From Gemmatimonadaceae bacterium (GTDB lineage Bacteria; Gemmatimonadota; Gemmatimonadetes; Gemmatimonadales; Gemmatimonadaceae), in NCBI GenBank assembly GCA_022843265.1, contig JALHNZ010000007.1, forward strand, positions 41,612 through 105,611: a DNA stretch of 64,000 nt. The letters are read 5' to 3'. Positions within the stretch are counted from its first letter, which is position 1. Every line of letters begins with the position of its first letter. Below, piece by piece: positions 1 to 64,000 of the stretch. The notes below the pieces were generated by a model. That model did no database searches. It saw only the letters and a program-made list of their open reading frames with translations, and was not told where the DNA came from. A program made the position numbers and the translations under genes.

Positions 1-228
1 CTCGGAATCCTTCTCGCTTACGGATTGCTCAGCCCAATCGCTGCGGCAATTACGTCACGGATTCATGCCGAGAACGATTATATGCTCTGCATTCGTACCG
101 CGCTGCTCTCATTCGCCCGTGGTGACGCGCCGATGACGGCAGTTGAGTTCGCGCGCCGCAACGTGGAACCGCATGAGCGCCCCAGCTTCTCCGAGCTCGA
201 AGAGCTCACGCGCAAGAAGGCGGCGTAA
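1..228 (+). CDS. motA: Flagellar motor stator protein MotA, C-terminal fragment
   Basis: The frame is open from the first base, so this is the last 75 codons of a gene beginning outside the window. The visible part ends with VEPHERPSFSELEE, which matches the typical MotA C-terminus (a cytoplasmic tail with the conserved RPSF and acidic residues). MotA forms the proton-conducting stator ring with MotB in the inner membrane and drives the flagellar rotor. motB starts 3 bp after the stop, the usual motAB operon order. The two catalytic prolines and the membrane helices lie outside the window and cannot be checked. Confidence 0.87.
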   Translation, partial: LGILLAYGLLSPIAAAITSRIHAENDYMLCIRTALLSFARGDAPMTAVEFARRNVEPHERPSFSELEELTRKKAA

Positions 229-231
229 CGT

Positions 232-1107
232 ATGGCAGCGCGTGGTGGCAAAAAGATCGTCATCGTTAAAAAGAAGGTCGCCGGGCACGGCGGCCACCAC
301 GGTGGTTCGTGGAAAGTGGCCTACGCCGACTTTGTGACCGCCATGATGGCCTTCTTCATGGTGATGTGGATTCTTGGCATGGACGATCAAACCAAATCGG
401 CCATCGAAGGCTACTTCTCCAATCCCGTTGGCTACCGCAAGGGATACGGTGCCGGATCCAGCCCGATCGCTGTGGGATCAACCGTGACCAACATTCAGCG
501 CACGCCGCTGCGACTGGTGGTGCGGGCGAATGAGGAGAAAACGTTCGAGGCTGCCAAAAGCCGCATTATGGCAAAGCTGCAGGCCAATGATTCACTGGCC
601 AAACTCAACGCTGATGTTGAAGTCGCGGTAACCAGCGAAGGACTGCGCATCGAGCTCATTGAAAGCGGCACAGGCGACGTGTACTTCCCACTCGGCTCGG
701 CCCGCATCAAGCCGGCGATCGCGCTCGTGTTACAAGTCGTGGGCAGTGAACTCTCCGCACTCTCCCATCCGATTGTATTGGAAGGCCATACGGACGCTGC
801 AAAGTTCAGTCCCGATGCGACCTACACAAACTGGGAGTTGAGCTCTGATCGTGCGAATGCTGCACGTCGTGTCCTTGAAGCGTCCGGCGTCGGTCAGGAA
901 CGCCTGGTGGAGGTGCGCGGCTACGCGGACAAGCGCTTGCGCGTGCCAACTGACCCGTCAGCTTCCGCGAATCGTCGCATCTCGCTGTTGCTCCCGTTTA
1001 CGAATGTGCCGGAAGGAATTGTGGGCGACACACCGATTGAAAAAGGACCGCCCCCCGTTGAGGCACCGAGCTTGCCTCCGGCTTCGTCCCCAAACGAGCA
1101 GCCGTAG
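232..1107 (+). CDS. motB: Flagellar motor stator protein MotB
   Basis: This 291-residue protein is the peptidoglycan-anchoring partner of MotA. A basic, His/Gly-rich N-terminus leads into one membrane helix (about residues 28-50). The proton-carrying aspartate is D33 in KVAYADFVTAMMAFF, equivalent to E. coli D32. The C-terminal half is an OmpA-like peptidoglycan-binding domain (about 140-255), with LEGHTD and NWELSSDRANAARR matching the family, followed by a Pro-rich tail. Length is normal for MotB. It follows motA by 3 bp and is probably translated from the same mRNA. Its presence implies a flagellated, proton-driven organism. Confidence 0.95.
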   Translation: MAARGGKKIVIVKKKVAGHGGHHGGSWKVAYADFVTAMMAFFMVMWILGMDDQTKSAIEGYFSNPVGYRKGYGAGSSPIAVGSTVTNIQRTPLRLVVRANEEKTFEAAKSRIMAKLQANDSLAKLNADVEVAVTSEGLRIELIESGTGDVYFPLGSARIKPAIALVLQVVGSELSALSHPIVLEGHTDAAKFSPDATYTNWELSSDRANAARRVLEASGVGQERLVEVRGYADKRLRVPTDPSASANRRISLLLPFTNVPEGIVGDTPIEKGPPPVEAPSLPPASSPNEQP

Positions 1108-1151
1108 ACTGTACAGTGCAGCGTTGGTGTTCTTGAACTGTTTGACACTGG

Positions 1152-2408
1152 TTACGGAGTTGGGCTCACCGACAGCCGCGATTCGGCCCAGGTCACGGCT
1201 TGCACGTACACCTCGCCAAGTGACGCGCCAGTTGTCGTGCCCAACTCGGACACCGTCTCCCAGGCGGCGTGCTCATACGCCTCGATCAACGAGAGCACGT
1301 GCGCGTGTTGCCCGACACCGTGCAGCAAGGCATCGCGCACATCCGCGCTGACGGGCAAACGATCGAGCACGTCCGACATGGGCAAGCCCAACAGCACATC
1401 AAAGCGCGAGAGCAATCCCACAAGGAAGCGCGCCGACGGATCACCGGAGCCCGTCGTCGCACTGATGATCTCGCAAAATCGTGCCCGGACGAGCGCGTGC
1501 TTCACCGCCTCCTGCGCAATCGGATTGCGCGACGCCACGCCAGAGACCAGCAAAATCAATAGCCAGCGCGAGAGTGCTGCGCGTCCGAGCAGCTGCACAG
1601 CGTACGGAATGGATTCCACATTGCGAAAGCCAAGGCTTGCGGAGTTCACAATGCGCAGCAACGCGTACGAGAGCGACGGATGCGAGCCGAATGCTTCGTC
1701 CAGCGCGCGCTCGCTGACTTCGGGATCGCTCAACAGTTGCAGCAGATTGGCAATCGTGACTTGCTGCAGCGACAATGCGCGCCCGCCCAGTGTCTCTGGC
1801 CGACTGAAATAGTAGCCCTGAAACAGGCTGAAGCCGAGCTTGGCGCATAACACGCGCATTGATCCCGTTTCAACGCGCTCGGCGAGCAGCTTCAGATGCG
1901 TGTAACGACGCAGGGGCGCAATAAAGGCAGACAGGCTGACAGCGTCGTGTCCCAACACATCAACTTTTACAATCGAGGCGATTTCAAGCAACGGCACCCA
2001 TGACGATTTTCCTTCGAAGTCATCGAGCGCGATGGTATAGCCTTCGCTTACGGCACGTCGGCACGCATCAATGACGAGTTGGTCAGGCGTGATCGTTTCA
2101 AGCAGTTCGAGTACGACTTCCCGTGGGTTGAACACCCGGTACAGATCCGCCACCAGATGTTCGCGGCCCAGGTTGATCCACGCGGGCGCGCCGGCGGTCA
2201 ACCGATCAAGCCCGATGGACACCACCGCGTGCAGTGCGGTATCGCTGCACATCGCGTCTACCGAAAAGCCACCCGCGCTCGTTGACACGGCGTTAGCACG
2301 ATAGAGCAGCTCGTAGGCCACACACCGATTACCCAGGTCAAAAATCGGCTGCCGAGCGAGGCAGACGTCCTGAGCAGTTGGTGGAAGTGGCAGCGACGAA
2401 GATGCCAT
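1152..2408 (-). CDS. EAL-HDOD signalling protein (YuxH-like)
   Basis: I start this 418-residue protein at the ATG at 2408 (MASSSLPLPPTAQDVCLARQ), because the open frame upstream is basic and unlike the family. The N-terminal half resembles an EAL domain, but the signature reads YELLYR and only parts of the metal site (ALDDFEGKSSW) remain. It is probably a c-di-GMP binder or pseudo-enzyme rather than a phosphodiesterase. The C-terminal half is an HDOD domain, found in bacterial signalling proteins. The two-domain architecture is the YuxH type. It is convergent with motAB (44 bp apart), so a link to motility is possible but inferred. Confidence 0.87.
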   Translation of the reverse strand: MASSSLPLPPTAQDVCLARQPIFDLGNRCVAYELLYRANAVSTSAGGFSVDAMCSDTALHAVVSIGLDRLTAGAPAWINLGREHLVADLYRVFNPREVVLELLETITPDQLVIDACRRAVSEGYTIALDDFEGKSSWVPLLEIASIVKVDVLGHDAVSLSAFIAPLRRYTHLKLLAERVETGSMRVLCAKLGFSLFQGYYFSRPETLGGRALSLQQVTIANLLQLLSDPEVSERALDEAFGSHPSLSYALLRIVNSASLGFRNVESIPYAVQLLGRAALSRWLLILLVSGVASRNPIAQEAVKHALVRARFCEIISATTGSGDPSARFLVGLLSRFDVLLGLPMSDVLDRLPVSADVRDALLHGVGQHAHVLSLIEAYEHAAWETVSELGTTTGASLGEVYVQAVTWAESRLSVSPTP

Positions 2409-2524
2409 GCGGCGGTGTAGCTGAAAGTGGCAATCGGAACCGCAAACGCCCGCGGCGAGTAGTGGAGCTACGATCCGCGTTGATCTGTGCAGTCGCGGCG
2501 CGCTCTCAGAGGGAGTATCGTCAC

Positions 2525-3430
2525 ATGATGAAGAAAAGCGTGACTTTTTTCGCCAACCGTGCTCTGCCGTTGACGCGATGCCTCGTGTTCGCGGGGGGCG
2601 TGTGTGCGCTCTCTGCGTGCGAGACGTCCAGCGACCGCGCATCGTCACTCGACCCAGCGTTGGAGCGTGACCTGCGTCTGGCCACAGCGCCAGCCACCAC
2701 GACGCTGTCTACCTTTGGCGACACGGCAACGTCGGAACGCACGCCAACGCCCGTTGTTTCGCCTGTGGCACCGCCATCACGCACGCCGGTGCCGGCGCCC
2801 ACACCCACGCCGCGACCGCAGGCCACAACGCCTCGTCCCGCGCCGGTGCCGGAGGTCGTTGAGACCGTTCCGGCACCGCAAACCGCCGAGACCGCTCCGG
2901 CTGCCGCGCCGGCACGCCGTTCACTGTTGGGCGCGGGCACCGCGCTCGTTGGTGCCACGGGCACTCGGGTGTGCAACAACACCAACCGACCTGGTGATCG
3001 TGTGGTCATGCGGCTCGCAAGCGACGTAACGGGCCAGGACGGCGTGCGATTAGCCGCTGGCACGCCCGTGTTGCTTGAGCTCGCGACAGCGACCGACAGC
3101 ACGCTCACATTTCGCGTGCTGTCGATTTCAATAGATGGTGAGCTGTTCCCCGTCACCGCCACCGCCGCGATCGAAAGCGAGCTGAGCAACACGCGTGTGG
3201 CTGGCGGAAACGACAAGGCCAAAATCATCGGCGGCGCAATTGCTGGTGCCATTGCCGGACGAATCCTCGGTGGCGACACCAAGGGTACCGTGATCGGTGC
3301 AGCGGGTGGTGCGGCGGCCGGAACCGTAGCAGCACGGCGTGGCGGAACGACCGAGCGATGCCTCGCGGCCGGTGGTACTGTTCGTGTGGTGCTCACGGAA
3401 CCACTGCTTACGAACGGAACGGGCGTGTGA
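2525..3430 (+). CDS. Glycine-zipper lipoprotein with Pro/Thr-rich linker
   Basis: The product has 301 residues. The ATG at 2525 is preceded by an AGAGGGA ribosome site and gives a lipoprotein signal peptide ending in the lipobox LSAC. Next come a low-complexity Pro/Thr/Ala linker (about residues 60-135) and a globular beta-rich part. The C-terminal segment is a glycine zipper (GGAIAGAIAGRILGG and a second GAAGGAAAG run), as in membrane-associated Gly-zipper lipoproteins. The stop overlaps the start of the next ABC ATPase, so the three genes 2525-5990 probably form one operon. The exact role is not recognisable. Confidence 0.82.
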   Translation: MMKKSVTFFANRALPLTRCLVFAGGVCALSACETSSDRASSLDPALERDLRLATAPATTTLSTFGDTATSERTPTPVVSPVAPPSRTPVPAPTPTPRPQATTPRPAPVPEVVETVPAPQTAETAPAAAPARRSLLGAGTALVGATGTRVCNNTNRPGDRVVMRLASDVTGQDGVRLAAGTPVLLELATATDSTLTFRVLSISIDGELFPVTATAAIESELSNTRVAGGNDKAKIIGGAIAGAIAGRILGGDTKGTVIGAAGGAAAGTVAARRGGTTERCLAAGGTVRVVLTEPLLTNGTGV

Positions 3431-4236
3431 TTGAAGTTTCTCAGTACAACAAACTGTACGGCGACTTTCGCGCAGTCCACGATTTATCGTTTACCGTTGC
3501 CCCGGGTGATGTGCTCGGGCTTGTTGGTCCAAACGGCGCAGGAAAAACCAGCACGCTGCGTGCGCTCGCTGGAATTCTGCAGCCCACGTCGGGCACGATT
3601 CGTGTGAATGGCATCGACCTCGTCGCGCATCCTGTCGAAGCCAAGCGTCACCTCGCGTTCATTCCAGATGAACCACAACTGTTTGAGTATCTCACGGTCG
3701 TTGAGCATCTCCGCTTCATGGCGCGGTTGTATCGCGTACGCGACGCCGACGCACGGATTGATCCGCTGCTTGTAGAGCTTGAACTCGACGCCAAACGCGA
3801 TGCGCTACCCACGGAACTATCGCGTGGCATGAAGCAGAAACTCGCGATCGCGTGCGGATTGCTGCACGATCCCGTCGCACTCATGCTCGATGAACCACTC
3901 ACCGGTCTCGATCCAGTTGGCATTCGGCGCATGAAAGCCACGATTGCGGCGCGAGCGCGTGCTGGGTCGGCGGTGATTCTGAGTTCACATCTCCTGCATC
4001 TGGTTCAGGAACTGTGCACGCGTTTGCTGGTTATTCGCCGAGGTGAACGTGTCGCGTACGGCACGATCGCAGAAATTGTCGCGGAACGCCCGGAGCTCGC
4101 AGGGATGTCGCTTGAGGATATGTTCATTGCGCTCACGGGGACTGATCCGCACAGCGCCGACCCAGCGACACGCGTGGACGCGTCGGCCGACGCGGCCCAT
4201 GCAACGACCGAACAGATAGCCGCCCGAAACGAGTGA
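3427..4236 (+). CDS. ABC transporter ATP-binding protein
   Basis: This 269-residue ATPase starts at GTG 3427, overlapping the previous stop by 4 bases. Walker A is GPNGAGKTS, the signature is LSRGMKQKLAIA, and Walker B is VALMLDEPLTGLD; a switch His follows in LSSHLLH. The LSRGMKQK signature is typical of exporters of the CcmA/NatA type. A short acidic, Ala-rich tail (about 245-269) is non-conserved. It is followed directly, again with a 4-base overlap, by the membrane subunit. The substrate is unknown. Confidence 0.93.
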   Translation: MIEVSQYNKLYGDFRAVHDLSFTVAPGDVLGLVGPNGAGKTSTLRALAGILQPTSGTIRVNGIDLVAHPVEAKRHLAFIPDEPQLFEYLTVVEHLRFMARLYRVRDADARIDPLLVELELDAKRDALPTELSRGMKQKLAIACGLLHDPVALMLDEPLTGLDPVGIRRMKATIAARARAGSAVILSSHLLHLVQELCTRLLVIRRGERVAYGTIAEIVAERPELAGMSLEDMFIALTGTDPHSADPATRVDASADAAHATTEQIAARNE

Positions 4237-5990
4237 GCACGCGCGCCACGGCGTCTGCGCTGACGTACCTCTGGTTGACTTCGGCGCGAAACCGTGTGCT
4301 CGCGCAGAAAGCGCAGCTCCGCCAGCCACGTTATGTCGTGGCCATGCTGCTCGGTGGCCTCTACCTCTGGTTCGTGGTGCAGGCGAACGGCAATCCCGAA
4401 TCGTCGCCGTTTACTCAGATCAATACGAATGGGGCCGGAGAAACCGTTGTCGCGGCCGTGTTGCTGTTGTTGTCGGCGCGATGGTGGCTGAGTAAACCCG
4501 ATCGCACGGCACTCGCGTTCACGCCCGCCGAAGTACACCTGCTATTTCCGGCACCGATTTCGCGACGCGAGCTGGTGCAATCAAAGCTTGTGCGCGGTCA
4601 GCTGGCCATTCTTTTGAATGTACTGATCTGGGTGGTCCTGTTGCGCGGAAGCGGCGCATCGATCGAAGGCTGGCAACGCGGAATCGCGCTCTGGATTCTG
4701 TTTTCCACCTTCACGTTGCATCGGCTCGCCGCCGCGCTCGTGCGTCTGAGTGCGGCACAGAACAGCCGTGCCGGAAGAAAGCGCGCCGCGGTACCTGTAC
4801 TGGTATTTGTCGCCATGTTCGGCACCATCGCCGCGTTGCTGTGGCAAGCGCGACCGGCGATCACCTCGTCATGGGTTTATGGCTTTGGCACCGTGCTTGG
4901 CACCGTACATGATGCGCTGCAGCATCCCGCCGCTCGCATCGTACTGGCGCCGGTGCAAGCGCTCGTCGCACCCGTGTTTGCTACCTCTGGTACCGCGTGG
5001 TTATGGTCGCTTGGTCCCGCGCTGCTCGTGCTGCTGCTGCATTTCATGTGGGTCGTGCGCACCGACGCCGCATTTGAAGAAGCGGCGCTTGAGGCGTCGC
5101 AGGAGCGGGCCAAAGCTATCGCGTCGCTCTCGGGAAAGCAGTTGTCCGCGAAACGATCAAAGGGTGGCTCCGTAGCGCGCATTTTGCCGATTCCGCGCTT
5201 CGGACATCCGGCCATCATGATCGCCTGGAAAAATCATGCGGCGGCCCTGCGCGGCGGTGGATGGCTGCGACAACTCGCAATATTCATTGTGGTCTTCGCG
5301 GGCTCCTTGCTCGCACTCCAGGCGTCGGTGGGCATGCCGTTCGAAGCAGTGTTGTCGATCACGGTCATCTGGGGCTTCATGCTGCTGCTGCTTGGCCCGG
5401 TGTGGACGCGTTTCGACCTGCGACTTGATCTGCGCGATCTGGGGACCATTCGCACGCTGCCGCTGAGCGGACGTTCGATTGTCAGCGCCGAGATCGTGGG
5501 TGTCTCGATCCTGCATTCGATCACGATTTTCGCGCTCCTGATGGTCCCGGTGGTGTTCGCGATATTTGACGAATCCACGCGCTCGAGTGCGCTCGACCTG
5601 CTCGGCGCTCCGTGGCCGGCCGCGGTGACCGTGCTGCTGCTGGTGCCCATGTTCAACCTGCTCACCTTCACCGTGCAGAACGGGCTGGCACTGCTCTACC
5701 CGGCCTGGGTGCAGCTCGGCACGGACCGGCGAGGATTCGAAGCCATGGGTCAGACCATGCTGACATTCGGCATCACGTTGCTCGTGGCGGCGGTGGCACT
5801 CGTCTTTCCAGTCCTCATTGGTTTGGCCATGGCGTTTATCGGCCGGATGTGGTGGGGCCCCTGGAGCGTGCCGGTGGCAACCGCCATTGCACTCGCGATT
5901 GTGCTAGCGGAGTTGATACCAATCTGGATGGCGCTGGGTAGCGTATTCGAGAAGACGGAACCCGGTGACGTGCCTGGCCAGAAAACGTGA
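4233..5990 (+). CDS. ABC exporter permease subunit
   Basis: A 585-residue polytopic membrane protein starting at GTG 4233, inside the stop of its ATPase. Hydrophobic segments occur near residues 30-50, 70-90, 125-150, 180-205, 255-275 and in at least four more positions at 370-560. A basic cytoplasmic loop around 285-325 (SLSGKQLSAKRSKGG) separates two membrane halves. The overall form resembles the putative ABC exporter family whose members pair with CcmA-like ATPases. The coupled start supports complex formation with the 269-residue ATPase. Nothing in the sequence identifies the cargo. Confidence 0.85.
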   Translation: MSTRATASALTYLWLTSARNRVLAQKAQLRQPRYVVAMLLGGLYLWFVVQANGNPESSPFTQINTNGAGETVVAAVLLLLSARWWLSKPDRTALAFTPAEVHLLFPAPISRRELVQSKLVRGQLAILLNVLIWVVLLRGSGASIEGWQRGIALWILFSTFTLHRLAAALVRLSAAQNSRAGRKRAAVPVLVFVAMFGTIAALLWQARPAITSSWVYGFGTVLGTVHDALQHPAARIVLAPVQALVAPVFATSGTAWLWSLGPALLVLLLHFMWVVRTDAAFEEAALEASQERAKAIASLSGKQLSAKRSKGGSVARILPIPRFGHPAIMIAWKNHAAALRGGGWLRQLAIFIVVFAGSLLALQASVGMPFEAVLSITVIWGFMLLLLGPVWTRFDLRLDLRDLGTIRTLPLSGRSIVSAEIVGVSILHSITIFALLMVPVVFAIFDESTRSSALDLLGAPWPAAVTVLLLVPMFNLLTFTVQNGLALLYPAWVQLGTDRRGFEAMGQTMLTFGITLLVAAVALVFPVLIGLAMAFIGRMWWGPWSVPVATAIALAIVLAELIPIWMALGSVFEKTEPGDVPGQKT

Positions 5991-6061
5991 ATCGCGTGTA
6001 CGGGCGCTTCAGGGTATCTCATGGGCTTTATATCATGCTGTCCGGTGCCTAACCTGCAGGT

Positions 6062-6080
6062 GACGCCAAAACGCGGCGTC
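6062..6080 (+). terminator. Short hairpin after the ABC operon, possible weak terminator
   Basis: GACGCC and GGCGTC pair perfectly around a 7-base loop, followed by TTCACTTT rather than a clean T-run. It lies 72 bp past the ABC permease stop and 29 bp before the next start. It could end the ABC transcript or act as an attenuator. The stem is only 6 bp, so this is a weak call. Confidence 0.3.
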
Positions 6081-6108
6081 TTCACTTTGTGCCATCCCAT
6101 TCGCCGCC

Positions 6109-6690
6109 ATGGCTGACGATCCGCTCGACTTTACCAACAGCGACGACGAGAACGACAGCGAATCGCGCCCCGCCGTGTTTGTCACCACGCGGGAGCCTAT
6201 TCGCTTATCCGTGTCGCGGCTCGAAGATCCGCGTGCGCCCGAGTCGAGCGCGCTCGCCGCGTACATTGACGGGCGACTCGTCGCACGCTGTGCGATGCCG
6301 CCTGAGGCGATCGACCGTCTCGTCGCCCTCAAGTTGTTTGAAGAGCCGCTGCCAATCGGCTTGTTCGCGTATGAAGAATCGCCCGGTCTGCAGTGCCGAT
6401 TGTTCGCGCTCGTACCGCGAGATGCGCTGGAGGAAGCCGCGCACGAACATGAGCCGTGGAAGGCAAGTGTGCCGAGTTACGAAGAAAGCGACAACGACGA
6501 AGACAACGGACCCGCGCACCCGTACGAAACCATTTTGCTCGGTCACATCGTGCGCTTCGCCAAAGACAGACGGCATCCCGACGACCTCGCGGCGGAAGCG
6601 GTAGACATTCTGCAAAAGATCATTGGCGGTGGCGATGAGCTGCGTGACGCAGACAAGCGCGCCATCGACGACCTGCTCGACTCACTGTAG
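6109..6690 (+). CDS. Acidic hypothetical protein
   Basis: This 193-residue cytoplasmic protein is strongly acidic, with Asp/Glu runs at its N-terminus (DDPLDFTNSDDENDSES) and in a linker near residues 120-135. I see no signal peptide, membrane helix or recognised catalytic motif. The middle part (about 25-115) alternates hydrophobic and polar residues like a compact alpha/beta domain; the C-terminus (about 145-193) is helical and ends in IDDLLDSL. No clear ribosome site precedes the ATG. It sits 21 bp before the Nramp-like gene and may be co-transcribed with it. Function unknown. Confidence 0.7.
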   Translation: MADDPLDFTNSDDENDSESRPAVFVTTREPIRLSVSRLEDPRAPESSALAAYIDGRLVARCAMPPEAIDRLVALKLFEEPLPIGLFAYEESPGLQCRLFALVPRDALEEAAHEHEPWKASVPSYEESDNDEDNGPAHPYETILLGHIVRFAKDRRHPDDLAAEAVDILQKIIGGGDELRDADKRAIDDLLDSL

Positions 6691-6711
6691 GCTGAGGCCG
6701 CGCTCACTCGC

Positions 6712-7926
6712 GTGGCCCGTATTCGCATTGGTCCCGGGGCGTTAGTTGCCGCTGCGTTCATCGGACCGGGTACTGTCACGACGTGCACGCTGGCGGGCGT
6801 TCGAAGCGGCACCACGCTGCTGTGGGCGCTCGCCTTTGCCACGCTTGGCACGATCATCCTGCAGGAAATGGCGGCGCGGTTGGGTACGATCGCCGGTCTG
6901 GGACTCGGCGATGCGCTCCGCAAGCGCGTCACCACACCCGTGGCGCGAGTTGCGGTGCTTTCGCTCGTCATCTTTGCCATTGCCGGCGGAAACGCCGCCT
7001 ACCAAACGGGCAACTTGCTCGGCGCCGCGCTCGGCCTCGATATCGCGTTTGCTGGCGGACCGCGCGTGTGGGCCGCTGGCGTCGCGACCGGTGCAGCGCT
7101 GCTGTTGTTCACGGGTCGCTATCGCGTGATCGAGCGCGTGCTGGTGACGCTCGTGATCTGCATGTCGCTGCTCTTCCTCGTTACCGCAATTGCAGTGTCT
7201 CCGAATTGGAGTGCGATTGCCGGCGATCTGATTCGTCCCACACTTCCCGAAGGGTCGGCGCTGCTTGCGCTCGGATTGATCGGCACAACCATCGTGCCGT
7301 ACAATCTGTTTTTACACGCGAGTGCCGCCGCCGAACGGTTCACCGAGGGTTCGCCACGCGATCGACTGTTGGCCGCACGTCTCGATTCCGTGGTGGCAAT
7401 CGGGCTGGGTGGACTCGTGTCCATGGCCATCGTCGTGACGGCCACCGCGGCCGGCGCGCGGGGCGCTTCGGTCGACTCCGCTGGGAGTATGGCCGCGCAG
7501 CTCACGCCGCTGCTCGGCGAATGGGCCACCATTGTTTTTGCGCTTGGTTTGTTTGCCGCTGGCATGACATCGGCGATCACCGCACCAATGGCCGCCGCGT
7601 GGGCCGTGGCCGGCGTGCTGGGCTGGCCGCGCGACCTGCGCGACGCACGACTGCGCGCCGTGTGGATGTTCGTGATCGCGATCGGATTGCTCGTCGCGAT
7701 CAGCGGTGTGCAGCCGCTACCCGCGATTCTCGCGGCTCAGGCAGCCAACGGATTTTTGCTGCCGATCATTGCCGGCTTTCTGGTGTTCGTGATGAACGAT
7801 CGCAACACGCTGGGCGAACATGCGAACGGCGTCTGGGCGAATATTGCAGGTGCTGTGATTGTGGCCGTCACCCTTACGCTTGGCGCGCGAGCACTCTGGA
7901 GTGTGATCACGCGAGTGTTTGGATAG
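6712..7926 (+). CDS. Nramp-family transporter with an altered metal-site signature
   Basis: A 404-residue protein with about 11 membrane helices and a GTG start at 6712. Helix 1 carries IGPGTVTTCTLAG where classical Nramp Mn/Fe transporters have DPGN, so the metal-binding Asp and Asn are G18 and T21. Helix 6 has GTTIVPYNLFLHAS where classical members have a Met-Pro-His motif, so Met is V195 and His is Y197. The rest of the helix-6 pattern is kept, so the fold assignment is secure. Proteins with these changes form a divergent branch of the family whose substrate I cannot tell. It ends 18 bp from the convergent cysK. Confidence 0.88.
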   Translation: MARIRIGPGALVAAAFIGPGTVTTCTLAGVRSGTTLLWALAFATLGTIILQEMAARLGTIAGLGLGDALRKRVTTPVARVAVLSLVIFAIAGGNAAYQTGNLLGAALGLDIAFAGGPRVWAAGVATGAALLLFTGRYRVIERVLVTLVICMSLLFLVTAIAVSPNWSAIAGDLIRPTLPEGSALLALGLIGTTIVPYNLFLHASAAAERFTEGSPRDRLLAARLDSVVAIGLGGLVSMAIVVTATAAGARGASVDSAGSMAAQLTPLLGEWATIVFALGLFAAGMTSAITAPMAAAWAVAGVLGWPRDLRDARLRAVWMFVIAIGLLVAISGVQPLPAILAAQAANGFLLPIIAGFLVFVMNDRNTLGEHANGVWANIAGAVIVAVTLTLGARALWSVITRVFG

Positions 7927-7944
7927 CGGCAGCAGCCTTGCGTG

Positions 7945-8862
7945 TTACACCGGAAACAGTCCATCTATCGAGAGATAACGCTCGCCCGTGTCGTAGCAGA
8001 ACGTCAGCACGCGCGAGCCGTCCGGCAAATCCGGCAACGTTTGCGCCACCGCCGCGAGCGACGCTCCAGATGAAATCCCGATAAAAATTCCTTCTTCGCG
8101 CGCGGCACGCTGTGCGAAGCGGATAGCATCTTCTTCTGACACCTGCACCGTACCATCAAGCACTGACGTGTGCAGGTTGCCCGGAATGAAGCCCGCGCCA
8201 ATGCCTTGAATACGGTGCGGCGACGGGGCACCACCGCTAATGACCGGTGACTTCATTGGTTCAACAGCCAGTGCGCGAAATCCAGGCCACGCTGCTTTGA
8301 GTGTGTCGGCGCATCCGGTAATGTGACCTCCGGTACCGACACCCGTGATCATGATGTCGAGACCAAGCGGGAAATCGTCCAGCACTTCACGCGCGGTCTT
8401 TTCGGCGTGCACGCGAATGTTTGCGGGGTTATCAAACTGCTGCGGCATCCACGCATTCGGCATTGAAGCGACCAACTCACCGGCCCGCGCAATGGCGCCT
8501 TTCATGCCGAGTTCCCGCGGAGTCAGTTCAAACGTCGCGCCATACGCCGCCATGATGCGACGTCGTTCAACAGACATCGACTCGGGCATGACAAGCACCA
8601 GCTTGTACCCCTTCACGGCGGCGACCATCGCGAGTCCGATGCCCGTGTTGCCAGACGTTGGTTCGACAATCACGCTGTCACGTGTGAGCGCGCCGGAGCG
8701 CTCCGCGTCTTCTATCATGGCCAGTGCAATGCGGTCCTTGATGCTGCCGCCGGGATTTGCACGCTCCAGTTTCATCCACACTTCCACACGTGAATCAAAC
8801 ATGCGCTGCAGCCGAACGTGTGGCGTGCGACCAATGGTATCAAGAATCGACTCGGCGCGCAT
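7945..8862 (-). CDS. cysK: Cysteine synthase A (O-acetylserine sulfhydrylase)
   Basis: This 305-residue PLP enzyme makes cysteine from O-acetylserine and sulfide. I use the ATG at 8862, which has a GGAGG ribosome site 5 bases upstream. The Schiff-base lysine is K42 in [11 protein letters not shown]. The substrate loop is [13 protein letters not shown] and the phosphate loop is [10 protein letters not shown]. The C-terminus ([10 protein letters not shown]) is typical of CysK. Serine acetyltransferase lies about 600 bp upstream on the same strand, separated by a divergent small gene. The two together give the complete serine-to-cysteine route. Confidence 0.95.
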
Positions 8863-9005
8863 GAATCCTCCAGAGGAAACGTCTGATGCGCACAACGGTG
8901 CGCTGGCACACGTGAAACGGTTGACTTCCTGATCGCAACCTGAGCAGCTTCACTGAACAACGCGAACATGTGCGTACTATTTTCTGCCAATCAGCGGGAG
9001 CATCA

Positions 9006-9473
9006 ATGCAATCAATCGTGCGTTCGACAGTACTCGTTGCACTCATCACTGCTCCGCTTCAAGCCCAGTCCATCCCTTTCGATCACACCGCGTCGCACTC
9101 ACTACAGTTGGGAGCAGACGTACGCGACCAGCGCACACCCGCGAGTAACTTCACGCACGCATCGCCACGAATTCCGGCCGAGCACATGCGATCCTCACTG
9201 GAACTGCCGCCGCGCTCCTCGGCACTGTCGTACACGGTCAGCGAAGAACTGTTCGGGTCGTCGGAGCGTGGCCGAAACACGTTGAAGGGTGCCCTGATCG
9301 GCGGCACGGTTGGTTTTGTGCTTGGGGCAATCGGTGGCACGCAGATTGGCACAGGCTGCGAAACGACGACTTCATCCAAGTGCAACGCCCGCCGAAACGT
9401 GGTCTTGGGCATGGGAGGCGTTGCGGCGGGATTTGGTGCAATCATCGGCGCCGGCATTGGCGCGATCCTCTAA
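9006..9473 (+). CDS. Small exported glycine-zipper protein
   Basis: The product has 155 residues. ATG 9006 follows a GGGAG ribosome site and gives a signal peptide ([20 protein letters not shown], cleavage before QS). The middle is polar and probably unstructured. The C-terminal 65 residues hold two Gly-rich hydrophobic segments ([17 protein letters not shown] and a segment ending [12 protein letters not shown]) separated by a short loop with two Cys. This is the glycine-zipper hairpin pattern of periplasmic or outer-membrane stress proteins. Its stop overlaps that of cysE on the other strand. Function unknown. Confidence 0.78.
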
Positions 9474-10297
9474 ATGTGGAACTCAATACCATCGTCCGTG
9501 GGCCGTGTATCCACGGTGCTCTCAAACTGAATGCGGGATCGGGGCGGAATACTGTGCGTGAGCCACACATTGCCTCCGACAATGCTGTCTTCACCGATCA
9601 CGGTTTCGCCACCCAGAATTGTCGCATTGGCGTAAATCACCACACCGTCTTCAATCGTGGGGTGCCGTTTGCTATGCGCCAATCGCTTGTGTACAGCCAG
9701 AGCACCAAGCGTAACGCCCTGATACACACGCACGCGATTACCAATCGTCGTCGTTTCGCCGATCACCACGCCCGTGCCGTGATCAATGGCAAACCCGCTG
9801 CCAATTGAAGCACCGGGATGAATATCGATTCCGGTTTCTCGATGCGCCCATTCGCTCATGAGTCGCGGAAGCAACGGCACGCGTTCGCGATAGAGGACGT
9901 GCGCAATTCGATGGACCGCCGTGGCAAGAAATCCCGGATAGGCGAGGATCACTTCGTCGACGCTGCCCGCCGCGGGATCGCCGAGCATGAGCGCGTTGGC
10001 GTCGTCAAGCAGTGCCACACGCACCTCGGCAAGCGATGTTTCGTAGGCGGCGGCGCACCGAGTAGCGTGCGCATCATCGCTCACCGCCGCGACGGTCTCA
10101 CGCACCAGTCGGGAAAGCAGCTCCACCTCCACACGAACCGCGTTGGGTTCGGTGGAGGGCTGCGCACCAAAATGTGGGAACAGCAGCTGCAACGACTGAC
10201 GCACCAGCACTTCAGCACGCTCGCGAAGATGCGGCGGAAAGCGATGGGCGAGACGCGCCGCGGCCACGTCGTGTGCGAACTGCGATGGAAAAGTCAT
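9470..10297 (-). CDS. cysE: Serine O-acetyltransferase
   Basis: This 275-residue enzyme transfers acetyl from acetyl-CoA to serine, the first step of cysteine synthesis. The N-terminal helical domain spans about residues 1-165. The C-terminal left-handed beta-helix has hexapeptide repeats, with the active-site His-Asp in [17 protein letters not shown] and the loop [10 protein letters not shown]. It ends in EFHI: the last residue is Ile, as in enzymes that insert their C-terminus into the CysK active site to form the cysteine synthase complex. The stop codon overlaps that of the convergent 155-residue gene. Confidence 0.94.
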
Positions 10298-10311
10298 CTA
10301 CAATACGTAGC

Positions 10312-10323
10312 GCGCGTACGCGC
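10312..10323. other. Perfect 12-bp palindrome upstream of cysE
   Basis: GCGCGTACGCGC is a perfect palindrome lying 14 bp upstream of the cysE start, in the 47-bp gap after the preceding outer-membrane protein gene. It could be an operator, but such GC-rich palindromes also arise by chance in this genome. Confidence 0.3.
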
Positions 10324-10344
10324 ACTCCGCGAGCACTTCTTGAA

Positions 10345-10977
10345 TTAGAACTTTCCGAACTTGAAGGTCAGTGTCCCGACCGCGCCACTCAGCGCCCCGT
10401 CATTTGCCCGGGGGAGGTCGCTCCCGTCCACGTAGCGGTAGCCGGCGCCCAGCCCCATGCGGAACCACGTGCTGATGTTCACTTCGGCGTTCACCGCCGG
10501 CTCGAGCACAAAGACTTCAGACGCCAGGCGTTGCGTTGAGGTGGCACCGTTGCTCTCACGAAAGACCTCATAGGTGGCCTCACCGCCGCCGATCAGCGTG
10601 TACCCCGTGACATGAACCACGCGGTGCGGACGAAAAATGTACTCGAACTCCAGACCGCCGTAGTCGAGCCCAAGAGCCGGCTCGTCCCCGTTGGAAAACG
10701 TAAATCCGGTTCGCACATTCTCGCGCGCGAGTGAATAGCCACCGCCGCCGATCACAAACTTGTTGTTGATGATCAAACCGCCCCGCCCGCCTGAAAACAC
10801 CGCGTCTTCACCGGCGATGCGCCCGACTTTGACCACAGGGCCACCGAATCCGCCGTATTTGGTCTTGCCACGTCCACCAAGCAGCGTCTCTTCTCGCTGC
10901 GCGTCGGCCTGACTGGATGTCGTGAAGAGCAACAAGGTGGCGGCTATAACAGCGCGGTTCAGCACTGACCATCGCAT
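10345..10977 (-). CDS. Predicted outer-membrane beta-barrel protein
   Basis: A 210-residue protein started at ATG 10977, which has a CCCGGAGA ribosome site. The signal peptide runs to about residue 26 (LLLFTTSSQADAQ). A Gly-rich stretch (GGRGKTKYGGFGGP) follows, then alternating beta strands to a C-terminal aromatic (FKFGKF), typical of barrel insertion signals. The size suggests an 8-stranded barrel. It is 47 bp upstream of cysE on the same strand. No specific function can be assigned. Confidence 0.75.
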   Translation of the reverse strand: MRWSVLNRAVIAATLLLFTTSSQADAQREETLLGGRGKTKYGGFGGPVVKVGRIAGEDAVFSGGRGGLIINNKFVIGGGGYSLARENVRTGFTFSNGDEPALGLDYGGLEFEYIFRPHRVVHVTGYTLIGGGEATYEVFRESNGATSTQRLASEVFVLEPAVNAEVNISTWFRMGLGAGYRYVDGSDLPRANDGALSGAVGTLTFKFGKF

Positions 10978-11101
10978 AACACAATCTCCGGGAGTGTAGT
11001 GAGCGTCCGTCACTCTACCTACGCTCGTGTCAGGCGGGGGTTTCGCGCCGTTCCTGATGCGCCCCGGCACTGCAGCGAATCCTCGAAGAAGGCGACTGCA
11101 C

Positions 11102-11716
11102 TTACCCGCGCTCCATCGCGGACAGTCGATCGGCCTCGGCGCGCGTCACGTAGCACTGCATGCCCAGCGGGACAAAGCCGGCACTCTGCAATGTGGTGCG
11201 ATACCACGCCGCCGGTTTTGGTTTGGGCCATGCCGTATCACCCACGTATTCGTCGCCCTGTGCGAAGAGCTCGAGATACGCCATGCCGGCCGTGCGGCGG
11301 GCTACTTGTTTCAGCCCCGCGCGCAATGTGGCCGCGTCGAGGTAGTTGAGCATGCCCACGCACAGGACCAGATCAAACTGAGCATCCGCCTCTATCACCG
11401 CATCAAGATCGGTGATCCCTCCGAGGCGGACACCGCGACGCGCCCCATGCGTTTCCACCGCCCAGCCGCTGGGATCAACGCCAATGTACCGCAACTTGGG
11501 GCGTCGCTTTCGCAGGGCCACACCCCACTGTCCTTCGCCGCAGCCGACATCGAGCACGCTGCCCACTCGCTTCTGCAGCACCCACTCGGCCATGTGCAGT
11601 GCAAAATCCACCTGGCGCGCAAACTCCGCTGGCGAGCGCACCCGATGCGTTGGGTCGCGATACCATTTTTCGAAATATTTCTGGTCGTACGTTTTTGCGG
11701 GCGTCGTTTTAGGCAT
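11102..11716 (-). CDS. Class I SAM-dependent methyltransferase
   Basis: A 204-residue cytoplasmic protein started at ATG 11716 (MPKTTPAKTYDQKYFEKWY). Motif I, the SAM-binding loop, is VLDVGCGEGQWG (about residues 53-64); the acidic residue ending strand 2 is in YIGVDPSG; a motif-IV-like strand is FDLVLCVGMLNYL. The DQKYFEKWYRDPTHR start resembles small-molecule methyltransferases. The substrate is unknown. It sits between two outer-membrane protein genes on the same strand with gaps of 124 and 60 bp. Confidence 0.85.
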   Translation of the reverse strand: MPKTTPAKTYDQKYFEKWYRDPTHRVRSPAEFARQVDFALHMAEWVLQKRVGSVLDVGCGEGQWGVALRKRRPKLRYIGVDPSGWAVETHGARRGVRLGGITDLDAVIEADAQFDLVLCVGMLNYLDAATLRAGLKQVARRTAGMAYLELFAQGDEYVGDTAWPKPKPAAWYRTTLQSAGFVPLGMQCYVTRAEADRLSAMERG

Positions 11717-11776
11717 GCAACGAAGGCGAGAAGCGTGAGAGCAGAACGCACGTCGCACAAACTATATCAGCGGCTC

Positions 11777-13924
11777 CTACAGAATGCCCCAGAAGGCGCG
11801 ATCCACATCAATCGCAAAGCGCCACGTGCCGCGGTGCAGGCCTCGCGAAACGTCCACGCGAAGCAAATCGTAGAAGAGCAGCGCGCCAACACCGAGCGCT
11901 GGATACACGCCATCCTGATATCGCGAAACCGTTGGACTCGGATGCGCTCCGTGCAACAGGACCGCCTGCGCAAACGGCGCCAGAAGAATTCGCGACGGTG
12001 ATGCACCGTACTTCCCGAGCGGCAACGATGGAAACGGCACCGGTAGGCGCCATTCGATGCGTGGTGACGCCATCGCACGACCCACAAAGTCGTGAAAACC
12101 ATATCCGGGTCCCGAACGAGGACCACCCGCGTACTGCAGCCACTGTGGCGGCAATCCGCCGCCAAGCGATGAGCCGAGCAGCGTACTCGCCACAATCAAT
12201 CCACCGTTGGAGAGCGGCCACTGCACCAGCGCGTCCGCTTCGAACCGAAGCGCGGTCGGGCGAACGGCCACATCGCGCTCATCGGTACCAGACGCCGATG
12301 AGGCCGTCGCGCGCCACGTCCAGGCGCCATTGCGCGCATCCGTCGCGCCGAACCGACCCGTACGCGCAACGTCCGCACGCATTCCGCTCAAGGACCACGC
12401 GGGTTTGATCGGGCCAAACGTTCCAGAGAGGGGACGGGAGACAAGCGCAAGCGCGCGCTCATTTTCGTAGGCCGCACGCAGCGACCAATGCCGCGCATTA
12501 CCCGGTCGCCATTGTACACCAATCGCACGCGCATCAACGGGCGACGTATAATCGCTGCCGAAAAATAGCGATGCGAGTGAGTTGGTCACTCCCGCCCGTT
12601 CCGGTATGCCCAGCTCACGATATTGCCGTTCGGCGAACAGCTCGATGATCGGTGCACCGCCAAGTGCGGGACGTTTGTCCAGACTGACACGACCCTTCGC
12701 TGAGACATCGTCCACACCATAGCGCAGGCGACCGCTGAGTGTGATCGCTTGCGGCCAACGATGGGCCAATCCAAAACCCAGCCCCAATCCCTCGGTGCGG
12801 GAATACCGCACGGCGTCAGACACGCCCCGTCCCGCGGCGGCCAGCGTCATGGGCCGCGACAATGCCGCAGCACGCAATGCGGTTTCCGCACGCAGCTGCG
12901 CATCACGCACATCCGCATCACGCGCGACGAGCATATCCGGCGGCAACACGTTCACCACCTCGCCTTCGAACGCCCATTTTTCGAGGGAGTCGCGCGACAG
13001 ACTGCTCCACTTTGGCAAAATGAGCGTGAGCGCGTCCACGCCTTCATTCACCGTGTACTGCGACACCTCCCAGTGCCCGCGCACAATGCCACGCGCTGGT
13101 ACATCCATCCACGTGCTGCGTCGCACGACTTCAACTTCCTGTCGGCGCGGCAACCAGTAGCGACCGCGGACCAGACTGTTTTCAAGCGTGACCACCAACG
13201 TCTCAATGCGTCGATCCAGAATCGCGGCGCGCGTGAACGTGAGCTGCAAGCGCACAACCGCCGAGGTTTCGATATCGAGATACACGCTGCCAACGGCGCG
13301 TGCCTTCGACGGATTCCGTGGTCTGAACTGCACTTCCTGCACAACAATGGATCGATCGGGCAAGCGCATGGAAAACGATTCGCCGCGACGATACTCGTAC
13401 AGACTGTCGGCACCCTGTGCGAGTGGATGCGGGACATCGGCTACGTCGAAACCATCGCCGAGTCGAATGCGATCCGGCAGGTTGTCGAGCACCACGCCGT
13501 AGCGGTCGCGATAGTAACCCACACTGGCCGGCATGAGGGTGGTATCGCGACGTCCCACCAGCTGCTGGGCACTGCGTCCCGGTTGCCACCACGAGACGCG
13601 CAGCGCAAGCTGCTCGGTCTGCACAACACGCGGAGGATCCACAAAATCCTCGCCCAACTGCGCGAGGAACGCGAGGAACCCGCGTGCTGTGGCCTGATAG
13701 TCGAGAAGGGTGCTGTCCGCGAGTTGCACACCACGACGATCGATGGCTCGTTCGACACGCGCGAGCGCGATCGAATCATTCCAAGCGTCGCCGCGCTTCA
13801 TCGGTGTGCTATCCGCCGCTTGCTGCGCGTGTGTGACAGGCGCAACGAGCAACAGCCATCCGAAAATCGCCGCCGCATATCCAGCGACACGCAATGGAAA
13901 GAACGCCTGCGACAAAGCGAACAC
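11777..13924 (-). CDS. Large outer-membrane beta-barrel protein, coupled to S41 protease
   Basis: I choose GTG 13924, 7 bp past the S41 protease stop, because an AGGAG site lies 5 bases upstream and it yields a proper signal peptide (hydrophobic stretch ending APVTHAQ). The product has 715 residues. The N-terminal third is a soluble domain; from about residue 330 to the end, amphipathic strands alternate with turns and the last residues are VDRAFWGIL, consistent with a C-terminal barrel. It contains DYTSPVDARAIGVQW and a Gly-rich PRSGPGYGFHDFVG loop, which suggest a surface-antigen-like barrel. The exact family is not recognised. Spacing to the protease suggests translational coupling. Confidence 0.78.
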   Translation of the reverse strand: MFALSQAFFPLRVAGYAAAIFGWLLLVAPVTHAQQAADSTPMKRGDAWNDSIALARVERAIDRRGVQLADSTLLDYQATARGFLAFLAQLGEDFVDPPRVVQTEQLALRVSWWQPGRSAQQLVGRRDTTLMPASVGYYRDRYGVVLDNLPDRIRLGDGFDVADVPHPLAQGADSLYEYRRGESFSMRLPDRSIVVQEVQFRPRNPSKARAVGSVYLDIETSAVVRLQLTFTRAAILDRRIETLVVTLENSLVRGRYWLPRRQEVEVVRRSTWMDVPARGIVRGHWEVSQYTVNEGVDALTLILPKWSSLSRDSLEKWAFEGEVVNVLPPDMLVARDADVRDAQLRAETALRAAALSRPMTLAAAGRGVSDAVRYSRTEGLGLGFGLAHRWPQAITLSGRLRYGVDDVSAKGRVSLDKRPALGGAPIIELFAERQYRELGIPERAGVTNSLASLFFGSDYTSPVDARAIGVQWRPGNARHWSLRAAYENERALALVSRPLSGTFGPIKPAWSLSGMRADVARTGRFGATDARNGAWTWRATASSASGTDERDVAVRPTALRFEADALVQWPLSNGGLIVASTLLGSSLGGGLPPQWLQYAGGPRSGPGYGFHDFVGRAMASPRIEWRLPVPFPSLPLGKYGASPSRILLAPFAQAVLLHGAHPSPTVSRYQDGVYPALGVGALLFYDLLRVDVSRGLHRGTWRFAIDVDRAFWGIL

Positions 13925-13931
13925 CGGTCTC

Positions 13932-15986
13932 CTAGCGCGAACTGTCGCGCACAGCGGTCGCGCTTGCTTCGCGCACACGTGACGTCGCTCTCGCCCGTGG
14001 CTTCGACGCCACGCGTTGCGGTGGACCAAGTCGCCAGCCGGGAAAACCACCCGCGTGTACAGCGGCGCTTTTCTCTGGCAGGACCACGAGATACGCCCAT
14101 CCATGACGCCACTGCACGACCCGATCCGAACTACGGATTGGCGCCACTGGCGCGCGCACCGACACTCGCGCTAACACCTGCGCTTCAAGTGACGTGCGGT
14201 TGCCTGACGGATCCTCAAGCAAAACGCGCCGACCGGCCGCATGAGGCGGAGCAAACGGCAGATCTCCGAAATGCACCGCCATCACCGTGTCACGCGTGGT
14301 GGTGCCCACGATGCCCATAATCCGCGCCGCCGACGGCGATTCGCGTCCCGCAGTCCGAGCCTGCGCGATCGTGTCGGAAGGGACCACTTCACTCGCGGCG
14401 TACCGCCGCAACGTCCACTGTTCGAGACGCTGAAGTAAAACACTATCACCCTGCGCCGCGCCGCTGTCGCCAGCCACCGCACGCGGGTTCTCAAAACCCA
14501 CCGGCGTCAGCTGACCTGGCGCCACAACATCCATCGCGGCACGGAGCGCCGGATCATCAACGGCGGCGTACTGCCACAACGCGTCGTCACCGCGTGACAT
14601 TTCGAGCAGTCGACGCACCGCAACGCGCGTCCCGTCGCCAAGCAGCGCTTCGCGACGTTCCGCGGTGAGATCTGTCCGCGACAGCGCTGAGGCCAGCGAA
14701 TCGCGGAGGCGACGCTCCAGCAACGGCAGCGGCGCATTGCTCGATCCATCAAGCATGGCCTGTACAACCACCGCGTCGACCGCTTCGCTCAACGTGCGCG
14801 CAATCACAGGCGACAGCGAACCCGGCACCGCCGACGGGTCGATCCGAGCCGCCGGCCACACCAAAACGTCCGGCGCCAAGCCACCAGAAACCACCCCGCC
14901 TTTTTCCTCGCGCCGAGTGAGCGCGGTACCGGCCGGCGAGAGCCATCGCGCCGTGGTCAGACGCAGCGAGAGCTCGGAGTTGATGTTGACCACACGCTGC
15001 ACAAAGCCTTTGCCGTACGTGTGATCACCCACAAGGAGCGCCCGCCCATGATCGCGGAGCGCCGCAGCAATCAGCTCGGCGGAGCTCGCGGTATTCGCGT
15101 CGACGAGGACAACCAGGGGCAAGTTCGGCCAGCGCGTGCCGCGCGCTATCTGCTCCTGACGATCGGCACTGCCGCGACGGTCCAGTGACGCCACCAGATC
15201 TCCGCGTGACAAAAACAGGGACGCCGCCTTCACGCCCTCCTCATACAACCCCCCCATGTTGCCGCGCAGATCGAGCACGAGCGACTTGGCTCCGCGATCG
15301 ATCAATCCCTCAACGGCCTTTTCCAGCGCGTCAGACGAGCCGTTCGAGCTAGAGCCGAGCGTCACGAAACCCACGGTGGGCAGGATCATCGATACGTCAG
15401 TGACGGCAGAAGCGCGCCATGAAGAAGGCACAATACCAACACTTACCGTGTCTCGAGCCGCAAAACGCACAATACTGAGCTGAATCATTTCTGCCGAGCG
15501 AGCGCCGAGCGAATCGGAGGCCATATCGGGCCGAGGCGAACTCCAAGCCTCGTTGGCCTTCCGACCATCCACCGCAACCACCACGTCACCGGATCGGACA
15601 CCGGCCACGGCAGCAGGCGACCCGGGGACCACGCGTCGCACAACGACGGACTGCCCGCGCAACCGCAGCAGAAGGCCGAGCCCCTGACTCTCTCCGCGGA
15701 GCGTCCCGCGGTAGCTGGACGCGCCGCTGCTTTCCAGCAGGGCGGCGTACGGGTCGTGCAGCTCGCGCAGCATACCGCTCACGGCGCGGCGCATCAGCTC
15801 ACCTTCCGGCAGCGAGTCGAGATAGTTGACCCGCACGGAATCGAGCGCCGTGGAAAGCAGTCGCTCACGTGCCCAGGGCTGGCGCGCCTGTTCACGGCGC
15901 TCTCCCAGCCACAGGCCACCAACAAACGCCATCAAGACGGCGCTCATGCCCGCGACGCGCCACCAGACCGATCGCATTGACATCAC
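13932..15986 (-). CDS. S41-family C-terminal processing protease with PDZ domain
   Basis: A 684-residue envelope protease. One N-terminal membrane helix or uncleaved signal (about residues 8-27) precedes a PDZ domain (about 95-190, with GSPAAVAGVRSGDVVVAVDG). In the S41 catalytic domain the Ser-Lys dyad is S301 in NTASSAEL and K326 in HTYGKGF. The strand VLDLRGNMGGL also matches the family. Beyond residue 400 there is an extra 280-residue region, longer than usual for Ctp proteases, with a helical part then a low-complexity basic C-terminus. It is followed 7 bp later by the barrel-protein gene, which may be its substrate or partner (inference). Confidence 0.92.
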   Translation of the reverse strand: MMSMRSVWWRVAGMSAVLMAFVGGLWLGERREQARQPWARERLLSTALDSVRVNYLDSLPEGELMRRAVSGMLRELHDPYAALLESSGASSYRGTLRGESQGLGLLLRLRGQSVVVRRVVPGSPAAVAGVRSGDVVVAVDGRKANEAWSSPRPDMASDSLGARSAEMIQLSIVRFAARDTVSVGIVPSSWRASAVTDVSMILPTVGFVTLGSSSNGSSDALEKAVEGLIDRGAKSLVLDLRGNMGGLYEEGVKAASLFLSRGDLVASLDRRGSADRQEQIARGTRWPNLPLVVLVDANTASSAELIAAALRDHGRALLVGDHTYGKGFVQRVVNINSELSLRLTTARWLSPAGTALTRREEKGGVVSGGLAPDVLVWPAARIDPSAVPGSLSPVIARTLSEAVDAVVVQAMLDGSSNAPLPLLERRLRDSLASALSRTDLTAERREALLGDGTRVAVRRLLEMSRGDDALWQYAAVDDPALRAAMDVVAPGQLTPVGFENPRAVAGDSGAAQGDSVLLQRLEQWTLRRYAASEVVPSDTIAQARTAGRESPSAARIMGIVGTTTRDTVMAVHFGDLPFAPPHAAGRRVLLEDPSGNRTSLEAQVLARVSVRAPVAPIRSSDRVVQWRHGWAYLVVLPEKSAAVHAGGFPGWRLGPPQRVASKPRARATSRVREASATAVRDSSR

Positions 15987-16333
15987 GCGACAAGCTTCCG
16001 CTGCGCGACATTGCTGTCGCCCAACTGTCGAGGAACCCTGAATCGCGTCTCGTTCTTTGTCACTAGAATCTCCGATCGGTCAACGGGCAGCGTAGCACTG
16101 TAACGCTGTACGCCCAGAATAGTCGCACGTTCCGTTTACGCCCGCATCTGTACGACGGTAGTCGTCAGAGTTCGGTCACCGTTTGTCTTGCTGGGCTCCA
16201 GATCAACGGAACCAGTGGCCATATTGCTGGTATCGATCGCGAACGCCTTGCGCCGTGCCGACTGTTCGGGCCAGCGCTGCGGTCCCCATTCATTATCAAC
16301 GATGCCTACGTTCACGTCTCCACTCGTGGTCTC
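15987..16333. other. 347-bp divergent intergenic region
   Basis: This gap separates the minus-strand S41 protease from the plus-strand nhaA and must hold the promoters of both. I see no clear terminator, riboswitch or RNA gene. The only structured content is a possible small minus-strand reading frame at 16136-16315 (listed separately). No convincing ribosome site precedes the nhaA GTG at 16334, so its start is uncertain. Confidence 0.5.
16136..16315 (-). CDS. Possible 59-residue small protein
   Basis: A GTG-started frame whose translation has balanced, protein-like composition (VNVGIVDNEWGPQRW at the start, TNGDRTLTTTVVQMRA at the end), unlike the Arg-rich shadow frames around it. A GGAG lies only 2 bases before the GTG, too close to be ideal. 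Its start would be 18 bp from the nhaA start on the other strand. It could be a real small gene, a remnant, or chance. No family recognised. Confidence 0.3.
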   Translation of the reverse strand: MNVGIVDNEWGPQRWPEQSARRKAFAIDTSNMATGSVDLEPSKTNGDRTLTTTVVQMRA

Positions 16334-17707
16334 GTGACGGTCCCGCAGTCGTCGGAGCTGTCCACGCTCGATTCTGACACGCCCACCAGCAACGAACCGC
16401 TCGTCGAGCGGGTGCTGGCGCCGTTTCAAAAGTTCGCGCACGCCGAAGCGGCGGGCGGAATTGTTCTGCTCTTCAACGCCGTGCTGGCGCTGATCTGGGC
16501 CAACTCTACCTGGGGCGATTCCTATCACCATCTGTGGGATCTGCCAGTCACCATCGGGACCCCCGGATTTGGCCTGACGGAATCACTGCACCATTGGATT
16601 AACGACGGTCTGATGGCCGTGTTCTTCTTTGTGGTCGGGCTCGAGATCAAGCGTGAAGTTTTGGTGGGTGAGCTCGCGTCCGTACGGCAAGCGGCGCTGC
16701 CACTCATTGCCGCCCTCGGCGGCATGGTTGTACCGGCGCTGGTTTTCGTGCTCTTTGCTGCCGGCACTCCCGATATTCGCGGGTGGGGCGTGCCCATGGC
16801 CACCGACATTGCTTTCGCGCTTGGCATTGCCGCCATGCTTGGCTCGCGCGTACCCACGTCGCTCAAGATCTTTCTGGCCGCGCTCGCGATTGTCGATGAC
16901 ATCGGCGCCGTGCTCGTCATCGCGCTCTTCTACACCGCGTCCATCCAGGCCACGGCACTGCTGATCGCTGCGGGAGTCATGGCGCTGTTGATCGGCCTGA
17001 ACGTGGCCGGCGTGCGTTCAACGCTCCCGTATTTTTTGCTCGGCGCCATTCTCTGGGTCGCGTTCCTTAAGAGTGGTGTGCACGCCACTATCGCGGGGGT
17101 GCTGCTCGCGCTCACGATTCCTGCGAGTACGCGCATTGACGGCGAAGAGTTTGTCGAAGAAGCTCGGTCACACTTGAATGACTTTGACGCGGCCTGCGAA
17201 AACGATCCGGAAGAGTTCAGCACTACACAGCGACACCAGGAACCGATCTTCGCGCTCGAAGACACCACGCGTCGCGCACAATCGCCGTTGCTTCGCCTTG
17301 AACACAAGCTGCACGGTGTCGTCGCATTTTTTATCATGCCGATCTTTGCGCTCGCCAACGCCGGTGTGGTGTTCGGCGGCGACATGTCCGCCTCGCTGGT
17401 CGACCGCGCCGTGCTCGGCATCTTCTTTGGTCTGGTTGTGGGCAAACCGCTCGGCATCCTGCTGTTCTCATGGGTCGCTGTGCGTCTGCGAATCGCGGAT
17501 CTTCCCGCGGGTGCAGACTGGCGACACGTGGCCGGTATGGGTGCGCTCGGCGGCATCGGTTTCACGATGGCCTTGTTCATCGCCGCACTCGCCTTCGGTG
17601 AAGGGGCCAAACTCGAAGCGGCAAAGATTGGCATCCTCGCGGGTTCGCTTGTGGCCGGATTGTTGGGCTGGTTGCTGTTGATGCGCAAGCCAGTGCGCCG
17701 ACGGTAG
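16334..17707 (+). CDS. nhaA: Na+/H+ antiporter NhaA
   Basis: A 457-residue inner-membrane antiporter exchanging Na+ for H+, important for sodium and alkaline pH tolerance. The signature aspartate pair is present in LAIVDDIGAVLVIALF, and the family motifs FFFVVGLEIKRE and MATDIAFALGI are intact. Between helices there is an enlarged acidic loop (about residues 270-330) longer than in E. coli NhaA (388 residues). GTG 16334 is the only upstream start, with no obvious ribosome site. A 66-residue membrane protein follows 8 bp downstream. Confidence 0.95.
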   Translation: MTVPQSSELSTLDSDTPTSNEPLVERVLAPFQKFAHAEAAGGIVLLFNAVLALIWANSTWGDSYHHLWDLPVTIGTPGFGLTESLHHWINDGLMAVFFFVVGLEIKREVLVGELASVRQAALPLIAALGGMVVPALVFVLFAAGTPDIRGWGVPMATDIAFALGIAAMLGSRVPTSLKIFLAALAIVDDIGAVLVIALFYTASIQATALLIAAGVMALLIGLNVAGVRSTLPYFLLGAILWVAFLKSGVHATIAGVLLALTIPASTRIDGEEFVEEARSHLNDFDAACENDPEEFSTTQRHQEPIFALEDTTRRAQSPLLRLEHKLHGVVAFFIMPIFALANAGVVFGGDMSASLVDRAVLGIFFGLVVGKPLGILLFSWVAVRLRIADLPAGADWRHVAGMGALGGIGFTMALFIAALAFGEGAKLEAAKIGILAGSLVAGLLGWLLLMRKPVRRR

Positions 17708-17715
17708 AGCAACAG

Positions 17716-17916
17716 ATGGAGGAGGCCAGTCCATTTTCGAACGTGCTTGCCCAAGGTGCGATCGTCGTGTTTCTGGCGATCGTACTCCTGGTTGTACTGC
17801 GCACCCTCATGTTGCCATTGGGCGTTTTGCTGCTCTCTGCTATCCGCGATCGTCGGCAATCCGCCGGCGATCCTGTCGAGAAACCGTCGTCGTCAGTGCC
17901 CCCCGCCGCGGAATGA
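17716..17916 (+). CDS. Single-pass small membrane protein downstream of nhaA
   Basis: A 66-residue product from ATG 17716 with one hydrophobic helix (about residues 13-42, AIVVFLAIVLLVVLRTLML) and a short polar, Pro/Ser-rich C-terminal tail. It starts 8 bp after nhaA, implying co-translation. Its last 24 bases overlap the 3' end of the convergent antiporter gene. It could be an NhaA accessory or an unrelated small membrane protein. No homology recognised. Confidence 0.6.
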   Translation: MEEASPFSNVLAQGAIVVFLAIVLLVVLRTLMLPLGVLLLSAIRDRRQSAGDPVEKPSSSVPPAAE

Positions 17917-19194
17917 CTCGGGCTTGGCTTCACCCGATCTGAGCAGCGACAAGCGGAACAGAATCGGACCGATTGTCTCATTAATGGCGATGATGGCGAG
18001 GAACAGCGTGCGCATTTCTTCACCGCGCTCTGGATAGACATTCGCCACGACACTCGAGAGTCCAATCGCCACACCAGCCTGACTGATCAAGCCCATCCAG
18101 GTGTATTTCGCGGCCGCTGGCTCCGCTTTCGCCCACCACGCCCCGAGTTGTGTTCCCGCCCAGATACCGGCGGCACGCACCACAACAATGGGAATCACAA
18201 GCGGCCAGAGTTGAATCACCGCTTCCGGTTTGATCTTGGCACCGGCCAGCGCGAAAAACACCACGAACACCGGCGCACCTGCCCGTTCCATCGCATGTCG
18301 TAAATGCTCTCCCTCGCCGCCGCCCGCATTCTCGGCCACGAATCCTGCGACGAGCAGCGTGAGCAACGTTTCAACATGCAGAAGCCCCGCGATCTCGGCA
18401 CCAAAAAACGCGACGAGAATGGCGAAAATGAAGAGCTCGCGCTTGATGAATCGCAAGTACAACGCGACAACGGCACCAAGCACCGCACCAACCAGCACGG
18501 CACCACCAATCTCCCACAGCACCGCCCACGAGGAGACCACGGGTCCGCCACTGGTTGGCGGAGCAAGCACACGCGTGAGCGCCAGCGCGCCGGAGAACGT
18601 GAGCACCACCGCAACGTCGGCAAGCAACACGACACCAAGCGTCGTGCGCGCCACCACGCCCTTCGCCCCGCTCTCGCTCAGCAACGCCATCGTGACCGCA
18701 GGGGAGTGCACGACGGCCACCGAAGCGAACAGAATGGAAAACCCGATGACTTCCGCCCACGGCGCACCATCAAGAAATGGCAAGTAGTGGTGCAGCGACA
18801 CGAGCACGACCACAATGCCGATGAACGACACCGACAACTCGGCCGTCATCATTTTCAGCAACAACACGCCACGCTTTCGCACTTCGTCAATCTGCAGCTC
18901 GGCACCAGCAAGAAACGCAATCAGCGCGATCGCCAACTCACTCACCGGCGCGAGCTGCTCCATCACCGGCACCGACACAAAGTTGAGTGCTGCCGGACCA
19001 ACCGCGAGTCCGGCCACCAGATAACCCACGATCTTTGGCAATCGCACGGTGGTTGCCAACTCGCCCACGCTGTACGCGCCAAGAATCAGGAACCCGAACG
19101 CCATTAACACGAGCGCCGCAGGCGTACCCTCACCGAGCGGAAGCACCGCCTGCATCAATAAATAGAGCAGCATCAACACAATGACGCGACGCAT
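17893..19194 (-). CDS. CPA2-type cation:proton antiporter, catalytic-type copy
   Basis: A 433-residue protein with about 12-13 membrane helices and the KefB/NapA-like fold. The core-domain helix has TLGVVLLADVAVVLTF, so the ion-binding aspartate (D193) is present. Another conserved piece is IVGYLVAGLAVGPAAL. There is no C-terminal TrkA-N domain, so it lacks the ligand gating of KefB/KefC. Its ATG shares one base (TGATG) with the stop of the upstream antiporter-like gene, showing tight coupling. Substrate, Na+ or K+ for H+, is not evident. Confidence 0.88.
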   Translation of the reverse strand: MRRVIVLMLLYLLMQAVLPLGEGTPAALVLMAFGFLILGAYSVGELATTVRLPKIVGYLVAGLAVGPAALNFVSVPVMEQLAPVSELAIALIAFLAGAELQIDEVRKRGVLLLKMMTAELSVSFIGIVVVLVSLHHYLPFLDGAPWAEVIGFSILFASVAVVHSPAVTMALLSESGAKGVVARTTLGVVLLADVAVVLTFSGALALTRVLAPPTSGGPVVSSWAVLWEIGGAVLVGAVLGAVVALYLRFIKRELFIFAILVAFFGAEIAGLLHVETLLTLLVAGFVAENAGGGEGEHLRHAMERAGAPVFVVFFALAGAKIKPEAVIQLWPLVIPIVVVRAAGIWAGTQLGAWWAKAEPAAAKYTWMGLISQAGVAIGLSSVVANVYPERGEEMRTLFLAIIAINETIGPILFRLSLLRSGEAKPESFRGGGH

Positions 19195-20651
19195 CAGTGC
19201 GGCTCTCCCTTTGACTTGTTCGACACACTGTCTGCCGCTTTGTCGACAGTCTGATCAGGAGCCGCCCGCTGCGCAGGCGCGTCTACTTCAGGACCAAACA
19301 GTGTGGTCGCCCCTTCGTTTTGCGGGGGCACGAAGACACCACTCACCGCGGCGTTCTCCGAGGTGATACTCGCACCGTTTTCTTCAGTCGCGTCTACCCA
19401 CGGCAGACGATGCGCAAGATCACGAAGCGGTTCCACAATCGGCAACAACGCGGCACGCACCAATCGCGCCGCCGCGAACTCCGTGAGCAGCACGGAAGCG
19501 AGGGCTGCGGTGAAGACCACGTCGCCAATCGGCAGCTCCGGTCGGCGCGCGTAGTCCAGCGCCAACGCCACCGTCAATCGACCCTGTCCAATCAGCGCCT
19601 TGCCCCAATCACGCCCTAACTGCGGCGTGGCCTTGTTCCACACCGTCGTTGCACGTGCCGCGTACACTTTGGACATCGTGCGCGTGACGAGATACAGCAG
19701 CACGACGGCCACCACCGTGAACGAAGTACTCGGTCGCCACGAAAGTCCTGCCAACAACAGCAGCACGTAATAGAATGGACGTTCGGCCTCCGCGAGCACC
19801 GTACGAAGCTCGGTGCGTCCGCGGCTCGTGTTCACCAGCACGATGCCAACCACCAGCGTGGCCAGCACCGGCGACACGTTCAAATACGCCGCGGCACCGC
19901 TGGCCAGAATGATCGCGCCGCCGAGCGAGACCACGAGTCGATCAACCTTTCGCTCTTCACCGAGAAACAAGTGAAAGAGCGCCCCGCCAAGCACACCCAC
20001 ACCGATCGTGATTACCGCCCACTCTGTTGGCGTGGGTGGTCGCAAGGCACTGGTGGGCGCGCGGTGTACCCAGGAAAACAGAATGCCGATCGTCATCACA
20101 GCAACAAAGGCGTTCACGCCGAGCGACGTCTCCAGCTGATTCACAACGGGCTCGCGACGTTTTCGATCGCGAAGCGCGATATCCAGGCCCGACGGGGTTG
20201 AGGCCACCGCAATCGCGCCCAGCGCGATGGCGGGCACAATCGCCCAGAATTCCGACGTCAATCCGAGCGTCGGCAACACCCACCACATGGCGGCCGTCAC
20301 AACGACCAGCGTCACGAGCGATTCAATAACGGCCAGTCGAAAGGTGAGGCCGGTGATACGAACCAGTCTGGGCAGGTAGAACTGCATGCCGACGGTCAGA
20401 CCGATCCAACCGGTACCCAGCACCACGATGGGACCGAACGACTCTGCAGACTCGACGGAAATGACCCCGGAGACCTGTGGACCGAGCAAAATACCCAGCA
20501 CCAGATACTCCGCTCCTGATACGATCAGCAGGCGCTTGGCCAGCCACTCGTAGAGCAGGTGCGTCGCGAGATAAGCGGTCGCGACCACAATGATCAGGAC
20601 CAGCGAAGCGCTCACGCAGAACGGGCTGAGGGGAGAACACGGTGACGTCAT
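19194..20651 (-). CDS. CPA2-type antiporter-like protein lacking the core aspartate
   Basis: A 485-residue membrane protein with 12-13 helices and an acidic cytoplasmic tail (about residues 410-485). It has the CPA2 pattern, but the core helix reads ETSLGVNAFVAVMTIG, so Asn (N180) stands where the ion-binding Asp is expected. The start is uncertain: ATG 20651 has no clear ribosome site, and GTG 20615 is an alternative. Its stop overlaps the start of the partner antiporter by one base. It may form a heteromer or act as a sensor/regulator (inference). Confidence 0.83.
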   Translation of the reverse strand: MTSPCSPLSPFCVSASLVLIIVVATAYLATHLLYEWLAKRLLIVSGAEYLVLGILLGPQVSGVISVESAESFGPIVVLGTGWIGLTVGMQFYLPRLVRITGLTFRLAVIESLVTLVVVTAAMWWVLPTLGLTSEFWAIVPAIALGAIAVASTPSGLDIALRDRKRREPVVNQLETSLGVNAFVAVMTIGILFSWVHRAPTSALRPPTPTEWAVITIGVGVLGGALFHLFLGEERKVDRLVVSLGGAIILASGAAAYLNVSPVLATLVVGIVLVNTSRGRTELRTVLAEAERPFYYVLLLLAGLSWRPSTSFTVVAVVLLYLVTRTMSKVYAARATTVWNKATPQLGRDWGKALIGQGRLTVALALDYARRPELPIGDVVFTAALASVLLTEFAAARLVRAALLPIVEPLRDLAHRLPWVDATEENGASITSENAAVSGVFVPPQNEGATTLFGPEVDAPAQRAAPDQTVDKAADSVSNKSKGEPH

Positions 20652-20782
20652 TTCGTTCGTGACGTCGTTGGTCGGCTAGCCTCGCAAGCTATGCTGCGGA
20701 CAACTGATCGGCACCCTCAGTCGGGCACTTTGACCGCCTGCATTTTGTTGTTCCGCCAGATCCATCACTAGGTTTTTCCACT

Positions 20783-22003
20783 GTGTCTGCACCAGCCGCT
20801 CCGATCGCTCCCAATGCGTATTTAACGCACGCGCCCCTCGGGCTCGTGCTGCTGCTCGGCACGCTGATGGCGTTCGGACCGCTATCGATCGATACATACC
20901 TGCCCGCGTTTCCCGCAATCGGACAGGCATTTGGCGCCGATGCGGCAGCGGTGCAGAAAACGCTGTCCATGTACTTTGCCGGTCTTGCTGTTGGTCAGGT
21001 GGTGTATGGACCATTGGCCGATCGATTCGGACGACGCGCGCCGCTGCTGGGCGGCATGACCCTGTATGTGATCGCGGCCGTTGGCTGCGCCACGGCGCCA
21101 TCGCTTGGCGCACTCACGATCTGGCGCTTCGCACAGGCGCTTGGTGGGTGCAGCGGCATGGTGATTACCCGCGCCGTGGTGCGCGACAAATTTGAGCCGC
21201 GCGAAATGGCGCGTGTCTTCTCGCAGTTGATGCTGGTCATGGGGGTGGCGCCCATTCTTGCGCCACTGCTCGGCAGTACCCTGCTCACCATGTTCGGCTG
21301 GCGCGGAATTTTTGCGACGCTCGCTGTACTCGGTACGGCGTGCTTGATCGCGCAGGCGCTGTTTCTCTCGGAATCGCTGCCAGTCGAACGCCGTGCCAAG
21401 GCGGGCCTGCGCACGATTGTGTCGACCTATGCCTCCCTGATACGCGACCCGCGGTTTCTCGCACCCGTGATTGGGGCCGGACTGTTGTGGAGCACCATGT
21501 TCGTGTACATCGGCGGCGCACCGTTTGTGTATATGGAGCTGTTTCATGTGTCGCCCACCGCGTTCGGAATATTTTTCGGCGCGAACGCGGCCGGCATGAT
21601 TGGCGCGGCGCAGATCAATGCACGGCAACTTCGTGTGCACTCGCCGGGCGCCCTGCTGCGTTTTGGCGCCGCGCTCGTGACCATCGCCGGCTTTGCGCTG
21701 CTGCTGGCCCTGCTGAGCGGACGCGGTGGACTCTTTGCGGTGGCCATTCCGATCTTTTTCATGCTGTCCGGACTCGGCTTCATCGGCGGCAACGCCTCGT
21801 CGGCAGCGCTGGCACCCTTTCCGCACGCCGCGGGCAGTGCATCGGCTCTCATGGGCACGGTACAGTTTGCGATTGGCGCAATTGCCGGCGCGATCGCCGC
21901 AGCGCTGTTCAACGGGACCGGCGTCGCCATGGGCGTTGTGATTGCGCTGGCCGCGTCAACGGGCGCACTCGTGGTCGTGAGGTGGCGTGTAGGCGGGCGC
22001 TGA
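20783..22003 (+). CDS. Bcr/CflA-family drug-resistance MFS transporter
   Basis: A 406-residue, 12-helix major facilitator protein starting at GTG 20783. The N-terminus carries the Bcr/CflA signature MAFGPLSIDTYLPAFP, and the MFS loop motif A is YGPLADRFGRRAPLL. The motif ALGGCSGMVITRAVVRD with an acidic residue after helix 5 also fits. Family members export bicyclomycin, sulfonamides, chloramphenicol or small peptides using the proton gradient. It is divergent from the antiporter pair across a 131-bp gap. The true substrate is unknown. Confidence 0.92.
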   Translation: MSAPAAPIAPNAYLTHAPLGLVLLLGTLMAFGPLSIDTYLPAFPAIGQAFGADAAAVQKTLSMYFAGLAVGQVVYGPLADRFGRRAPLLGGMTLYVIAAVGCATAPSLGALTIWRFAQALGGCSGMVITRAVVRDKFEPREMARVFSQLMLVMGVAPILAPLLGSTLLTMFGWRGIFATLAVLGTACLIAQALFLSESLPVERRAKAGLRTIVSTYASLIRDPRFLAPVIGAGLLWSTMFVYIGGAPFVYMELFHVSPTAFGIFFGANAAGMIGAAQINARQLRVHSPGALLRFGAALVTIAGFALLLALLSGRGGLFAVAIPIFFMLSGLGFIGGNASSAALAPFPHAAGSASALMGTVQFAIGAIAGAIAAALFNGTGVAMGVVIALAASTGALVVVRWRVGGR

Positions 22004-22082
22004 GCTGTATTGTAACGGCATCATAACATGGCTGTGCCGAACGTGCGACGTACGTAATCTTTGGGCGAACCCTCTCCCAACT

Positions 22083-23192
22083 ATGCACATGCTTCGTCGA
22101 TACGTCGCCTTCTCCGCATTCGCGCTGGCCGCGTGCTCAGGCGCGGACACCACGCCTGCTGCAACCGCAGACGTCACCTTGTCCGCGGCGCCAATTGCGA
22201 CCGACACGCTGACACCGGTCGTGATCACCGATACGCTGCCCGGTGATAGCGATGATCCGGCGCTCTGGCTGCATCCGTCGGACCCGTCACTGAGCCTGGT
22301 GCTCGGCACCGACAAGGGAGACACGACGGGTGGTGTGTACGTGTTCGATCTGGCGGGCAAGATCGATCGTACGCGCAGTGTGTCGCCGCTGCAGCGCATG
22401 AACAACGTGGACGTGGCGCAAGGCGCAGCCCTCGGCGGCGCCACGTTGGATATCGCGGTTGCAACGGAACGGAATCGACAGATGCTGCGCGTGTTTTCAT
22501 TGCCCGACATGCGTCCCATCGACAACGACGGCATTCTGCTGTTTGACGGCGACACCACGCGCGCCCCGATGGGCGTGAGTATCTATCGTCGACCAAGTGA
22601 CGGTGCAACATTTGCCATTGTTGGCGGCAAAGCCGGACCCACAGATGGCACCTACTTGTGGCAGTACCGACTGGAAGCCGACGCGAACGGTGTTGTGACC
22701 GGCACCAAAGTCCGTGCGTTCGGCGCCTACAGCGGTCGCAAGGAAATCGAAGCGATCACGGTGGACGATGCGCTCGGCTACGTGTACTACAGCGACGAAG
22801 GTGTGGGTGTGCGCAAGTATTACGCGGATCCCGATAGCAGCAACACAGAGCTCGCGCTCTTCGCCACCACAAACGTGATCGATGATCATGAAGGACTCGC
22901 CATTTTCGAACGTGATGCGAGCACCGGTTACATCGTGATGTCTGACCAGGGCGCGAACCGCATCCACATCTACACGCGCGAAGGGGTGCAGGGCGCGCCG
23001 CACCAGCATGAGCTTCTGGCCATCATCCCAACACGCGCCAGCGAGACGGACGGACTTGAAGTGACGTCGCAGGCTGTAGGCGCGGCGTTTCCTCAGGGAT
23101 TGCTGGTCATGATGTCCAACCGCGGCGCGTTTCACTACTACGATTGGCGTGATGTGCAGCGTGTGATCGACAAACTCCGCGGCGCGCCGTAA
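22083..23192 (+). CDS. Beta-propeller phytase lipoprotein
   Basis: A 369-residue enzyme expected to release phosphate from phytate (inositol hexakisphosphate) with calcium. The signal peptide ends in the lipobox LAAC with lipid-acceptor C18, so it is probably anchored outside the cytoplasm. Six-bladed phytase motifs are visible: GDSDDPALWLHPSDP, then LGTDKG, then EIEAITVDDALGYVYYSDE, then HEGLAIF and SDQGANRIHIY. These acidic positions bind calcium and substrate phosphates in the family. The coding sequence ends inside the first unit of a 13-bp tandem repeat. It would supply phosphate from soil phytate. Confidence 0.93.
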   Translation: MHMLRRYVAFSAFALAACSGADTTPAATADVTLSAAPIATDTLTPVVITDTLPGDSDDPALWLHPSDPSLSLVLGTDKGDTTGGVYVFDLAGKIDRTRSVSPLQRMNNVDVAQGAALGGATLDIAVATERNRQMLRVFSLPDMRPIDNDGILLFDGDTTRAPMGVSIYRRPSDGATFAIVGGKAGPTDGTYLWQYRLEADANGVVTGTKVRAFGAYSGRKEIEAITVDDALGYVYYSDEGVGVRKYYADPDSSNTELALFATTNVIDDHEGLAIFERDASTGYIVMSDQGANRIHIYTREGVQGAPHQHELLAIIPTRASETDGLEVTSQAVGAAFPQGLLVMMSNRGAFHYYDWRDVQRVIDKLRGAP

Positions 23193-23239
23193 CCGCGCGT
23201 CGTAACCGCGCGTCGTAACCGCGCGTCGTAACCGCGCGT
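23188..23239. repeat. Four perfect 13-bp tandem repeats
   Basis: CGTAACCGCGCGT occurs four times in a row without mismatch. The TAA of the first unit (23190-23192) is the phytase stop codon. The array ends 6 bp before the stop of the convergent SDR gene. It is a short tandem array, not a CRISPR: there are no spacers. Confidence 0.95.
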
Positions 23240-23245
23240 TGGTGG

Positions 23246-24814
23246 CTACCAGTCCGTTGGACGATAATCCTTCAGAAATTGGCCCCAGACATGTTCGCCG
23301 GTCAGCGCGCCTGAAATAATCGGATCAACAATACGCGCCGCGCCGTCTACAATGTCGAGTGGTGGATGAAACCGATGGTTTTCCACCTTTCGTGCGGCGA
23401 TTTCTGCCACATCTTCATCCGTCACCCAGCCGGTATCCACGCTGTTCATGTGGATACCGTCCTGCACGTAGTCTGCGGCAGACGTGCGCGTCATCATGTT
23501 CAGCGCCGCTTTCGCCATGTTCGTGTGGGGATGGCGCGTGGTTTTGTTATTGCGGTAAAACTGCCCTTCCATCGCGGACACGTTCACAATGTGCATATCC
23601 CGACACGGGTGACGCAGCATGAGCGGCTTGAGCCGCGCATTAATCAGGAACGGCGCCACCGCATTCACGAGCTGCACTTCGAGCAGCTCCACACTTGGCA
23701 CTTCGTGCATAAGCAGGCGCCACGAATTGCGGTCCCGCAGATCCACCTGTTGCAGATCCTGATCCAGCTGCCCGGCGGGAAATAGTGTCGGCTCCTGCAC
23801 GGCGTCTTCCGGCAACAGCACCAGCTGAGAGAGCGCCGCCGCGTGTGTCAGCCCAATGTGATCGCGCGAGATTGCCGTAGCGTTGCCCGGCGACGAGACC
23901 TTTCCCTGCGATGCCTGTGCAACGTCTCCGCTCCCGAGCGCGCGCGATTCGCGCCACTGCTCATAACGCCCCAGGACGCGCGTAGCTTTTGCCGACAGCG
24001 TGTGGAGCGACGCCGCTTCCGCGGACATCATGTGCGCATAAAACGCTGGCGGACGACGCACCGTCTGACAGGCGTTGTTGATGATGTAGTCGAGTCGTGA
24101 TTCGGTGCGCAGCAACTCACTGCAAAACGCTTCAACGCTCGGCGTGTGCCGAAGGTCGAGTCCGAACACTTCGAGTCGATCGCTCCATTCGTTGAAGTCG
24201 GGTTCGGCGGCGTATCGTTCCGCGGAATCGCGCGGAAAGCGTGTCGTGACCAGCAATCGCGCACCGCAGCGCAGCAGTTTGAGCCCCGCCTGATATCCGA
24301 TCTTGACGCGACCGCCGGTGAGTAGCGCGGTACGTCCACTCAAATCCGCGAGCTCGGTGCGCTTCGCGAAGTTGAAGTCAGCACACGCGCCACACATCTG
24401 ATCATAGAAGTGATGAATCGCGGTGAACTTGTCTTTGCAGATGTAACAGTGCTGCGGGACAATCGCCTCGCGCTCGCCGTTCACAATGTCGTCTGGCATG
24501 CGTTCCGACTCGCTCGCTCCCGACTCCAGCCGGTACACATTCGGTGTGGTAAACACCGGGCGGCGGCGCAACTCGCGGATTCCCGTGTCCTGCAGCACCT
24601 CGTCATCACGACGCGCTGCGGCCGCCTTTCGTTCACGCACCGTGGCCTTCACCATGGACCGACGTGCTTTCGCGTCGGGGTGAAAGACATGGGCGACGAG
24701 CTCAAGAAAGCGCAGCCGATCGGCCTCGGGCACGCCAACCAGTAACGATCGGTCCTCTACCACTCTCGCCAGTAACGCCGTCGCCTGCCGCAGTTCGTCA
24801 GAAAAGGAACTCAC
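23246..24814 (-). CDS. Unusual SDR-like oxidoreductase with a zinc-type Cys motif
   Basis: I start this 522-residue protein at GTG 24814, 37 bp after the cytochrome gene's stop. An N-terminal helical region (about 1-115) precedes a four-Cys motif, CYICKDK (C123, C126) and CGAC (C141, C144), which can bind zinc. The Rossmann domain begins at about 160 with LLTGGRVKIGYQAG and has YIINNACQ. The catalytic Ser is kept (S413 in NVSAMEGQFY) and Lys is kept (K435 in NMAKAAL), but the Tyr position four residues earlier is Thr (T431). Insertions near 270-370 enlarge it to twice a normal SDR. Substrate unknown. Confidence 0.82.
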   Translation of the reverse strand: MSSFSDELRQATALLARVVEDRSLLVGVPEADRLRFLELVAHVFHPDAKARRSMVKATVRERKAAAARRDDEVLQDTGIRELRRRPVFTTPNVYRLESGASESERMPDDIVNGEREAIVPQHCYICKDKFTAIHHFYDQMCGACADFNFAKRTELADLSGRTALLTGGRVKIGYQAGLKLLRCGARLLVTTRFPRDSAERYAAEPDFNEWSDRLEVFGLDLRHTPSVEAFCSELLRTESRLDYIINNACQTVRRPPAFYAHMMSAEAASLHTLSAKATRVLGRYEQWRESRALGSGDVAQASQGKVSSPGNATAISRDHIGLTHAAALSQLVLLPEDAVQEPTLFPAGQLDQDLQQVDLRDRNSWRLLMHEVPSVELLEVQLVNAVAPFLINARLKPLMLRHPCRDMHIVNVSAMEGQFYRNNKTTRHPHTNMAKAALNMMTRTSAADYVQDGIHMNSVDTGWVTDEDVAEIAARKVENHRFHPPLDIVDGAARIVDPIISGALTGEHVWGQFLKDYRPTDW

Positions 24815-24851
24815 TGTTACTTCAGTCCAGAGAAACGAATACTCGCGACAT

Positions 24852-25295
24852 TCACTTCTTGTCGCGGGAAATAGACCACACGTACGCCGACACCGCGCGC
24901 ACGTGTTCATCCGTGAGATTCATTGGTCCGCCACGTCCGCGCATCGGCCGGCGCGTCGAGTCCTTGAGTGCTTCGCGAGGAACTCCAGCGGTGATGACGC
25001 GAACCAGCGCGTCGAACGAACCATCCGCGTGCAGCCAGCTCCCGGTTTTCAGGCTGGGACCGTTCTCACCGCCCACGCCACCGTTCCCGTGGCAACGCTG
25101 ACACGACCCGCCGCTGAAGAGCGAATCGCCGAGCGCGACCAGCTGCGGCGTGACGCCGTTTGGCATGACCGGCGCGGCGTTGTTGGACGAGCCCGACGCC
25201 ATGGCCGGAGCTGTGCTGGGCGCTGAACGCTGACACGCGACAAGGAATGCAGCGCCGCTGATGAGAATGGCCGGTGCGAGGGAGCGGAAGCGCAT
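24852..25295 (-). CDS. Cytochrome c lipoprotein
   Basis: A 147-residue protein started at ATG 25295. The signal peptide ends in the lipobox LVAC (C21), followed by an Ala/Ser-rich linker. One haem site is CQRCHG (C65, C68, H69), and Met residues in RRPMRGRGGPMNLT are candidates for the distal ligand. The domain has the size of a class I cytochrome c. It is 37 bp upstream of the zinc-motif SDR gene and probably co-transcribed with it, so it could be an electron partner (inference). Confidence 0.88.
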   Translation of the reverse strand: MRFRSLAPAILISGAAFLVACQRSAPSTAPAMASGSSNNAAPVMPNGVTPQLVALGDSLFSGGSCQRCHGNGGVGGENGPSLKTGSWLHADGSFDALVRVITAGVPREALKDSTRRPMRGRGGPMNLTDEHVRAVSAYVWSISRDKK

Positions 25296-25501
25296 ACGAT
25301 CTCGGTGGAGGAAGGTGAGCGGACCGGGAGAGCGGCCTCCGACCTCGGAGGTGATCGCCAAAAGCTATCGCGTCCACTGGAATTGCGGGTGTCCCACCGC
25401 CGCGATTCGTGCCTGGGAGTGATGCAGATGACCCACGCCGGGTAATGCCTGTTGTCTCGATATTCCCCACGGTCACGAACTTTTCAGGAAGACACACTCC
25501 C

Positions 25502-25909
25502 ATGCGCCTTCTCACCACCACCCTGCTCACGCTTGTCCTGACGGCCGCCTGCTCCTCCGGGGCACCGACCGACTTCTCTGCGCCGCCGCCTCAGAATCAG
25601 GGGATCGTGGCGGGTGAGGTAACGGCTACGGCGAAACGGCCGCAGCTCACCATCCGTAATGGCACCAGTCTCGCGGCCGGGTACCTCGCGGTTGATGAAA
25701 ACCAGCTGATCATTGCGATGTATCCTCCCTGTGTTACCTGCACCAAGCTTGCGCCTGGCGGCACGGTGGTGATCCCGTACACGTCGATCGATGGCTATAC
25801 GGCCAACTCGCGTGTCGCCAAGGTGCTCTACTGGAGCTACATCCCCGGCCCGAACGGCACTCCCGTCCCGAGCGGGCCGATTCACACTCTAGATGTTCGA
25901 CTGAACTAA
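25502..25909 (+). CDS. Small lipoprotein, first gene of the ECF/CBM48 operon
   Basis: A 135-residue protein from ATG 25502 with lipobox LTAAC. The mature part has two Cys close together in YPPCVTCTKL and an otherwise beta-rich sequence (IRNGTSLAAGYLAVDENQL). I do not recognise the family. The stop is 6 bp before the ECF sigma factor start, which suggests a shared transcript and a role in the same envelope pathway. Confidence 0.75.
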   Translation: MRLLTTTLLTLVLTAACSSGAPTDFSAPPPQNQGIVAGEVTATAKRPQLTIRNGTSLAAGYLAVDENQLIIAMYPPCVTCTKLAPGGTVVIPYTSIDGYTANSRVAKVLYWSYIPGPNGTPVPSGPIHTLDVRLN

Positions 25910-25915
25910 TCACGC

Positions 25916-26470
25916 GTGACGTCTTTAACCTCCGATTTTCCTGCCATCATTGAACGCGCGCAGCGCGGCGACCGCGTGGCCTTTGCACAGCTGGTCGACG
26001 CGCTGTATCCGCGAGCACTTCGCTTCGCCGCGCAGATGCTCAGCCACACGGAAGATGCAGAAGAAGCGGTGCAGGACACATTCGTGCGCGTGCATCGCTA
26101 CATCGGTGGATTTCAACTTGGGGCGCCGTTCGAACCATGGTTCTTTCGCATTCTGGCCAATCGATGCCGAACGGCGATCGAAAAACGTCAGCGGCATCAC
26201 GCCGTTGTTGAATACGGCGATGTACCACACGATGCCGCGGCAGACTACCGCACACCGCTACCCGATGAGTTTCGCATCGCCGTGTTCCGAGTCTTGAACA
26301 CACTTCCGGCCGAACAACGCGAAGCATTTTTGTTACGACACATTGAAGACCTGAGTTACGACGACATGATCGATATTACCGGGGCCAGCCTTTCTGCATT
26401 GCGCATGCGCGTCAAGCGCGCCTGCGACGCGCTGCGCCTGCAACTCGCCGAGGTGTACCATGATCGGTGA
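25916..26470 (+). CDS. ECF-type RNA polymerase sigma factor
   Basis: A 184-residue sigma-70 family regulator from GTG 25916. Region 2 spans about residues 20-90 (EDAEEAVQDTFVRVHRYIG, the core-binding and -10 recognition part). Region 4 spans about 120-175 (EAFLLRHIEDLSYDDMIDI, then LSALRMRVKRACDAL, a helix-turn-helix for the -35 element). No ribosome site is obvious before the GTG, which fits coupling to the lipoprotein 6 bp upstream. The next gene, a membrane protein, overlaps it by 11 bp and takes the anti-sigma position. Confidence 0.95.
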   Translation: MTSLTSDFPAIIERAQRGDRVAFAQLVDALYPRALRFAAQMLSHTEDAEEAVQDTFVRVHRYIGGFQLGAPFEPWFFRILANRCRTAIEKRQRHHAVVEYGDVPHDAAADYRTPLPDEFRIAVFRVLNTLPAEQREAFLLRHIEDLSYDDMIDITGASLSALRMRVKRACDALRLQLAEVYHDR

Positions 26471-27173
26471 TGAACGCGACGAAATGATCGAGCGGGTTCG
26501 CAACACGCTCACACCGCTTCCCGATACGAATCCGCGTTCTGTGGCGCGCATTCTCGCCGCGGTGGCGCACGAATCAGCACCGCAGCCGGCGATTGTGCGC
26601 GCCACGTGGCTCGATCAGTTCCGGCATTGGCTGCGCACGCCCACGCTGTCGCTTGGTGGTGCGGGCGCACTCGCCGTTCTGGCGCTCACCGTTGGTTTTC
26701 TCGCGCGCGGCGGTGTGAATAGCGGGGAGACCGACTCGCCGGAGCTCATGGTACAGCGTTCGGATAACGCGCCGATGTTCAGCGCGGCGCCGTCGGGCGG
26801 AGCGGACCTGACCAGCGGTGATGCACTCGACACCATGTCTCCGATGGGGCTCGGGCTGCAACAGCCCGTGCTGCAGGCCATGACTGACGTGGGTGATGAA
26901 AACGCCCCGGTCTCCGTACGCTTTGTGTACGAAGGCAAAGCGGACCGCGTCTCACTGGTCGGGGACTTTAATGGGTGGACTATCGACAGCACGCCCATGC
27001 AGCGCGCCGGCACGCGCGACGTGTGGGTGGTGAGTTTCCCGGTCACACCGGGAAAGCACACGTATTCGTTCGTGATTGATGGCACGCGTTGGGTCGCGGA
27101 TCCAGGCGCGCCGGCTGCACCCGATTCCGATTTTGGCAAGCCTGGTTCCGTGATTCTGGTGAGCCCAAAATGA
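26460..27173 (+). CDS. Anti-sigma-like membrane protein with external CBM48-like domain
   Basis: A 237-residue protein with a GAGG ribosome site inside the sigma gene. The N-terminal 60 residues are cytoplasmic and helical (DERDEMIERVRNTLTPL), suited to contact the sigma factor. One membrane helix follows (about 64-85). After a low-complexity linker, residues about 150-237 form an E-set/CBM48-like glycogen-binding domain: VSLVGDFNGW, then GKHTYSFVIDGTRW. Such domains bind alpha-glucans in known enzymes; here the domain would face the periplasm. I see no zinc-binding anti-sigma motif, so the anti-sigma role is inferred from position and topology. Confidence 0.8.
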   Translation: MIGDERDEMIERVRNTLTPLPDTNPRSVARILAAVAHESAPQPAIVRATWLDQFRHWLRTPTLSLGGAGALAVLALTVGFLARGGVNSGETDSPELMVQRSDNAPMFSAAPSGGADLTSGDALDTMSPMGLGLQQPVLQAMTDVGDENAPVSVRFVYEGKADRVSLVGDFNGWTIDSTPMQRAGTRDVWVVSFPVTPGKHTYSFVIDGTRWVADPGAPAAPDSDFGKPGSVILVSPK

Positions 27174-27856
27174 GTCGTTCCTTCAAGGCGCTCCCGAATC
27201 GTGTTCTCGTGGGAGCACTGACGCTGGCGCTGGCCACTCCGCTCGCGGCCCATGCGCAGACATGCGCCGCGTCGTCGGAGCTCGACAACGTGGCCGACCC
27301 GCGCTCGCGCGCCGCACTGTTCGCGACGGTGTGCGAGGCTGACGAACGGGGCGTTCCGGTTGAACCCTTGAAAGAGAAAATTCGGGAAGGCCTGGCCAAG
27401 GAATCGTCGCCAGATCGGATTGCAACGGCCGTGCAACAGCTATACAAAAGACTCGAGGCGGCGCAGGTGGCCCTCGCGCCATCGAGCTCTCCGCGTGAGA
27501 TTTCGGCCGGCGCCGACGCGCTGCAGTCCGGCGCGTCTACCGCGTCGCTGAAGCAGCTTCGCCGAGCGTGGCCCGTGCAGTCGCTCGTCGTGCCGCTCGG
27601 CGTCGTTGCCGAAATGGTCGCGTTTGGCGTGCCGGCGGCACAGGCGTCAACGCGCGTGCGAGAACTCATGGAACGCGGTGCAACGAATGCGCAGCTGGTG
27701 GAACTCGGAGTCAACGTGCAACGCGACATTGCGGGCGGCCGTGCGCCGGGCAGTGCGTTCGATACGCGCTTCCGTGGCACCATGTCGTTGCTCGCGCGTG
27801 GACCGTCTTCCGCGTTCACGCCGCCTGGCGGCCTTCTCACGTATCGGCCGCGGTAG
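27170..27856 (+). CDS. Secreted helical protein of the ECF/CBM48 operon
   Basis: A 228-residue product from ATG 27170, overlapping the previous stop by 4 bases. It has a clear signal peptide (LVGALTLALATPLAAHAQ). The mature protein has a probable Cys pair near its start, then two similar helical units: EKIREGLAKESSPDRIATAV and, about 90 residues later, TRVRELMERGATNAQLVELG. No catalytic motif or family is recognised. Position between the CBM48 membrane protein and the CBM48 outer protein suggests a periplasmic partner. Confidence 0.75.
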   Translation: MSRSFKALPNRVLVGALTLALATPLAAHAQTCAASSELDNVADPRSRAALFATVCEADERGVPVEPLKEKIREGLAKESSPDRIATAVQQLYKRLEAAQVALAPSSSPREISAGADALQSGASTASLKQLRRAWPVQSLVVPLGVVAEMVAFGVPAAQASTRVRELMERGATNAQLVELGVNVQRDIAGGRAPGSAFDTRFRGTMSLLARGPSSAFTPPGGLLTYRPR

Positions 27857-29051
27857 TTCGTTCGTCGCCTTCGGTTGCGCAACGCTGTTGTCAGCTATCG
27901 CGCAACCCGTGTCGGCACAGTTGCTACACCACGATGTGCTCGTTGAACTCGCGTCGCTCAACGCGCGGCAGACCTCCGGCGTCAAAGCATCGGCCGCCAT
28001 GGCATCTGTTCTGGCGCGCGCCGCGTGGCCGTACGTGAGCGCCGAGGCGTACGCGGTACTCGTGAACGCATCCGCGCAAGACGAGGGCAACGCATCGGCT
28101 TCGCAGTTTGGCGCACGCTCTGAGCTGCAACTGCCGACCCTCAGCTTCGCGCCGCTGGAAATCGTTGGGTCACAGACACGCTTCGGCGCGCTCGAAAACG
28201 GGCGTGGATCGCAGACGACGCTCATTGGTCGACAACACATTCGGCGCGACAATGCCGGACTCTTTGTTGGCGGTGGGCGCGCTTCGGTGCGCCGTGAAAT
28301 CGAAAACGCACGCGCCTCAAATCTCGAAACCGGTGTGTGGGGCACGCGAAACAGTGTCACGGCCGGCGTAACAGTGCAGCGCACCCTCACGACCGACTGG
28401 CAGTTGATGGAAGCGGCCGGCTACTTCCTCACCACACCAGCTCGCGCCTATCAGGTGGACGACCTGAACTTTGAAGTGCGCGCACAACGCACGCGCGTTC
28501 ACGCCTACGTGTTGCAGTCGTGGCGACGAGGGGTTGGTGCCACGAGTGGCTCGAGCCGCGCCACAACCGGAGGCGCAACGTGGCATGTGTTTTCACACTG
28601 GTCACTCTCCGGGACACTCGGTTCGCAACAAGCCGACATTTTGCGCGGTTTGCCGGCGGCACAGATTCGCACGCTCTCGCTTCGCTGGCAGCTTGCACCG
28701 TGGCGCGCGCAGTATTCGGCACCCGTTCGTGATCGGGTACGCACTTCGCTCTCCGGCGGCGATGCGCTGGCGCGCGAGGCTGCGCTCGAACAAACGGAAA
28801 ACGGTAGTTATCTCGTGCTGCGCGTTGTCGCCGCAGCGGACGCGGTTGTTGAAGTCGCCGGTTCGTTCAACGAATGGCGGGCGTTACCGTTAGTGTACGA
28901 CGGCGCGCGTTTTACCGTGCGACTGCCGCTTGCGAGCGGTTCACATCGCTTCGCGCTGCGTGTGAATGGTGGGGACTGGCGCGCCGTTACGGGATTCGCC
29001 CGCGTAGATGATGGACTCGGCGGGGCAAACTCGCTGGTTGTTGTTCCCTGA
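27798..29051 (+). CDS. Outer-membrane-type protein ending in a CBM48-like domain
   Basis: I propose GTG 27798, giving 417 residues and a signal peptide that ends QPVSAQ, which makes a 59-base overlap with the previous gene; no strong ribosome site is seen, so the start is tentative. Residues about 45-320 are rich in amphipathic strands, as in an outer-membrane barrel (QTTLIGRQHIRRDNAGLFVG; TAGVTVQRTLTTDWQ). The last 85 residues form a second CBM48-like domain with VVEVAGSFNEW and SHRFALRVNGGDW. This repeats the domain found two genes upstream. The family is otherwise unrecognised. Confidence 0.75.
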   Translation: MDRLPRSRRLAAFSRIGRGSSFVAFGCATLLSAIAQPVSAQLLHHDVLVELASLNARQTSGVKASAAMASVLARAAWPYVSAEAYAVLVNASAQDEGNASASQFGARSELQLPTLSFAPLEIVGSQTRFGALENGRGSQTTLIGRQHIRRDNAGLFVGGGRASVRREIENARASNLETGVWGTRNSVTAGVTVQRTLTTDWQLMEAAGYFLTTPARAYQVDDLNFEVRAQRTRVHAYVLQSWRRGVGATSGSSRATTGGATWHVFSHWSLSGTLGSQQADILRGLPAAQIRTLSLRWQLAPWRAQYSAPVRDRVRTSLSGGDALAREAALEQTENGSYLVLRVVAAADAVVEVAGSFNEWRALPLVYDGARFTVRLPLASGSHRFALRVNGGDWRAVTGFARVDDGLGGANSLVVVP

Positions 29052-29063
29052 GCGCGACGGGCG

Positions 29064-29909
29064 CTATGCGAACGACGCCATCGCTTCACCCATGCGGACG
29101 GCACGTTCGGGTTTCCATCCGTCGCTGAACGTTGGAGTTGGCGCGGGAAACAACAGCACGACGGTCGAACCAAGCAGGAAGCGACCCATCTCATCGCCCT
29201 GTTGCAGACTCACGTCGCCTTGCGCGTAGTCCCACGTGCGAATCGCACCCGGGCGCGGCGGATTCACCACGCCATGCCACGTGGTCGCCATACTACCGAC
29301 GATCGTTGCGCCCACCAGCACCATGACAAAGGGCCCGCGTGCGCCGTCAAATACGCACACAACGCGCTCGTTGCGCGCGAACAGCGCGGGCACGCCCCGA
29401 GCCGTCACTGGATTCACGGAGAACAAGTCTCCCGGCACATGAATCATGCGCCTCAGAGTTCCCGCACACGGCATGTGAATGCGGTGATAGTCCTTCGGAC
29501 TCAGATAGATTGTCGCAAAGCTGCCGTTTTCGAACGCGCTGGCGAGCGCTGCGTCGCCACCAACGAGTGCGCGCGTTGAATACGAATGCCCCTTGGCCTG
29601 AAAGATCTGATCGCCCTCGATGGCACCGAACTGACTAATCGCGCCATCGACAGGGCAAATGAGATCGGTACCGGCCAGCGGCCGCACGCCATTACGCAGC
29701 GCTCGCGTGAAGAACGCATTGAATGTGGGATACTTCGTAATGTCTGGCTCTGCCGCTTCGCTCATATTCACGCCATACTGACCCACGAACCAGCGGATCA
29801 CGCGAGTAGTCAACGCACCGGCTTCTGCGCTCGCAAACTTCCCGGCTGCTGAGGTGAGGAGTTGCTTTGGCAGCACGTATTGTGCGAGCACGGCAGCGTT
29901 GAGTGACAT
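29064..29909 (-). CDS. psd: Phosphatidylserine decarboxylase proenzyme
   Basis: This 281-residue enzyme makes phosphatidylethanolamine from phosphatidylserine. The self-cleavage site is FLLGSTVVLLF, with S248 becoming the pyruvoyl group, which leaves a small alpha chain of 34 residues. Other family motifs are NAFFTRALRNGVRP, CPVDGAI, YLSPKDYHRIHMP and the His in TTWHGVVNPP. It follows the porin gene by 17 bp on the minus strand and is convergent with the ECF operon, only 12 bp between stops. Confidence 0.95.
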   Translation of the reverse strand: MSLNAAVLAQYVLPKQLLTSAAGKFASAEAGALTTRVIRWFVGQYGVNMSEAAEPDITKYPTFNAFFTRALRNGVRPLAGTDLICPVDGAISQFGAIEGDQIFQAKGHSYSTRALVGGDAALASAFENGSFATIYLSPKDYHRIHMPCAGTLRRMIHVPGDLFSVNPVTARGVPALFARNERVVCVFDGARGPFVMVLVGATIVGSMATTWHGVVNPPRPGAIRTWDYAQGDVSLQQGDEMGRFLLGSTVVLLFPAPTPTFSDGWKPERAVRMGEAMASFA

Positions 29910-29926
29910 GAAACGGAGCGCGAAAG

Positions 29927-31126
29927 CTAGAAGTTGAACTGCGCTTGCAGCCGCAGCAGCTGACCGTTTTGTTGGTTGACTGGCATTTGCAAATCTTCAA
30001 ATCGTCGGTCACCCGCATAATACGCGCCGACCAACTCAAATGACGGGCTGGGTTGCCATTCGATGCCGAGTTCGAAGTCTCGCACGGAATAGCTCCGCGC
30101 GTCGCGCTCGTGCTTCTTTCCACCGTCGTACACCTGGTAGCGTGCAAAGGGAAAGAGCACGTGCTCGTCCACCCGAAGCTGGTAGCTCAACGTCACAAAG
30201 CCACCCGACAGGGAACGCGTCTCAATGCTGTCAGTCGCAGGATTGAACTCGGGACCGCGCCCCGCGTTGTACTCCGCGAGAATACCAAAGGGACGCGGAT
30301 AGAGCACAAACGATCCAAGCACACGCTCATCTCGATAGTTCCAGTCCGACGTGCCCTTGACGCCAACGCTGCGCTGCTCCGACGTGACTACATATTTGCC
30401 CGAATAGGCGGCCACACCGGCTTCAATAATCTGCCCGCCGACGGCCATGGGATAGGAGAGTCTGCCGACCACATGCGGCTCGTTGTTTGCTTCCGGCCGA
30501 TTTGCCGTTTGCCCGTTGAACACACCGATCGCGAAGACGCCGTAGTCGCCGCTGCCTTTCAGTCCATCATTGACGAGTGACGCCAACCGCGTACGCGTTG
30601 CCTTGGGCGCCCACATGAAGAACGCGCCGATATCTCGTTCGTTCGACGCCGCACTGTTGGTCGGGTCCGCACGATCAAGTGGTAATCGATTCTGGCTGCT
30701 TTGCAGATTCTCAAAACTGTACGGCACTTTGCTCTGGCCGAGCCGCACGCGGAACTCATTGTCCCGGTCGAAGCCCACATCCACGTACCAGTCACGCATC
30801 TGGGCCACATTGCCCGTGCTACCCGCCGAGCTCGCAAAATCAGGCTGCAGGTAGATGAAAACGTTCTGATGTACCTGACCCTGGAAAATGATGCGCGCAC
30901 GTCGGATAAAGAATCCGCCCCCATCACCCCAGCTGCGATCACACTGCTCGCATTTCAGGTCGGGGTTCGTTTCCAGCAGCCGATTGTATCGGATTTGACC
31001 GTACCCGCGCACGCGGATGCGTTCGTACCATGGCCGCGACGCTGGCGCGGGAGTAGCTTGGGCGTGGGCCGCGAGAGGACAGATAACGAGCAGCGCGAGC
31101 AAAAGCGATTTCAGTAAAGAGCGCAT
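29927..31126 (-). CDS. Phosphate-selective porin O/P-like outer-membrane protein
   Basis: A 399-residue protein started at ATG 31126, with a signal peptide ending PLAAHAQ. The mature sequence has the porin O/P pattern: an early strand GYGQIRYNRLLE, a Cys pair in LKCEQCDRS, the RRARIIFQGQVHQN strand, RVRLGQSKVPYSFENLQSS, and alternating strands to a C-terminal Phe (LQAQFNF). This fits a 16-stranded barrel for anions or small solutes. It precedes psd by 17 bp and is divergent from an SDR gene. Confidence 0.88.
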   Translation of the reverse strand: MRSLLKSLLLALLVICPLAAHAQATPAPASRPWYERIRVRGYGQIRYNRLLETNPDLKCEQCDRSWGDGGGFFIRRARIIFQGQVHQNVFIYLQPDFASSAGSTGNVAQMRDWYVDVGFDRDNEFRVRLGQSKVPYSFENLQSSQNRLPLDRADPTNSAASNERDIGAFFMWAPKATRTRLASLVNDGLKGSGDYGVFAIGVFNGQTANRPEANNEPHVVGRLSYPMAVGGQIIEAGVAAYSGKYVVTSEQRSVGVKGTSDWNYRDERVLGSFVLYPRPFGILAEYNAGRGPEFNPATDSIETRSLSGGFVTLSYQLRVDEHVLFPFARYQVYDGGKKHERDARSYSVRDFELGIEWQPSPSFELVGAYYAGDRRFEDLQMPVNQQNGQLLRLQAQFNF

Positions 31127-31215
31127 AATCGGCGACGAGGGCATTCCTGCGGAGCAGCGAATCGAAGCCTGTATTCTACTCGTTGTTACACAATCTTTAC
31201 AAATGGGGCTTGACG

Positions 31216-32100
31216 ATGCGTTCACTGGTCCGTGCGCTCCTGCTCCTGACCGTCGCTGCAGGTATGGCCGCCACGCAGGGAGCTCCCATGCGTCTCACAG
31301 GCAAGACAGCTCTTGTGACTGGCTCCACCGACGGCCTGGGCCGTGAAGTGGCCAAGTCGCTCGCCGCGGCCGGAGCCCACGTGATCGTGCACGGGCGAAA
31401 CGCCGAGCGCGGCCTCGAGGTCGTCGCCGAGATTGCGGCGTCCGGGGCTGGGTCTGCGCGATTCATCGCGGCGGACTTTGTATCACTGGCCAGCGTGCAC
31501 GCCTTTGCCGATTCAGTGGCACGTCTGTATCCCAAGCTCGACCTGCTCATCAACAACGCGGGCATTGGCCTTTCGGCGAGCGAGCCGCGCCGTACCAGCA
31601 CCGATGGTCACGAGCTGCATTTTGCGGTGAACTATCTCGCCGGATGGGTCCTGGTGCACAAACTTCGCGGCGCGCTCGTGGCCGCGGCGCCATCTCGCGT
31701 TATCAACGTCGCATCAATAGCCGCCGCGCCGATTGACTGGAATGACGTGATGCTTGAGCAGCCAGGTGCTGTGCGACGTGCGTATGGACAGAGCAAACTT
31801 GCGCAGATCACGATGACCGTTGAGTTGGCGCCGGAGTTTGCGCAGCAAGGCGTGACCATGGTATCGCTTCACCCCGCCACGTTGATGAACACCAACATGG
31901 TCACCACGCTCGGCGTTCCGGCGCGCACGACGGTGGAAGAAGGGCGCAACGCCGTCATGAATCTCGTCACGTCGGCAACGCTGAACGCCGGCGCGTTTTA
32001 CAACGGGCTGAATGTCGGAACACCCAACGCACAGGCACGCGATACCAACGCGCGGGCGAAACTACGATCGCTGAGCACGCGGCTGACGCAGATACCCTGA
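31216..32100 (+). CDS. Short-chain dehydrogenase/reductase
   Basis: A Rossmann-fold oxidoreductase with TGSTDGLG for NAD(P), NNAG, Ser in INVASIAA and the catalytic YGQSK. Two starts are possible. ATG 31216 gives 294 residues with a hydrophobic, signal-like leader (LVRALLLLTVAAGMAAT). ATG 31288 gives 270 residues, begins at MRLTGKTALVTG, and has a strong AGGGAG site 5 bases upstream. Known SDRs work in the cytoplasm, which favours 31288, but the leader in frame is too good to ignore. It resembles retinol-dehydrogenase-type SDRs. Substrate unknown. Confidence 0.88.
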   Translation: MRSLVRALLLLTVAAGMAATQGAPMRLTGKTALVTGSTDGLGREVAKSLAAAGAHVIVHGRNAERGLEVVAEIAASGAGSARFIAADFVSLASVHAFADSVARLYPKLDLLINNAGIGLSASEPRRTSTDGHELHFAVNYLAGWVLVHKLRGALVAAAPSRVINVASIAAAPIDWNDVMLEQPGAVRRAYGQSKLAQITMTVELAPEFAQQGVTMVSLHPATLMNTNMVTTLGVPARTTVEEGRNAVMNLVTSATLNAGAFYNGLNVGTPNAQARDTNARAKLRSLSTRLTQIP

Positions 32101-32111
32101 TTCGTTCGTTG

Positions 32112-33308
32112 TCATTGCGGATACGGAATGCGCTGTAGCCAGAGCAGATCGTCATCATCGGTGCGCGCCAGATAGATTGACTTCGCACCGAATGCCACCA
32201 GTCGAGTGCGTTTTGGCAGCGAGCGACGTTCCACGACGCGTCCCCCCGCGTCGAAGATATCGTACACGGGAATTGAATCGTTATGCGCCCGTGTTCGCTG
32301 CACCCAGACCCTACCGTCGGGCGCGATGTGTGCGCCATTCTGATGCAGAAAGGGCGGCTTCTCCGCCGGCCATTTCATGTCCGGGTTCATGAGTGCATCC
32401 AGCTCTGAGTTCGAGAGCGTTTGCGCACGTGCTCTTGGTGCAGCCGCTGTTGTTGACGGAGGCGGCGCTCCGACCGGCGCGCTCGTGATAATGCGACCGG
32501 GTCGAATCTGTGAACGAATAAACGCCTGACGTTCGGCGTCCGTGATTTTTATGCGTGGTGCCGATGCAACTGGTCCGCGCGTGACCACGCCGCTGGTGGC
32601 GATCCACTCGACGCGATACGGCGCAGCGCGCACCACTGCGATACGCCCATCGTTCGCAAGCAGGGCAATGTCATGAGCCGCGAACGGGAGGTTCGTCGAC
32701 ATTTGCAGCATTCCATTGGGAAGTGAGCGCGCGACCGACATCTCGTCTTTCGGCCATGCCAGATTGGCCACGGTATCTACGCGCTTTGTGCGCCGATCGT
32801 ATCGCATGACGTCCACGACGCCTGACGTACCCGCCTCGGGATTTGCGTTGCGTCGCTCGTTGATAGTCAACATGCGACCGCTTCTATCGACGCCGGTTAA
32901 GCCATCGGTGAGGAATGCAGGAAACTGGTTGAATGGAATCGTGCGCCCCGGCGTCCCGTCGGGAAGAATCACGAAGTATCGGTCAGTGCTCGGATCGATC
33001 ATCCATGTTGTATCGCCAGGCAGCGCGAAGAGCGTTGAAGGCATTGACCACTCGGCGGGGCCTGCGCCCTGCCTTCCGATCGGCCGCGCAACGCCACGAG
33101 CCAGATCAATCAGCTGCAACGTGTTCTCGCGCGAGTCGGCCACAATGATTCGACCATCGCGCAACTCACGCACACTGGAAATCCGCGTGAACGGTTCGCG
33201 GAACTCAACCGAAGGCGGCGCCACGGCGCGCGTTGGCTGCGCTGCGACATTCAACGTAACGGCAAACGACGCACATACGCCGACGCACCACAGATGGCTT
33301 CGTGTCAT
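32112..33308 (-). CDS. Secreted six-bladed beta-propeller protein
   Basis: A 398-residue protein from ATG 33308 with a GGAG site 7 bases upstream and a signal peptide ending NVAAQ. NHL-type blades are visible: RELRDGRIIVADSRENTLQL, WMIDPSTDRYFVI, and GAHIAPDGRVWVQRTRAHN. A Pro/Ala-rich insertion lies near 265-285. Such propellers in this type of genome are secreted proteins of unclear substrate. It is the last gene of a minus-strand operon after the M50 protease (25 bp gap). Confidence 0.82.
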   Translation of the reverse strand: MTRSHLWCVGVCASFAVTLNVAAQPTRAVAPPSVEFREPFTRISSVRELRDGRIIVADSRENTLQLIDLARGVARPIGRQGAGPAEWSMPSTLFALPGDTTWMIDPSTDRYFVILPDGTPGRTIPFNQFPAFLTDGLTGVDRSGRMLTINERRNANPEAGTSGVVDVMRYDRRTKRVDTVANLAWPKDEMSVARSLPNGMLQMSTNLPFAAHDIALLANDGRIAVVRAAPYRVEWIATSGVVTRGPVASAPRIKITDAERQAFIRSQIRPGRIITSAPVGAPPPSTTAAAPRARAQTLSNSELDALMNPDMKWPAEKPPFLHQNGAHIAPDGRVWVQRTRAHNDSIPVYDIFDAGGRVVERRSLPKRTRLVAFGAKSIYLARTDDDDLLWLQRIPYPQ

Positions 33309-33333
33309 GACTCGCTCCGGAAGATCGAGGTTG

Positions 33334-34500
33334 TCAGAGATGTTGCTGCAGCTCACGCAGTCGCGCAAGCGACCACTGCGATGCACCGGATGCTCGCGCC
33401 GCCGATGATTCAATGAGGGCCTGCGACTTTTGAATCTGCTCGGTGGCGAGCGTGCGATCGTTCGCGGCGAGTGCAACGGCAGCTGTCGTGCGCAACCGTT
33501 CTGATTCAGTGACAAACTGTTCGCGGGCCTTGAACGGCATCAGCAGATCACGCGCCAGCTCGGCATTGTTCTCGAAGAACGCCACAGCAAATGCGTGCTC
33601 GTAGATGAGTGCCACTTCAACATGAAACGGACGTCCACGACTCAGGTCCACCGCGCGACTGAGTTGCACGATCGCCTCCGCTGGCCGGTCTTGCGTTACC
33701 AGCCACAGATACGCCTGCAAGCGGCCAAACATTTCCTGCATTGATCCATCGGCCGGGTCCAACGTCTGTGCAAGCAGCGTAGGTGACTGCGACTCAACAG
33801 GGAGTCCCGCGCGGTCTTGCACCATGAGTGTGAGCTGGGCCGCATCGCGACGTGCTTCCGCGCCACCGCGCCGCAGTTGCAAATAGCGCTTGCCATCGGT
33901 GACAAAACTTCCGTTGCGCATCGGGATTAACGTGGCCGCGCCGAGCAGCAGCGAAACGGCCCCGAGCAGCGTGAGCGGCGAGGTCCACCAGCCCTGCGGA
34001 AGCACGAAGGCAGCAGCAATCGACATCCCGCAGAAGACGACACTGGCGATGGGTCCGCCCAAGACCATCCAGATCATGCGGCGAACGAGATCGTGTTCGC
34101 CAACAGGAAAACACCCAGCCACGCCTCCCGCAAGCTCAAGATTTCGATTGAACTTGAGCGACACACGATCCGTCGTCGCATCACGTTCGACCGCTAACGG
34201 ACCGACCACCAGCATCTGAAACCGGAACTGCTGGATTCGACCGCCGATCAGGTGCCCGAGTTCGTGCACCAGCACGATGACAAACAGGGAAACAATCCCA
34301 GCGGGCAACTGCACCCAGCCGGAGGGAAGCTCGGTGAGTGTCGCGTCAATGAAACCGCGCGGGAGCTGGCTCGCTGCGACGATGAACGCGAGCCCGATGC
34401 CTGCGCCAACCGCACCGCCAACAAGAGCGGCGCGCACGGCGCTATCCGGTGCGGGCGGGGGCGCGGCGTTGCGTGGCGGAGGCGGGAGCAACATGTCCAT
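33334..34500 (-). CDS. M50-family membrane metalloprotease with TPR-like tail
   Basis: A 388-residue integral membrane protein. The zinc motif is HELGH (H79, E80, H83) in a membrane helix, and the second motif is FVTDGKRYLQL with the metal-binding Asp, as in site-2-type proteases. A Pro-rich N-terminus precedes the first helix. The last 160 residues are soluble, helical and repeat-like (ARDLLMPFKAREQFVTESER). No ribosome site is obvious at ATG 34500. It sits between the GH9 and propeller genes. Site-2 proteases usually cleave membrane regulators; the target here is unknown. Confidence 0.85.
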   Translation of the reverse strand: MDMLLPPPPRNAAPPPAPDSAVRAALVGGAVGAGIGLAFIVAASQLPRGFIDATLTELPSGWVQLPAGIVSLFVIVLVHELGHLIGGRIQQFRFQMLVVGPLAVERDATTDRVSLKFNRNLELAGGVAGCFPVGEHDLVRRMIWMVLGGPIASVVFCGMSIAAAFVLPQGWWTSPLTLLGAVSLLLGAATLIPMRNGSFVTDGKRYLQLRRGGAEARRDAAQLTLMVQDRAGLPVESQSPTLLAQTLDPADGSMQEMFGRLQAYLWLVTQDRPAEAIVQLSRAVDLSRGRPFHVEVALIYEHAFAVAFFENNAELARDLLMPFKAREQFVTESERLRTTAAVALAANDRTLATEQIQKSQALIESSAARASGASQWSLARLRELQQHL

Positions 34501-34542
34501 ACGGCATCAAAACGAACCAGCGAAACGTTCAGTTTCGACGCC

Positions 34543-37212
34543 CTAGTGCCCGTAGAGCTCCCGTCGGTGCCGCACGTTGTGATCTTGCACAGCGACCACA
34601 ACCCAGGGTGCGTCGCGCTCAAGACGTCGCGCGGTCCACTCAAGCGTCACGGTTGCACCGGGAGCCACGGTGGCCGACTGCGCGCCTTTGGCAACCCGCA
34701 CATTGTCCGTGCGCAACGTGTACGTGTGCACTCGAGCATGCGGGCCGTTGTTCGTTACCCTGAGCTGAATCCTGATGGTGCCGTCTCGCGCTGCGGTGCT
34801 CGAAAGCGTCAGCCGTGCTTCGGTTGAATCTGCAGTGACAGCTCGCGGCAGGAGGTCCTGCATCAACCACAGCCATCGATTGCTGGAGTGTACCCACACT
34901 TCCTTGTACACGTACATGTTCTGCGACGGCCAATACGGCAAGTCAGTCATGCCGCGGCTTTGCATTCCGACCGGCAGCGAACCCACAAAGTCACTCGACG
35001 ACACGCTGTACTGCTGCGCCCAGTCGTAGCCTTCACCATACATGGTGCTCTGCGCGAACGGATTGCGTCCCACCACCCACTGCGCTTGCTGTTCCGCGAG
35101 ATCGAGCCCCGCGCTGTCACCACGCAAATGGGACGCCACGGAGAGCGCTTTGGCCTGCGACAAGAGCACGCCGTAGTTGCCGCGCCGCGAAAACCACACC
35201 GGGAACGTGCGCAGGTACCAGCCTTCGCCCATGCGGGTACCCGCGCGAACCTGTGCGGCGTACTCATCGCGACGTTCGAGATAGCGCCCACCAGAATCCG
35301 AGACGTGCACGCTATCGGCCTCTCGGTACACGTACGCCGGCAGCACATGGTACGGCGCGGTTTGTTGCGCAGTGCGCTTCTGGTATTCGGCGTAGCGTGC
35401 AATCGTGGCGTACCACGTCATCCAGTCTGCGTGATCGGGCAACGTTTCCACGAGCTGCGACAAGGCCACAATCGGTGCCTGGTCCACCGCGCGGTGAAAC
35501 TGATGAAACAGCGTGTCGCGGTCTGGTCCGGTGTAGAAAAATCCGGACAGCGGCAGCTCTGATCCAACGCGCGCTACCTGCTGCGACGCCGTCACCACGC
35601 GCGCCAGCTCAACGGCCTTGTCGCGATACTTGCCCTCACCCGTTGCGCGATACAACTCAATGGACGCGGTAATGCCAATCGCGGCCAGCTCCATGCGTGT
35701 GGCCGCAAACGCCGGGGTGTGCCACGTCGACGGGTTATCAACGCCCACAATCGCGTGCTCCCAATCGTCACGCGCAATGCGCAGGCTGCGCGCGGCCAGC
35801 GCGGGATCACGGTCGCGCAGCACACGCGCGGCAATCGCCGCCGCTGCGGCCGCGATGTAGTTGGCGTTTGGATTGTTCTTGGCCTCGACACTTCGATCGT
35901 CGGCGTCACCAACGACGTTGTTCGTCCACGTATTGTGACTGCCGAACGCCACGCGATATCCGCCCGGGAACCGCACCCGCAACACCCAATCCAACCCCCA
36001 CTTTGCTTCTTCAAGCAATCGTGCGGCCAGCGCCGGATCATCGCCGCGCTGTAGCACCTGCTCCGCGAGCGCAAACATCGCGTAGGTGCCTTCGCCGGTA
36101 TTGATCAGTCCCTGACTCAGATCGCCCGCATCATGCCACCCACCACTCATCGTGATGCGCTGATCGCCCAGCGTGGCAAACCAGTCCAGGTGGTCGATGC
36201 CGTGCACACCCGGCACATCAAACCCGCAGCGATTGCCGTAATAAAAATTCAGCGTTTTCCAGACCGAAGACTTCCAGTTGTCGTCGCCAATACGGAATGG
36301 CTTGCTGGTCACGCCACCGGCGCGCAACACGTAGGATCCAGCAGCGCGTACGTCCGAAAAATCGAATCGCTGGTACGTACCGGTCGGCGCCACAACTGAC
36401 GCGACCGGACGCCTGAGCACCACTTCGCCAAACGCATTGTCGGTCACGTTCAACAATTCGAACTCTTTCGCGCTCACGCGACTCGCGATCGCCGACTTGC
36501 TCGCGCCAATCGGGTAGCCGCTGTGACTGAACGCGAACTTGTCCGGCGCCACGCTCCACCCCGTGTGTTGATCCGGCACCACCCGCTGCAGTTCGATGGG
36601 CCCCAGTTCAAAGGCGACATGATCGTCCGGGCCGGCAAACATCTTGTTCACCCAGTAGCCGATCTCAAACCGGGTAATGCGATCACGGGCGAGCGGATCA
36701 ATCTCCCACACAATCTGCTGCCATCCGTTGCGCGCGAGCGTCACATAGTGTGTGCCCTCCCGACCATAACGGTCCGGCACTTTCACCGCGCCGTTGTTGT
36801 GCAACACGAGCTGCAATGGCATGACGGGCACACCAGCAAAATCCGGCCGCACCCACAATGAAATGCGGTTGTACTCCGACCAGTCTTCGTTGTCGATCGC
36901 GCGCTGCAGGTTTACTGACGACAGCCGCGAACGGTTCGGCGCCGGTGTATCGCGAAACATCTGCAGGTCTACGCGCAGTACGCGCATGTTGCCGAGTCGT
37001 GCCTGTTCCGGAAACGAGATCTGGCCGGTACCAGAAAACCGCCAACGCCCGGGCTCCGTCATGTCATCCAGCGTACGGCTGGCGAGCACAGGCTTTTGCA
37101 ACCAGCCAAACTCGGCGGACTGCGTGAAGTCAATCGGCAGCAGGGGACGTTGCTGTGCGTGCAACACGGTGGCGCTACAGAGGAGCGCGGCAAGGACTGG
37201 GGAGAGTCGCAT
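34543..37212 (-). CDS. GH9-family glycoside hydrolase (putative beta-glucanase)
   Basis: An 889-residue secreted enzyme, ATG 37212, signal peptide ending TVLHAQ. An N-terminal beta-sandwich (about 25-215) resembles a carbohydrate-binding module, followed by an Ig-like domain common in GH9 (about 225-310). The alpha/alpha-barrel starts at about 315; SGGWHDAGD has the catalytic base pair D361 and D364, and a C-terminal motif NMYVYKEVWVHSSN carries the likely acid Glu. A final Ig-like domain spans about 800-889. Most GH9 enzymes cut cellulose or related beta-glucans; some are exo-acting glucosidases. It heads the minus-strand operon 37212-32112. Confidence 0.9.
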   Translation of the reverse strand: MRLSPVLAALLCSATVLHAQQRPLLPIDFTQSAEFGWLQKPVLASRTLDDMTEPGRWRFSGTGQISFPEQARLGNMRVLRVDLQMFRDTPAPNRSRLSSVNLQRAIDNEDWSEYNRISLWVRPDFAGVPVMPLQLVLHNNGAVKVPDRYGREGTHYVTLARNGWQQIVWEIDPLARDRITRFEIGYWVNKMFAGPDDHVAFELGPIELQRVVPDQHTGWSVAPDKFAFSHSGYPIGASKSAIASRVSAKEFELLNVTDNAFGEVVLRRPVASVVAPTGTYQRFDFSDVRAAGSYVLRAGGVTSKPFRIGDDNWKSSVWKTLNFYYGNRCGFDVPGVHGIDHLDWFATLGDQRITMSGGWHDAGDLSQGLINTGEGTYAMFALAEQVLQRGDDPALAARLLEEAKWGLDWVLRVRFPGGYRVAFGSHNTWTNNVVGDADDRSVEAKNNPNANYIAAAAAAIAARVLRDRDPALAARSLRIARDDWEHAIVGVDNPSTWHTPAFAATRMELAAIGITASIELYRATGEGKYRDKAVELARVVTASQQVARVGSELPLSGFFYTGPDRDTLFHQFHRAVDQAPIVALSQLVETLPDHADWMTWYATIARYAEYQKRTAQQTAPYHVLPAYVYREADSVHVSDSGGRYLERRDEYAAQVRAGTRMGEGWYLRTFPVWFSRRGNYGVLLSQAKALSVASHLRGDSAGLDLAEQQAQWVVGRNPFAQSTMYGEGYDWAQQYSVSSSDFVGSLPVGMQSRGMTDLPYWPSQNMYVYKEVWVHSSNRWLWLMQDLLPRAVTADSTEARLTLSSTAARDGTIRIQLRVTNNGPHARVHTYTLRTDNVRVAKGAQSATVAPGATVTLEWTARRLERDAPWVVVAVQDHNVRHRRELYGH

Positions 37213-37257
37213 GGCGGAAACTATAGCGCATTCTCCGCTGGGAGGCATATTCGGGCC

Positions 37258-39900
37258 ATGACCTCCCTGTCGACCGAACGACTCCGTTCCGCTCTCGCCG
37301 ATCGCTACCGTATTGAGCGGGAGCTTGGTCAGGGTGGCATGGCGACCGTGTATCTGGCACTGGACCTGAAGCACGACCGGAACGTCGCGCTCAAAGTGCT
37401 CAAACCCGAGTTGGCGGCCGTGCTCGGCGCGGAACGGTTCGTGGTTGAAATCAAGACGACCGCGGCGCTGCAACACCCACATATTCTGCCGCTCTTTGAT
37501 TCCGGCACCGCCGATGGGTTTCTGTACTACGTCATGCCCTTTATCGACGGCGAGACGCTACGCACTCGACTTGATCGTGAAACACAGTTGCCGGTCGACG
37601 AGGCAGTACAGCTCACGCGCAACATTGCGGAGGCGTTGCACTACGCACATACGCACGGTGTGATTCACCGCGACATCAAGCCCGAGAATATTCTGTTGCA
37701 GGACGGGCGCCCAATGGTCGCCGACTTCGGCATTGCGCTCGCCGTAAGCGCTGCAGCTGGCGGGCGCATGACAGAAACCGGCTTGAGTCTCGGTACGCCG
37801 CATTACATGAGCCCCGAGCAGGCGACCGCCGAAAAGGACATCACCGCACGCAGTGATGTGTACTCGTTGGCGAGTGTGTTGTATGAGATGCTGACCGGCA
37901 ATCCACCGCACGTCGGTGCGTCGGCGCAGCAGATCATTATGAAAATTATCACCGAAGCACCAGCGTCCGCGACAACGCTGCGTAAATCGGTGCCATCGTA
38001 CGTGTCCGATGCAATTGATCGCGCGCTTGAGAAGTTACCCGCGGACCGTTTCATCTCGGCGGCGGCCTTTGCGGCGGCATTGGCGGGGCACGGTGATGCA
38101 AGAACGCTCGGCGGTGTTTCGTCGAGGTCGCCGCGTGCTGCCTCAACGGGCGCTCGTTGGAAGCAGGTGGCAATTGGGGCGAGCCTTGCAGCGGTGCTCG
38201 CGACCACAGCGGCAGTCTGGAGTTTTGGTCAGCGCGCGACGTTGGAGAACGCCGCGTCGCCGATCGAGTTTGCGTACCGGCCGATCCTCAGCAGCACGCA
38301 GCGACCGTTCGTGGATATCTCGCCCAGCGGGCAACGTATTCTGCAATCTGCCGCTGACTCAAACGGTGTGATTCAGCTGACGGTACGTGACCTGGGGTCT
38401 TCGGTGCAGCGTCTGATACCGGGCGCCGAGGGCGCGCTCGACGCGGTGCTCTCCCCGGACGGGGAATGGGCGCTCTATGGGCGGCAGTCCAAGCTGCATC
38501 GCATTTCGATCAATGGTGGACCGTCCACGCTTCTCGTGGACTCCATCAACGGACCCGCGGATTGGGCGAATGACGGCTTTGTGTACTACACGCGCCATGA
38601 CGCCGGCCTCTGGCGCATACCGGACGTCGGAGGTGTGGCCCAGCAACTCACCTCGCTCGACACAAGTGGTGTGGAGTTTAACCACTGGCTGCCCCAACTA
38701 TTGCCAGGCGGACGGGCAGTTCTCTTTAACAGCTATACCACACCGATCAGCAAGTCACGAATCGAGGCCGTTGATATTGCATCGGGCGTGCGTACGGTCC
38801 TCGCAGAAGGAGCCGTACACGCTCGGTACGCCGCGAGTGGGCACCTGTTGTTCGCGAGAGATGGCGCAATCTTCGCGGCACCGTTCGATGCGAGCGCGTT
38901 GAAACTGCGTGGTCCCGCGGTTCCGGTGATCGAGGGCGTTGCGTGGACCGTGACCGATGGAGTTGCGGGGTACGATGTCGCAGAGAACGGTACGCTCATC
39001 TATGTCGCGGATAGTGCGTGGCGTATGCAGAAGCGTGTTGCATTTGTAGACCGGGCTGGCATTGAGTCGGTCGCGATACCCGAGGCGGGTGATTGGTTCG
39101 AACCACGACTCTCCCCCGATGAACGCTGGATCGCCGCCACACGAGTCACAAAGTTTGCGCACATCTGGCTGTACGATCGATCACGCGGAGTGCTCTCGGA
39201 GTTTTCGCGGGGCGAAGGTGCCACGCTGAACGCGCTGTGGACACCAGACAGCCGCACCTTGCTGCATACTCGCGAAGTGCCCGTGTATGACATTTATCGG
39301 CAAGACATCGATGGGTCGCCGCCGGTCCCCGTAGTCACCTCCCGCTCCGACAAGCAAGCGTCGTCCATCTCGCCGGACGGCCGGCTCGTTTCGTATACTG
39401 AATCGATCACCAATGACGCGGTCCTTCTTGCGCCGTTTGCTGGAGGAGCGAGCAAGCGACTTGCGCCAGGCGACGCCGAACAACGCAACGGTTCCTTTTC
39501 GCCAGACGGGAAGTGGTTTGCCTACGAAGAGTTTTTACCGGAGCGCCGATCGGAAGTGTACGCGCGGCGACTGGACTCCGATGTGGGACGTGTGCTCGTC
39601 TCGGCGGGTGGCGGTACTCAGCCACGATTCACACGTGGCGGACGCGAGATCGTCTATCGGCGCGGCGATGCGATGCTCGCCGCTTCGTTCGATCCGGTCG
39701 CTGGCGAAGCGGGCATACCAACCGAACTCTTCCGTAAGACCGCCGCTGGCCGACTGAACGGCGAGCGCACGGTCGGCTACGATGTAACCGCAGACGGCTC
39801 GAAATTCCTGCTCGTGATTCCGGTGCCGCGCCCTGCAGCGCTTCCCAATATTGTGGTGACCAACTGGTTCGACGAGCTGTCACGCAAAGCGCCGCGCTGA
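37258..39900 (+). CDS. Receptor-like Ser/Thr protein kinase with beta-propeller sensor
   Basis: An 880-residue transmembrane kinase. In the N-terminal cytoplasmic Hanks-type domain the P-loop is GQGGMATVY, the ATP lysine is K46 (VALKVLK), the catalytic loop is VIHRDIKPEN (D139), and DFG is at 156-158. A single helix at about 303-323 crosses the membrane. The remaining 550 residues form a TolB/WD40-like beta-propeller outside (ISPDGRLVSYTESI, FSPDGKWFAYEEF). It is divergent from the GH9 operon with only 45 bp between starts, so the two may share regulation. Confidence 0.93.
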   Translation: MTSLSTERLRSALADRYRIERELGQGGMATVYLALDLKHDRNVALKVLKPELAAVLGAERFVVEIKTTAALQHPHILPLFDSGTADGFLYYVMPFIDGETLRTRLDRETQLPVDEAVQLTRNIAEALHYAHTHGVIHRDIKPENILLQDGRPMVADFGIALAVSAAAGGRMTETGLSLGTPHYMSPEQATAEKDITARSDVYSLASVLYEMLTGNPPHVGASAQQIIMKIITEAPASATTLRKSVPSYVSDAIDRALEKLPADRFISAAAFAAALAGHGDARTLGGVSSRSPRAASTGARWKQVAIGASLAAVLATTAAVWSFGQRATLENAASPIEFAYRPILSSTQRPFVDISPSGQRILQSAADSNGVIQLTVRDLGSSVQRLIPGAEGALDAVLSPDGEWALYGRQSKLHRISINGGPSTLLVDSINGPADWANDGFVYYTRHDAGLWRIPDVGGVAQQLTSLDTSGVEFNHWLPQLLPGGRAVLFNSYTTPISKSRIEAVDIASGVRTVLAEGAVHARYAASGHLLFARDGAIFAAPFDASALKLRGPAVPVIEGVAWTVTDGVAGYDVAENGTLIYVADSAWRMQKRVAFVDRAGIESVAIPEAGDWFEPRLSPDERWIAATRVTKFAHIWLYDRSRGVLSEFSRGEGATLNALWTPDSRTLLHTREVPVYDIYRQDIDGSPPVPVVTSRSDKQASSISPDGRLVSYTESITNDAVLLAPFAGGASKRLAPGDAEQRNGSFSPDGKWFAYEEFLPERRSEVYARRLDSDVGRVLVSAGGGTQPRFTRGGREIVYRRGDAMLAASFDPVAGEAGIPTELFRKTAAGRLNGERTVGYDVTADGSKFLLVIPVPRPAALPNIVVTNWFDELSRKAPR

Positions 39901-39984
39901 CCTATCAGTGCTGGAGTTGCCCGGGCAATTCCAGCCATCGTTCACTCTTGTTGCGCATTGCGCACAACGCACGGACTGCACGAC

Positions 39985-40986
39985 ATGACAATGGAACGCA
40001 TTTCCACGCACACCGCCGCCATGGGGATCGTGGCCATGGCACCGGATGGGCAGCAACTGGTGAATCTGCCCTGCGTAAGCGACGGATTCCGCTACGCCCG
40101 TGAATACTGGTCAACAACAATACGAAATCTCACCACAACCCACCGGCTGAAAACCGAACGCGTCAAGTCGTACGCGGCGCCCGTCCACATCACGCCGGCA
40201 CTGCGTGCAAAGTGGCATGCGCTCTTTGGCACCGTTACTGCCGATGGTGAGCCGGACACCGCCGTTCCTTACTTGTATAATCAGAGCGTAGGAACACTGC
40301 TCTACACGCGCATCTTTCGGGATCTGGGCATCAACTTTCGGCACTTGTTGCACCTGCAGCATCAGACCACGCACTACGCGCTGGTGCACGACTGGATCGC
40401 CGCGAACGACCAGGAATTGCACGCCAGCTTGCAGGAAGCCTGGCGGCTTGGCGATGGCAAGGCAATGATCGCGCTGCGCATTGCTATCCATCGTCCGCGT
40501 GAGCAGGGCGGTGAACTGCTGGGCACGGTCAATGACCGCTTCATGATTCGGTCAGTACCGGCCGATGATCTCGCCGCGCTCACAAGCGGGCGCTCACTCA
40601 TTCGCAGCATTTCGGGACTGCGCAAGCGCGAACCGCAGCTCGATACCAGCGCCAGTGGAACGCGTGTTGCGCCCATTGTCATCGGGAATGACATGGGACG
40701 CCGATTCGGCGCCGTCTCCGGCGATTTCAATCCGGTGCACACTACAAAACTGGCCGCGAAAATGTTTGGTATGAAGCGACCGTTTCTGCAGGGGCTCGGA
40801 CTGCGCAACGCCATGTTGCGCGAACTTGTGCGAGCCGGGTTCCCGCTCACTCGCTTTCAAATGTCGTTCGCGAATCCGGCGTACCTCGGACAGACGCTGC
40901 AGTTCGTGATGCAGGATCACGCGTTCGAAGTGATTGATGAGCAGCGGCATGTGATTGCCTTTGGTTCAGCGGCCGACGGGACGTGA
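39985..40986 (+). CDS. MaoC-like hot-dog fold dehydratase/hydratase
   Basis: A 333-residue cytoplasmic protein. ATG 39985 is used; ATG 39991 and TTG 39958 are alternatives. The C-terminal part has the MaoC signature GAVSGDFNPVHTTKLAAKMFG with Asp and His of the hydratase site, then PFLQGLGLRNAML and PAYLGQTLQF. The N-terminal half looks like a degenerate second hot-dog domain. MaoC proteins hydrate enoyl-CoA or enoyl-ACP; the specific substrate is unknown. The kinase gene ends 84 bp upstream on the same strand. Confidence 0.85.
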   Translation: MTMERISTHTAAMGIVAMAPDGQQLVNLPCVSDGFRYAREYWSTTIRNLTTTHRLKTERVKSYAAPVHITPALRAKWHALFGTVTADGEPDTAVPYLYNQSVGTLLYTRIFRDLGINFRHLLHLQHQTTHYALVHDWIAANDQELHASLQEAWRLGDGKAMIALRIAIHRPREQGGELLGTVNDRFMIRSVPADDLAALTSGRSLIRSISGLRKREPQLDTSASGTRVAPIVIGNDMGRRFGAVSGDFNPVHTTKLAAKMFGMKRPFLQGLGLRNAMLRELVRAGFPLTRFQMSFANPAYLGQTLQFVMQDHAFEVIDEQRHVIAFGSAADGT

Positions 40987-41113
40987 GTGTCGGGTTCGTC
41001 ACACACGCTTTGTGCGGTTTGACACCGCTCAATGTTCGCAGCCTCGCGCTGACTGCTGTGGCCCACGACATTCCGATACCATCGGTCGATTCTTTGCTTA
41101 CCCGGAGCTCGAG

Positions 41114-41989
41114 ATGTACCACGTCATTTGCGCTGCATCCGCTCTATTTCAACGTCTGGCTGCGGCACGTTTCCTCAAGGGCACCGGCGCGCTCGCTCTT
41201 GCATCGCTTGCCGTGCTCTCCGCCTGTCGCCAGCCCTTTGCCCGGACTGCTGAAACACCGGTCAAAGCCATGTCGTACAACATCGCGGCCGGCAACAACA
41301 ACCTCAACGCGATCACCGACGTAATCCGCGCCGCCTCGCCCGATCTCGTCGCACTGCAAGAGGTCGACGCACGGTGGTCCAACCGCAGCAACTTTGCCGA
41401 TCAGGCGGTGCTGCTTGGCGAAGCACTCAAGATGGATGTGCGATTCGCGTACATCTATCGCAATCCCCCCGCTACACCCGGCGCACCTCCGCGCGAATAC
41501 GGAGTGGCACTGCTCAGCCGATTCCCGATCGTCGAGTTTAACAATCAAATGTTGTCGCGGCTGTCTACCCAAACGGCAGCCACCACGCCAGAACGCATGC
41601 CGGGTTTGCTCGATGCCGTCGTGAACGTAGACGGCGTGCGCGTGCGTGTATTGAATACGCATCTCGACTATCGCAGCGAACCTGCTGTACGAACGCTGCA
41701 AGTGGCCGAAATGATCGAGTTGCTGAAATCCTTTGCTGGACCAACACTGCTTCTCGGCGATCTGAACGCGCCGCCAGACGCGCCGGAGCTTGCGCCACTC
41801 TTCAGCGCGCTACCCGATATCTGGCGGGCAGAGTTTGGATCGGGTTTCACCTTTCCCGCCACCGAACCGCTGCGACGCATTGACTATGTCCTCGCATCGC
41901 CGCACTTCCGGACTCATACCGCCAGCGTGCCGTCGGTACTGGCATCGGATCATCGACCAGTAGTCGTTGAGCTGCGACTCATCCGCTAA
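41114..41989 (+). CDS. Exported endonuclease/exonuclease/phosphatase-fold protein
   Basis: A 291-residue EEP-superfamily enzyme from ATG 41114 (GGAG 6 bases upstream). The leader ends in a lipobox-like LSAC, so it is probably membrane-anchored outside. Active-site motifs: MSYNIAAG, ALQEVDARW (metal Glu), NTHLDY, LLGDLNAPPDAPE, RRIDYVLAS and SDHRPVVVEL (catalytic Asp-His). The family includes phosphodiesterases and phospholipases such as sphingomyelinase-like enzymes; the substrate is not evident. It is convergent with the next gene, 26 bp between stops. Confidence 0.9.
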   Translation: MYHVICAASALFQRLAAARFLKGTGALALASLAVLSACRQPFARTAETPVKAMSYNIAAGNNNLNAITDVIRAASPDLVALQEVDARWSNRSNFADQAVLLGEALKMDVRFAYIYRNPPATPGAPPREYGVALLSRFPIVEFNNQMLSRLSTQTAATTPERMPGLLDAVVNVDGVRVRVLNTHLDYRSEPAVRTLQVAEMIELLKSFAGPTLLLGDLNAPPDAPELAPLFSALPDIWRAEFGSGFTFPATEPLRRIDYVLASPHFRTHTASVPSVLASDHRPVVVELRLIR

Positions 41990-42015
41990 GCCAGAGCGAA
42001 TGAGCCGCAGCACCA

Positions 42016-42597
42016 CTAACTGACGGTAACAACCATCTGAGCGCCGAGCGACGCACTACCTTGCAGCGGCAAGGCGGGGTTTTTGTCGCTGAAGGATTCG
42101 GGTGAATAGCTGTTCGGCACCGGTAACGTGGGCAACCACCCGAGCGCTTGATAGGTTGCGGCCGCGAGCTGCGAGCAGAAAAAGTTCGACTGCCCCGAGT
42201 TGATCCCCTTCTCTCCTTCGATCCAGTGCAGCACGAAGTCCACGATTGACGGGAACGGGCGGCCTTTCAGCTCCGTGATCTGCTGCTGCAACGTTTGCTG
42301 CATTGCTGGCGTGCGCGGCGCCGTGAGCTGGCGAACATAGATCGGCTGACCTGGCGTGGCCTCGTAGCTCATGAAAAAGTCGCGAGCCGAGGAAAAAATG
42401 ACGCCGCCTGCTGGCTCCCACGACTGCCAGAAATTCAACCCGTCCGGGCCAGTGGTGCCTTCCGTTCGCACAATCATGGCCACGTGCGAAAAGAAACTGT
42501 GGGTAACCTCCTGAATCAGACGACTCGTCCACTCTGTTCCATGAAACAGAAATAAGTCGCCGGTTTGCAGGTCTGGCGCCAACTCGTCGAATGTCAT
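42016..42597 (-). CDS. YiiX-like permuted papain-fold (NlpC/P60-related) protein
   Basis: A 193-residue protein from ATG 42597, with GGGAG just upstream. It begins with DELAPDLQTGDLFLFHG and has HSFFSHVAMIVR, giving the catalytic His region. A Cys in NFFCSQLAAATYQALG gives the nucleophile, in the reverse order typical of the permuted YaeF/YiiX group. There is no signal peptide. Members act on lipids or peptides, mostly uncharacterised. It is divergent from the nucleotidyl cyclase (78 bp). Confidence 0.82.
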   Translation of the reverse strand: MTFDELAPDLQTGDLFLFHGTEWTSRLIQEVTHSFFSHVAMIVRTEGTTGPDGLNFWQSWEPAGGVIFSSARDFFMSYEATPGQPIYVRQLTAPRTPAMQQTLQQQITELKGRPFPSIVDFVLHWIEGEKGINSGQSNFFCSQLAAATYQALGWLPTLPVPNSYSPESFSDKNPALPLQGSASLGAQMVVTVS

Positions 42598-42675
42598 CAG
42601 TTTCTCCCGGTATGCAGAAAGGGTCGTGTGTACCCGCACAGGCTTTGGATTTGCCACCGGAGAAACAAGCACGCA

Positions 42676-45141
42676 ATGTCCGTTCGCGCCACAGCAGTAC
42701 ATCCCGCTGCAGGTCGGTTTGCCGGCCTGAGAGTGACCGACCGCGTGCTCGTGGTCGTGCTGTCGTCGCTCTGGCTCGTGTGTCTGATTCTACATATCCA
42801 GATTGCGGCCAACGGACTGCTCGGCGCGAGCGCCATATTTTTTGGCGACGCGGCAAGCACGTCTGTCTATCCAACCGTACGCGCGATCATGCCGGGCTCG
42901 GACGCCGCGGTGGATAGCGCCGGACTTCGTCTGGGCGACGAGCTGGTACGCGTCGGAGATCAAGACCTGAGGGGCTTCAGCGGCCTCCGGGCGGGCATCT
43001 TCGCATTTGGCGCCCGTAAAGCTGGCGTGAACACACCACTGAGTTATCGACGCGATAACGTCGTTCGAGAAACCGTCCTCCCAGTGCTTGAGCTGCCCGT
43101 TCCCTGGTGGTGGCCAACACTGTTCTCGGTGAGTTTTGCCCTCGTTGGTCTGCTGGTAATTCTGCGCGCACCGCAGTCGCCCACAGCACGCGCGCTATTC
43201 CCCGCGTTTGTCTTCTTTGCACTCAGTTGGTTGCCCTTCCCAGCCGAAGCGCCCTGGAAAGTGATTGCGACGATATCTGTCTTCGGCTTCTCCATGCTGT
43301 TTGCCGGACCGTTGCTGCTTCGCGCCGCCCTGCTGTTGCCGGAGAGTGCCGCTCCCAGGCGTGCGTGGGTGCTCGCCATGCCATGGGTGTTCGTCATCAT
43401 GGCGCCCGTCGCGACCAGCGCATTCGTTGGCTTTCCATTTCCACCGCACATCGGACTACGCGTTCATCCGCTCTTGCAAGTGAGTGTGTACGCGGCGCTG
43501 CTGATCATTCTTGCCCGAAACTACTTTCGCGCCAATCCCATCGGACGACGCCAGATTCGATGGGTACTGCTCGGGTTTTATCTCGCGTTGGTACCAGCAC
43601 TGGTCATTACATCCGTTGTGGCGGTGGCGCCGGATGCATTCATTCTTTACACGGTCAGCGGCTTGGGGCTGCCGCTCATTCCCATCGCCTTTCTGATCGC
43701 GATTGTTCGCTACAATCTCTTCGACATCGACCGTCTCGTCAGTACTGCCGCCTCGTATTCCGTTCTGTCGATTGTTTTTCTCGGCGGCGTCTTGCTGGTG
43801 GTGCCTCGCATTGCCCAGGCGAGTGCGAATGCGGCAGGGATTGATCCGTTACTGGCGCAGTCTGCGCTCTCGCTGGGACTAGCCGTCGCGGGTGTTCCGC
43901 TGCATCGGCGACTTCGCCCGCTCATCGATCGGAAGTTCTTTCCGGAACGACACGCCATCGAGAGCAACGTGAAGTTGCTGCTCGCTGAACTCCCTGGCTG
44001 CGATTCACCGGAATCGTTGTTAACGCGAACCGGAGACCGACTATCGGCAACTGGCGGTGAACCGTTTGCCATTTTCGGTCGGACCGAGACGGTCTTCACG
44101 GCAGTGTACGTGCGCGGACAGGGTGTACCACCCGCGGTTGACGTCAGCGCTGCATTTATCGCGGAGTTGTTGCGAAAGAATCACGCCGTGGATACGGCCG
44201 AGTGGCGGCAATCGGCGGAACGCATGAAGGGACTTGAAGCGACAGACGTTGCCGCATTGGACGCCATCGGCGCCGGTGTGCTCTTGCCTGTTCGCGGCCA
44301 GGGTGATCTCTCGGCGTTGATATTTCTTGGCCCCAAAAAGTCAGGCGACATCTACACCAGCAATGAACTCACCTTGCTCACGGCTGGAGCGCGCGAGCTC
44401 GCTGGCGAGCTTCAGCGCTTTGCAGCCGCCGAATTGCTGGAGCAGGCACATCAGATGCAGCGCAAGATGCGGCGCTACGTGCCTGGCGCGATCGCACAGC
44501 AGTTGGACGCGGGAACCGAACTCGAAGATGGCCAGCGAGATGTGACCGTGCTCTTTGTTGACATTCGCGGCTACACGTCACTGGCCGAAGGCATGGTCCC
44601 AGAAGACATCTTCTCGACGGTCAATCGATACACCACAAGTGTCTCAGATATTGTGCAGGCGCACGGCGGCACGATTGTCGAGTTCAATGGCGACGGCATG
44701 ATGACCGTGTTCGGCGCCCCCGTTGCACTGGCAGAGAAAGAGGTCGCCGCGGTGCGAACGGCGCGCGCGATTGTCGAAGCCCTCAAGTCCGCCACACCTG
44801 CACCCGATGCCTATCGACCGCCCTCGATTGAGGTCGGCATCGGGATTGCGAGCGGAGAGGCCTATGTAGGCAATGTACGTGCGGTCGATCGCATGATCTG
44901 GACTGCCCTCGGCAATACGACAAATCTCGCGGCGCGTTTACAGTCGCTCAGTCGCGATCTTCAGGCATCGGTCGTCATTGATGATGCGACAGCTTCACGC
45001 GCGGCAAATGAGTTGTCAGGTTTTGTCGCCCGCGGACCAACCGAGATCCGCGGGCGCAGCGAAACAATCTTGATTCACACGTTGGCGCAGGCGTCAGGTA
45101 CCACAAAGTTGGCTGGATCAATCGGTGCGCTGAAGTTTTGA
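42676..45141 (+). CDS. Membrane class III nucleotidyl cyclase with PDZ and GAF-like domains
   Basis: An 821-residue signalling enzyme. Order: helix about 24-47, PDZ-like domain 60-135 (PGSDAAVDSAGLRLGDEL), several helices 145-405, GAF-like domain about 430-580, coiled linker about 582-600, catalytic domain 615-790. The metal aspartates are D629 (LFVDIRGYTSLAEG) and D673 (EFNGDGMMTVF); transition-state residues N750 and R754 sit in NTTNLAARL. The adenine-specifying Lys is replaced by E669, while T743 occupies the second purine position. It may therefore use GTP, or ATP in an altered way. The last 67 bases overlap the convergent next gene. Confidence 0.88.
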   Translation: MSVRATAVHPAAGRFAGLRVTDRVLVVVLSSLWLVCLILHIQIAANGLLGASAIFFGDAASTSVYPTVRAIMPGSDAAVDSAGLRLGDELVRVGDQDLRGFSGLRAGIFAFGARKAGVNTPLSYRRDNVVRETVLPVLELPVPWWWPTLFSVSFALVGLLVILRAPQSPTARALFPAFVFFALSWLPFPAEAPWKVIATISVFGFSMLFAGPLLLRAALLLPESAAPRRAWVLAMPWVFVIMAPVATSAFVGFPFPPHIGLRVHPLLQVSVYAALLIILARNYFRANPIGRRQIRWVLLGFYLALVPALVITSVVAVAPDAFILYTVSGLGLPLIPIAFLIAIVRYNLFDIDRLVSTAASYSVLSIVFLGGVLLVVPRIAQASANAAGIDPLLAQSALSLGLAVAGVPLHRRLRPLIDRKFFPERHAIESNVKLLLAELPGCDSPESLLTRTGDRLSATGGEPFAIFGRTETVFTAVYVRGQGVPPAVDVSAAFIAELLRKNHAVDTAEWRQSAERMKGLEATDVAALDAIGAGVLLPVRGQGDLSALIFLGPKKSGDIYTSNELTLLTAGARELAGELQRFAAAELLEQAHQMQRKMRRYVPGAIAQQLDAGTELEDGQRDVTVLFVDIRGYTSLAEGMVPEDIFSTVNRYTTSVSDIVQAHGGTIVEFNGDGMMTVFGAPVALAEKEVAAVRTARAIVEALKSATPAPDAYRPPSIEVGIGIASGEAYVGNVRAVDRMIWTALGNTTNLAARLQSLSRDLQASVVIDDATASRAANELSGFVARGPTEIRGRSETILIHTLAQASGTTKLAGSIGALKF

Positions 45142-46439
45142 TGATAGAAGTAATCCGCCAATGCCAGACTGGTGCCTACACCGACTCCCGACTGTGACTG
45201 CATGAAGGTGACCGGGCGACTCTGTGTCCCGTCCGTGCCGGCGATGGGCGAATACCACGTCCACAGATACGTCGCTTCCGGATAGTTTGGCTTCGCGGGC
45301 GGGAACAGCACCGAGAACACCGTCACCACGTTGTTCGGCGCCACCACAGGATTGTTTGTTATCGTCGCGTGAATTGTGGCTTGTTCACCAGGAATCATCA
45401 GCCAGTTCGGCGGTTCCTGCGGAAACGGAAACTTTGCGCCGCCCACACAACGCTGTGATCCGTCTGTATTGATCGTATTGAGAAATCCTTTGGCGCTGTA
45501 CGGCGGCTTCGGCGAAACACTCGATGGCGCGGGTCCCGTGAGCAACGCTTCCTGAGACGCGATCGGCTGATTTGGATTGTAGTTGTAGTTCATGATCGTG
45601 CTTTGGGCGCGATCGGTGAATGTGGCATACTCACTATCCGGCTTCCACACGTAGAGCACACGAGTGGGCAGTGGATTGAACGCCTCGTTCACTGGCGTCA
45701 TATGCGCGGTCATGCCGAAGTTGCCCGAGAACACAAAATCCTGGTACCCATTCGGATTGCCAAGCGCGAAGCCTTCGAACTGAGGGTCAATCCATTCGGT
45801 CGGCCGATCAGGTGTCTCGTTCGCCGCAAGCGCGCGGAACACGGGGAAATAGGTAAACGAGAACATCTGAAACAGCGCCAGCTGCGTGCGATCACCCTTC
45901 GTGGGCAAAGGTGGTCCATTGCCAAACATCATGCGCAGTGGCGCATCCGTTTCCGGATCAAACCACATCCAGGTCGCAGCCTTTAGCTGAGATTGCGGTA
46001 TCGGGACCGGAATCTTCCACCAGTTCACACTGTTGCCGTTCATCCAGTTGAGTGGCGACGCACCCGCGCAGGAGGCATTGGCCGCCTGCGCACCAAACCA
46101 GTTGTTCGGCAGCGACCAGCCCATATCAATGCTGTGCCACGACAAGCCATTGTCAGTGGATAGCTCCGTGGTTTCCGGCGTGATCATGTACCACCACTGC
46201 CCGTAGTCGCAGCCCTTGATTTGCGCGCTCAGAAACAAGTGCTGCACACACACAATGTTTGCCACGCACAGTTGGAAAAATGGCGTGTCTGGCTTGGGGT
46301 CCGTGGAAAGCGGAGGACTGAACGGATGCAGCAGTACGGTCGCGCTCCACGCCGACGGCATGCTGGGCGCAGCGCTCGTGACAGGCGTAAAGGTGGGCCA
46401 GGCAGCCGGCGGGACGGGGTCAACAGCAGCGTTTGGCAT
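45075..46439 (-). CDS. Unrecognised aromatic-rich 454-residue protein
   Basis: ATG 46439 has a CGGAG site 5 bases upstream. There is no signal peptide or membrane helix. The sequence is rich in Trp, Tyr, Phe, Pro and Asn (CDYGQWWYMITPETTE; WSLPNNWFGAQAAN; NSVNWWKIPVPIPQS), suggesting a beta-rich globular protein, perhaps a carbohydrate-binding or fibrous-type fold. Six Cys are scattered. I recognise no family. It overlaps the 3' end of the cyclase gene by 67 bp in the opposite direction and is divergent from an Asp-box protein. Confidence 0.75.
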   Translation of the reverse strand: MPNAAVDPVPPAAWPTFTPVTSAAPSMPSAWSATVLLHPFSPPLSTDPKPDTPFFQLCVANIVCVQHLFLSAQIKGCDYGQWWYMITPETTELSTDNGLSWHSIDMGWSLPNNWFGAQAANASCAGASPLNWMNGNSVNWWKIPVPIPQSQLKAATWMWFDPETDAPLRMMFGNGPPLPTKGDRTQLALFQMFSFTYFPVFRALAANETPDRPTEWIDPQFEGFALGNPNGYQDFVFSGNFGMTAHMTPVNEAFNPLPTRVLYVWKPDSEYATFTDRAQSTIMNYNYNPNQPIASQEALLTGPAPSSVSPKPPYSAKGFLNTINTDGSQRCVGGAKFPFPQEPPNWLMIPGEQATIHATITNNPVVAPNNVVTVFSVLFPPAKPNYPEATYLWTWYSPIAGTDGTQSRPVTFMQSQSGVGVGTSLALADYFYHQNFSAPIDPANFVVPDACANV

Positions 46440-46627
46440 GATTGCTCCGAAAAGGGTGCGCCAACGCTAGCACTCGCCTCGTCGCTTGTCACGTTCATCA
46501 ACCTGGTTGCGGCGACTCGCTTTGCGAATCCGCCTCGAGCAAACCTTGCCTCACTTCACACCCTCTGACACCTTCAACAATCGTCCCGTCCCACCCGCCG
46601 ACCTTGATCCCCTCACTCGGCCCTGCC

Positions 46628-49600
46628 ATGTCTGCCTTACCTCGTCTCTCCGCACGAGTGTTCGCCGCTACCGGCGTGCTCGCCTCCTTCGCCCTCTCTT
46701 CAGTTCAGGCACAAACCGCCTCCCGTGCCGCGCCAGCGACCGTTGCGGCCTCCGTTCCCGCATCGCTTTATGGAAGCCTGAGCTGGCGCAACGTCGGCCC
46801 GAACCGCGGTGGTCGTTCCATTGCCGTGACCGGTACAACGGCACGCCCACTCGAGTACTATTTCGGCGCGACCGGAGGTGGCGTCTGGAAGACCACCGAT
46901 GCGGGCAATACGTGGTCCGCAATTGGCGACGGACAGTTTGCGACATCGTCTGTTGGTGCGATCGCTCAGTGTGAAGCCAACCCCGACATCATCTGGGCTG
47001 GCATGGGCGAAGTGCAGTTCCGCGGCAACGTGATTCCCGGCGACGGTGTGTACAAGAGCACCGACGCTGGTCGCACCTGGAAGCACATGGGACTCGCGTC
47101 TAAAACCGGTCAGCAGATGATCGGCCGCATTCGCGTTGACCCGGCCAACTGCGAACGCCTGTTCGTTGCGGCGCTTGGTGATCCGTACGGACCGAGTGAT
47201 GAGCGCGGCATTTACCGCACCACAGACGGCGGAACATCGTGGCAGCGTGTGCTGCATCGCAACAACAAGACCGGTGCCGTGGATCTGTTTATTGATCCGT
47301 CTGACAGCAACACACTCTACGCCGGACTGTGGGAAGCGTATCGCAAGGAATGGATGTTGTCGTCCGGCGGTCCGGGCTCAGGACTGTTCAAGAGCACCGA
47401 CGGTGGCACCACGTGGACAGAACTCACGAAGAACGCTGGTTTGCCCAAGGGCACATGGGGCAAGGTTGGCGTGAGCGTGAGCGGTGCCGATCGCAATCGG
47501 GTGTACGCGATTGTGGAAGCCGATTCGGGCGGCGTGTTTGTCTCGAATGACGCCGGTGCCACGTTCACACAGGTGAGCGACAATCGCAATCTGCGTCAGC
47601 GCGCCTTCTATTACACGCGCATTGTTGCCGATCCGAAGGACAAGGAAACCGTGTACGTGCTGAACGTGCAGTTTCATCGTTCGCGCGACGGCGGCAAGAC
47701 GTGGCAAACGATTGGCGTGCCGCACGGCGACAACCATGATCTCTGGATCGCGAGCGACAATCCGAGCCGCATGATTCAGAGCAATGATGGTGGCGCAAAC
47801 GTGAGTTGGAACGCGGGCGCGTCGTGGACCGGACAAACATTCCCCACGGCACAGATGTACGATGTGCGTCTCACCAATCATTTCCCGTATCAGATCTGCG
47901 GCGGACAACAGGATAACAGCACCGCCTGCGTTCCCATGGATGGTGACGGCACGTACATGTATGCGCCCGGTGGCTGCGAAACCGGACCGGTCACACCGCA
48001 TCCGGGTGACGTGGACCTGTTCTACGCCGCGTGTTACGGTGGCTCCATGAGCTTCATGTCGCGCGTCACCGGACAGCAGCGCGCGGTGAATGTGTGGCCG
48101 GTGAACCCCATGGGTAACTCAGCCATCGACATCAAAGAACGATTCCAGTGGAATCATCCGATCACGGCCTCCACGCACGACACGAAAGTTGTGTACGTGG
48201 GTTCGCAGCACGTGTGGCGTTCCGACAATGGTGGGGAAAGCTGGAAGCGCATCAGCGGCGATCTCACGTACGCCGATCCAGCAACGCTTGGTCCGTCGGG
48301 CGGCGACATCACGCGCGACCAGACGAGCGTGGAGTACTACGGCACCGTGTGGCGCATTACGGAGTCGTCACACGCGAAAGGTGAACTCTGGGTTGGCAGC
48401 GACGATGGCAAGGTGCATGTCACGCGCAACGATGGTGCGTCATGGAGTGATGTCACGCCCATGGGATTGCCCAAGTTCAGCCGCATTCACGAAATCGATG
48501 TCTCGCCGCACACTCCGGGCAAGGCATACATCGCCGCCGTGCGCTATCGCTCGCAGGACATTCAGCCGTATGTGTACCGCACCAATGACTACGGTCGTTC
48601 GTGGACAAAGATCACGAACACGATTCCGGAAGGACATTATGTGCGTACGGTGCGCGAAGATCTCAAGCGCCCGGGCTTGTTGTACGCGGGCACTGAACGT
48701 GGTGTGCTCGTGAGTTTTGACGATGGTCTGTCGTGGCAGTCGCTGCAGCTGAACCTTCCCACGGTGCAGGTACCGGGTCTGGTGCTCAAGGGCGATGACG
48801 TCGTGATTGCAACACACGGTCGTTCTTACTACGTGCTCGACAACATCACACCGCTGCGTCAGGCGGCGGCGGAAGTGGCGTCGCGCGACGCATTTCTGTT
48901 CAAACCGGCGCCGACCGTGCGCACGCTGTCGCGCTCCGCTGAGTCATACTCACGTCGCAAGCAGTTCACGCCCGAGATCGACTATTACCTCGGCAAAGAC
49001 GCGGACACCGTGCGCATTGAGATTCTCGACGCGCAGAACCGCGTGATTCGTAGCTACGTTGGCTCGCCGCCACGCGCGGCGGCGGCCGGTGCGGCTCCCG
49101 CGGCTGGCGGTGGACGTGGTGGATTCGGTGGCGGCGGTGGACCCCGTGCCACGGCCGGCCAGCATCGCTTCCGTTGGGACATGCGCTATCCGGGACCGCG
49201 CGATTTCCCGGGGCTCATCATGTGGTCCGCCAATACACAGGGACCGCTGGCTCCTCCGGGCCGCTATTCAGCGCGTCTGACAGCGCACGGACAGACGTTC
49301 ACGGAATCGTTTGACATTGTGGCCGATCCGCGCTTGACCACGATCACGCAGGCCGACTTCGATGCGCAGTTCAAGCTGTCGTCACAAGTGGCGCAGCGAG
49401 TGGACGATGCCCATCGCGCCGTATTGCAGGTGCGTGATGTACGTGCCCAGGTTGATGATCGTCTGAGCAAGAACAGCGATGCATCGCTGCGTACGGAAGC
49501 CACGGCGTTCAAGACGAACACGGCGGCGGTGGAGGGTGAGATCTATCAGGTGCGCATGCAGGCATCACAGGATCCGCTCAACTATCCGATCAAACTGAAC

Positions 49601-49825
49601 AATCAGCTTGCGGCGCTTCGCGGTGTGATCGAAAGCTCGGATAACCGGCCCACGTCGCAGGCGCAGGAAGCGTTCACGGTGCTCGCAGGCGAGCTGGATA
49701 CGCAGCTCACGAAACTGCAGGCGCTGTTTGATAAGGATCTGGCCAAGTTGAACGAGAAACTGCGTTCACTCGGACTCGCGCCGATTGTCGTACCGGCGCT
49801 CACGGGGACGAGTGTGATTTTTTAG
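46628..49825 (+). CDS. Large secreted Asp-box (VPS10/sortilin-like) propeller protein
   Basis: A 1065-residue protein, ATG 46628, signal peptide ending SSVQAQ. At least ten Asp-box motifs (S/T-x-D-x-G-x-T-W type) are visible, such as KTTDAGNTW, KSTDAGRTW, RTTDGGTSW and KSTDGGTTW, building large beta-propellers up to about residue 750. A Gly-rich low-complexity linker (GGGRGGFGGGGG) near 830 leads to a beta-sandwich and a C-terminal helical region with LTKLQALFDKDLAKLNEKLR. These proteins are often annotated as glycosyl hydrolases, but no catalytic site is evident. A close relative lies at 55827-58865. Confidence 0.9.
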   Translation: MSALPRLSARVFAATGVLASFALSSVQAQTASRAAPATVAASVPASLYGSLSWRNVGPNRGGRSIAVTGTTARPLEYYFGATGGGVWKTTDAGNTWSAIGDGQFATSSVGAIAQCEANPDIIWAGMGEVQFRGNVIPGDGVYKSTDAGRTWKHMGLASKTGQQMIGRIRVDPANCERLFVAALGDPYGPSDERGIYRTTDGGTSWQRVLHRNNKTGAVDLFIDPSDSNTLYAGLWEAYRKEWMLSSGGPGSGLFKSTDGGTTWTELTKNAGLPKGTWGKVGVSVSGADRNRVYAIVEADSGGVFVSNDAGATFTQVSDNRNLRQRAFYYTRIVADPKDKETVYVLNVQFHRSRDGGKTWQTIGVPHGDNHDLWIASDNPSRMIQSNDGGANVSWNAGASWTGQTFPTAQMYDVRLTNHFPYQICGGQQDNSTACVPMDGDGTYMYAPGGCETGPVTPHPGDVDLFYAACYGGSMSFMSRVTGQQRAVNVWPVNPMGNSAIDIKERFQWNHPITASTHDTKVVYVGSQHVWRSDNGGESWKRISGDLTYADPATLGPSGGDITRDQTSVEYYGTVWRITESSHAKGELWVGSDDGKVHVTRNDGASWSDVTPMGLPKFSRIHEIDVSPHTPGKAYIAAVRYRSQDIQPYVYRTNDYGRSWTKITNTIPEGHYVRTVREDLKRPGLLYAGTERGVLVSFDDGLSWQSLQLNLPTVQVPGLVLKGDDVVIATHGRSYYVLDNITPLRQAAAEVASRDAFLFKPAPTVRTLSRSAESYSRRKQFTPEIDYYLGKDADTVRIEILDAQNRVIRSYVGSPPRAAAAGAAPAAGGGRGGFGGGGGPRATAGQHRFRWDMRYPGPRDFPGLIMWSANTQGPLAPPGRYSARLTAHGQTFTESFDIVADPRLTTITQADFDAQFKLSSQVAQRVDDAHRAVLQVRDVRAQVDDRLSKNSDASLRTEATAFKTNTAAVEGEIYQVRMQASQDPLNYPIKLNNQLAALRGVIESSDNRPTSQAQEAFTVLAGELDTQLTKLQALFDKDLAKLNEKLRSLGLAPIVVPALTGTSVIF

Positions 49826-49850
49826 GGCGTATTCCGGTGAGCGAAAGAAA

Positions 49851-49883
49851 GGGGGCGCGGAGCAATGTCCGCGCCCCCTTTTT
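49851..49883 (+). terminator. Strong intrinsic terminator after the Asp-box gene
   Basis: An 11-bp perfect stem (GGGGGCGCGGA with TCCGCGCCCCC) closes a 6-base loop and is followed by TTTTT. It begins 26 bp after the stop at 49825, the ideal form of a rho-independent terminator. The long inverted repeat starts 17 bp later. Confidence 0.92.
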
Positions 49884-49899
49884 GTTTGCGGACGACCAC

Positions 49900-50135
49900 G
49901 CAGTTCCTGATTCGGTCATTCGGCCCTGCAGCCGGAGCCCATGGCCATTTGGCTTTTTGGCCTCGCATTTTCGTCAGTCCGCACCGAGCACAAATGGGGA
50001 ATGATCATCCAGCCTGCGTTCGCCTATGGTCCGTGAAAGACTCGTGTTGGGTGCAACCTTTCGAAACGGCGAGGCCAAAAAGCCAAATGGCCATGGGCTC
50101 CGGCTGCAGGGCCGAATGACCGAATCAAAAACTGC
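49900..50135. repeat. Long inverted-repeat element, copy 1 (236 bp)
   Basis: Arms 49900-49973 and 50062-50135 (74 nt each) are reverse complements at 70 of 74 positions. The outer end is GCAGTTCCTGATTCGGTCAT and the middle of each arm carries GGAGCCCATGGCCATTTGGC. Inside the arms are shoulders GAGCAC (49986-49991) and GTGCAACC (50051-50058) around a 59-nt core. It lies between a plus-strand stop and a minus-strand stop (11 bp from the Uma2 gene). Related copies are at 51443 and 60762. No coding frame in it looks real. Confidence 0.95.
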
Positions 50136-50146
50136 CACCGTTTTCG

Positions 50147-50536
50147 CTAGCGATGAATCTCGGCAAAAAGCACCGGCAGCTCGAGCATGAGCGGAGCAAC
50201 TTCCGCGCGCGGCTGCCACATCAGCTGCTCGGCCAGCACCTCCGGCCGCGCGTCGTCTGGTCGCCACCGTTCGATGCACTGCGCATCCACGTCCACGATC
50301 CAGTACTCCGGGACGCCGTGCCGCTGATAGATCAGCCGTTTCCGGTGCCGATCGGCCCGTGCCGTCGATGGAGAAAGCACCTCCACCGCGAGCACTTCCA
50401 GCGCCATCTGATGCGACCATGAGGGCGCTGGCGTCACGAACAGCTCGCCATCGAGCACTTCGTAGCGATTGCCATCGGTCGGCAGTGCGATCGCGTCCGC
50501 TGCCGTCCATTCAGGTGATTGCGCGGGCATGGCCAT
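50147..50536 (-). CDS. Uma2-family nuclease-fold protein, internally shortened
   Basis: A 129-residue protein (ATG 50536; ATG 50530 also possible) against about 180-200 for normal Uma2 proteins. The start LPTDGNRYEVLDGELFVTPA and the end part VEVLSPSTARADRHRKRLIY, then GVPEYWIVDVD, are textbook Uma2. The intervening 40-50 residues are missing: SHQMAL runs straight into EVLAVEVLSPST. That segment normally carries the QPD active-site aspartate, so nuclease activity is doubtful. The reading frame is intact, so this is an in-frame deletion rather than a frameshift. Confidence 0.85.
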   Translation of the reverse strand: MAMPAQSPEWTAADAIALPTDGNRYEVLDGELFVTPAPSWSHQMALEVLAVEVLSPSTARADRHRKRLIYQRHGVPEYWIVDVDAQCIERWRPDDARPEVLAEQLMWQPRAEVAPLMLELPVLFAEIHR

Positions 50537-50752
50537 AGCGTACGCTCGGCGAGGGGATCGGGGCAAGCGAACATACGCCGAGCGTAACGCCGCAGAGCGG
50601 AAGTGCCGTTACCAAAGCCATGCGTGTCATGCGGTTAGAGCGCATTGCCTTGCCAGATCACACCCAGATCACGGCTGATCTACGAGGCATCGCAACTCTT
50701 CCGGTTCAAGCGGCTCGCACAGGCGCGCTGCGTCCATTTACCGGAGCGTCAC

Positions 50753-51424
50753 ATGTTCAAGCTTCCCGCCCTCGTCTTCGCCCTCGCGCTCACCGCATGC
50801 GGAGACGCCAAAGTTGCAGAGCCCACGTTCGACATCCCCGACACGGCCGCGATGGTCCGCGCGGCCGAACAGGCGGGGATGACGCGCGTAACGGTGCCAG
50901 ATCCTGATCCCGGCATTCCCGCGTACGCCCGCGCCTGGCCTGGGCTCAATCAGTTCTTCCACGATGGTGAGTGGCTCGCGATTCCGTTCTACCGCGCGCC
51001 GAGTGCGATTCCGGCCAACTTCAACATGCTGGAGTTCTTTCACTTTCCGGGCCCCGGCGGCCCCGGTGCATTCGCTGCACCAACGCTCCTAAAGGGATTT
51101 TTTCTGATTGAACCCAACGCGCAGCTCGGAACCTTCCCGTTGATTTCCGTGACGACGGGAGACGCGATTCCCGTTTGGTTCGTACGCTGGTCTGATTATC
51201 AGGCGGCGATGGCAGACAATGTCGTGACGATCGGTGAGATCCAAGCCATGCAGCCGCTACGTGGCATTGCCAACAAATTCAACGAGACACTGAAGCCGCG
51301 TGTGGATGATCATCTCGTGGTGATTACTGCGGCCGGGACATTGGAGGATGGCCGCAAGTTCGATTTTCATGTTACGCACATTGGCGACAGCATTCGCAGC
51401 ATTCGGATTGCGTTCAAGCGGTAG
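50753..51424 (+). CDS. Hypothetical lipoprotein
   Basis: A 223-residue protein from ATG 50753 (GGAG upstream) with lipobox LTAC. The mature part is a single soluble domain (PGLNQFFHDGEWLAIPFYR; SVTTGDAIPVWFVRWSDYQ) ending in a beta-rich segment (DFHVTHIGDSIRSIRIAF). No family is recognised. A 216-bp divergent gap separates it from the Uma2 gene. The long inverted repeat copy 2 begins 18 bp after its stop. Confidence 0.75.
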   Translation: MFKLPALVFALALTACGDAKVAEPTFDIPDTAAMVRAAEQAGMTRVTVPDPDPGIPAYARAWPGLNQFFHDGEWLAIPFYRAPSAIPANFNMLEFFHFPGPGGPGAFAAPTLLKGFFLIEPNAQLGTFPLISVTTGDAIPVWFVRWSDYQAAMADNVVTIGEIQAMQPLRGIANKFNETLKPRVDDHLVVITAAGTLEDGRKFDFHVTHIGDSIRSIRIAFKR

Positions 51425-51442
51425 GACGTAGCGGCGCTGAAC

Positions 51443-51679
51443 GCAGTTGTCGTTGCCGTTCGTGATTCGTCCATTCGGCTCAGGAGCCCACGGCCATTTG
51501 GCCTTTCGGCAAATCATTTTCGTACGGCGGCCCAGAGCACTGAAGCACGCGCGTTTCCAGGCTCAGGCGAGGAGCACTGCTGATGGTGTGTTCCGTGCGA
51601 CCTTTCGAAACGCGTTTGCCGAAAGGCCAAATGGCCGTGAGCTCCTGGGCCGAATGGACGAATCAGGAACTGCAACTGC
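51443..51679. repeat. Long inverted-repeat element, copy 2 (237 bp)
   Basis: Left arm 51443-51522, right arm 51606-51679. From GATTCGTCCATTCGGC inwards 53 of 59 positions pair; the outer end of the left arm has diverged. Shoulders are GAGCAC (51535-51540) and GTGCGACC (51595-51602) around a 54-nt core, in the same orientation as copy 1. It fills almost the whole gap between a plus-strand stop (18 bp away) and a minus-strand stop (16 bp away). Confidence 0.93.
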
Positions 51680-51695
51680 CGGTGTCACTCAATGC

Positions 51696-54314
51696 TCACC
51701 CACTCGGCTTCATCAACTCCACCCACCCAGCATTCCCCCTGAGCGGCAACAAATCCGGATCGGACCGTAGCCCCGGCCAGTACCCTAACCCGCGACTCAG
51801 CGCTTCTCGCACCAATCCAACCGCGCGATCATGCTCACCGCGCTGCGCGGCAATCGCAGCGCGGTCGAGTTGTAATCCGGCCCAGCGCGTACCGCGCGCC
51901 CAATCGGGCAAGGCATACTGCTGTGCCACAATGCGCTGCTCCCATCGACTCGCTTCCGCCGTATCTCCACGCATTGCCGCCAGCACACCAAAATCGCGCA
52001 TCAACAACCGCGCCTCATCGGCAGGACCAAGGCCAATGTCGATCAGCGTCGATGTGCCAGCAGTTGTACTATCACCGATTGCACGCGCCGCGCGGTAGGC
52101 GGCATCAACCTCTCCACGCATGCGCAGCGAACGTACATACCCGGCGCGACGCTGACCCTGCGGGTTGTCGCGATACCACGCCACACTTCGCTCGACGAGC
52201 GATTGCGCATCCGTTGCCCTGTCTTGCAATACAAACTCCGCAGCCGCAATGCGGTAAAGCGCTCCAACCTGCTCGCGCATGCGTCCTGGTCTTGAATCAA
52301 CGGTCGTCAATCGCGTCATCACAGAGTCAACCGCGCCCAACGCAGCCAAAGCGCAAATTTCGGCGGCCAACAACACGTCGTCATCCGCATAATGCAACTG
52401 CGCGTCACGCACCGCCTTGAGCGCACCGCGGTAGTCACCTTGCATGAACCGCGCGTACGCCAGTTCGCGCCAATACGCGCGCCAGCCGCGCAGTTCACCG
52501 CGTTCCGGATTCAGGTTCTGCAGCACACGCAATGCTTCGTTCGGTCTGTTCATGCGCCTCGATGTCTCCGCCACCATGTACTCAACTATCGAGCCCGGTG
52601 TGATCTTCGACGTTCGAGCCACTGCGCGATACACATAGGGAATGTCGCCACGCAGCATGCCGTCGATCATGTCCAGCGTGCCCTGCTCAACGGGTCCGAA
52701 TCGATCACGTGCCGACTTGAGTGACTGCACGCGCGCGTACGCACTCTGCACGTCTCCGCGATTTGACTCAGTGATAGCGGCGGCGAGCTGCGGCATTCGA
52801 TACGTGCTGTCTTCTCTATACGCTCGCTCAAAAAGCTGCAGCGCCCCGTCGAGATCACCCTGCACGAACTGTTCAAAGCCGCTCAGAAAGTCGCGATACG
52901 CTGCATACGACGGCGGCGTGTTTGCGAAACGAAAATGTGTCGTGGAATCGAGCATTGGGGCGATGCCCGCAAGCAGCCGCTCACGGAGCAGCGACACCGC
53001 ATTCATGGCACTGTCGGCCGGAACGCTCACCGTTTCGGCGGGACGTAACAAGGCCGCGGTCACCGCGTCGGTCAACCGCGCCTGCAGATGCAGCGTACCA
53101 CCGGTTCGATAGTAGCTGCCTGATACGATCATGGTGGCTCCCGTTTCTCTCGCCATGTCTGTTTGCTGCGCCGGCGCGCCCTGATTACCGTCGGCACGCG
53201 CACGCTCAATCATCAGCACGGCCGTACCGGGCACAACCGCAAGTCCTTCAACGCGAGAGAATCCTTCGGTAATCCAGTCGGCCGCCATGCGACCGAGCGC
53301 GTCAAGATCTGCGTCTCCTGTCTCGTTCACAAATGGCGTCACAAGAACACGCGGCGCCATGTTGCCGGCCGGCGTATTCAGCGAGACAGTCTCACCGCTT
53401 TGCGCGGTGAATGCGAAGTCGCGAGGCAGGCGAACATACCAGACCAACGCTGCAGCAAAAATTCCGGCGCCAACCGCCCATGGCAGCCAGCGCGGGACCG
53501 TTTTGACCCGTGTTGTGGCCGCGGGCTGGCCTGTCTGGGTCACACCCGATCGCGCGTCCGAGCTCACGCTGCCAGCATCACTTCGCACCGTCGTTCGCGA
53601 TCGAATTGCCTGTACCGCCGCGAGCGTCTCCGGCGCGGGCTCGACGTCAAGCTCAGTGCGCAAACGTTGTTCAAACAATTCGAACGTGGCGAGCGCACCC
53701 GCTCGGTCACCGCGCGCATCAAGCGCCTGCACCAACACCACGAGTGCGCGTTCATCAAGCGGCGCGATGTCGTGCGCGCGCTGTGCCAGAGCAAGCGCAG
53801 CTCCATCGCCGTGATCAAGCGCCTGCTGCGCCAGCGTGAGTGCCGCTGCACCCACTTCGCGCGCGAGCAACGACCGTGTGTCTTCCAACCACCGGTCAAA
53901 TCGCGGCACATCGTCGACAGCAAACCCTGCCATGAACTCGCCGCCATACAACGCGACGGCGCCCGTCAGATCCTGCGCGGCGAGACACACACGCATCGCG
54001 GGCACGTCGCAACGCAAACGCGTCGCATCAATCGACACATCGTCGTCGCCCACGGTGATGATGGTCTCGTCACCCACGGCGCGTCGCAAGAACGCCAGCG
54101 CCTGACGCAGTGATGTGCGTGCCCGATCAAGCGCTACATCGGGCCAGAATATCTCGCACAACGTGTCGCGGCGCACCTTGCCTCGTGTGCTGGCCATCGC
54201 GAGATACACCAGCACACCAAGCCGCTTGGGCTGCGCCAACAATGTGGCAACCGGCGCGCCGTCGGGCCCGGTGAGGCCAATGCGACCAAGGGTGGTCAGC
54301 TCGAAGACGCGCAC
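51696..54314 (-). CDS. Membrane-anchored BTAD-type transcriptional regulator with TolB-like and TPR domains
   Basis: An 872-residue protein from GTG 54314. Residues 1-95 form an OmpR-type winged helix (LAQPKRLGVLVYLAMAS, then ARTSLRQALAFLRRAV), and about 100-245 form the bacterial transcriptional activator domain. A membrane helix follows (about 280-300, WLPWAVGAGIFAAALVWYV). The outer part has a TolB/FlgO-like domain (RVLVTPFVNETGDADLD) and about 400 residues of TPR-like helices. It would couple an envelope signal directly to DNA binding. The stop is 18 bp from the upstream lipoprotein gene on the same strand. Confidence 0.87.
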   Translation of the reverse strand: MRVFELTTLGRIGLTGPDGAPVATLLAQPKRLGVLVYLAMASTRGKVRRDTLCEIFWPDVALDRARTSLRQALAFLRRAVGDETIITVGDDDVSIDATRLRCDVPAMRVCLAAQDLTGAVALYGGEFMAGFAVDDVPRFDRWLEDTRSLLAREVGAAALTLAQQALDHGDGAALALAQRAHDIAPLDERALVVLVQALDARGDRAGALATFELFEQRLRTELDVEPAPETLAAVQAIRSRTTVRSDAGSVSSDARSGVTQTGQPAATTRVKTVPRWLPWAVGAGIFAAALVWYVRLPRDFAFTAQSGETVSLNTPAGNMAPRVLVTPFVNETGDADLDALGRMAADWITEGFSRVEGLAVVPGTAVLMIERARADGNQGAPAQQTDMARETGATMIVSGSYYRTGGTLHLQARLTDAVTAALLRPAETVSVPADSAMNAVSLLRERLLAGIAPMLDSTTHFRFANTPPSYAAYRDFLSGFEQFVQGDLDGALQLFERAYREDSTYRMPQLAAAITESNRGDVQSAYARVQSLKSARDRFGPVEQGTLDMIDGMLRGDIPYVYRAVARTSKITPGSIVEYMVAETSRRMNRPNEALRVLQNLNPERGELRGWRAYWRELAYARFMQGDYRGALKAVRDAQLHYADDDVLLAAEICALAALGAVDSVMTRLTTVDSRPGRMREQVGALYRIAAAEFVLQDRATDAQSLVERSVAWYRDNPQGQRRAGYVRSLRMRGEVDAAYRAARAIGDSTTAGTSTLIDIGLGPADEARLLMRDFGVLAAMRGDTAEASRWEQRIVAQQYALPDWARGTRWAGLQLDRAAIAAQRGEHDRAVGLVREALSRGLGYWPGLRSDPDLLPLRGNAGWVELMKPSG

Positions 54315-54332
54315 GGCTCGGTGTCAGTCAGC

Positions 54333-54902
54333 TCAGCTGCAACCTTCCACGTACTGCACCGCCGGCACGCGACCCGAACGGAACATCGTCACGTTCTGCC
54401 CATCAGTCTCAAACACAATCAGATGCATCGTGTCCGGTGGCGCAGAAGCGGTCATGTATTTGCCCGTCGTGTACTTGTGCGGCCCCACCATCACGCGCGT
54501 GGCGTACAGCGAGTTGATGCGACCTTCTGCATCGCCAATTTTTGCGCCCTCGGCGGTGGTCACACTGCCCGACACCACTTCCAGCCGGACCACCGTATCG
54601 CGCTCCACCATCACGCGCACGCCCGCCGGAGCCGCGGCCCACTCGGCGTAGCTGCACTCCGCCGACGCCCCCGCGGCCAGCGTAATCGGAGTGCCCGCAG
54701 CCGCCGACGCCTCTGCCAGTGACTGTCCGGCGCGGATTGGACCAAAGCCGTCCGGCGTGATGCGCCAACCAGCCGGACCGGCCGTGGCGACTGCCGCCTC
54801 TTTGTCACTGCCAGCACCACAGGCGGCGAGTACAAGAGCGAAAACGATCGCCGCGCCCGGGCGCGCACGATGCAGGAAGGGTCTCAGTGATTGGAGCGTC
54901 AT
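54333..54902 (-). CDS. Hypothetical lipoprotein upstream of the BTAD regulator
   Basis: A 189-residue protein from ATG 54902; the leader has lipobox VLAAC. The mature domain begins GWRITPDGFGPIRAGQSLAE and contains a Cys near ASAECSYAEW plus a C-terminal GCS, so one disulfide is possible. The pattern GFGPIRAGQSLAEA is typical of small envelope proteins in related genomes, but no function is known. It precedes the BTAD regulator by 18 bp on the minus strand, which suggests a functional link. Confidence 0.8.
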   Translation of the reverse strand: MTLQSLRPFLHRARPGAAIVFALVLAACGAGSDKEAAVATAGPAGWRITPDGFGPIRAGQSLAEASAAAGTPITLAAGASAECSYAEWAAAPAGVRVMVERDTVVRLEVVSGSVTTAEGAKIGDAEGRINSLYATRVMVGPHKYTTGKYMTASAPPDTMHLIVFETDGQNVTMFRSGRVPAVQYVEGCS

Positions 54903-55031
54903 ACGAAGTGGTTCACTGGTGAACGGAGAGATGGACGGGCGAGCGAAACTTGCACCGCCCCGTCGCACGTATGGAACATACATGCACCGCGCACTGCGTT
55001 GTGCGCTACCCATGAGCCAATGGAGTTGGTT

Positions 55032-55715
55032 GTGAACGCACCGCGTCGTTTCGATGAACGGGAAATCGCGCTCATTTTCGAGCAGGCCAACGCCGCCCAG
55101 GAATCGCGTGTGACCGTGGCAGAACAGTCCAACGGGCTAACGCTCGAGCAGCTGCATGATATCGGGCGCGATGTCGGGCTCTCATCCGAAAACATCACAC
55201 GTGCCGCGAATGCTGTGGCACGAGGTGATCTGATTCCCACGGCGCGTCGCACGTGGATGGGGTTGCCGGTCGGTGTGTCGCGTACCATCGAGTTCAGCCG
55301 GCCAGTGTCTGACGCGGAGTGGAATCAGCTCGTGATGACGCTGCGCGAAACGTTCGACGCGCGCGGAAAGGTCACCAGTGAGGGTCCATTCCGACAGTGG
55401 CACAACGGCAACCTCCAGGCACTGCTCGAGCCGACGACCACGGGGCATCGCCTGCGGCTGTCCACGCGCAAGGCCGACGCGCCCGTGTGGCTGGGCCTCG
55501 GCGTGATGTATCTCGTGCTCGCGGGTCTCTTCGCGACGCTCGTCAGCAGCGGCGCAGTCGACGCCAAGGCGAACATCGGCGTGCTGCTGTTCGGCGTGGG
55601 TGGCGTGGCTGCCCTGGCCTCCACGTACATCCGCTTGCCGCGCTGGGCCCGAGTGCGCGCGTCGCAGATGGAAGCGATCGCGGCGCACTCGGCGGAGCTC
55701 AACACGGGGCGCTGA
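55032..55715 (+). CDS. Hypothetical two-helix membrane protein
   Basis: A 227-residue protein. GTG 55032 is preferred over ATG 55020 because GGAG lies 6 bases before it. The N-terminal 70 residues are helical and charged (MNAPRRFDEREIALIFEQAN; LHDIGRDVGLSSENITRAAN), like a small helix-turn-helix or oligomerisation unit. A beta-rich region follows, then two membrane helices (about 155-175 and 180-200) and a short basic tail. No family recognised. Divergent from the lipoprotein gene, convergent with an Asp-box gene. Confidence 0.72.
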   Translation: MNAPRRFDEREIALIFEQANAAQESRVTVAEQSNGLTLEQLHDIGRDVGLSSENITRAANAVARGDLIPTARRTWMGLPVGVSRTIEFSRPVSDAEWNQLVMTLRETFDARGKVTSEGPFRQWHNGNLQALLEPTTTGHRLRLSTRKADAPVWLGLGVMYLVLAGLFATLVSSGAVDAKANIGVLLFGVGGVAALASTYIRLPRWARVRASQMEAIAAHSAELNTGR

Positions 55716-55826
55716 GCCAGAGCTGCTCTCTACGTTGCCCCCAACCCGAGCGAAATGCGTTTCGTGAGTCTCGATCTGGCCCAACAGAGGATCGCGAAAT
55801 CGCGCGGGTTTTCGACGTAACGCAGA

Positions 55827-58800
55827 CTACACCGCACCCAATCGGGCGAGTGCGGCCGTCAACTCGCGCACCATTCGCTCGTAGTACTCACGCTGCGAAC
55901 GCTGTTGACCGGTCAACGGCTGCACGGAGCCGCGCACTTCACCGTAGAGCCGACTCACACGCGAGTTGAGCTCGGTGATCTGTCGACGCGCATCGGCCAG
56001 TTCGCTCACACGCGCCGCGCTCGCGCCTCGACTCGCCGTGTTTACGCGCGTCGCGAGCGCCTGCACACTGGTTCGCAACGTCTGCAGATCCAACAATGAT
56101 TGGGTCCATTCCTCGCGCACGCCGGCGGTCACGGTGCTACGCGGGTCATCGCGAACTTCGAGCGGCGCCGTAGCGGTGGCGCCACCGGCGGTTACGCGCA
56201 CAGTGTACATGCCGGGTTCAACCGGCGGGCCCATTGGTGCGCGTGTCGCGTCAGCATTGGGCGCAGCGTAGGCCATGTTCCACATCGCGCGATTCACACC
56301 GACCTTCCCGTCGACACGCATCGTTGCCACCGTGGTACCACGCGCGGATGCAAACTGTATCTCCACCGCGCCCGCCTGCGTTAGGTGGAAATCAACGGTT
56401 GCCCCTTCCGCCGGATTTTCACCCTGATAGAACATATCGCCCACGTGTCCGAGCTCATCACGGTAACGAATCTGTTCCGCCGGACGCGTGCTGAACACAT
56501 GCACGGGCTTCGCCGCCACTGCCGGTGTGAGCTCACGCAGCGCACGCACGTTGTCAAGGATCCAGATGCCGCGCGAATGTGTACCAACCACCAGATCGTG
56601 TTCGCGGGGATGAATAAACAAATCGTTGAACGCCATCGTTGGCATACCGCCTCTCAACTCGGCCCATGTAGCGCCGCGATCGTTTGACCAGAACAGGCCG
56701 ATCTCCGTGCCGAGATAGAGCACATCAGCATTGACCAAATCCTCGCGCAGCGTGCGAGCCACCCGGTTCGCCGGCAAGCCGCCGTCAATGCGCTGCCACG
56801 ATGCACCATTGTCATCCGTGCGATACACGTAGTTGGCGAAATCACCATTCTTGTAGTTGTTCGCGACGACATACGCGCGCGCATCCGCGTGACGCGACGT
56901 CTCGATGCCATTGATCCACGCGTTGCGCGGCAGTCCTGGAAGCTTGCCGGCAAACTCGGTCCAGTTCTTCCCGCCGTCGCTGCTTCGCTGAATGTTGCCA
57001 TCGTCGGTGCCAACCCACAGCACATCTCTCACACGCGGCGACTCAGCAATTGCAGAGACAGCCGGCCAGTACGGCACGCCATCATCGAGTGAGAGTGTGT
57101 TGGCACGCGGCGGCTGGCCCATGATCGGCAGCGTGCGACGGTCTACTCCCGTGGTGCGATCACCAAGTGCCGTCCAGTTGTTGCCGCGATCCGTGCTCTT
57201 CCAGAGAATGTTGGTCGCCGCGTAGATCGTATGCGTATTGTGATGCGAAATGAGAATCGGCGCATCCCAGTTGGCTGGCGCCATCGCGTTGCCGAGTGTT
57301 TGCGCGGGTGCGTTCATATCGCCCCAAGTGGTCCAGTTACGACGACCACTGATTGCTCCCTGCGGATCACCGGGCCGGATGTCCGTGCGCTCACCGGTCA
57401 GCATGTCGACGCGCGACAATCCGAGAAACTGCGAGTTGGTGTACAGCGTGCGATTGTCGGTCGTATCCACAAGATTGAAAAACCCATCACCACCGCCCCA
57501 CTTGATCCAGTCGGCGTTGGTGATGCCTTCGCTACGGTACGTGGCGCTCGGCGCGGACCACGAGCCATTGTCCTGCAACCCGCCGTACACATGGTACGGT
57601 TTCTTCATGTCGAATGACACGCGATACCACTGACTGACGGACAGGTTTGACACGTACAACCAGGTGCGCGCTTTGTCGTAGCTGATGCCGATTCCGCCGT
57701 CGTCGGCCTTGATCAGATGATTGGAGTTCGCCGGATTCACCCACATGAAGCGGTCGTCGCCATGCAGCGTTTGACGCAACGAGCGCGATGTCTTGCCACA
57801 ATCGCTGCTCGTTGAAAAGAAATTCATCATGTAGATCGTGCAGTGATCGTTGGGATCCACAATGATCTGGCTCGCGTACATGGGGCGCGGATTCCAGGTG
57901 CTCATCTGCTCCCACGATGCGCCGGCGTTCATTGAGCGATAGAGACCCGCAAGCGGCTCTTCGTACGCCGTGCTCGCGGTGTAGCGCAGCCCCTGTTCAA
58001 TGCTGGCGTACACAATGTTCGGATCTTTCGCGTAGATCGCGATGCCAATGCGTCCGTATTCGCCAGCCGGCAGTCCGCTGGTGAGCTTTTGCCAGGTGTC
58101 GCCGCCGTCCGTGCTCTTCCACAGCGCGCTGCCGGGCCCGCCGCCGTTAAATCCAAAGGCCGTGCGACGACGCTGATATGACGCAGCGTACAACACGTTT
58201 GGGTTGCTCGGATGCATGGCAACATCAGTCACACCGGTGTTCTCATCAACCTTGAGCACCTGCTGCCATGTGTTGCCGCCATCAGTGGTGCGATACAATC
58301 CGCGCTCAGGGTTCGGGCCCCAGAGCTGACCGATCGCGGCCACAAACACACGATTCGCATCTGTTGGGTGGAGCACTATACGACCAATGTGCGCCGAGGC
58401 TTTGAGGCCCACATTGCGCCACGTGGCGCCGCCGTCGGTGCTTTTGTACACACCGTCGCCCCAGCTGGAGCTCTGCCGGTTTGCGCGCTCGCCCGTGCCG
58501 AGCCACACAATGCTGGTGTCGCGCTGATTGAGCGCGATCGCACCAATGGAGTGTGTGGCTTCGTTGTTGAACAGCGCGGTAAAGCTCACGCCGTTATTCG
58601 TGGTTTTGTACAACCCCCCGGTGCTGGACGCAGCGTAGAACACGTGCGGCTGCGCTTCGTACACGGCGAGATCAACAAACCGGCCGCTCATGGCTGCTGA
58701 GCCGATGGTGCGGAAACGGAGCGCGTCTGTTGTACTGGACGACGGCGTTTGTGCCGCGAGTACGCCTGCACCTAAGGGCGACAGCGCAATGAAAGTCAAG

Positions 58801-58865
58801 AAAGCGCGGCGAGAACGAGCAAAATGAATCATGAGGCGGGGAGCAAGGAGGAAGAGTTTCTCCAT
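55827..58865 (-). CDS. Second large secreted Asp-box (VPS10/sortilin-like) protein
   Basis: A 1012-residue protein. ATG 58865 has GGGAGG 4 bases upstream and gives a long signal peptide ending GVLAAQ; ATG 58832 is an alternative. Asp boxes include KTTNNGVSF, KSTDGGATW, RTTDGGNTW, KSTDGGDTW and RSSDGGKNW. The last 150 residues form a beta-sandwich and helical tail like those of the 1065-residue protein at 46628, without the Gly-rich linker. No catalytic residues can be named. It follows a BON-domain gene by 62 bp. Confidence 0.9.
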   Translation of the reverse strand: MEKLFLLAPRLMIHFARSRRAFLTFIALSPLGAGVLAAQTPSSSTTDALRFRTIGSAAMSGRFVDLAVYEAQPHVFYAASSTGGLYKTTNNGVSFTALFNNEATHSIGAIALNQRDTSIVWLGTGERANRQSSSWGDGVYKSTDGGATWRNVGLKASAHIGRIVLHPTDANRVFVAAIGQLWGPNPERGLYRTTDGGNTWQQVLKVDENTGVTDVAMHPSNPNVLYAASYQRRRTAFGFNGGGPGSALWKSTDGGDTWQKLTSGLPAGEYGRIGIAIYAKDPNIVYASIEQGLRYTASTAYEEPLAGLYRSMNAGASWEQMSTWNPRPMYASQIIVDPNDHCTIYMMNFFSTSSDCGKTSRSLRQTLHGDDRFMWVNPANSNHLIKADDGGIGISYDKARTWLYVSNLSVSQWYRVSFDMKKPYHVYGGLQDNGSWSAPSATYRSEGITNADWIKWGGGDGFFNLVDTTDNRTLYTNSQFLGLSRVDMLTGERTDIRPGDPQGAISGRRNWTTWGDMNAPAQTLGNAMAPANWDAPILISHHNTHTIYAATNILWKSTDRGNNWTALGDRTTGVDRRTLPIMGQPPRANTLSLDDGVPYWPAVSAIAESPRVRDVLWVGTDDGNIQRSSDGGKNWTEFAGKLPGLPRNAWINGIETSRHADARAYVVANNYKNGDFANYVYRTDDNGASWQRIDGGLPANRVARTLREDLVNADVLYLGTEIGLFWSNDRGATWAELRGGMPTMAFNDLFIHPREHDLVVGTHSRGIWILDNVRALRELTPAVAAKPVHVFSTRPAEQIRYRDELGHVGDMFYQGENPAEGATVDFHLTQAGAVEIQFASARGTTVATMRVDGKVGVNRAMWNMAYAAPNADATRAPMGPPVEPGMYTVRVTAGGATATAPLEVRDDPRSTVTAGVREEWTQSLLDLQTLRTSVQALATRVNTASRGASAARVSELADARRQITELNSRVSRLYGEVRGSVQPLTGQQRSQREYYERMVRELTAALARLGAV

Positions 58866-58927
58866 TCTGCCTCCCGCCCCACAAATCGCAAGCGCCAGCG
58901 GCCGCTTTTCTCCCGCTCAGCGAGAAA

Positions 58928-59188
58928 TCAGACGGCGTTGTCGTCGATCGAAAGCTCGCTCTCCACGTCGGTCACACCGCGTACGCCACGTGCCGCTTCT
59001 TCCGCTGCCAGCTGCGTCTTCCGATCCGGCACCGTACCGGTCAGCGTGACTTCTCCCTCATCGACCTCTACATCCACAAGGTCGTCCCGCACCTCGGCGA
59101 TTTCACTCAGCGCATCAAGCACTTCATCACGAATTGGCTCGTCGCCGCGCAGGAGTTCGTCGTTGAGAATAGGATCTGGCGTTGTCAT
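58928..59188 (-). CDS. Small BON-domain protein
   Basis: An 86-residue protein started at ATG 59188 (MTTPDPILNDELLRG). One BON domain fills most of it: EVLDALSEIAEVRDDLVDVEVDEGEVTLTGTV, seen in parts as DVEVDEGEVTLTG and GVRGVTDVESEL. It is very acidic, with no signal peptide in this start. BON domains bind membranes or phospholipids and often occur in osmotic-stress proteins. It lies 62 bp upstream of the second Asp-box gene on the same strand. Confidence 0.82.
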   Translation of the reverse strand: MTTPDPILNDELLRGDEPIRDEVLDALSEIAEVRDDLVDVEVDEGEVTLTGTVPDRKTQLAAEEAARGVRGVTDVESELSIDDNAV

Positions 59189-59294
59189 TGTCTGCCCATG
59201 AGAGTGAAAAGTCGGCGCATGCATCGCGTCGAGCACCTCGCAATCTCCACAATCCCCGGGTCGGACGTTATCCCTCGATGGGATGACAGCACGA

Positions 59295-60353
59295 TCACCC
59301 CTTCGAGCGATCCTGCGACGGGGCGACGTTGAGCGCCGTTCGCACCGCGGGCGCGACCACCGAGCCATACAGCTCAATGCAGCGCATCACATCGGCATGC
59401 TGCATAGGACCCAGCGTGAACTGGATCAACATGCGATCATGTCGGAACAACTCATGTTCGTACAAAATCTTGTCGATCACCTGCTGCGGTGCACCTACCA
59501 GCAGCGCACCGCTCAACGCGCGTTCTGCGTCAAACTGGCGCCGCGTTGGTGGTGGCCAGCCTCGCTCGCGCCCAATACGCCCCATTGTTTCGAGATACGG
59601 CGGCAGTGCCAGCTCCACCGCCTGTGCGTCGGAGTCCGCAATAAAGCCGTGCGAGTTGATGCTCACTTTGCCCACCGACGCGTCATGTCCCGCCCGCTCC
59701 AGGCTCTCGCGATACAACTCCACGAAAGGCACAAAGCGCTCCGGTGCTCCGCCAATGATCGCCAAGGCAAGGGGAACGCCGAGCGTTCCGGCGCGCACCA
59801 CAGACTGCGGCGTTCCACCCACGGCAATCCACACGGGCAACGGTCGTTGCACAGGGCGCGGGTAGACACCGCGGTTGTCGATTGACGCGCGATGCTTGCC
59901 CTTCCACGTGATAAACTCGGCGTCACGCAACGTGAGCAGCAACTCAAGTTTTTCGGCGAAGAGTTCGTTGTAGTCGTGGAGATCCTGGCCAAACAGCGGA
60001 TACGATTCAATAAAACTGCCGCGACCCGCGGTGATCTCGGCGCGACCGTTTGAGAGCGCATCAAGCGTCGCAAAATCCTGAAACACACGCACCGGATCGT
60101 CTGAGCTCAGCACTGTGACAGCGCTGGTCAGGATGATGCGGTGTGTGCGCGCAGCTGCAGCAGCGAGGACCACGGCGGGCGACGACACCGCATAGTCCGC
60201 GCGGTGATGTTCGCCCACGCCAAAGACATCGAGCCCGACCTGATCGGCGAGCTCGATCTCTTCAACAAGTTCGCGAAGGCGCTTTGCGGCAACCGCCGGG
60301 TCGTGTGTCGCGCGGGGGTCCGTTTCGCCGAATGAATAGATGCCAAGTTGCAT
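59295..60353 (-). CDS. LLM-class flavin-dependent oxidoreductase
   Basis: A 352-residue luciferase-like monooxygenase fold protein (TIM barrel binding FMN or F420). Family motifs: [52 protein letters not shown] and [15 protein letters not shown]. Such enzymes act in many oxidations, often on small organics. Substrate and cofactor choice cannot be told. It is a single gene on the minus strand, divergent from a small Pro-rich gene. Confidence 0.92.
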
Positions 60354-60491
60354 GAGTCAAAGCTGACGGTGGCGCATGGATCGTGCCAGCACGCAGCGTT
60401 CGGACGTTCTGGATCGGATCGAAACTCTGGCGCCGCTGCACCTCGTAGGGAGCACAGTCGTGAGTTAGCCGCACTCAACGCCGAGTTTGCC

Positions 60492-60752
60492 ATGTCCAGT
60501 GCCGCGCCAGAGCCGCAACCGTTTGGGCTCCGTCCGCCTCCACCGCGGGTGCCACCCACTGCCATTGGGACGCAAACGCCGGAGCCGCCGCGTCCGCCGC
60601 GTGTCTATCGGGATAGAAGCACATGGTACGATCGCCAGCCACGTGTGATTCGTGGTGCGCTAAGGATGGTGCGCGCCGTTGAGGTGGCGATTTTTGGAAG
60701 GCAGCGGACCCGAGGTCCTGCGCGGGGGTGGTGGAATCACATCGGAGAGTGA
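60492..60752 (+). CDS. Small Pro/Arg-rich hypothetical protein
   Basis: An 86-residue product from ATG 60492. The N-terminal half is Pro-rich (GLRPPPPRVPPTAIG), and the C-terminal half is basic (RQPRVIRGALRMVRAVEVAI). No signal peptide, helix of membrane type, or family is recognised. Copy 3 of the long inverted repeat begins 9 bp after the stop. Composition is unusual, so it could be spurious, but its position just ahead of the repeat mirrors the other two copies. Confidence 0.45.
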   Translation: MSSAAPEPQPFGLRPPPPRVPPTAIGTQTPEPPRPPRVYRDRSTWYDRQPRVIRGALRMVRAVEVAIFGRQRTRGPARGWWNHIGE

Positions 60753-60761
60753 GGAGCAGTT

Positions 60762-60995
60762 GCAGTTCCTGATTCGATCATTCGGCCCTTCAGCCGGAGC
60801 CCACGGCCATTTGGCCATTCGGCCTCACCGTTTCGGAAGGTCGCACCCGAATCATATGATCGAGGAGCATTTTCTGCGCCCGAGGAGAGAACAACCTGCG
60901 TCGGTGCTCCGTGCCGCTGTACGAAAACGGGAGGCCGAATGGCCAAATGGCCGTGGGCTCCGGCTGAAGGGCCGAATGACCGAATCAGGAACTGC
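60762..60995. repeat. Long inverted-repeat element, copy 3 (234 bp)
   Basis: Arms 60762-60835 and 60922-60995 (74 nt each) pair at 70 of 74 positions. The shoulders appear in reverse order, GGTCGCAC (60839-60846) then GTGCTC (60904-60909), so this copy is inverted relative to copies 1 and 2; the core is 57 nt. It lies 9 bp after a plus-strand stop and 11 bp before a minus-strand stop. Several arm positions differ from copy 1 but are changed in both arms. Confidence 0.95.
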
Positions 60996-61006
60996 AAAAA
61001 CCAGTG

Positions 61007-61753
61007 CTATTTCGTCAACGGGAGTCCACGCGCCCCATCCCGTGATACATGCGCGACCCGTCGCAATCGCACCGAGTCGGCCGCACCAACATACGCTTCC
61101 ACCACGCCTTCACTCTCCATTGCCCGCGTGAGCTGCGATAGCGACCCGCAGACATACCGGTTGCACAGATTCGACCGCATTGCGCGTGGTAATGCACAGC
61201 CGCCGCGTGTGTGGTACACACACGACTCGCGGTAGTGCTGCGCCGGGAGATACGAGGCATACAGTGCCTCGAGCGAATCACGTGTGGTGGCGATTCCGTC
61301 TTGCTCGAGCTGCGCCCGCACGCGCGTAAGACTATCCACCTGCAGGAACGCGTGCGTTCCGCCGGAGTTGCAACACTCGCCCATGCACGTGGCGCAACTG
61401 GCGCCGAGTATGTCTGAAAGGTGTTCGACCTGCGCCCCGACCGCATTGGGCGATTGTTCGGGGAGCGCGGCGCGCGGTGTTCCGGCATCGGAGCGCGCGG
61501 CGTGTTCGGCTTCGCTCATTGGTGCGCCGTTGTCTCGCAGCGGTTGTGCAAACGTCTCTTCCAGCACGCCGCGCAACTTGTCGAGAAACGCCGTGCGCGA
61601 TGCTTCGGGGAGTGCTGTGATACGACGCGTATTGGCCGGTAGCAGAATGACAGGCAGTGCGCGCCCGTCCGCAGCCGCCAGTTCGTGCGTGTGCTGCACA
61701 AATCGCACGTTGCGAGCGCGCTGCGCCGCAATCGGACCGTCGCGTGGTGGCAT
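61007..61753 (-). CDS. Cys-rich metal-binding protein (YkgJ-like)
   Basis: A 248-residue protein. Three Cys clusters occur after residue 110: ASCATCMGECCNSGG, then ESCVYHTRGGCALP, and SNLCNRYVCGSL. This CxxCxxxCC start with later Cys pairs resembles YkgJ-type zinc or iron binding domains (also called Fe-S-like). The first 100 residues are helical and carry no signal peptide. The true start could be further inside, as no ribosome site precedes ATG 61753. Function unknown. Confidence 0.78.
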   Translation of the reverse strand: MPPRDGPIAAQRARNVRFVQHTHELAAADGRALPVILLPANTRRITALPEASRTAFLDKLRGVLEETFAQPLRDNGAPMSEAEHAARSDAGTPRAALPEQSPNAVGAQVEHLSDILGASCATCMGECCNSGGTHAFLQVDSLTRVRAQLEQDGIATTRDSLEALYASYLPAQHYRESCVYHTRGGCALPRAMRSNLCNRYVCGSLSQLTRAMESEGVVEAYVGAADSVRLRRVAHVSRDGARGLPLTK

Positions 61754-61802
61754 GCTGTAAGCTAGCGAGCTCCCGCGCCGAACGCCGTTGCGGCGGGCGG
61801 CG

Positions 61803-62303
61803 TCAGGGTCGCGACACTTCGATCACCACGCGGTAGTCACTGGCGCGAATCGGTACGCCGCTGCGTGGCTGCGGCGATACGTCAACCAAGCGGATCGCAT
61901 AGTTGTCGTCAATCACAATGCCGCGCGGCGCCTCGTTGGTGTGCAGTGTGGTACCACCAACGAATGCACCACGCTCCAAACGAAAGAGTGCAGCCGCGTC
62001 TCCCGCGGTCACGCACTGCACGTCAATCGGACAGCGCGAATCGGCTTCGATGTACCGGAACGTCACGCGCAACACAGTGCCGGTGCCAAACTCTGCAGAC
62101 TGCCCGGGCGCCAGCGATACGCGCGCCTCGGCGCGTCCGGCCTGCTCGGGCCCCAGCTCAAGCTGCGCGTTGCACGCGGCAAGCGAGAGCAAACCACCAC
62201 ACAGCAGGACGAACGGCAGACCACGAAGCCAAATGGGAGCGGACGAGCCAACAAGCGCGCGATTTCGCCGGCGGTGAAACGAGTACTCTGAGATTCGAGA
62301 CAT
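61803..62303 (-). CDS. Hypothetical lipoprotein with Cys-pair motif
   Basis: A 166-residue protein from ATG 62303 with a long basic leader and lipobox SLAAC. The mature domain has SRCPIDVQCVTAGDAA, a Cys-pair motif seen in small lipoproteins of soil bacteria, within a beta-rich sequence (VLRVTFRYIEAD; YRVVIEVSR). I infer a disulfide and an envelope location. No function is known. It is 49 bp upstream of the Cys-rich gene on the same strand. Confidence 0.78.
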   Translation of the reverse strand: MSRISEYSFHRRRNRALVGSSAPIWLRGLPFVLLCGGLLSLAACNAQLELGPEQAGRAEARVSLAPGQSAEFGTGTVLRVTFRYIEADSRCPIDVQCVTAGDAAALFRLERGAFVGGTTLHTNEAPRGIVIDDNYAIRLVDVSPQPRSGVPIRASDYRVVIEVSRP

Positions 62304-62390
62304 AAAGCGAGGGGTAGTGCGTGAGGAGTGTCATCTGGACATACACCCGTACCTCTCCGCATTACCCCCACCATCTGGGTCATGTCACCC

Positions 62391-63986
62391 TTAGTGCGGC
62401 TGCTTGGGCAAATCGATCGCTGGATTGCGAGAGAAGAAGCCCACCGGCCTGATTTCAAAGCTGTGTTGGGCCACCGGCATGAGCGGCCAGTCTTCCGGGC
62501 GCGGCACATGGTGAAAGCCCATCGTCAGCCAGGCCACGATATCCGTGTTGGCAATCGCGCGATTGCCGGCCGTCCATTTGGGCAGCCCTTCGCCCGCGGT
62601 CCCCTTGGTGGGATAGTCGCCCGCCGCGTACAACTCGCGCGGCGCGTACGGCGTGACCCATAGCGTGTGGTTGGTGAAACCTGCGCGTTGTTGCAAATAG
62701 TCGTTCGGTGCGAGCAATGTCATCGCACTGTGACCGTCAATCTGATAGCCCACGTGTCCGCTGAAGGCGCCGGCCACACTTGGGTTCACTATGCGCCACA
62801 TCTCCGGCGCATTCATTGGCGAATGACGCATGGCGTCTTTTTCCGCACGTGCTTCGTTTGATTCGACCGTCCACACGCTGCGACGCGGATTGTTCTGCGG
62901 CAGTGTCTTGGGAACGAGACGGTCAACCATCAGCGAGTTTGCAGGTCCGTCAACATCGAGATCCAGCCGGAACGAGAAGAAGTGACTGTGATTTACGCCC
63001 ACACGATCTTTCGCGATGCGCCGTCCATACTGCTCGTCTGCTGGGGTTCCCGACGCGGTTTTGGTAGCGTCCATTCCGGATGCACCCGCGTCCATGCGTA
63101 GCGTGCCGTCTTGTTGGAAGACCCAGTCGAACAAGTAGTCGTAGTTGCCGGCCGTCATGTACATGCGCAACACGAGATCACGTTTTACGCGCGCTTCCAC
63201 CACGTTTGCGCCTTCTCGTCCGTGTCGCCACGCCACATCACCCGCCGAGCGTTCGAACAAACAGGCGGCACGCATGCGTTCGCGCGGTCGGCCGCCTGAG
63301 GTCATGACCATCGCGTTGAAATACGTGGCGTACTCCGGGCACTCGACGCCCGCAGCAAGGCTACTTGCAATGCCGCCGAACAGCGCGGGGTAGGTGCCGA
63401 GGTCAAAGAAGCCTTGCTCGTTCCACGGCGTTTCTTCGTCCATGTACGGCACGAACAGTTCCGAGAGCGCGCCCTGATACATCACGGATCGATCGCGACC
63501 ACCATCGGCGTACGTGACCAATGACAACACCACACCGCGGCGCGGATCAACCCGGAAGTGGAACTTCCAGTTCTGCCAACTCACCTGATGACCGTTCAGG
63601 GTGAACGATGGGCCGAGTGGTTGTACCATCTGCACGGCGTTCTTGATCTCTCGCGTGGGTCCGATCGCTTCCGCATCGAATGCGCCGAACGGTGTGCCCA
63701 TCGGACGCACGCCGCTGTCGGTCACGCTGAGGATTTTGCCTTCGTCGAGATCGATAACGATGAGCAGCCCCTCGATATCCGGGCCGTATCCGGTCACCAC
63801 CCCGTGGTCGTTGCTGCACATCACGCGCATCACGCGTTTGCCACGCTCGTCGGCGCGATCGAAATGACCGTGATTCGCGCCGCAGTTCACATGCGCGAAA
63901 TCCGTAATGCCACGTTTGCGTATTGCCGCTCGCACGCGTTCATCACCGAGTGCAATGGAGGTCATGCGTCCAAACTCATCACCACT
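62391..63986 (-). CDS. Copper amine oxidase, 5' end missing
   Basis: The last 531 residues of a copper/TPQ amine oxidase; normal enzymes have 620-730, so part of the N-terminal domains is missing at the contig end. The frame stays open upstream of ATG 63965. Counted from that Met, the TPQ-precursor Tyr is Y275 in TAGNYDYLF, the catalytic base is D188 in FFDLGTY, and two copper ligands are H326 and H328 in NHSHFF. The third His lies in GFHHVPRPEDWPLMP. The enzyme oxidises primary amines to aldehyde, ammonia and H2O2. Confidence 0.92.
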   Translation of the reverse strand, partial: SGDEFGRMTSIALGDERVRAAIRKRGITDFAHVNCGANHGHFDRADERGKRVMRVMCSNDHGVVTGYGPDIEGLLIVIDLDEGKILSVTDSGVRPMGTPFGAFDAEAIGPTREIKNAVQMVQPLGPSFTLNGHQVSWQNWKFHFRVDPRRGVVLSLVTYADGGRDRSVMYQGALSELFVPYMDEETPWNEQGFFDLGTYPALFGGIASSLAAGVECPEYATYFNAMVMTSGGRPRERMRAACLFERSAGDVAWRHGREGANVVEARVKRDLVLRMYMTAGNYDYLFDWVFQQDGTLRMDAGASGMDATKTASGTPADEQYGRRIAKDRVGVNHSHFFSFRLDLDVDGPANSLMVDRLVPKTLPQNNPRRSVWTVESNEARAEKDAMRHSPMNAPEMWRIVNPSVAGAFSGHVGYQIDGHSAMTLLAPNDYLQQRAGFTNHTLWVTPYAPRELYAAGDYPTKGTAGEGLPKWTAGNRAIANTDIVAWLTMGFHHVPRPEDWPLMPVAQHSFEIRPVGFFSRNPAIDLPKQPH

Positions 63987-64000
63987 AGATCGGAAGAGCA
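63987..64000 (+). other. Illumina adapter sequence at contig end
   Basis: AGATCGGAAGAGCA is identical to the first 14 bases of the Illumina TruSeq read-1 adapter. It lies exactly at the end of the window, inside the frame of the amine oxidase, so it is untrimmed adapter and not genomic DNA. Confidence 0.93.

Follow-up and report, generated by a model that had tools for sequence, protein, structure and literature searches.

Long palindromic elements dispersed in a Gemmatimonadaceae genome and their proposed mobilization by an S23 protein

Three long inverted repeats in the window (the whole 64-kb stretch of DNA that was analyzed) belong to a dispersed family of palindromic elements, two copies of which flank an S23 gene (PF05635) elsewhere in the same genome. 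We judge the chance slightly better than even that the window repeats are ORF-less copies of this element, likely dispersed in trans by S23 as a mobile element; the mobilizing role of S23 is one that we infer. The interpretation in the preliminary description, that of a maintained fold, was partly supported: the main point lies outside the window, in a family that is tied to the S23 gene and looks mobile.

The hairpin copies in the window and the genes adjoining copies 1 and 2 were as follows.

46658..49825, plus strand: Sortilin-Vps10 gene, left neighbor of copy 1 (Pfam E 7e-30)
49900..50135, minus strand: copy 1, full hairpin element; arms 49900-49973 and 50062-50135, 70/74 paired
50147..50536, minus strand: Uma2 (PF05685) gene piece between copies 1 and 2, a probable passenger (Pfam E 3.5e-19)
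50753..51424, plus strand: hypothetical gene between copies 1 and 2, no Pfam match
51455..51673, minus strand: copy 2, full hairpin element; arms 51455-51522 and 51606-51673, 60/68 paired
60762..60995, plus strand: copy 3, full hairpin element; arms 60762-60835 and 60922-60995, 70/74 paired

The strand of copy 1 was assigned by comparison with the family; the genes around it are convergent, with stop codons 75 and 12 bp away. The best stretch of the Uma2 piece covers profile positions 98-153 of 172. Recomputation gave the same pairing, 70 of 74, that had been claimed earlier for copies 1 and 3. Copy 2 does still pair, as had been stated, at 51455-51673, but the limits first given for it, 51443-51679, pair at only 26 of 74 positions. 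Stop codons stand 19 and 17 bp from those outer limits, and in the family alignment a variable block of about 7 bases is missing from both arms of this copy. Copy 3 ends 12 bp from the stop of a minus-strand gene (61007-61753). It was the sole copy folded, with a minimum free energy of −183 kcal/mol on either strand and z scores of −20.4 and −19.1. A 420-base scan of the window gave copies 1-3 and no other inverted repeat in which 30 or more bases pair. The family had not been recognized in the preliminary description, and the window gave no Rfam matches at the gathering threshold. At 23182-23246 of the window, 13-base units GCGCGTCGTAACC stand in tandem.

The source genome (G000; 4.63 Mb in 211 contigs, 95% complete) was compared with four congeners (G001-G004), which makes five genomes in the genus. 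G000 contained 22 complete or nearly complete copies, of which one is truncated at a contig start, as well as four copies with reversed arms and three contig-end pieces. A lack of further copies had been named at the outset as a finding that would speak against the family; at least 26 were present, a figure that takes in the full and reversed-order copies only, because the piece at the start of contig C130 repeats the copy at the end of C2 and the two are probably one. Since this nearly identical hairpin copy stands at both contig ends (L036 and L041), the contigs probably adjoin and the assembly was broken at the palindrome. Identity to copy 3 was about 69-81%, using each copy's better strand; with the copies roughly 20-30% diverged, a recent burst is not visible.

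The element is about 230 bp long and its loop is variable. The arms consist of constant blocks (GATTCGG, GGCCATTTGGCC) that alternate with variable blocks. The copies with reversed order run from the 3′ arm through a short spacer, or none, to the 5′ arm, with the loop halves outside.

L034:6936-7132: reversed-order copy
L040:3148-3347: reversed-order copy
L042:3490-3678: reversed-order copy
L026:6720-6824: reversed-order copy

A second hairpin type, with arms of CGCAGAG-like units, was seen in G000 at L022:15092-15265 and is related at 63% to the G003 hairpins located after lon. The element was without a match in phage and plasmid DNA, and an exact pattern search of 84,980 species genomes and IMG/VR, where records of G000 may be excluded, gave no match. 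A DNA search of 40 relatives at E 0.001 found nothing; this absence reflects a sensitivity limit, because the hairpin family of G003 was missed although local BLAST links it to that of G000 at 64% (E 3e-7).

All 29 places were intergenic (less than 30 bases of overlap with called genes) in sampled DNA that was 86.7% coding, the genes being called with our own script, by which small genes such as S23 were missed. Among the 22 places with both neighbors called, 10 had a convergent-gene setting, as against 44 of 230 neighboring pairs (binomial tail 0.004), and the distance to the adjacent stop codon was 31 bp or less in 19 of 36 cases. Pfam identified the neighbors as ordinary genes, e.g., lon, clpP, clpX, FTHFS, lemA and coaE, and the genes found between close copies were PF05635, Uma2 or hypothetical.

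Congeners were used to judge whether copies had been inserted. The L031 copy was absent at the orthologous gene pair, which in the alignment is spaced at about 24 bases in G004 and 63 in G001. The hairpin-Uma2-hairpin arrangement of L022, between the DHDPS and T2SSE genes, was absent from a short gap in G001, G002 and G004. By this comparison the hairpins at both sites are insertions. Target-site duplication was not detected, the mean shared word being 3.80 (20 of the 22 copies) versus 4.09 ± 0.19 for shuffled pairings. Hairpins of other sequence were present in G004 after the ortholog of the Sortilin-Vps10 gene, in G003 after lon and beside T2SSE, and in G002 at the L031 site; such unrelated hairpins in orthologous gaps suggest recurrent use of the same gaps. 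The G004 and G002 sites were located by scan and the two in G003 by reading and folding, and the P of 2.8e-4 for the four mixes both and is unreliable.

The only PF05635 match in G000 lies between two hairpin copies.

L023:7788-8171: S23 ORF (PF05635, 23S rRNA intervening-sequence protein; E 2.6e-28, 98.8 bits, cut-off 33.8)

This ORF is located between clpX and clpP and is flanked by hairpin copies at L023:7482-7715 and 8163-8390, the second of which overlaps, at its end, the final codons and stop of the ORF. A profile of five S23 proteins matched PDB 2gsc at 6.9e-15. Seven PF05635 genes were found in four of the five genomes of the genus; five of them have a hairpin of 25 or more paired bases on either side. 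The S23 loci L166 and L167 were without hairpins by the 25-base test, and inverted flanks were strong at L167. At L163 the ORF stands in the loop of terminal inverted repeats (inverted score 117, shuffle maximum 12). The S23 proteins of G000 and G003 share 72% identity, and their hairpins are those related at 64%. For G003 and G004, solo relatives of the S23-flanking hairpins were present in the sequence parts covered; none was found in the part covered for G002. In G023, which belongs to another genus of the same family, one S23 gene stands between two hairpin copies, and a further eight copies lack any S23 match within 1.5 kb; only one of its 11 PF05635 matches is linked to this hairpin family.

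Uma2 genes, like S23, adjoin some of the hairpins. Forty-eight Uma2 matches in the genus yielded 30 with loci, 28 of them long enough for use, and hairpins stood on both sides at one of these 28. Adding the L022 gene, which is outside the sample, gives 2/29, versus 5/7 for S23 (Fisher p 0.001). Uma2 was set aside as the driver on these counts. At L092:12836-14787 (G004), a hairpin follows each of two adjacent Uma2 genes, and both hairpins belong to the family found around S23 in that genome. Y1 transposase (PF01797, Y1_Tnp) and reverse transcriptase (PF00078, RVT_1) each gave 0 matches in G000, while 5 and 3 of 14 control genomes, respectively, were positive.

PF05635 was present at E 1e-8 in 130 of 249 Gemmatimonadota genomes. 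A discovery set of 52 S23 loci was assembled from the phylum (30), GTDB (15) and the genus (7), several of the GTDB loci being from other phyla (Acidobacteriales, Aquimarina, Thermoflexus, Dojkabacteria, Angelobacter). Fifty had usable flanks, L199 and L207 being left out because their flanks were short; L238, a partial PF05635 match, was excluded from later counts. Flanks were scored as inverted when the inverted repeat between upstream and downstream DNA beat 20 shuffles and the direct orientation. By this test 37 of the 50 loci had inverted flanks and 13 failed. Of 102 flanks, 43 contained tandem runs, the period being 7 in 36 of them, as against 2/227, 7/600 and 5/227 control pieces and 2/59 Uma2 flanks of the genus.

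A fresh set of 40 Gemmatimonadota loci, one per genome, was hand-picked among the matches listed and shared no genome with the first 30 loci; L292 repeats L218 and was left out, which leaves 39. Inverted flanks were present at 29 of these versus 5 of 73 shifted positions (p 1.7e-13), and 10 loci failed. Tandem arrays were found in 31/78 flanks versus 15/322 distal pieces, with periods of 7 (9 flanks), 8 (13), 9 (6), 10 (2) and 12 (1). A plasmid set of 14 S23 loci (13 cyanobacterial, one Azospirillum) had inverted flanks at eight, six failing, and tandem arrays in 14 of 28 flanks, all of period 7. The S23 loci are not all independent because some share arms or neighbors (L189/L190, L221/L222, L246/L249).

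Long hairpins on both sides of S23 were rare outside the genus, at 1 of 30 returned phylum loci (L195) and 0 of 16 GTDB loci (20, less four that were congener loci again). The general form is therefore the weaker one of inverted flanks and short arrays. The long palindromes of the genus themselves fail the tandem-array test, those of G000 with runs of 9 (best period 8) and 6 against a threshold of 14, so that they are tied to the short-array S23 loci by gene and inverted layout only.

Some of these loci had further features. Several plasmid S23 genes stand within runs of cas or conjugation genes; at L240, L241 and L248, on cyanobacterial plasmids, S23 has cas genes on either side (Cas6/Cas4, Cas10/Cmr3). 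The occurrence of PF05635 at cas loci was already recorded in PMC3936711. In the downstream flank of L235 a long period-4 tandem run adjoins the S23 gene.

Covariation between the arms was tested statistically, as had been suggested at the outset, over 21 copies and 62 pairs. Paired cells made up 96.5% of 1296. The three changes first quoted as occurring in both arms together are present in the sequence, and 18 of the 62 pairs were changed on both sides (47 two-sided cells in the 21 copies); none of 500 shuffles, which ignore relatedness, was as high or reached any of five covariation measures. Structures slid by 1-3 columns gave 3-5 two-sided pairs versus 18 for the real one, which was derived from the same alignment and is favored by this over the slid versions. 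For the eight most variable pairs, 130 of 164 cells were Watson-Crick, and 5000 whole-arm permutations gave at most 114/164. A copy's own 3′ arm was the best or equal-best partner in 13/21 copies; in 8/21 another arm pairs better.

The 64 non-Watson-Crick cells comprised 19 G.T, 25 A.C and 20 others. Since the mismatch types are nearly even, they give no sign of the G-U preference expected from the fold of a single RNA strand. The pattern mildly favors a cause at the level of DNA; two-sided transcription could mask a G-U preference. The claim in the preliminary description that the fold is maintained is upheld by the covariation. Selection and arm-to-arm copying were both offered there as causes, and the mismatch types lean mildly to a DNA-level one.

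By analogy, the best reading is that the hairpin-S23 system works like REPIN-RAYT. The likeness to the system described in passages of PMC3116915 lies in dispersed intergenic hairpin doublets with a candidate mobilizer gene nearby in the genome, and paired inverted-repeat arms at 29 of 29 intergenic places are shared. The elements here differ in being about 230 bp long with arms of about 75 bases or more, and in that the gene is PF05635 rather than a Y1 transposase, of which G000 has no match. Intervening sequences (IVSs) of rRNA genes with an S23p ORF, e.g., that of Coxiella, also hold the ORF in a loop that terminal inverted repeats close, according to the relevant parts of PMC4990558, which place heptamer repeats (GACAGAT) next to the ORF, describe a Xanthomonas S23 protein as a pentamer, and discuss earlier proposals in which IVSs are remnants of transposition, or mobile elements with an ORF that serves mobility. 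Unlike these, S23 here lies between protein genes (clpX/clpP), outside an rRNA gene, and is flanked by complete palindromes, with many ORF-less copies in the genome.

The heptameric repeats of Xanthomonas and Nostoc (PMC4692102) are likewise 7-base arrays in intergenic DNA, and in one Xanthomonas genome 70 cases were described of two heptameric sites in close convergent (inverted) orientation. They differ in that S23 is not named with them, '23S' and 'helix bundle' each occurring 0 times in the main text of that source. It is possible, as a prediction, that these repeats are tied to XCC0516, the gene of PDB 2gsc, which would be expected close to inverted GGGAATC arrays. Avd of diversity-generating retroelements resembles PF05635 and is essential to retrohoming, according to sections of PMC10053308. 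Such a retroelement differs from the present system in that G000 has no reverse transcriptase match. A MITE of a DDE transposon differs in that the hairpins here lack a target-site duplication. Integron attC sites are presumably set aside by length.

Among the other explanations, the one in which S23 is a mere passenger deserves most attention. Some other, unrecognized enzyme would then move the hairpins, or recombination hot spots would generate them, and S23, like Uma2, would survive where hairpins already exist. Uma2 genes do stand between hairpin pairs in the window and at L022, the unrelated hairpins in orthologous congener gaps suggest hot spots, and S23 is not known to have catalytic activity. 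This account has to meet the excess of both-sided hairpins at S23 over Uma2 loci of the genus (5/7 vs 2/29) and the inverted flanks of S23 loci elsewhere, which Uma2 loci of the genus rarely have (1/28; tandem arrays in 2/59 flanks); we regard it as rather unlikely. It is improbable, in our estimate, that the arms were matched purely by quasi-palindrome templated correction in replication, with neither a function nor an active mobilizer. The even mismatch types and the block missing together from both arms of copy 2 are what such correction would give, and it can be compatible with dispersal by S23. Taken as the whole cause, it leaves the dispersal, the S23 link and the constant blocks between variable positions unexplained.

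A functional RNA or terminator at gene 3′ ends, kept by selection on the folded transcript, would account for the strong covariation and for the placement (29/29 intergenic, 10/22 convergent against a background of 44/230, 19/36 stop distances of 31 bp or less). Selection on RNA is opposed by the lack of a G-U excess (19 G.T, 25 A.C, 20 other), by congener orthologous gaps that are without the element or hold other sequences, and by stems followed by T-runs, separate from the element, that are readable beside several copies, although the scanner did not flag the one next to copy 1; we consider this role decidedly improbable. A family of REPINs with a RAYT as its mover, or of MITEs derived from an ordinary DDE transposon, would also appear as dispersed inverted-repeat doublets adjoining one candidate mobilizer gene. 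With Y1_Tnp at 0 matches in G000 against 5/14 positive control genomes, no target-site duplication found, and PF05635 instead of a transposase between the copies, both are highly improbable, and the RAYT reading is largely refuted unless its gene is in the part of the genome, roughly 5%, that the assembly lacks.

Under dispersal by S23, the protein, a four-helix bundle related to Avd, would bind the hairpin arms, and the single-stranded hairpin may be the form that is copied. Copying of one arm from the other, and not selection on RNA, would keep the arms complementary. The S23-bearing hairpin is predicted to be the autonomous member and the solo hairpins non-autonomous, as REPINs are to RAYT genes. 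The reversed-order copies fit S23-bearing hairpins minus the gene, because the inner arms of L023 stand in that order around S23.

S23 proteins were first known from rRNA intervening sequences, and to our knowledge no catalytic activity has been assigned to them. They are still described as functionally uncharacterized (PMC11270868), and intergenic heptameric repeats are over-represented in many bacteria with little literature devoted to them (PMC4692102). A published link between S23 and repeats was not found among the matches listed in a search that left subscription papers and preprints largely outside. More tentatively, and at somewhat less than an even chance, we propose that S23/IVP four-helix-bundle proteins mobilize hairpin elements of a class that is both new and widespread. 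Every such protein would copy its own arm sequence, build inverted arrays of 7-10-base units or long palindromes, and seed ORF-less hairpins just past stop codons; one system would then have given rise to these hairpins, to rRNA IVSs and to the heptameric repeats of cyanobacteria and Xanthomonas. The link would give both partners a testable job, the protein as mobilizer and the repeats as its arms, and, if true, would add a hairpin-mobilizing protein outside the recognized transposases.
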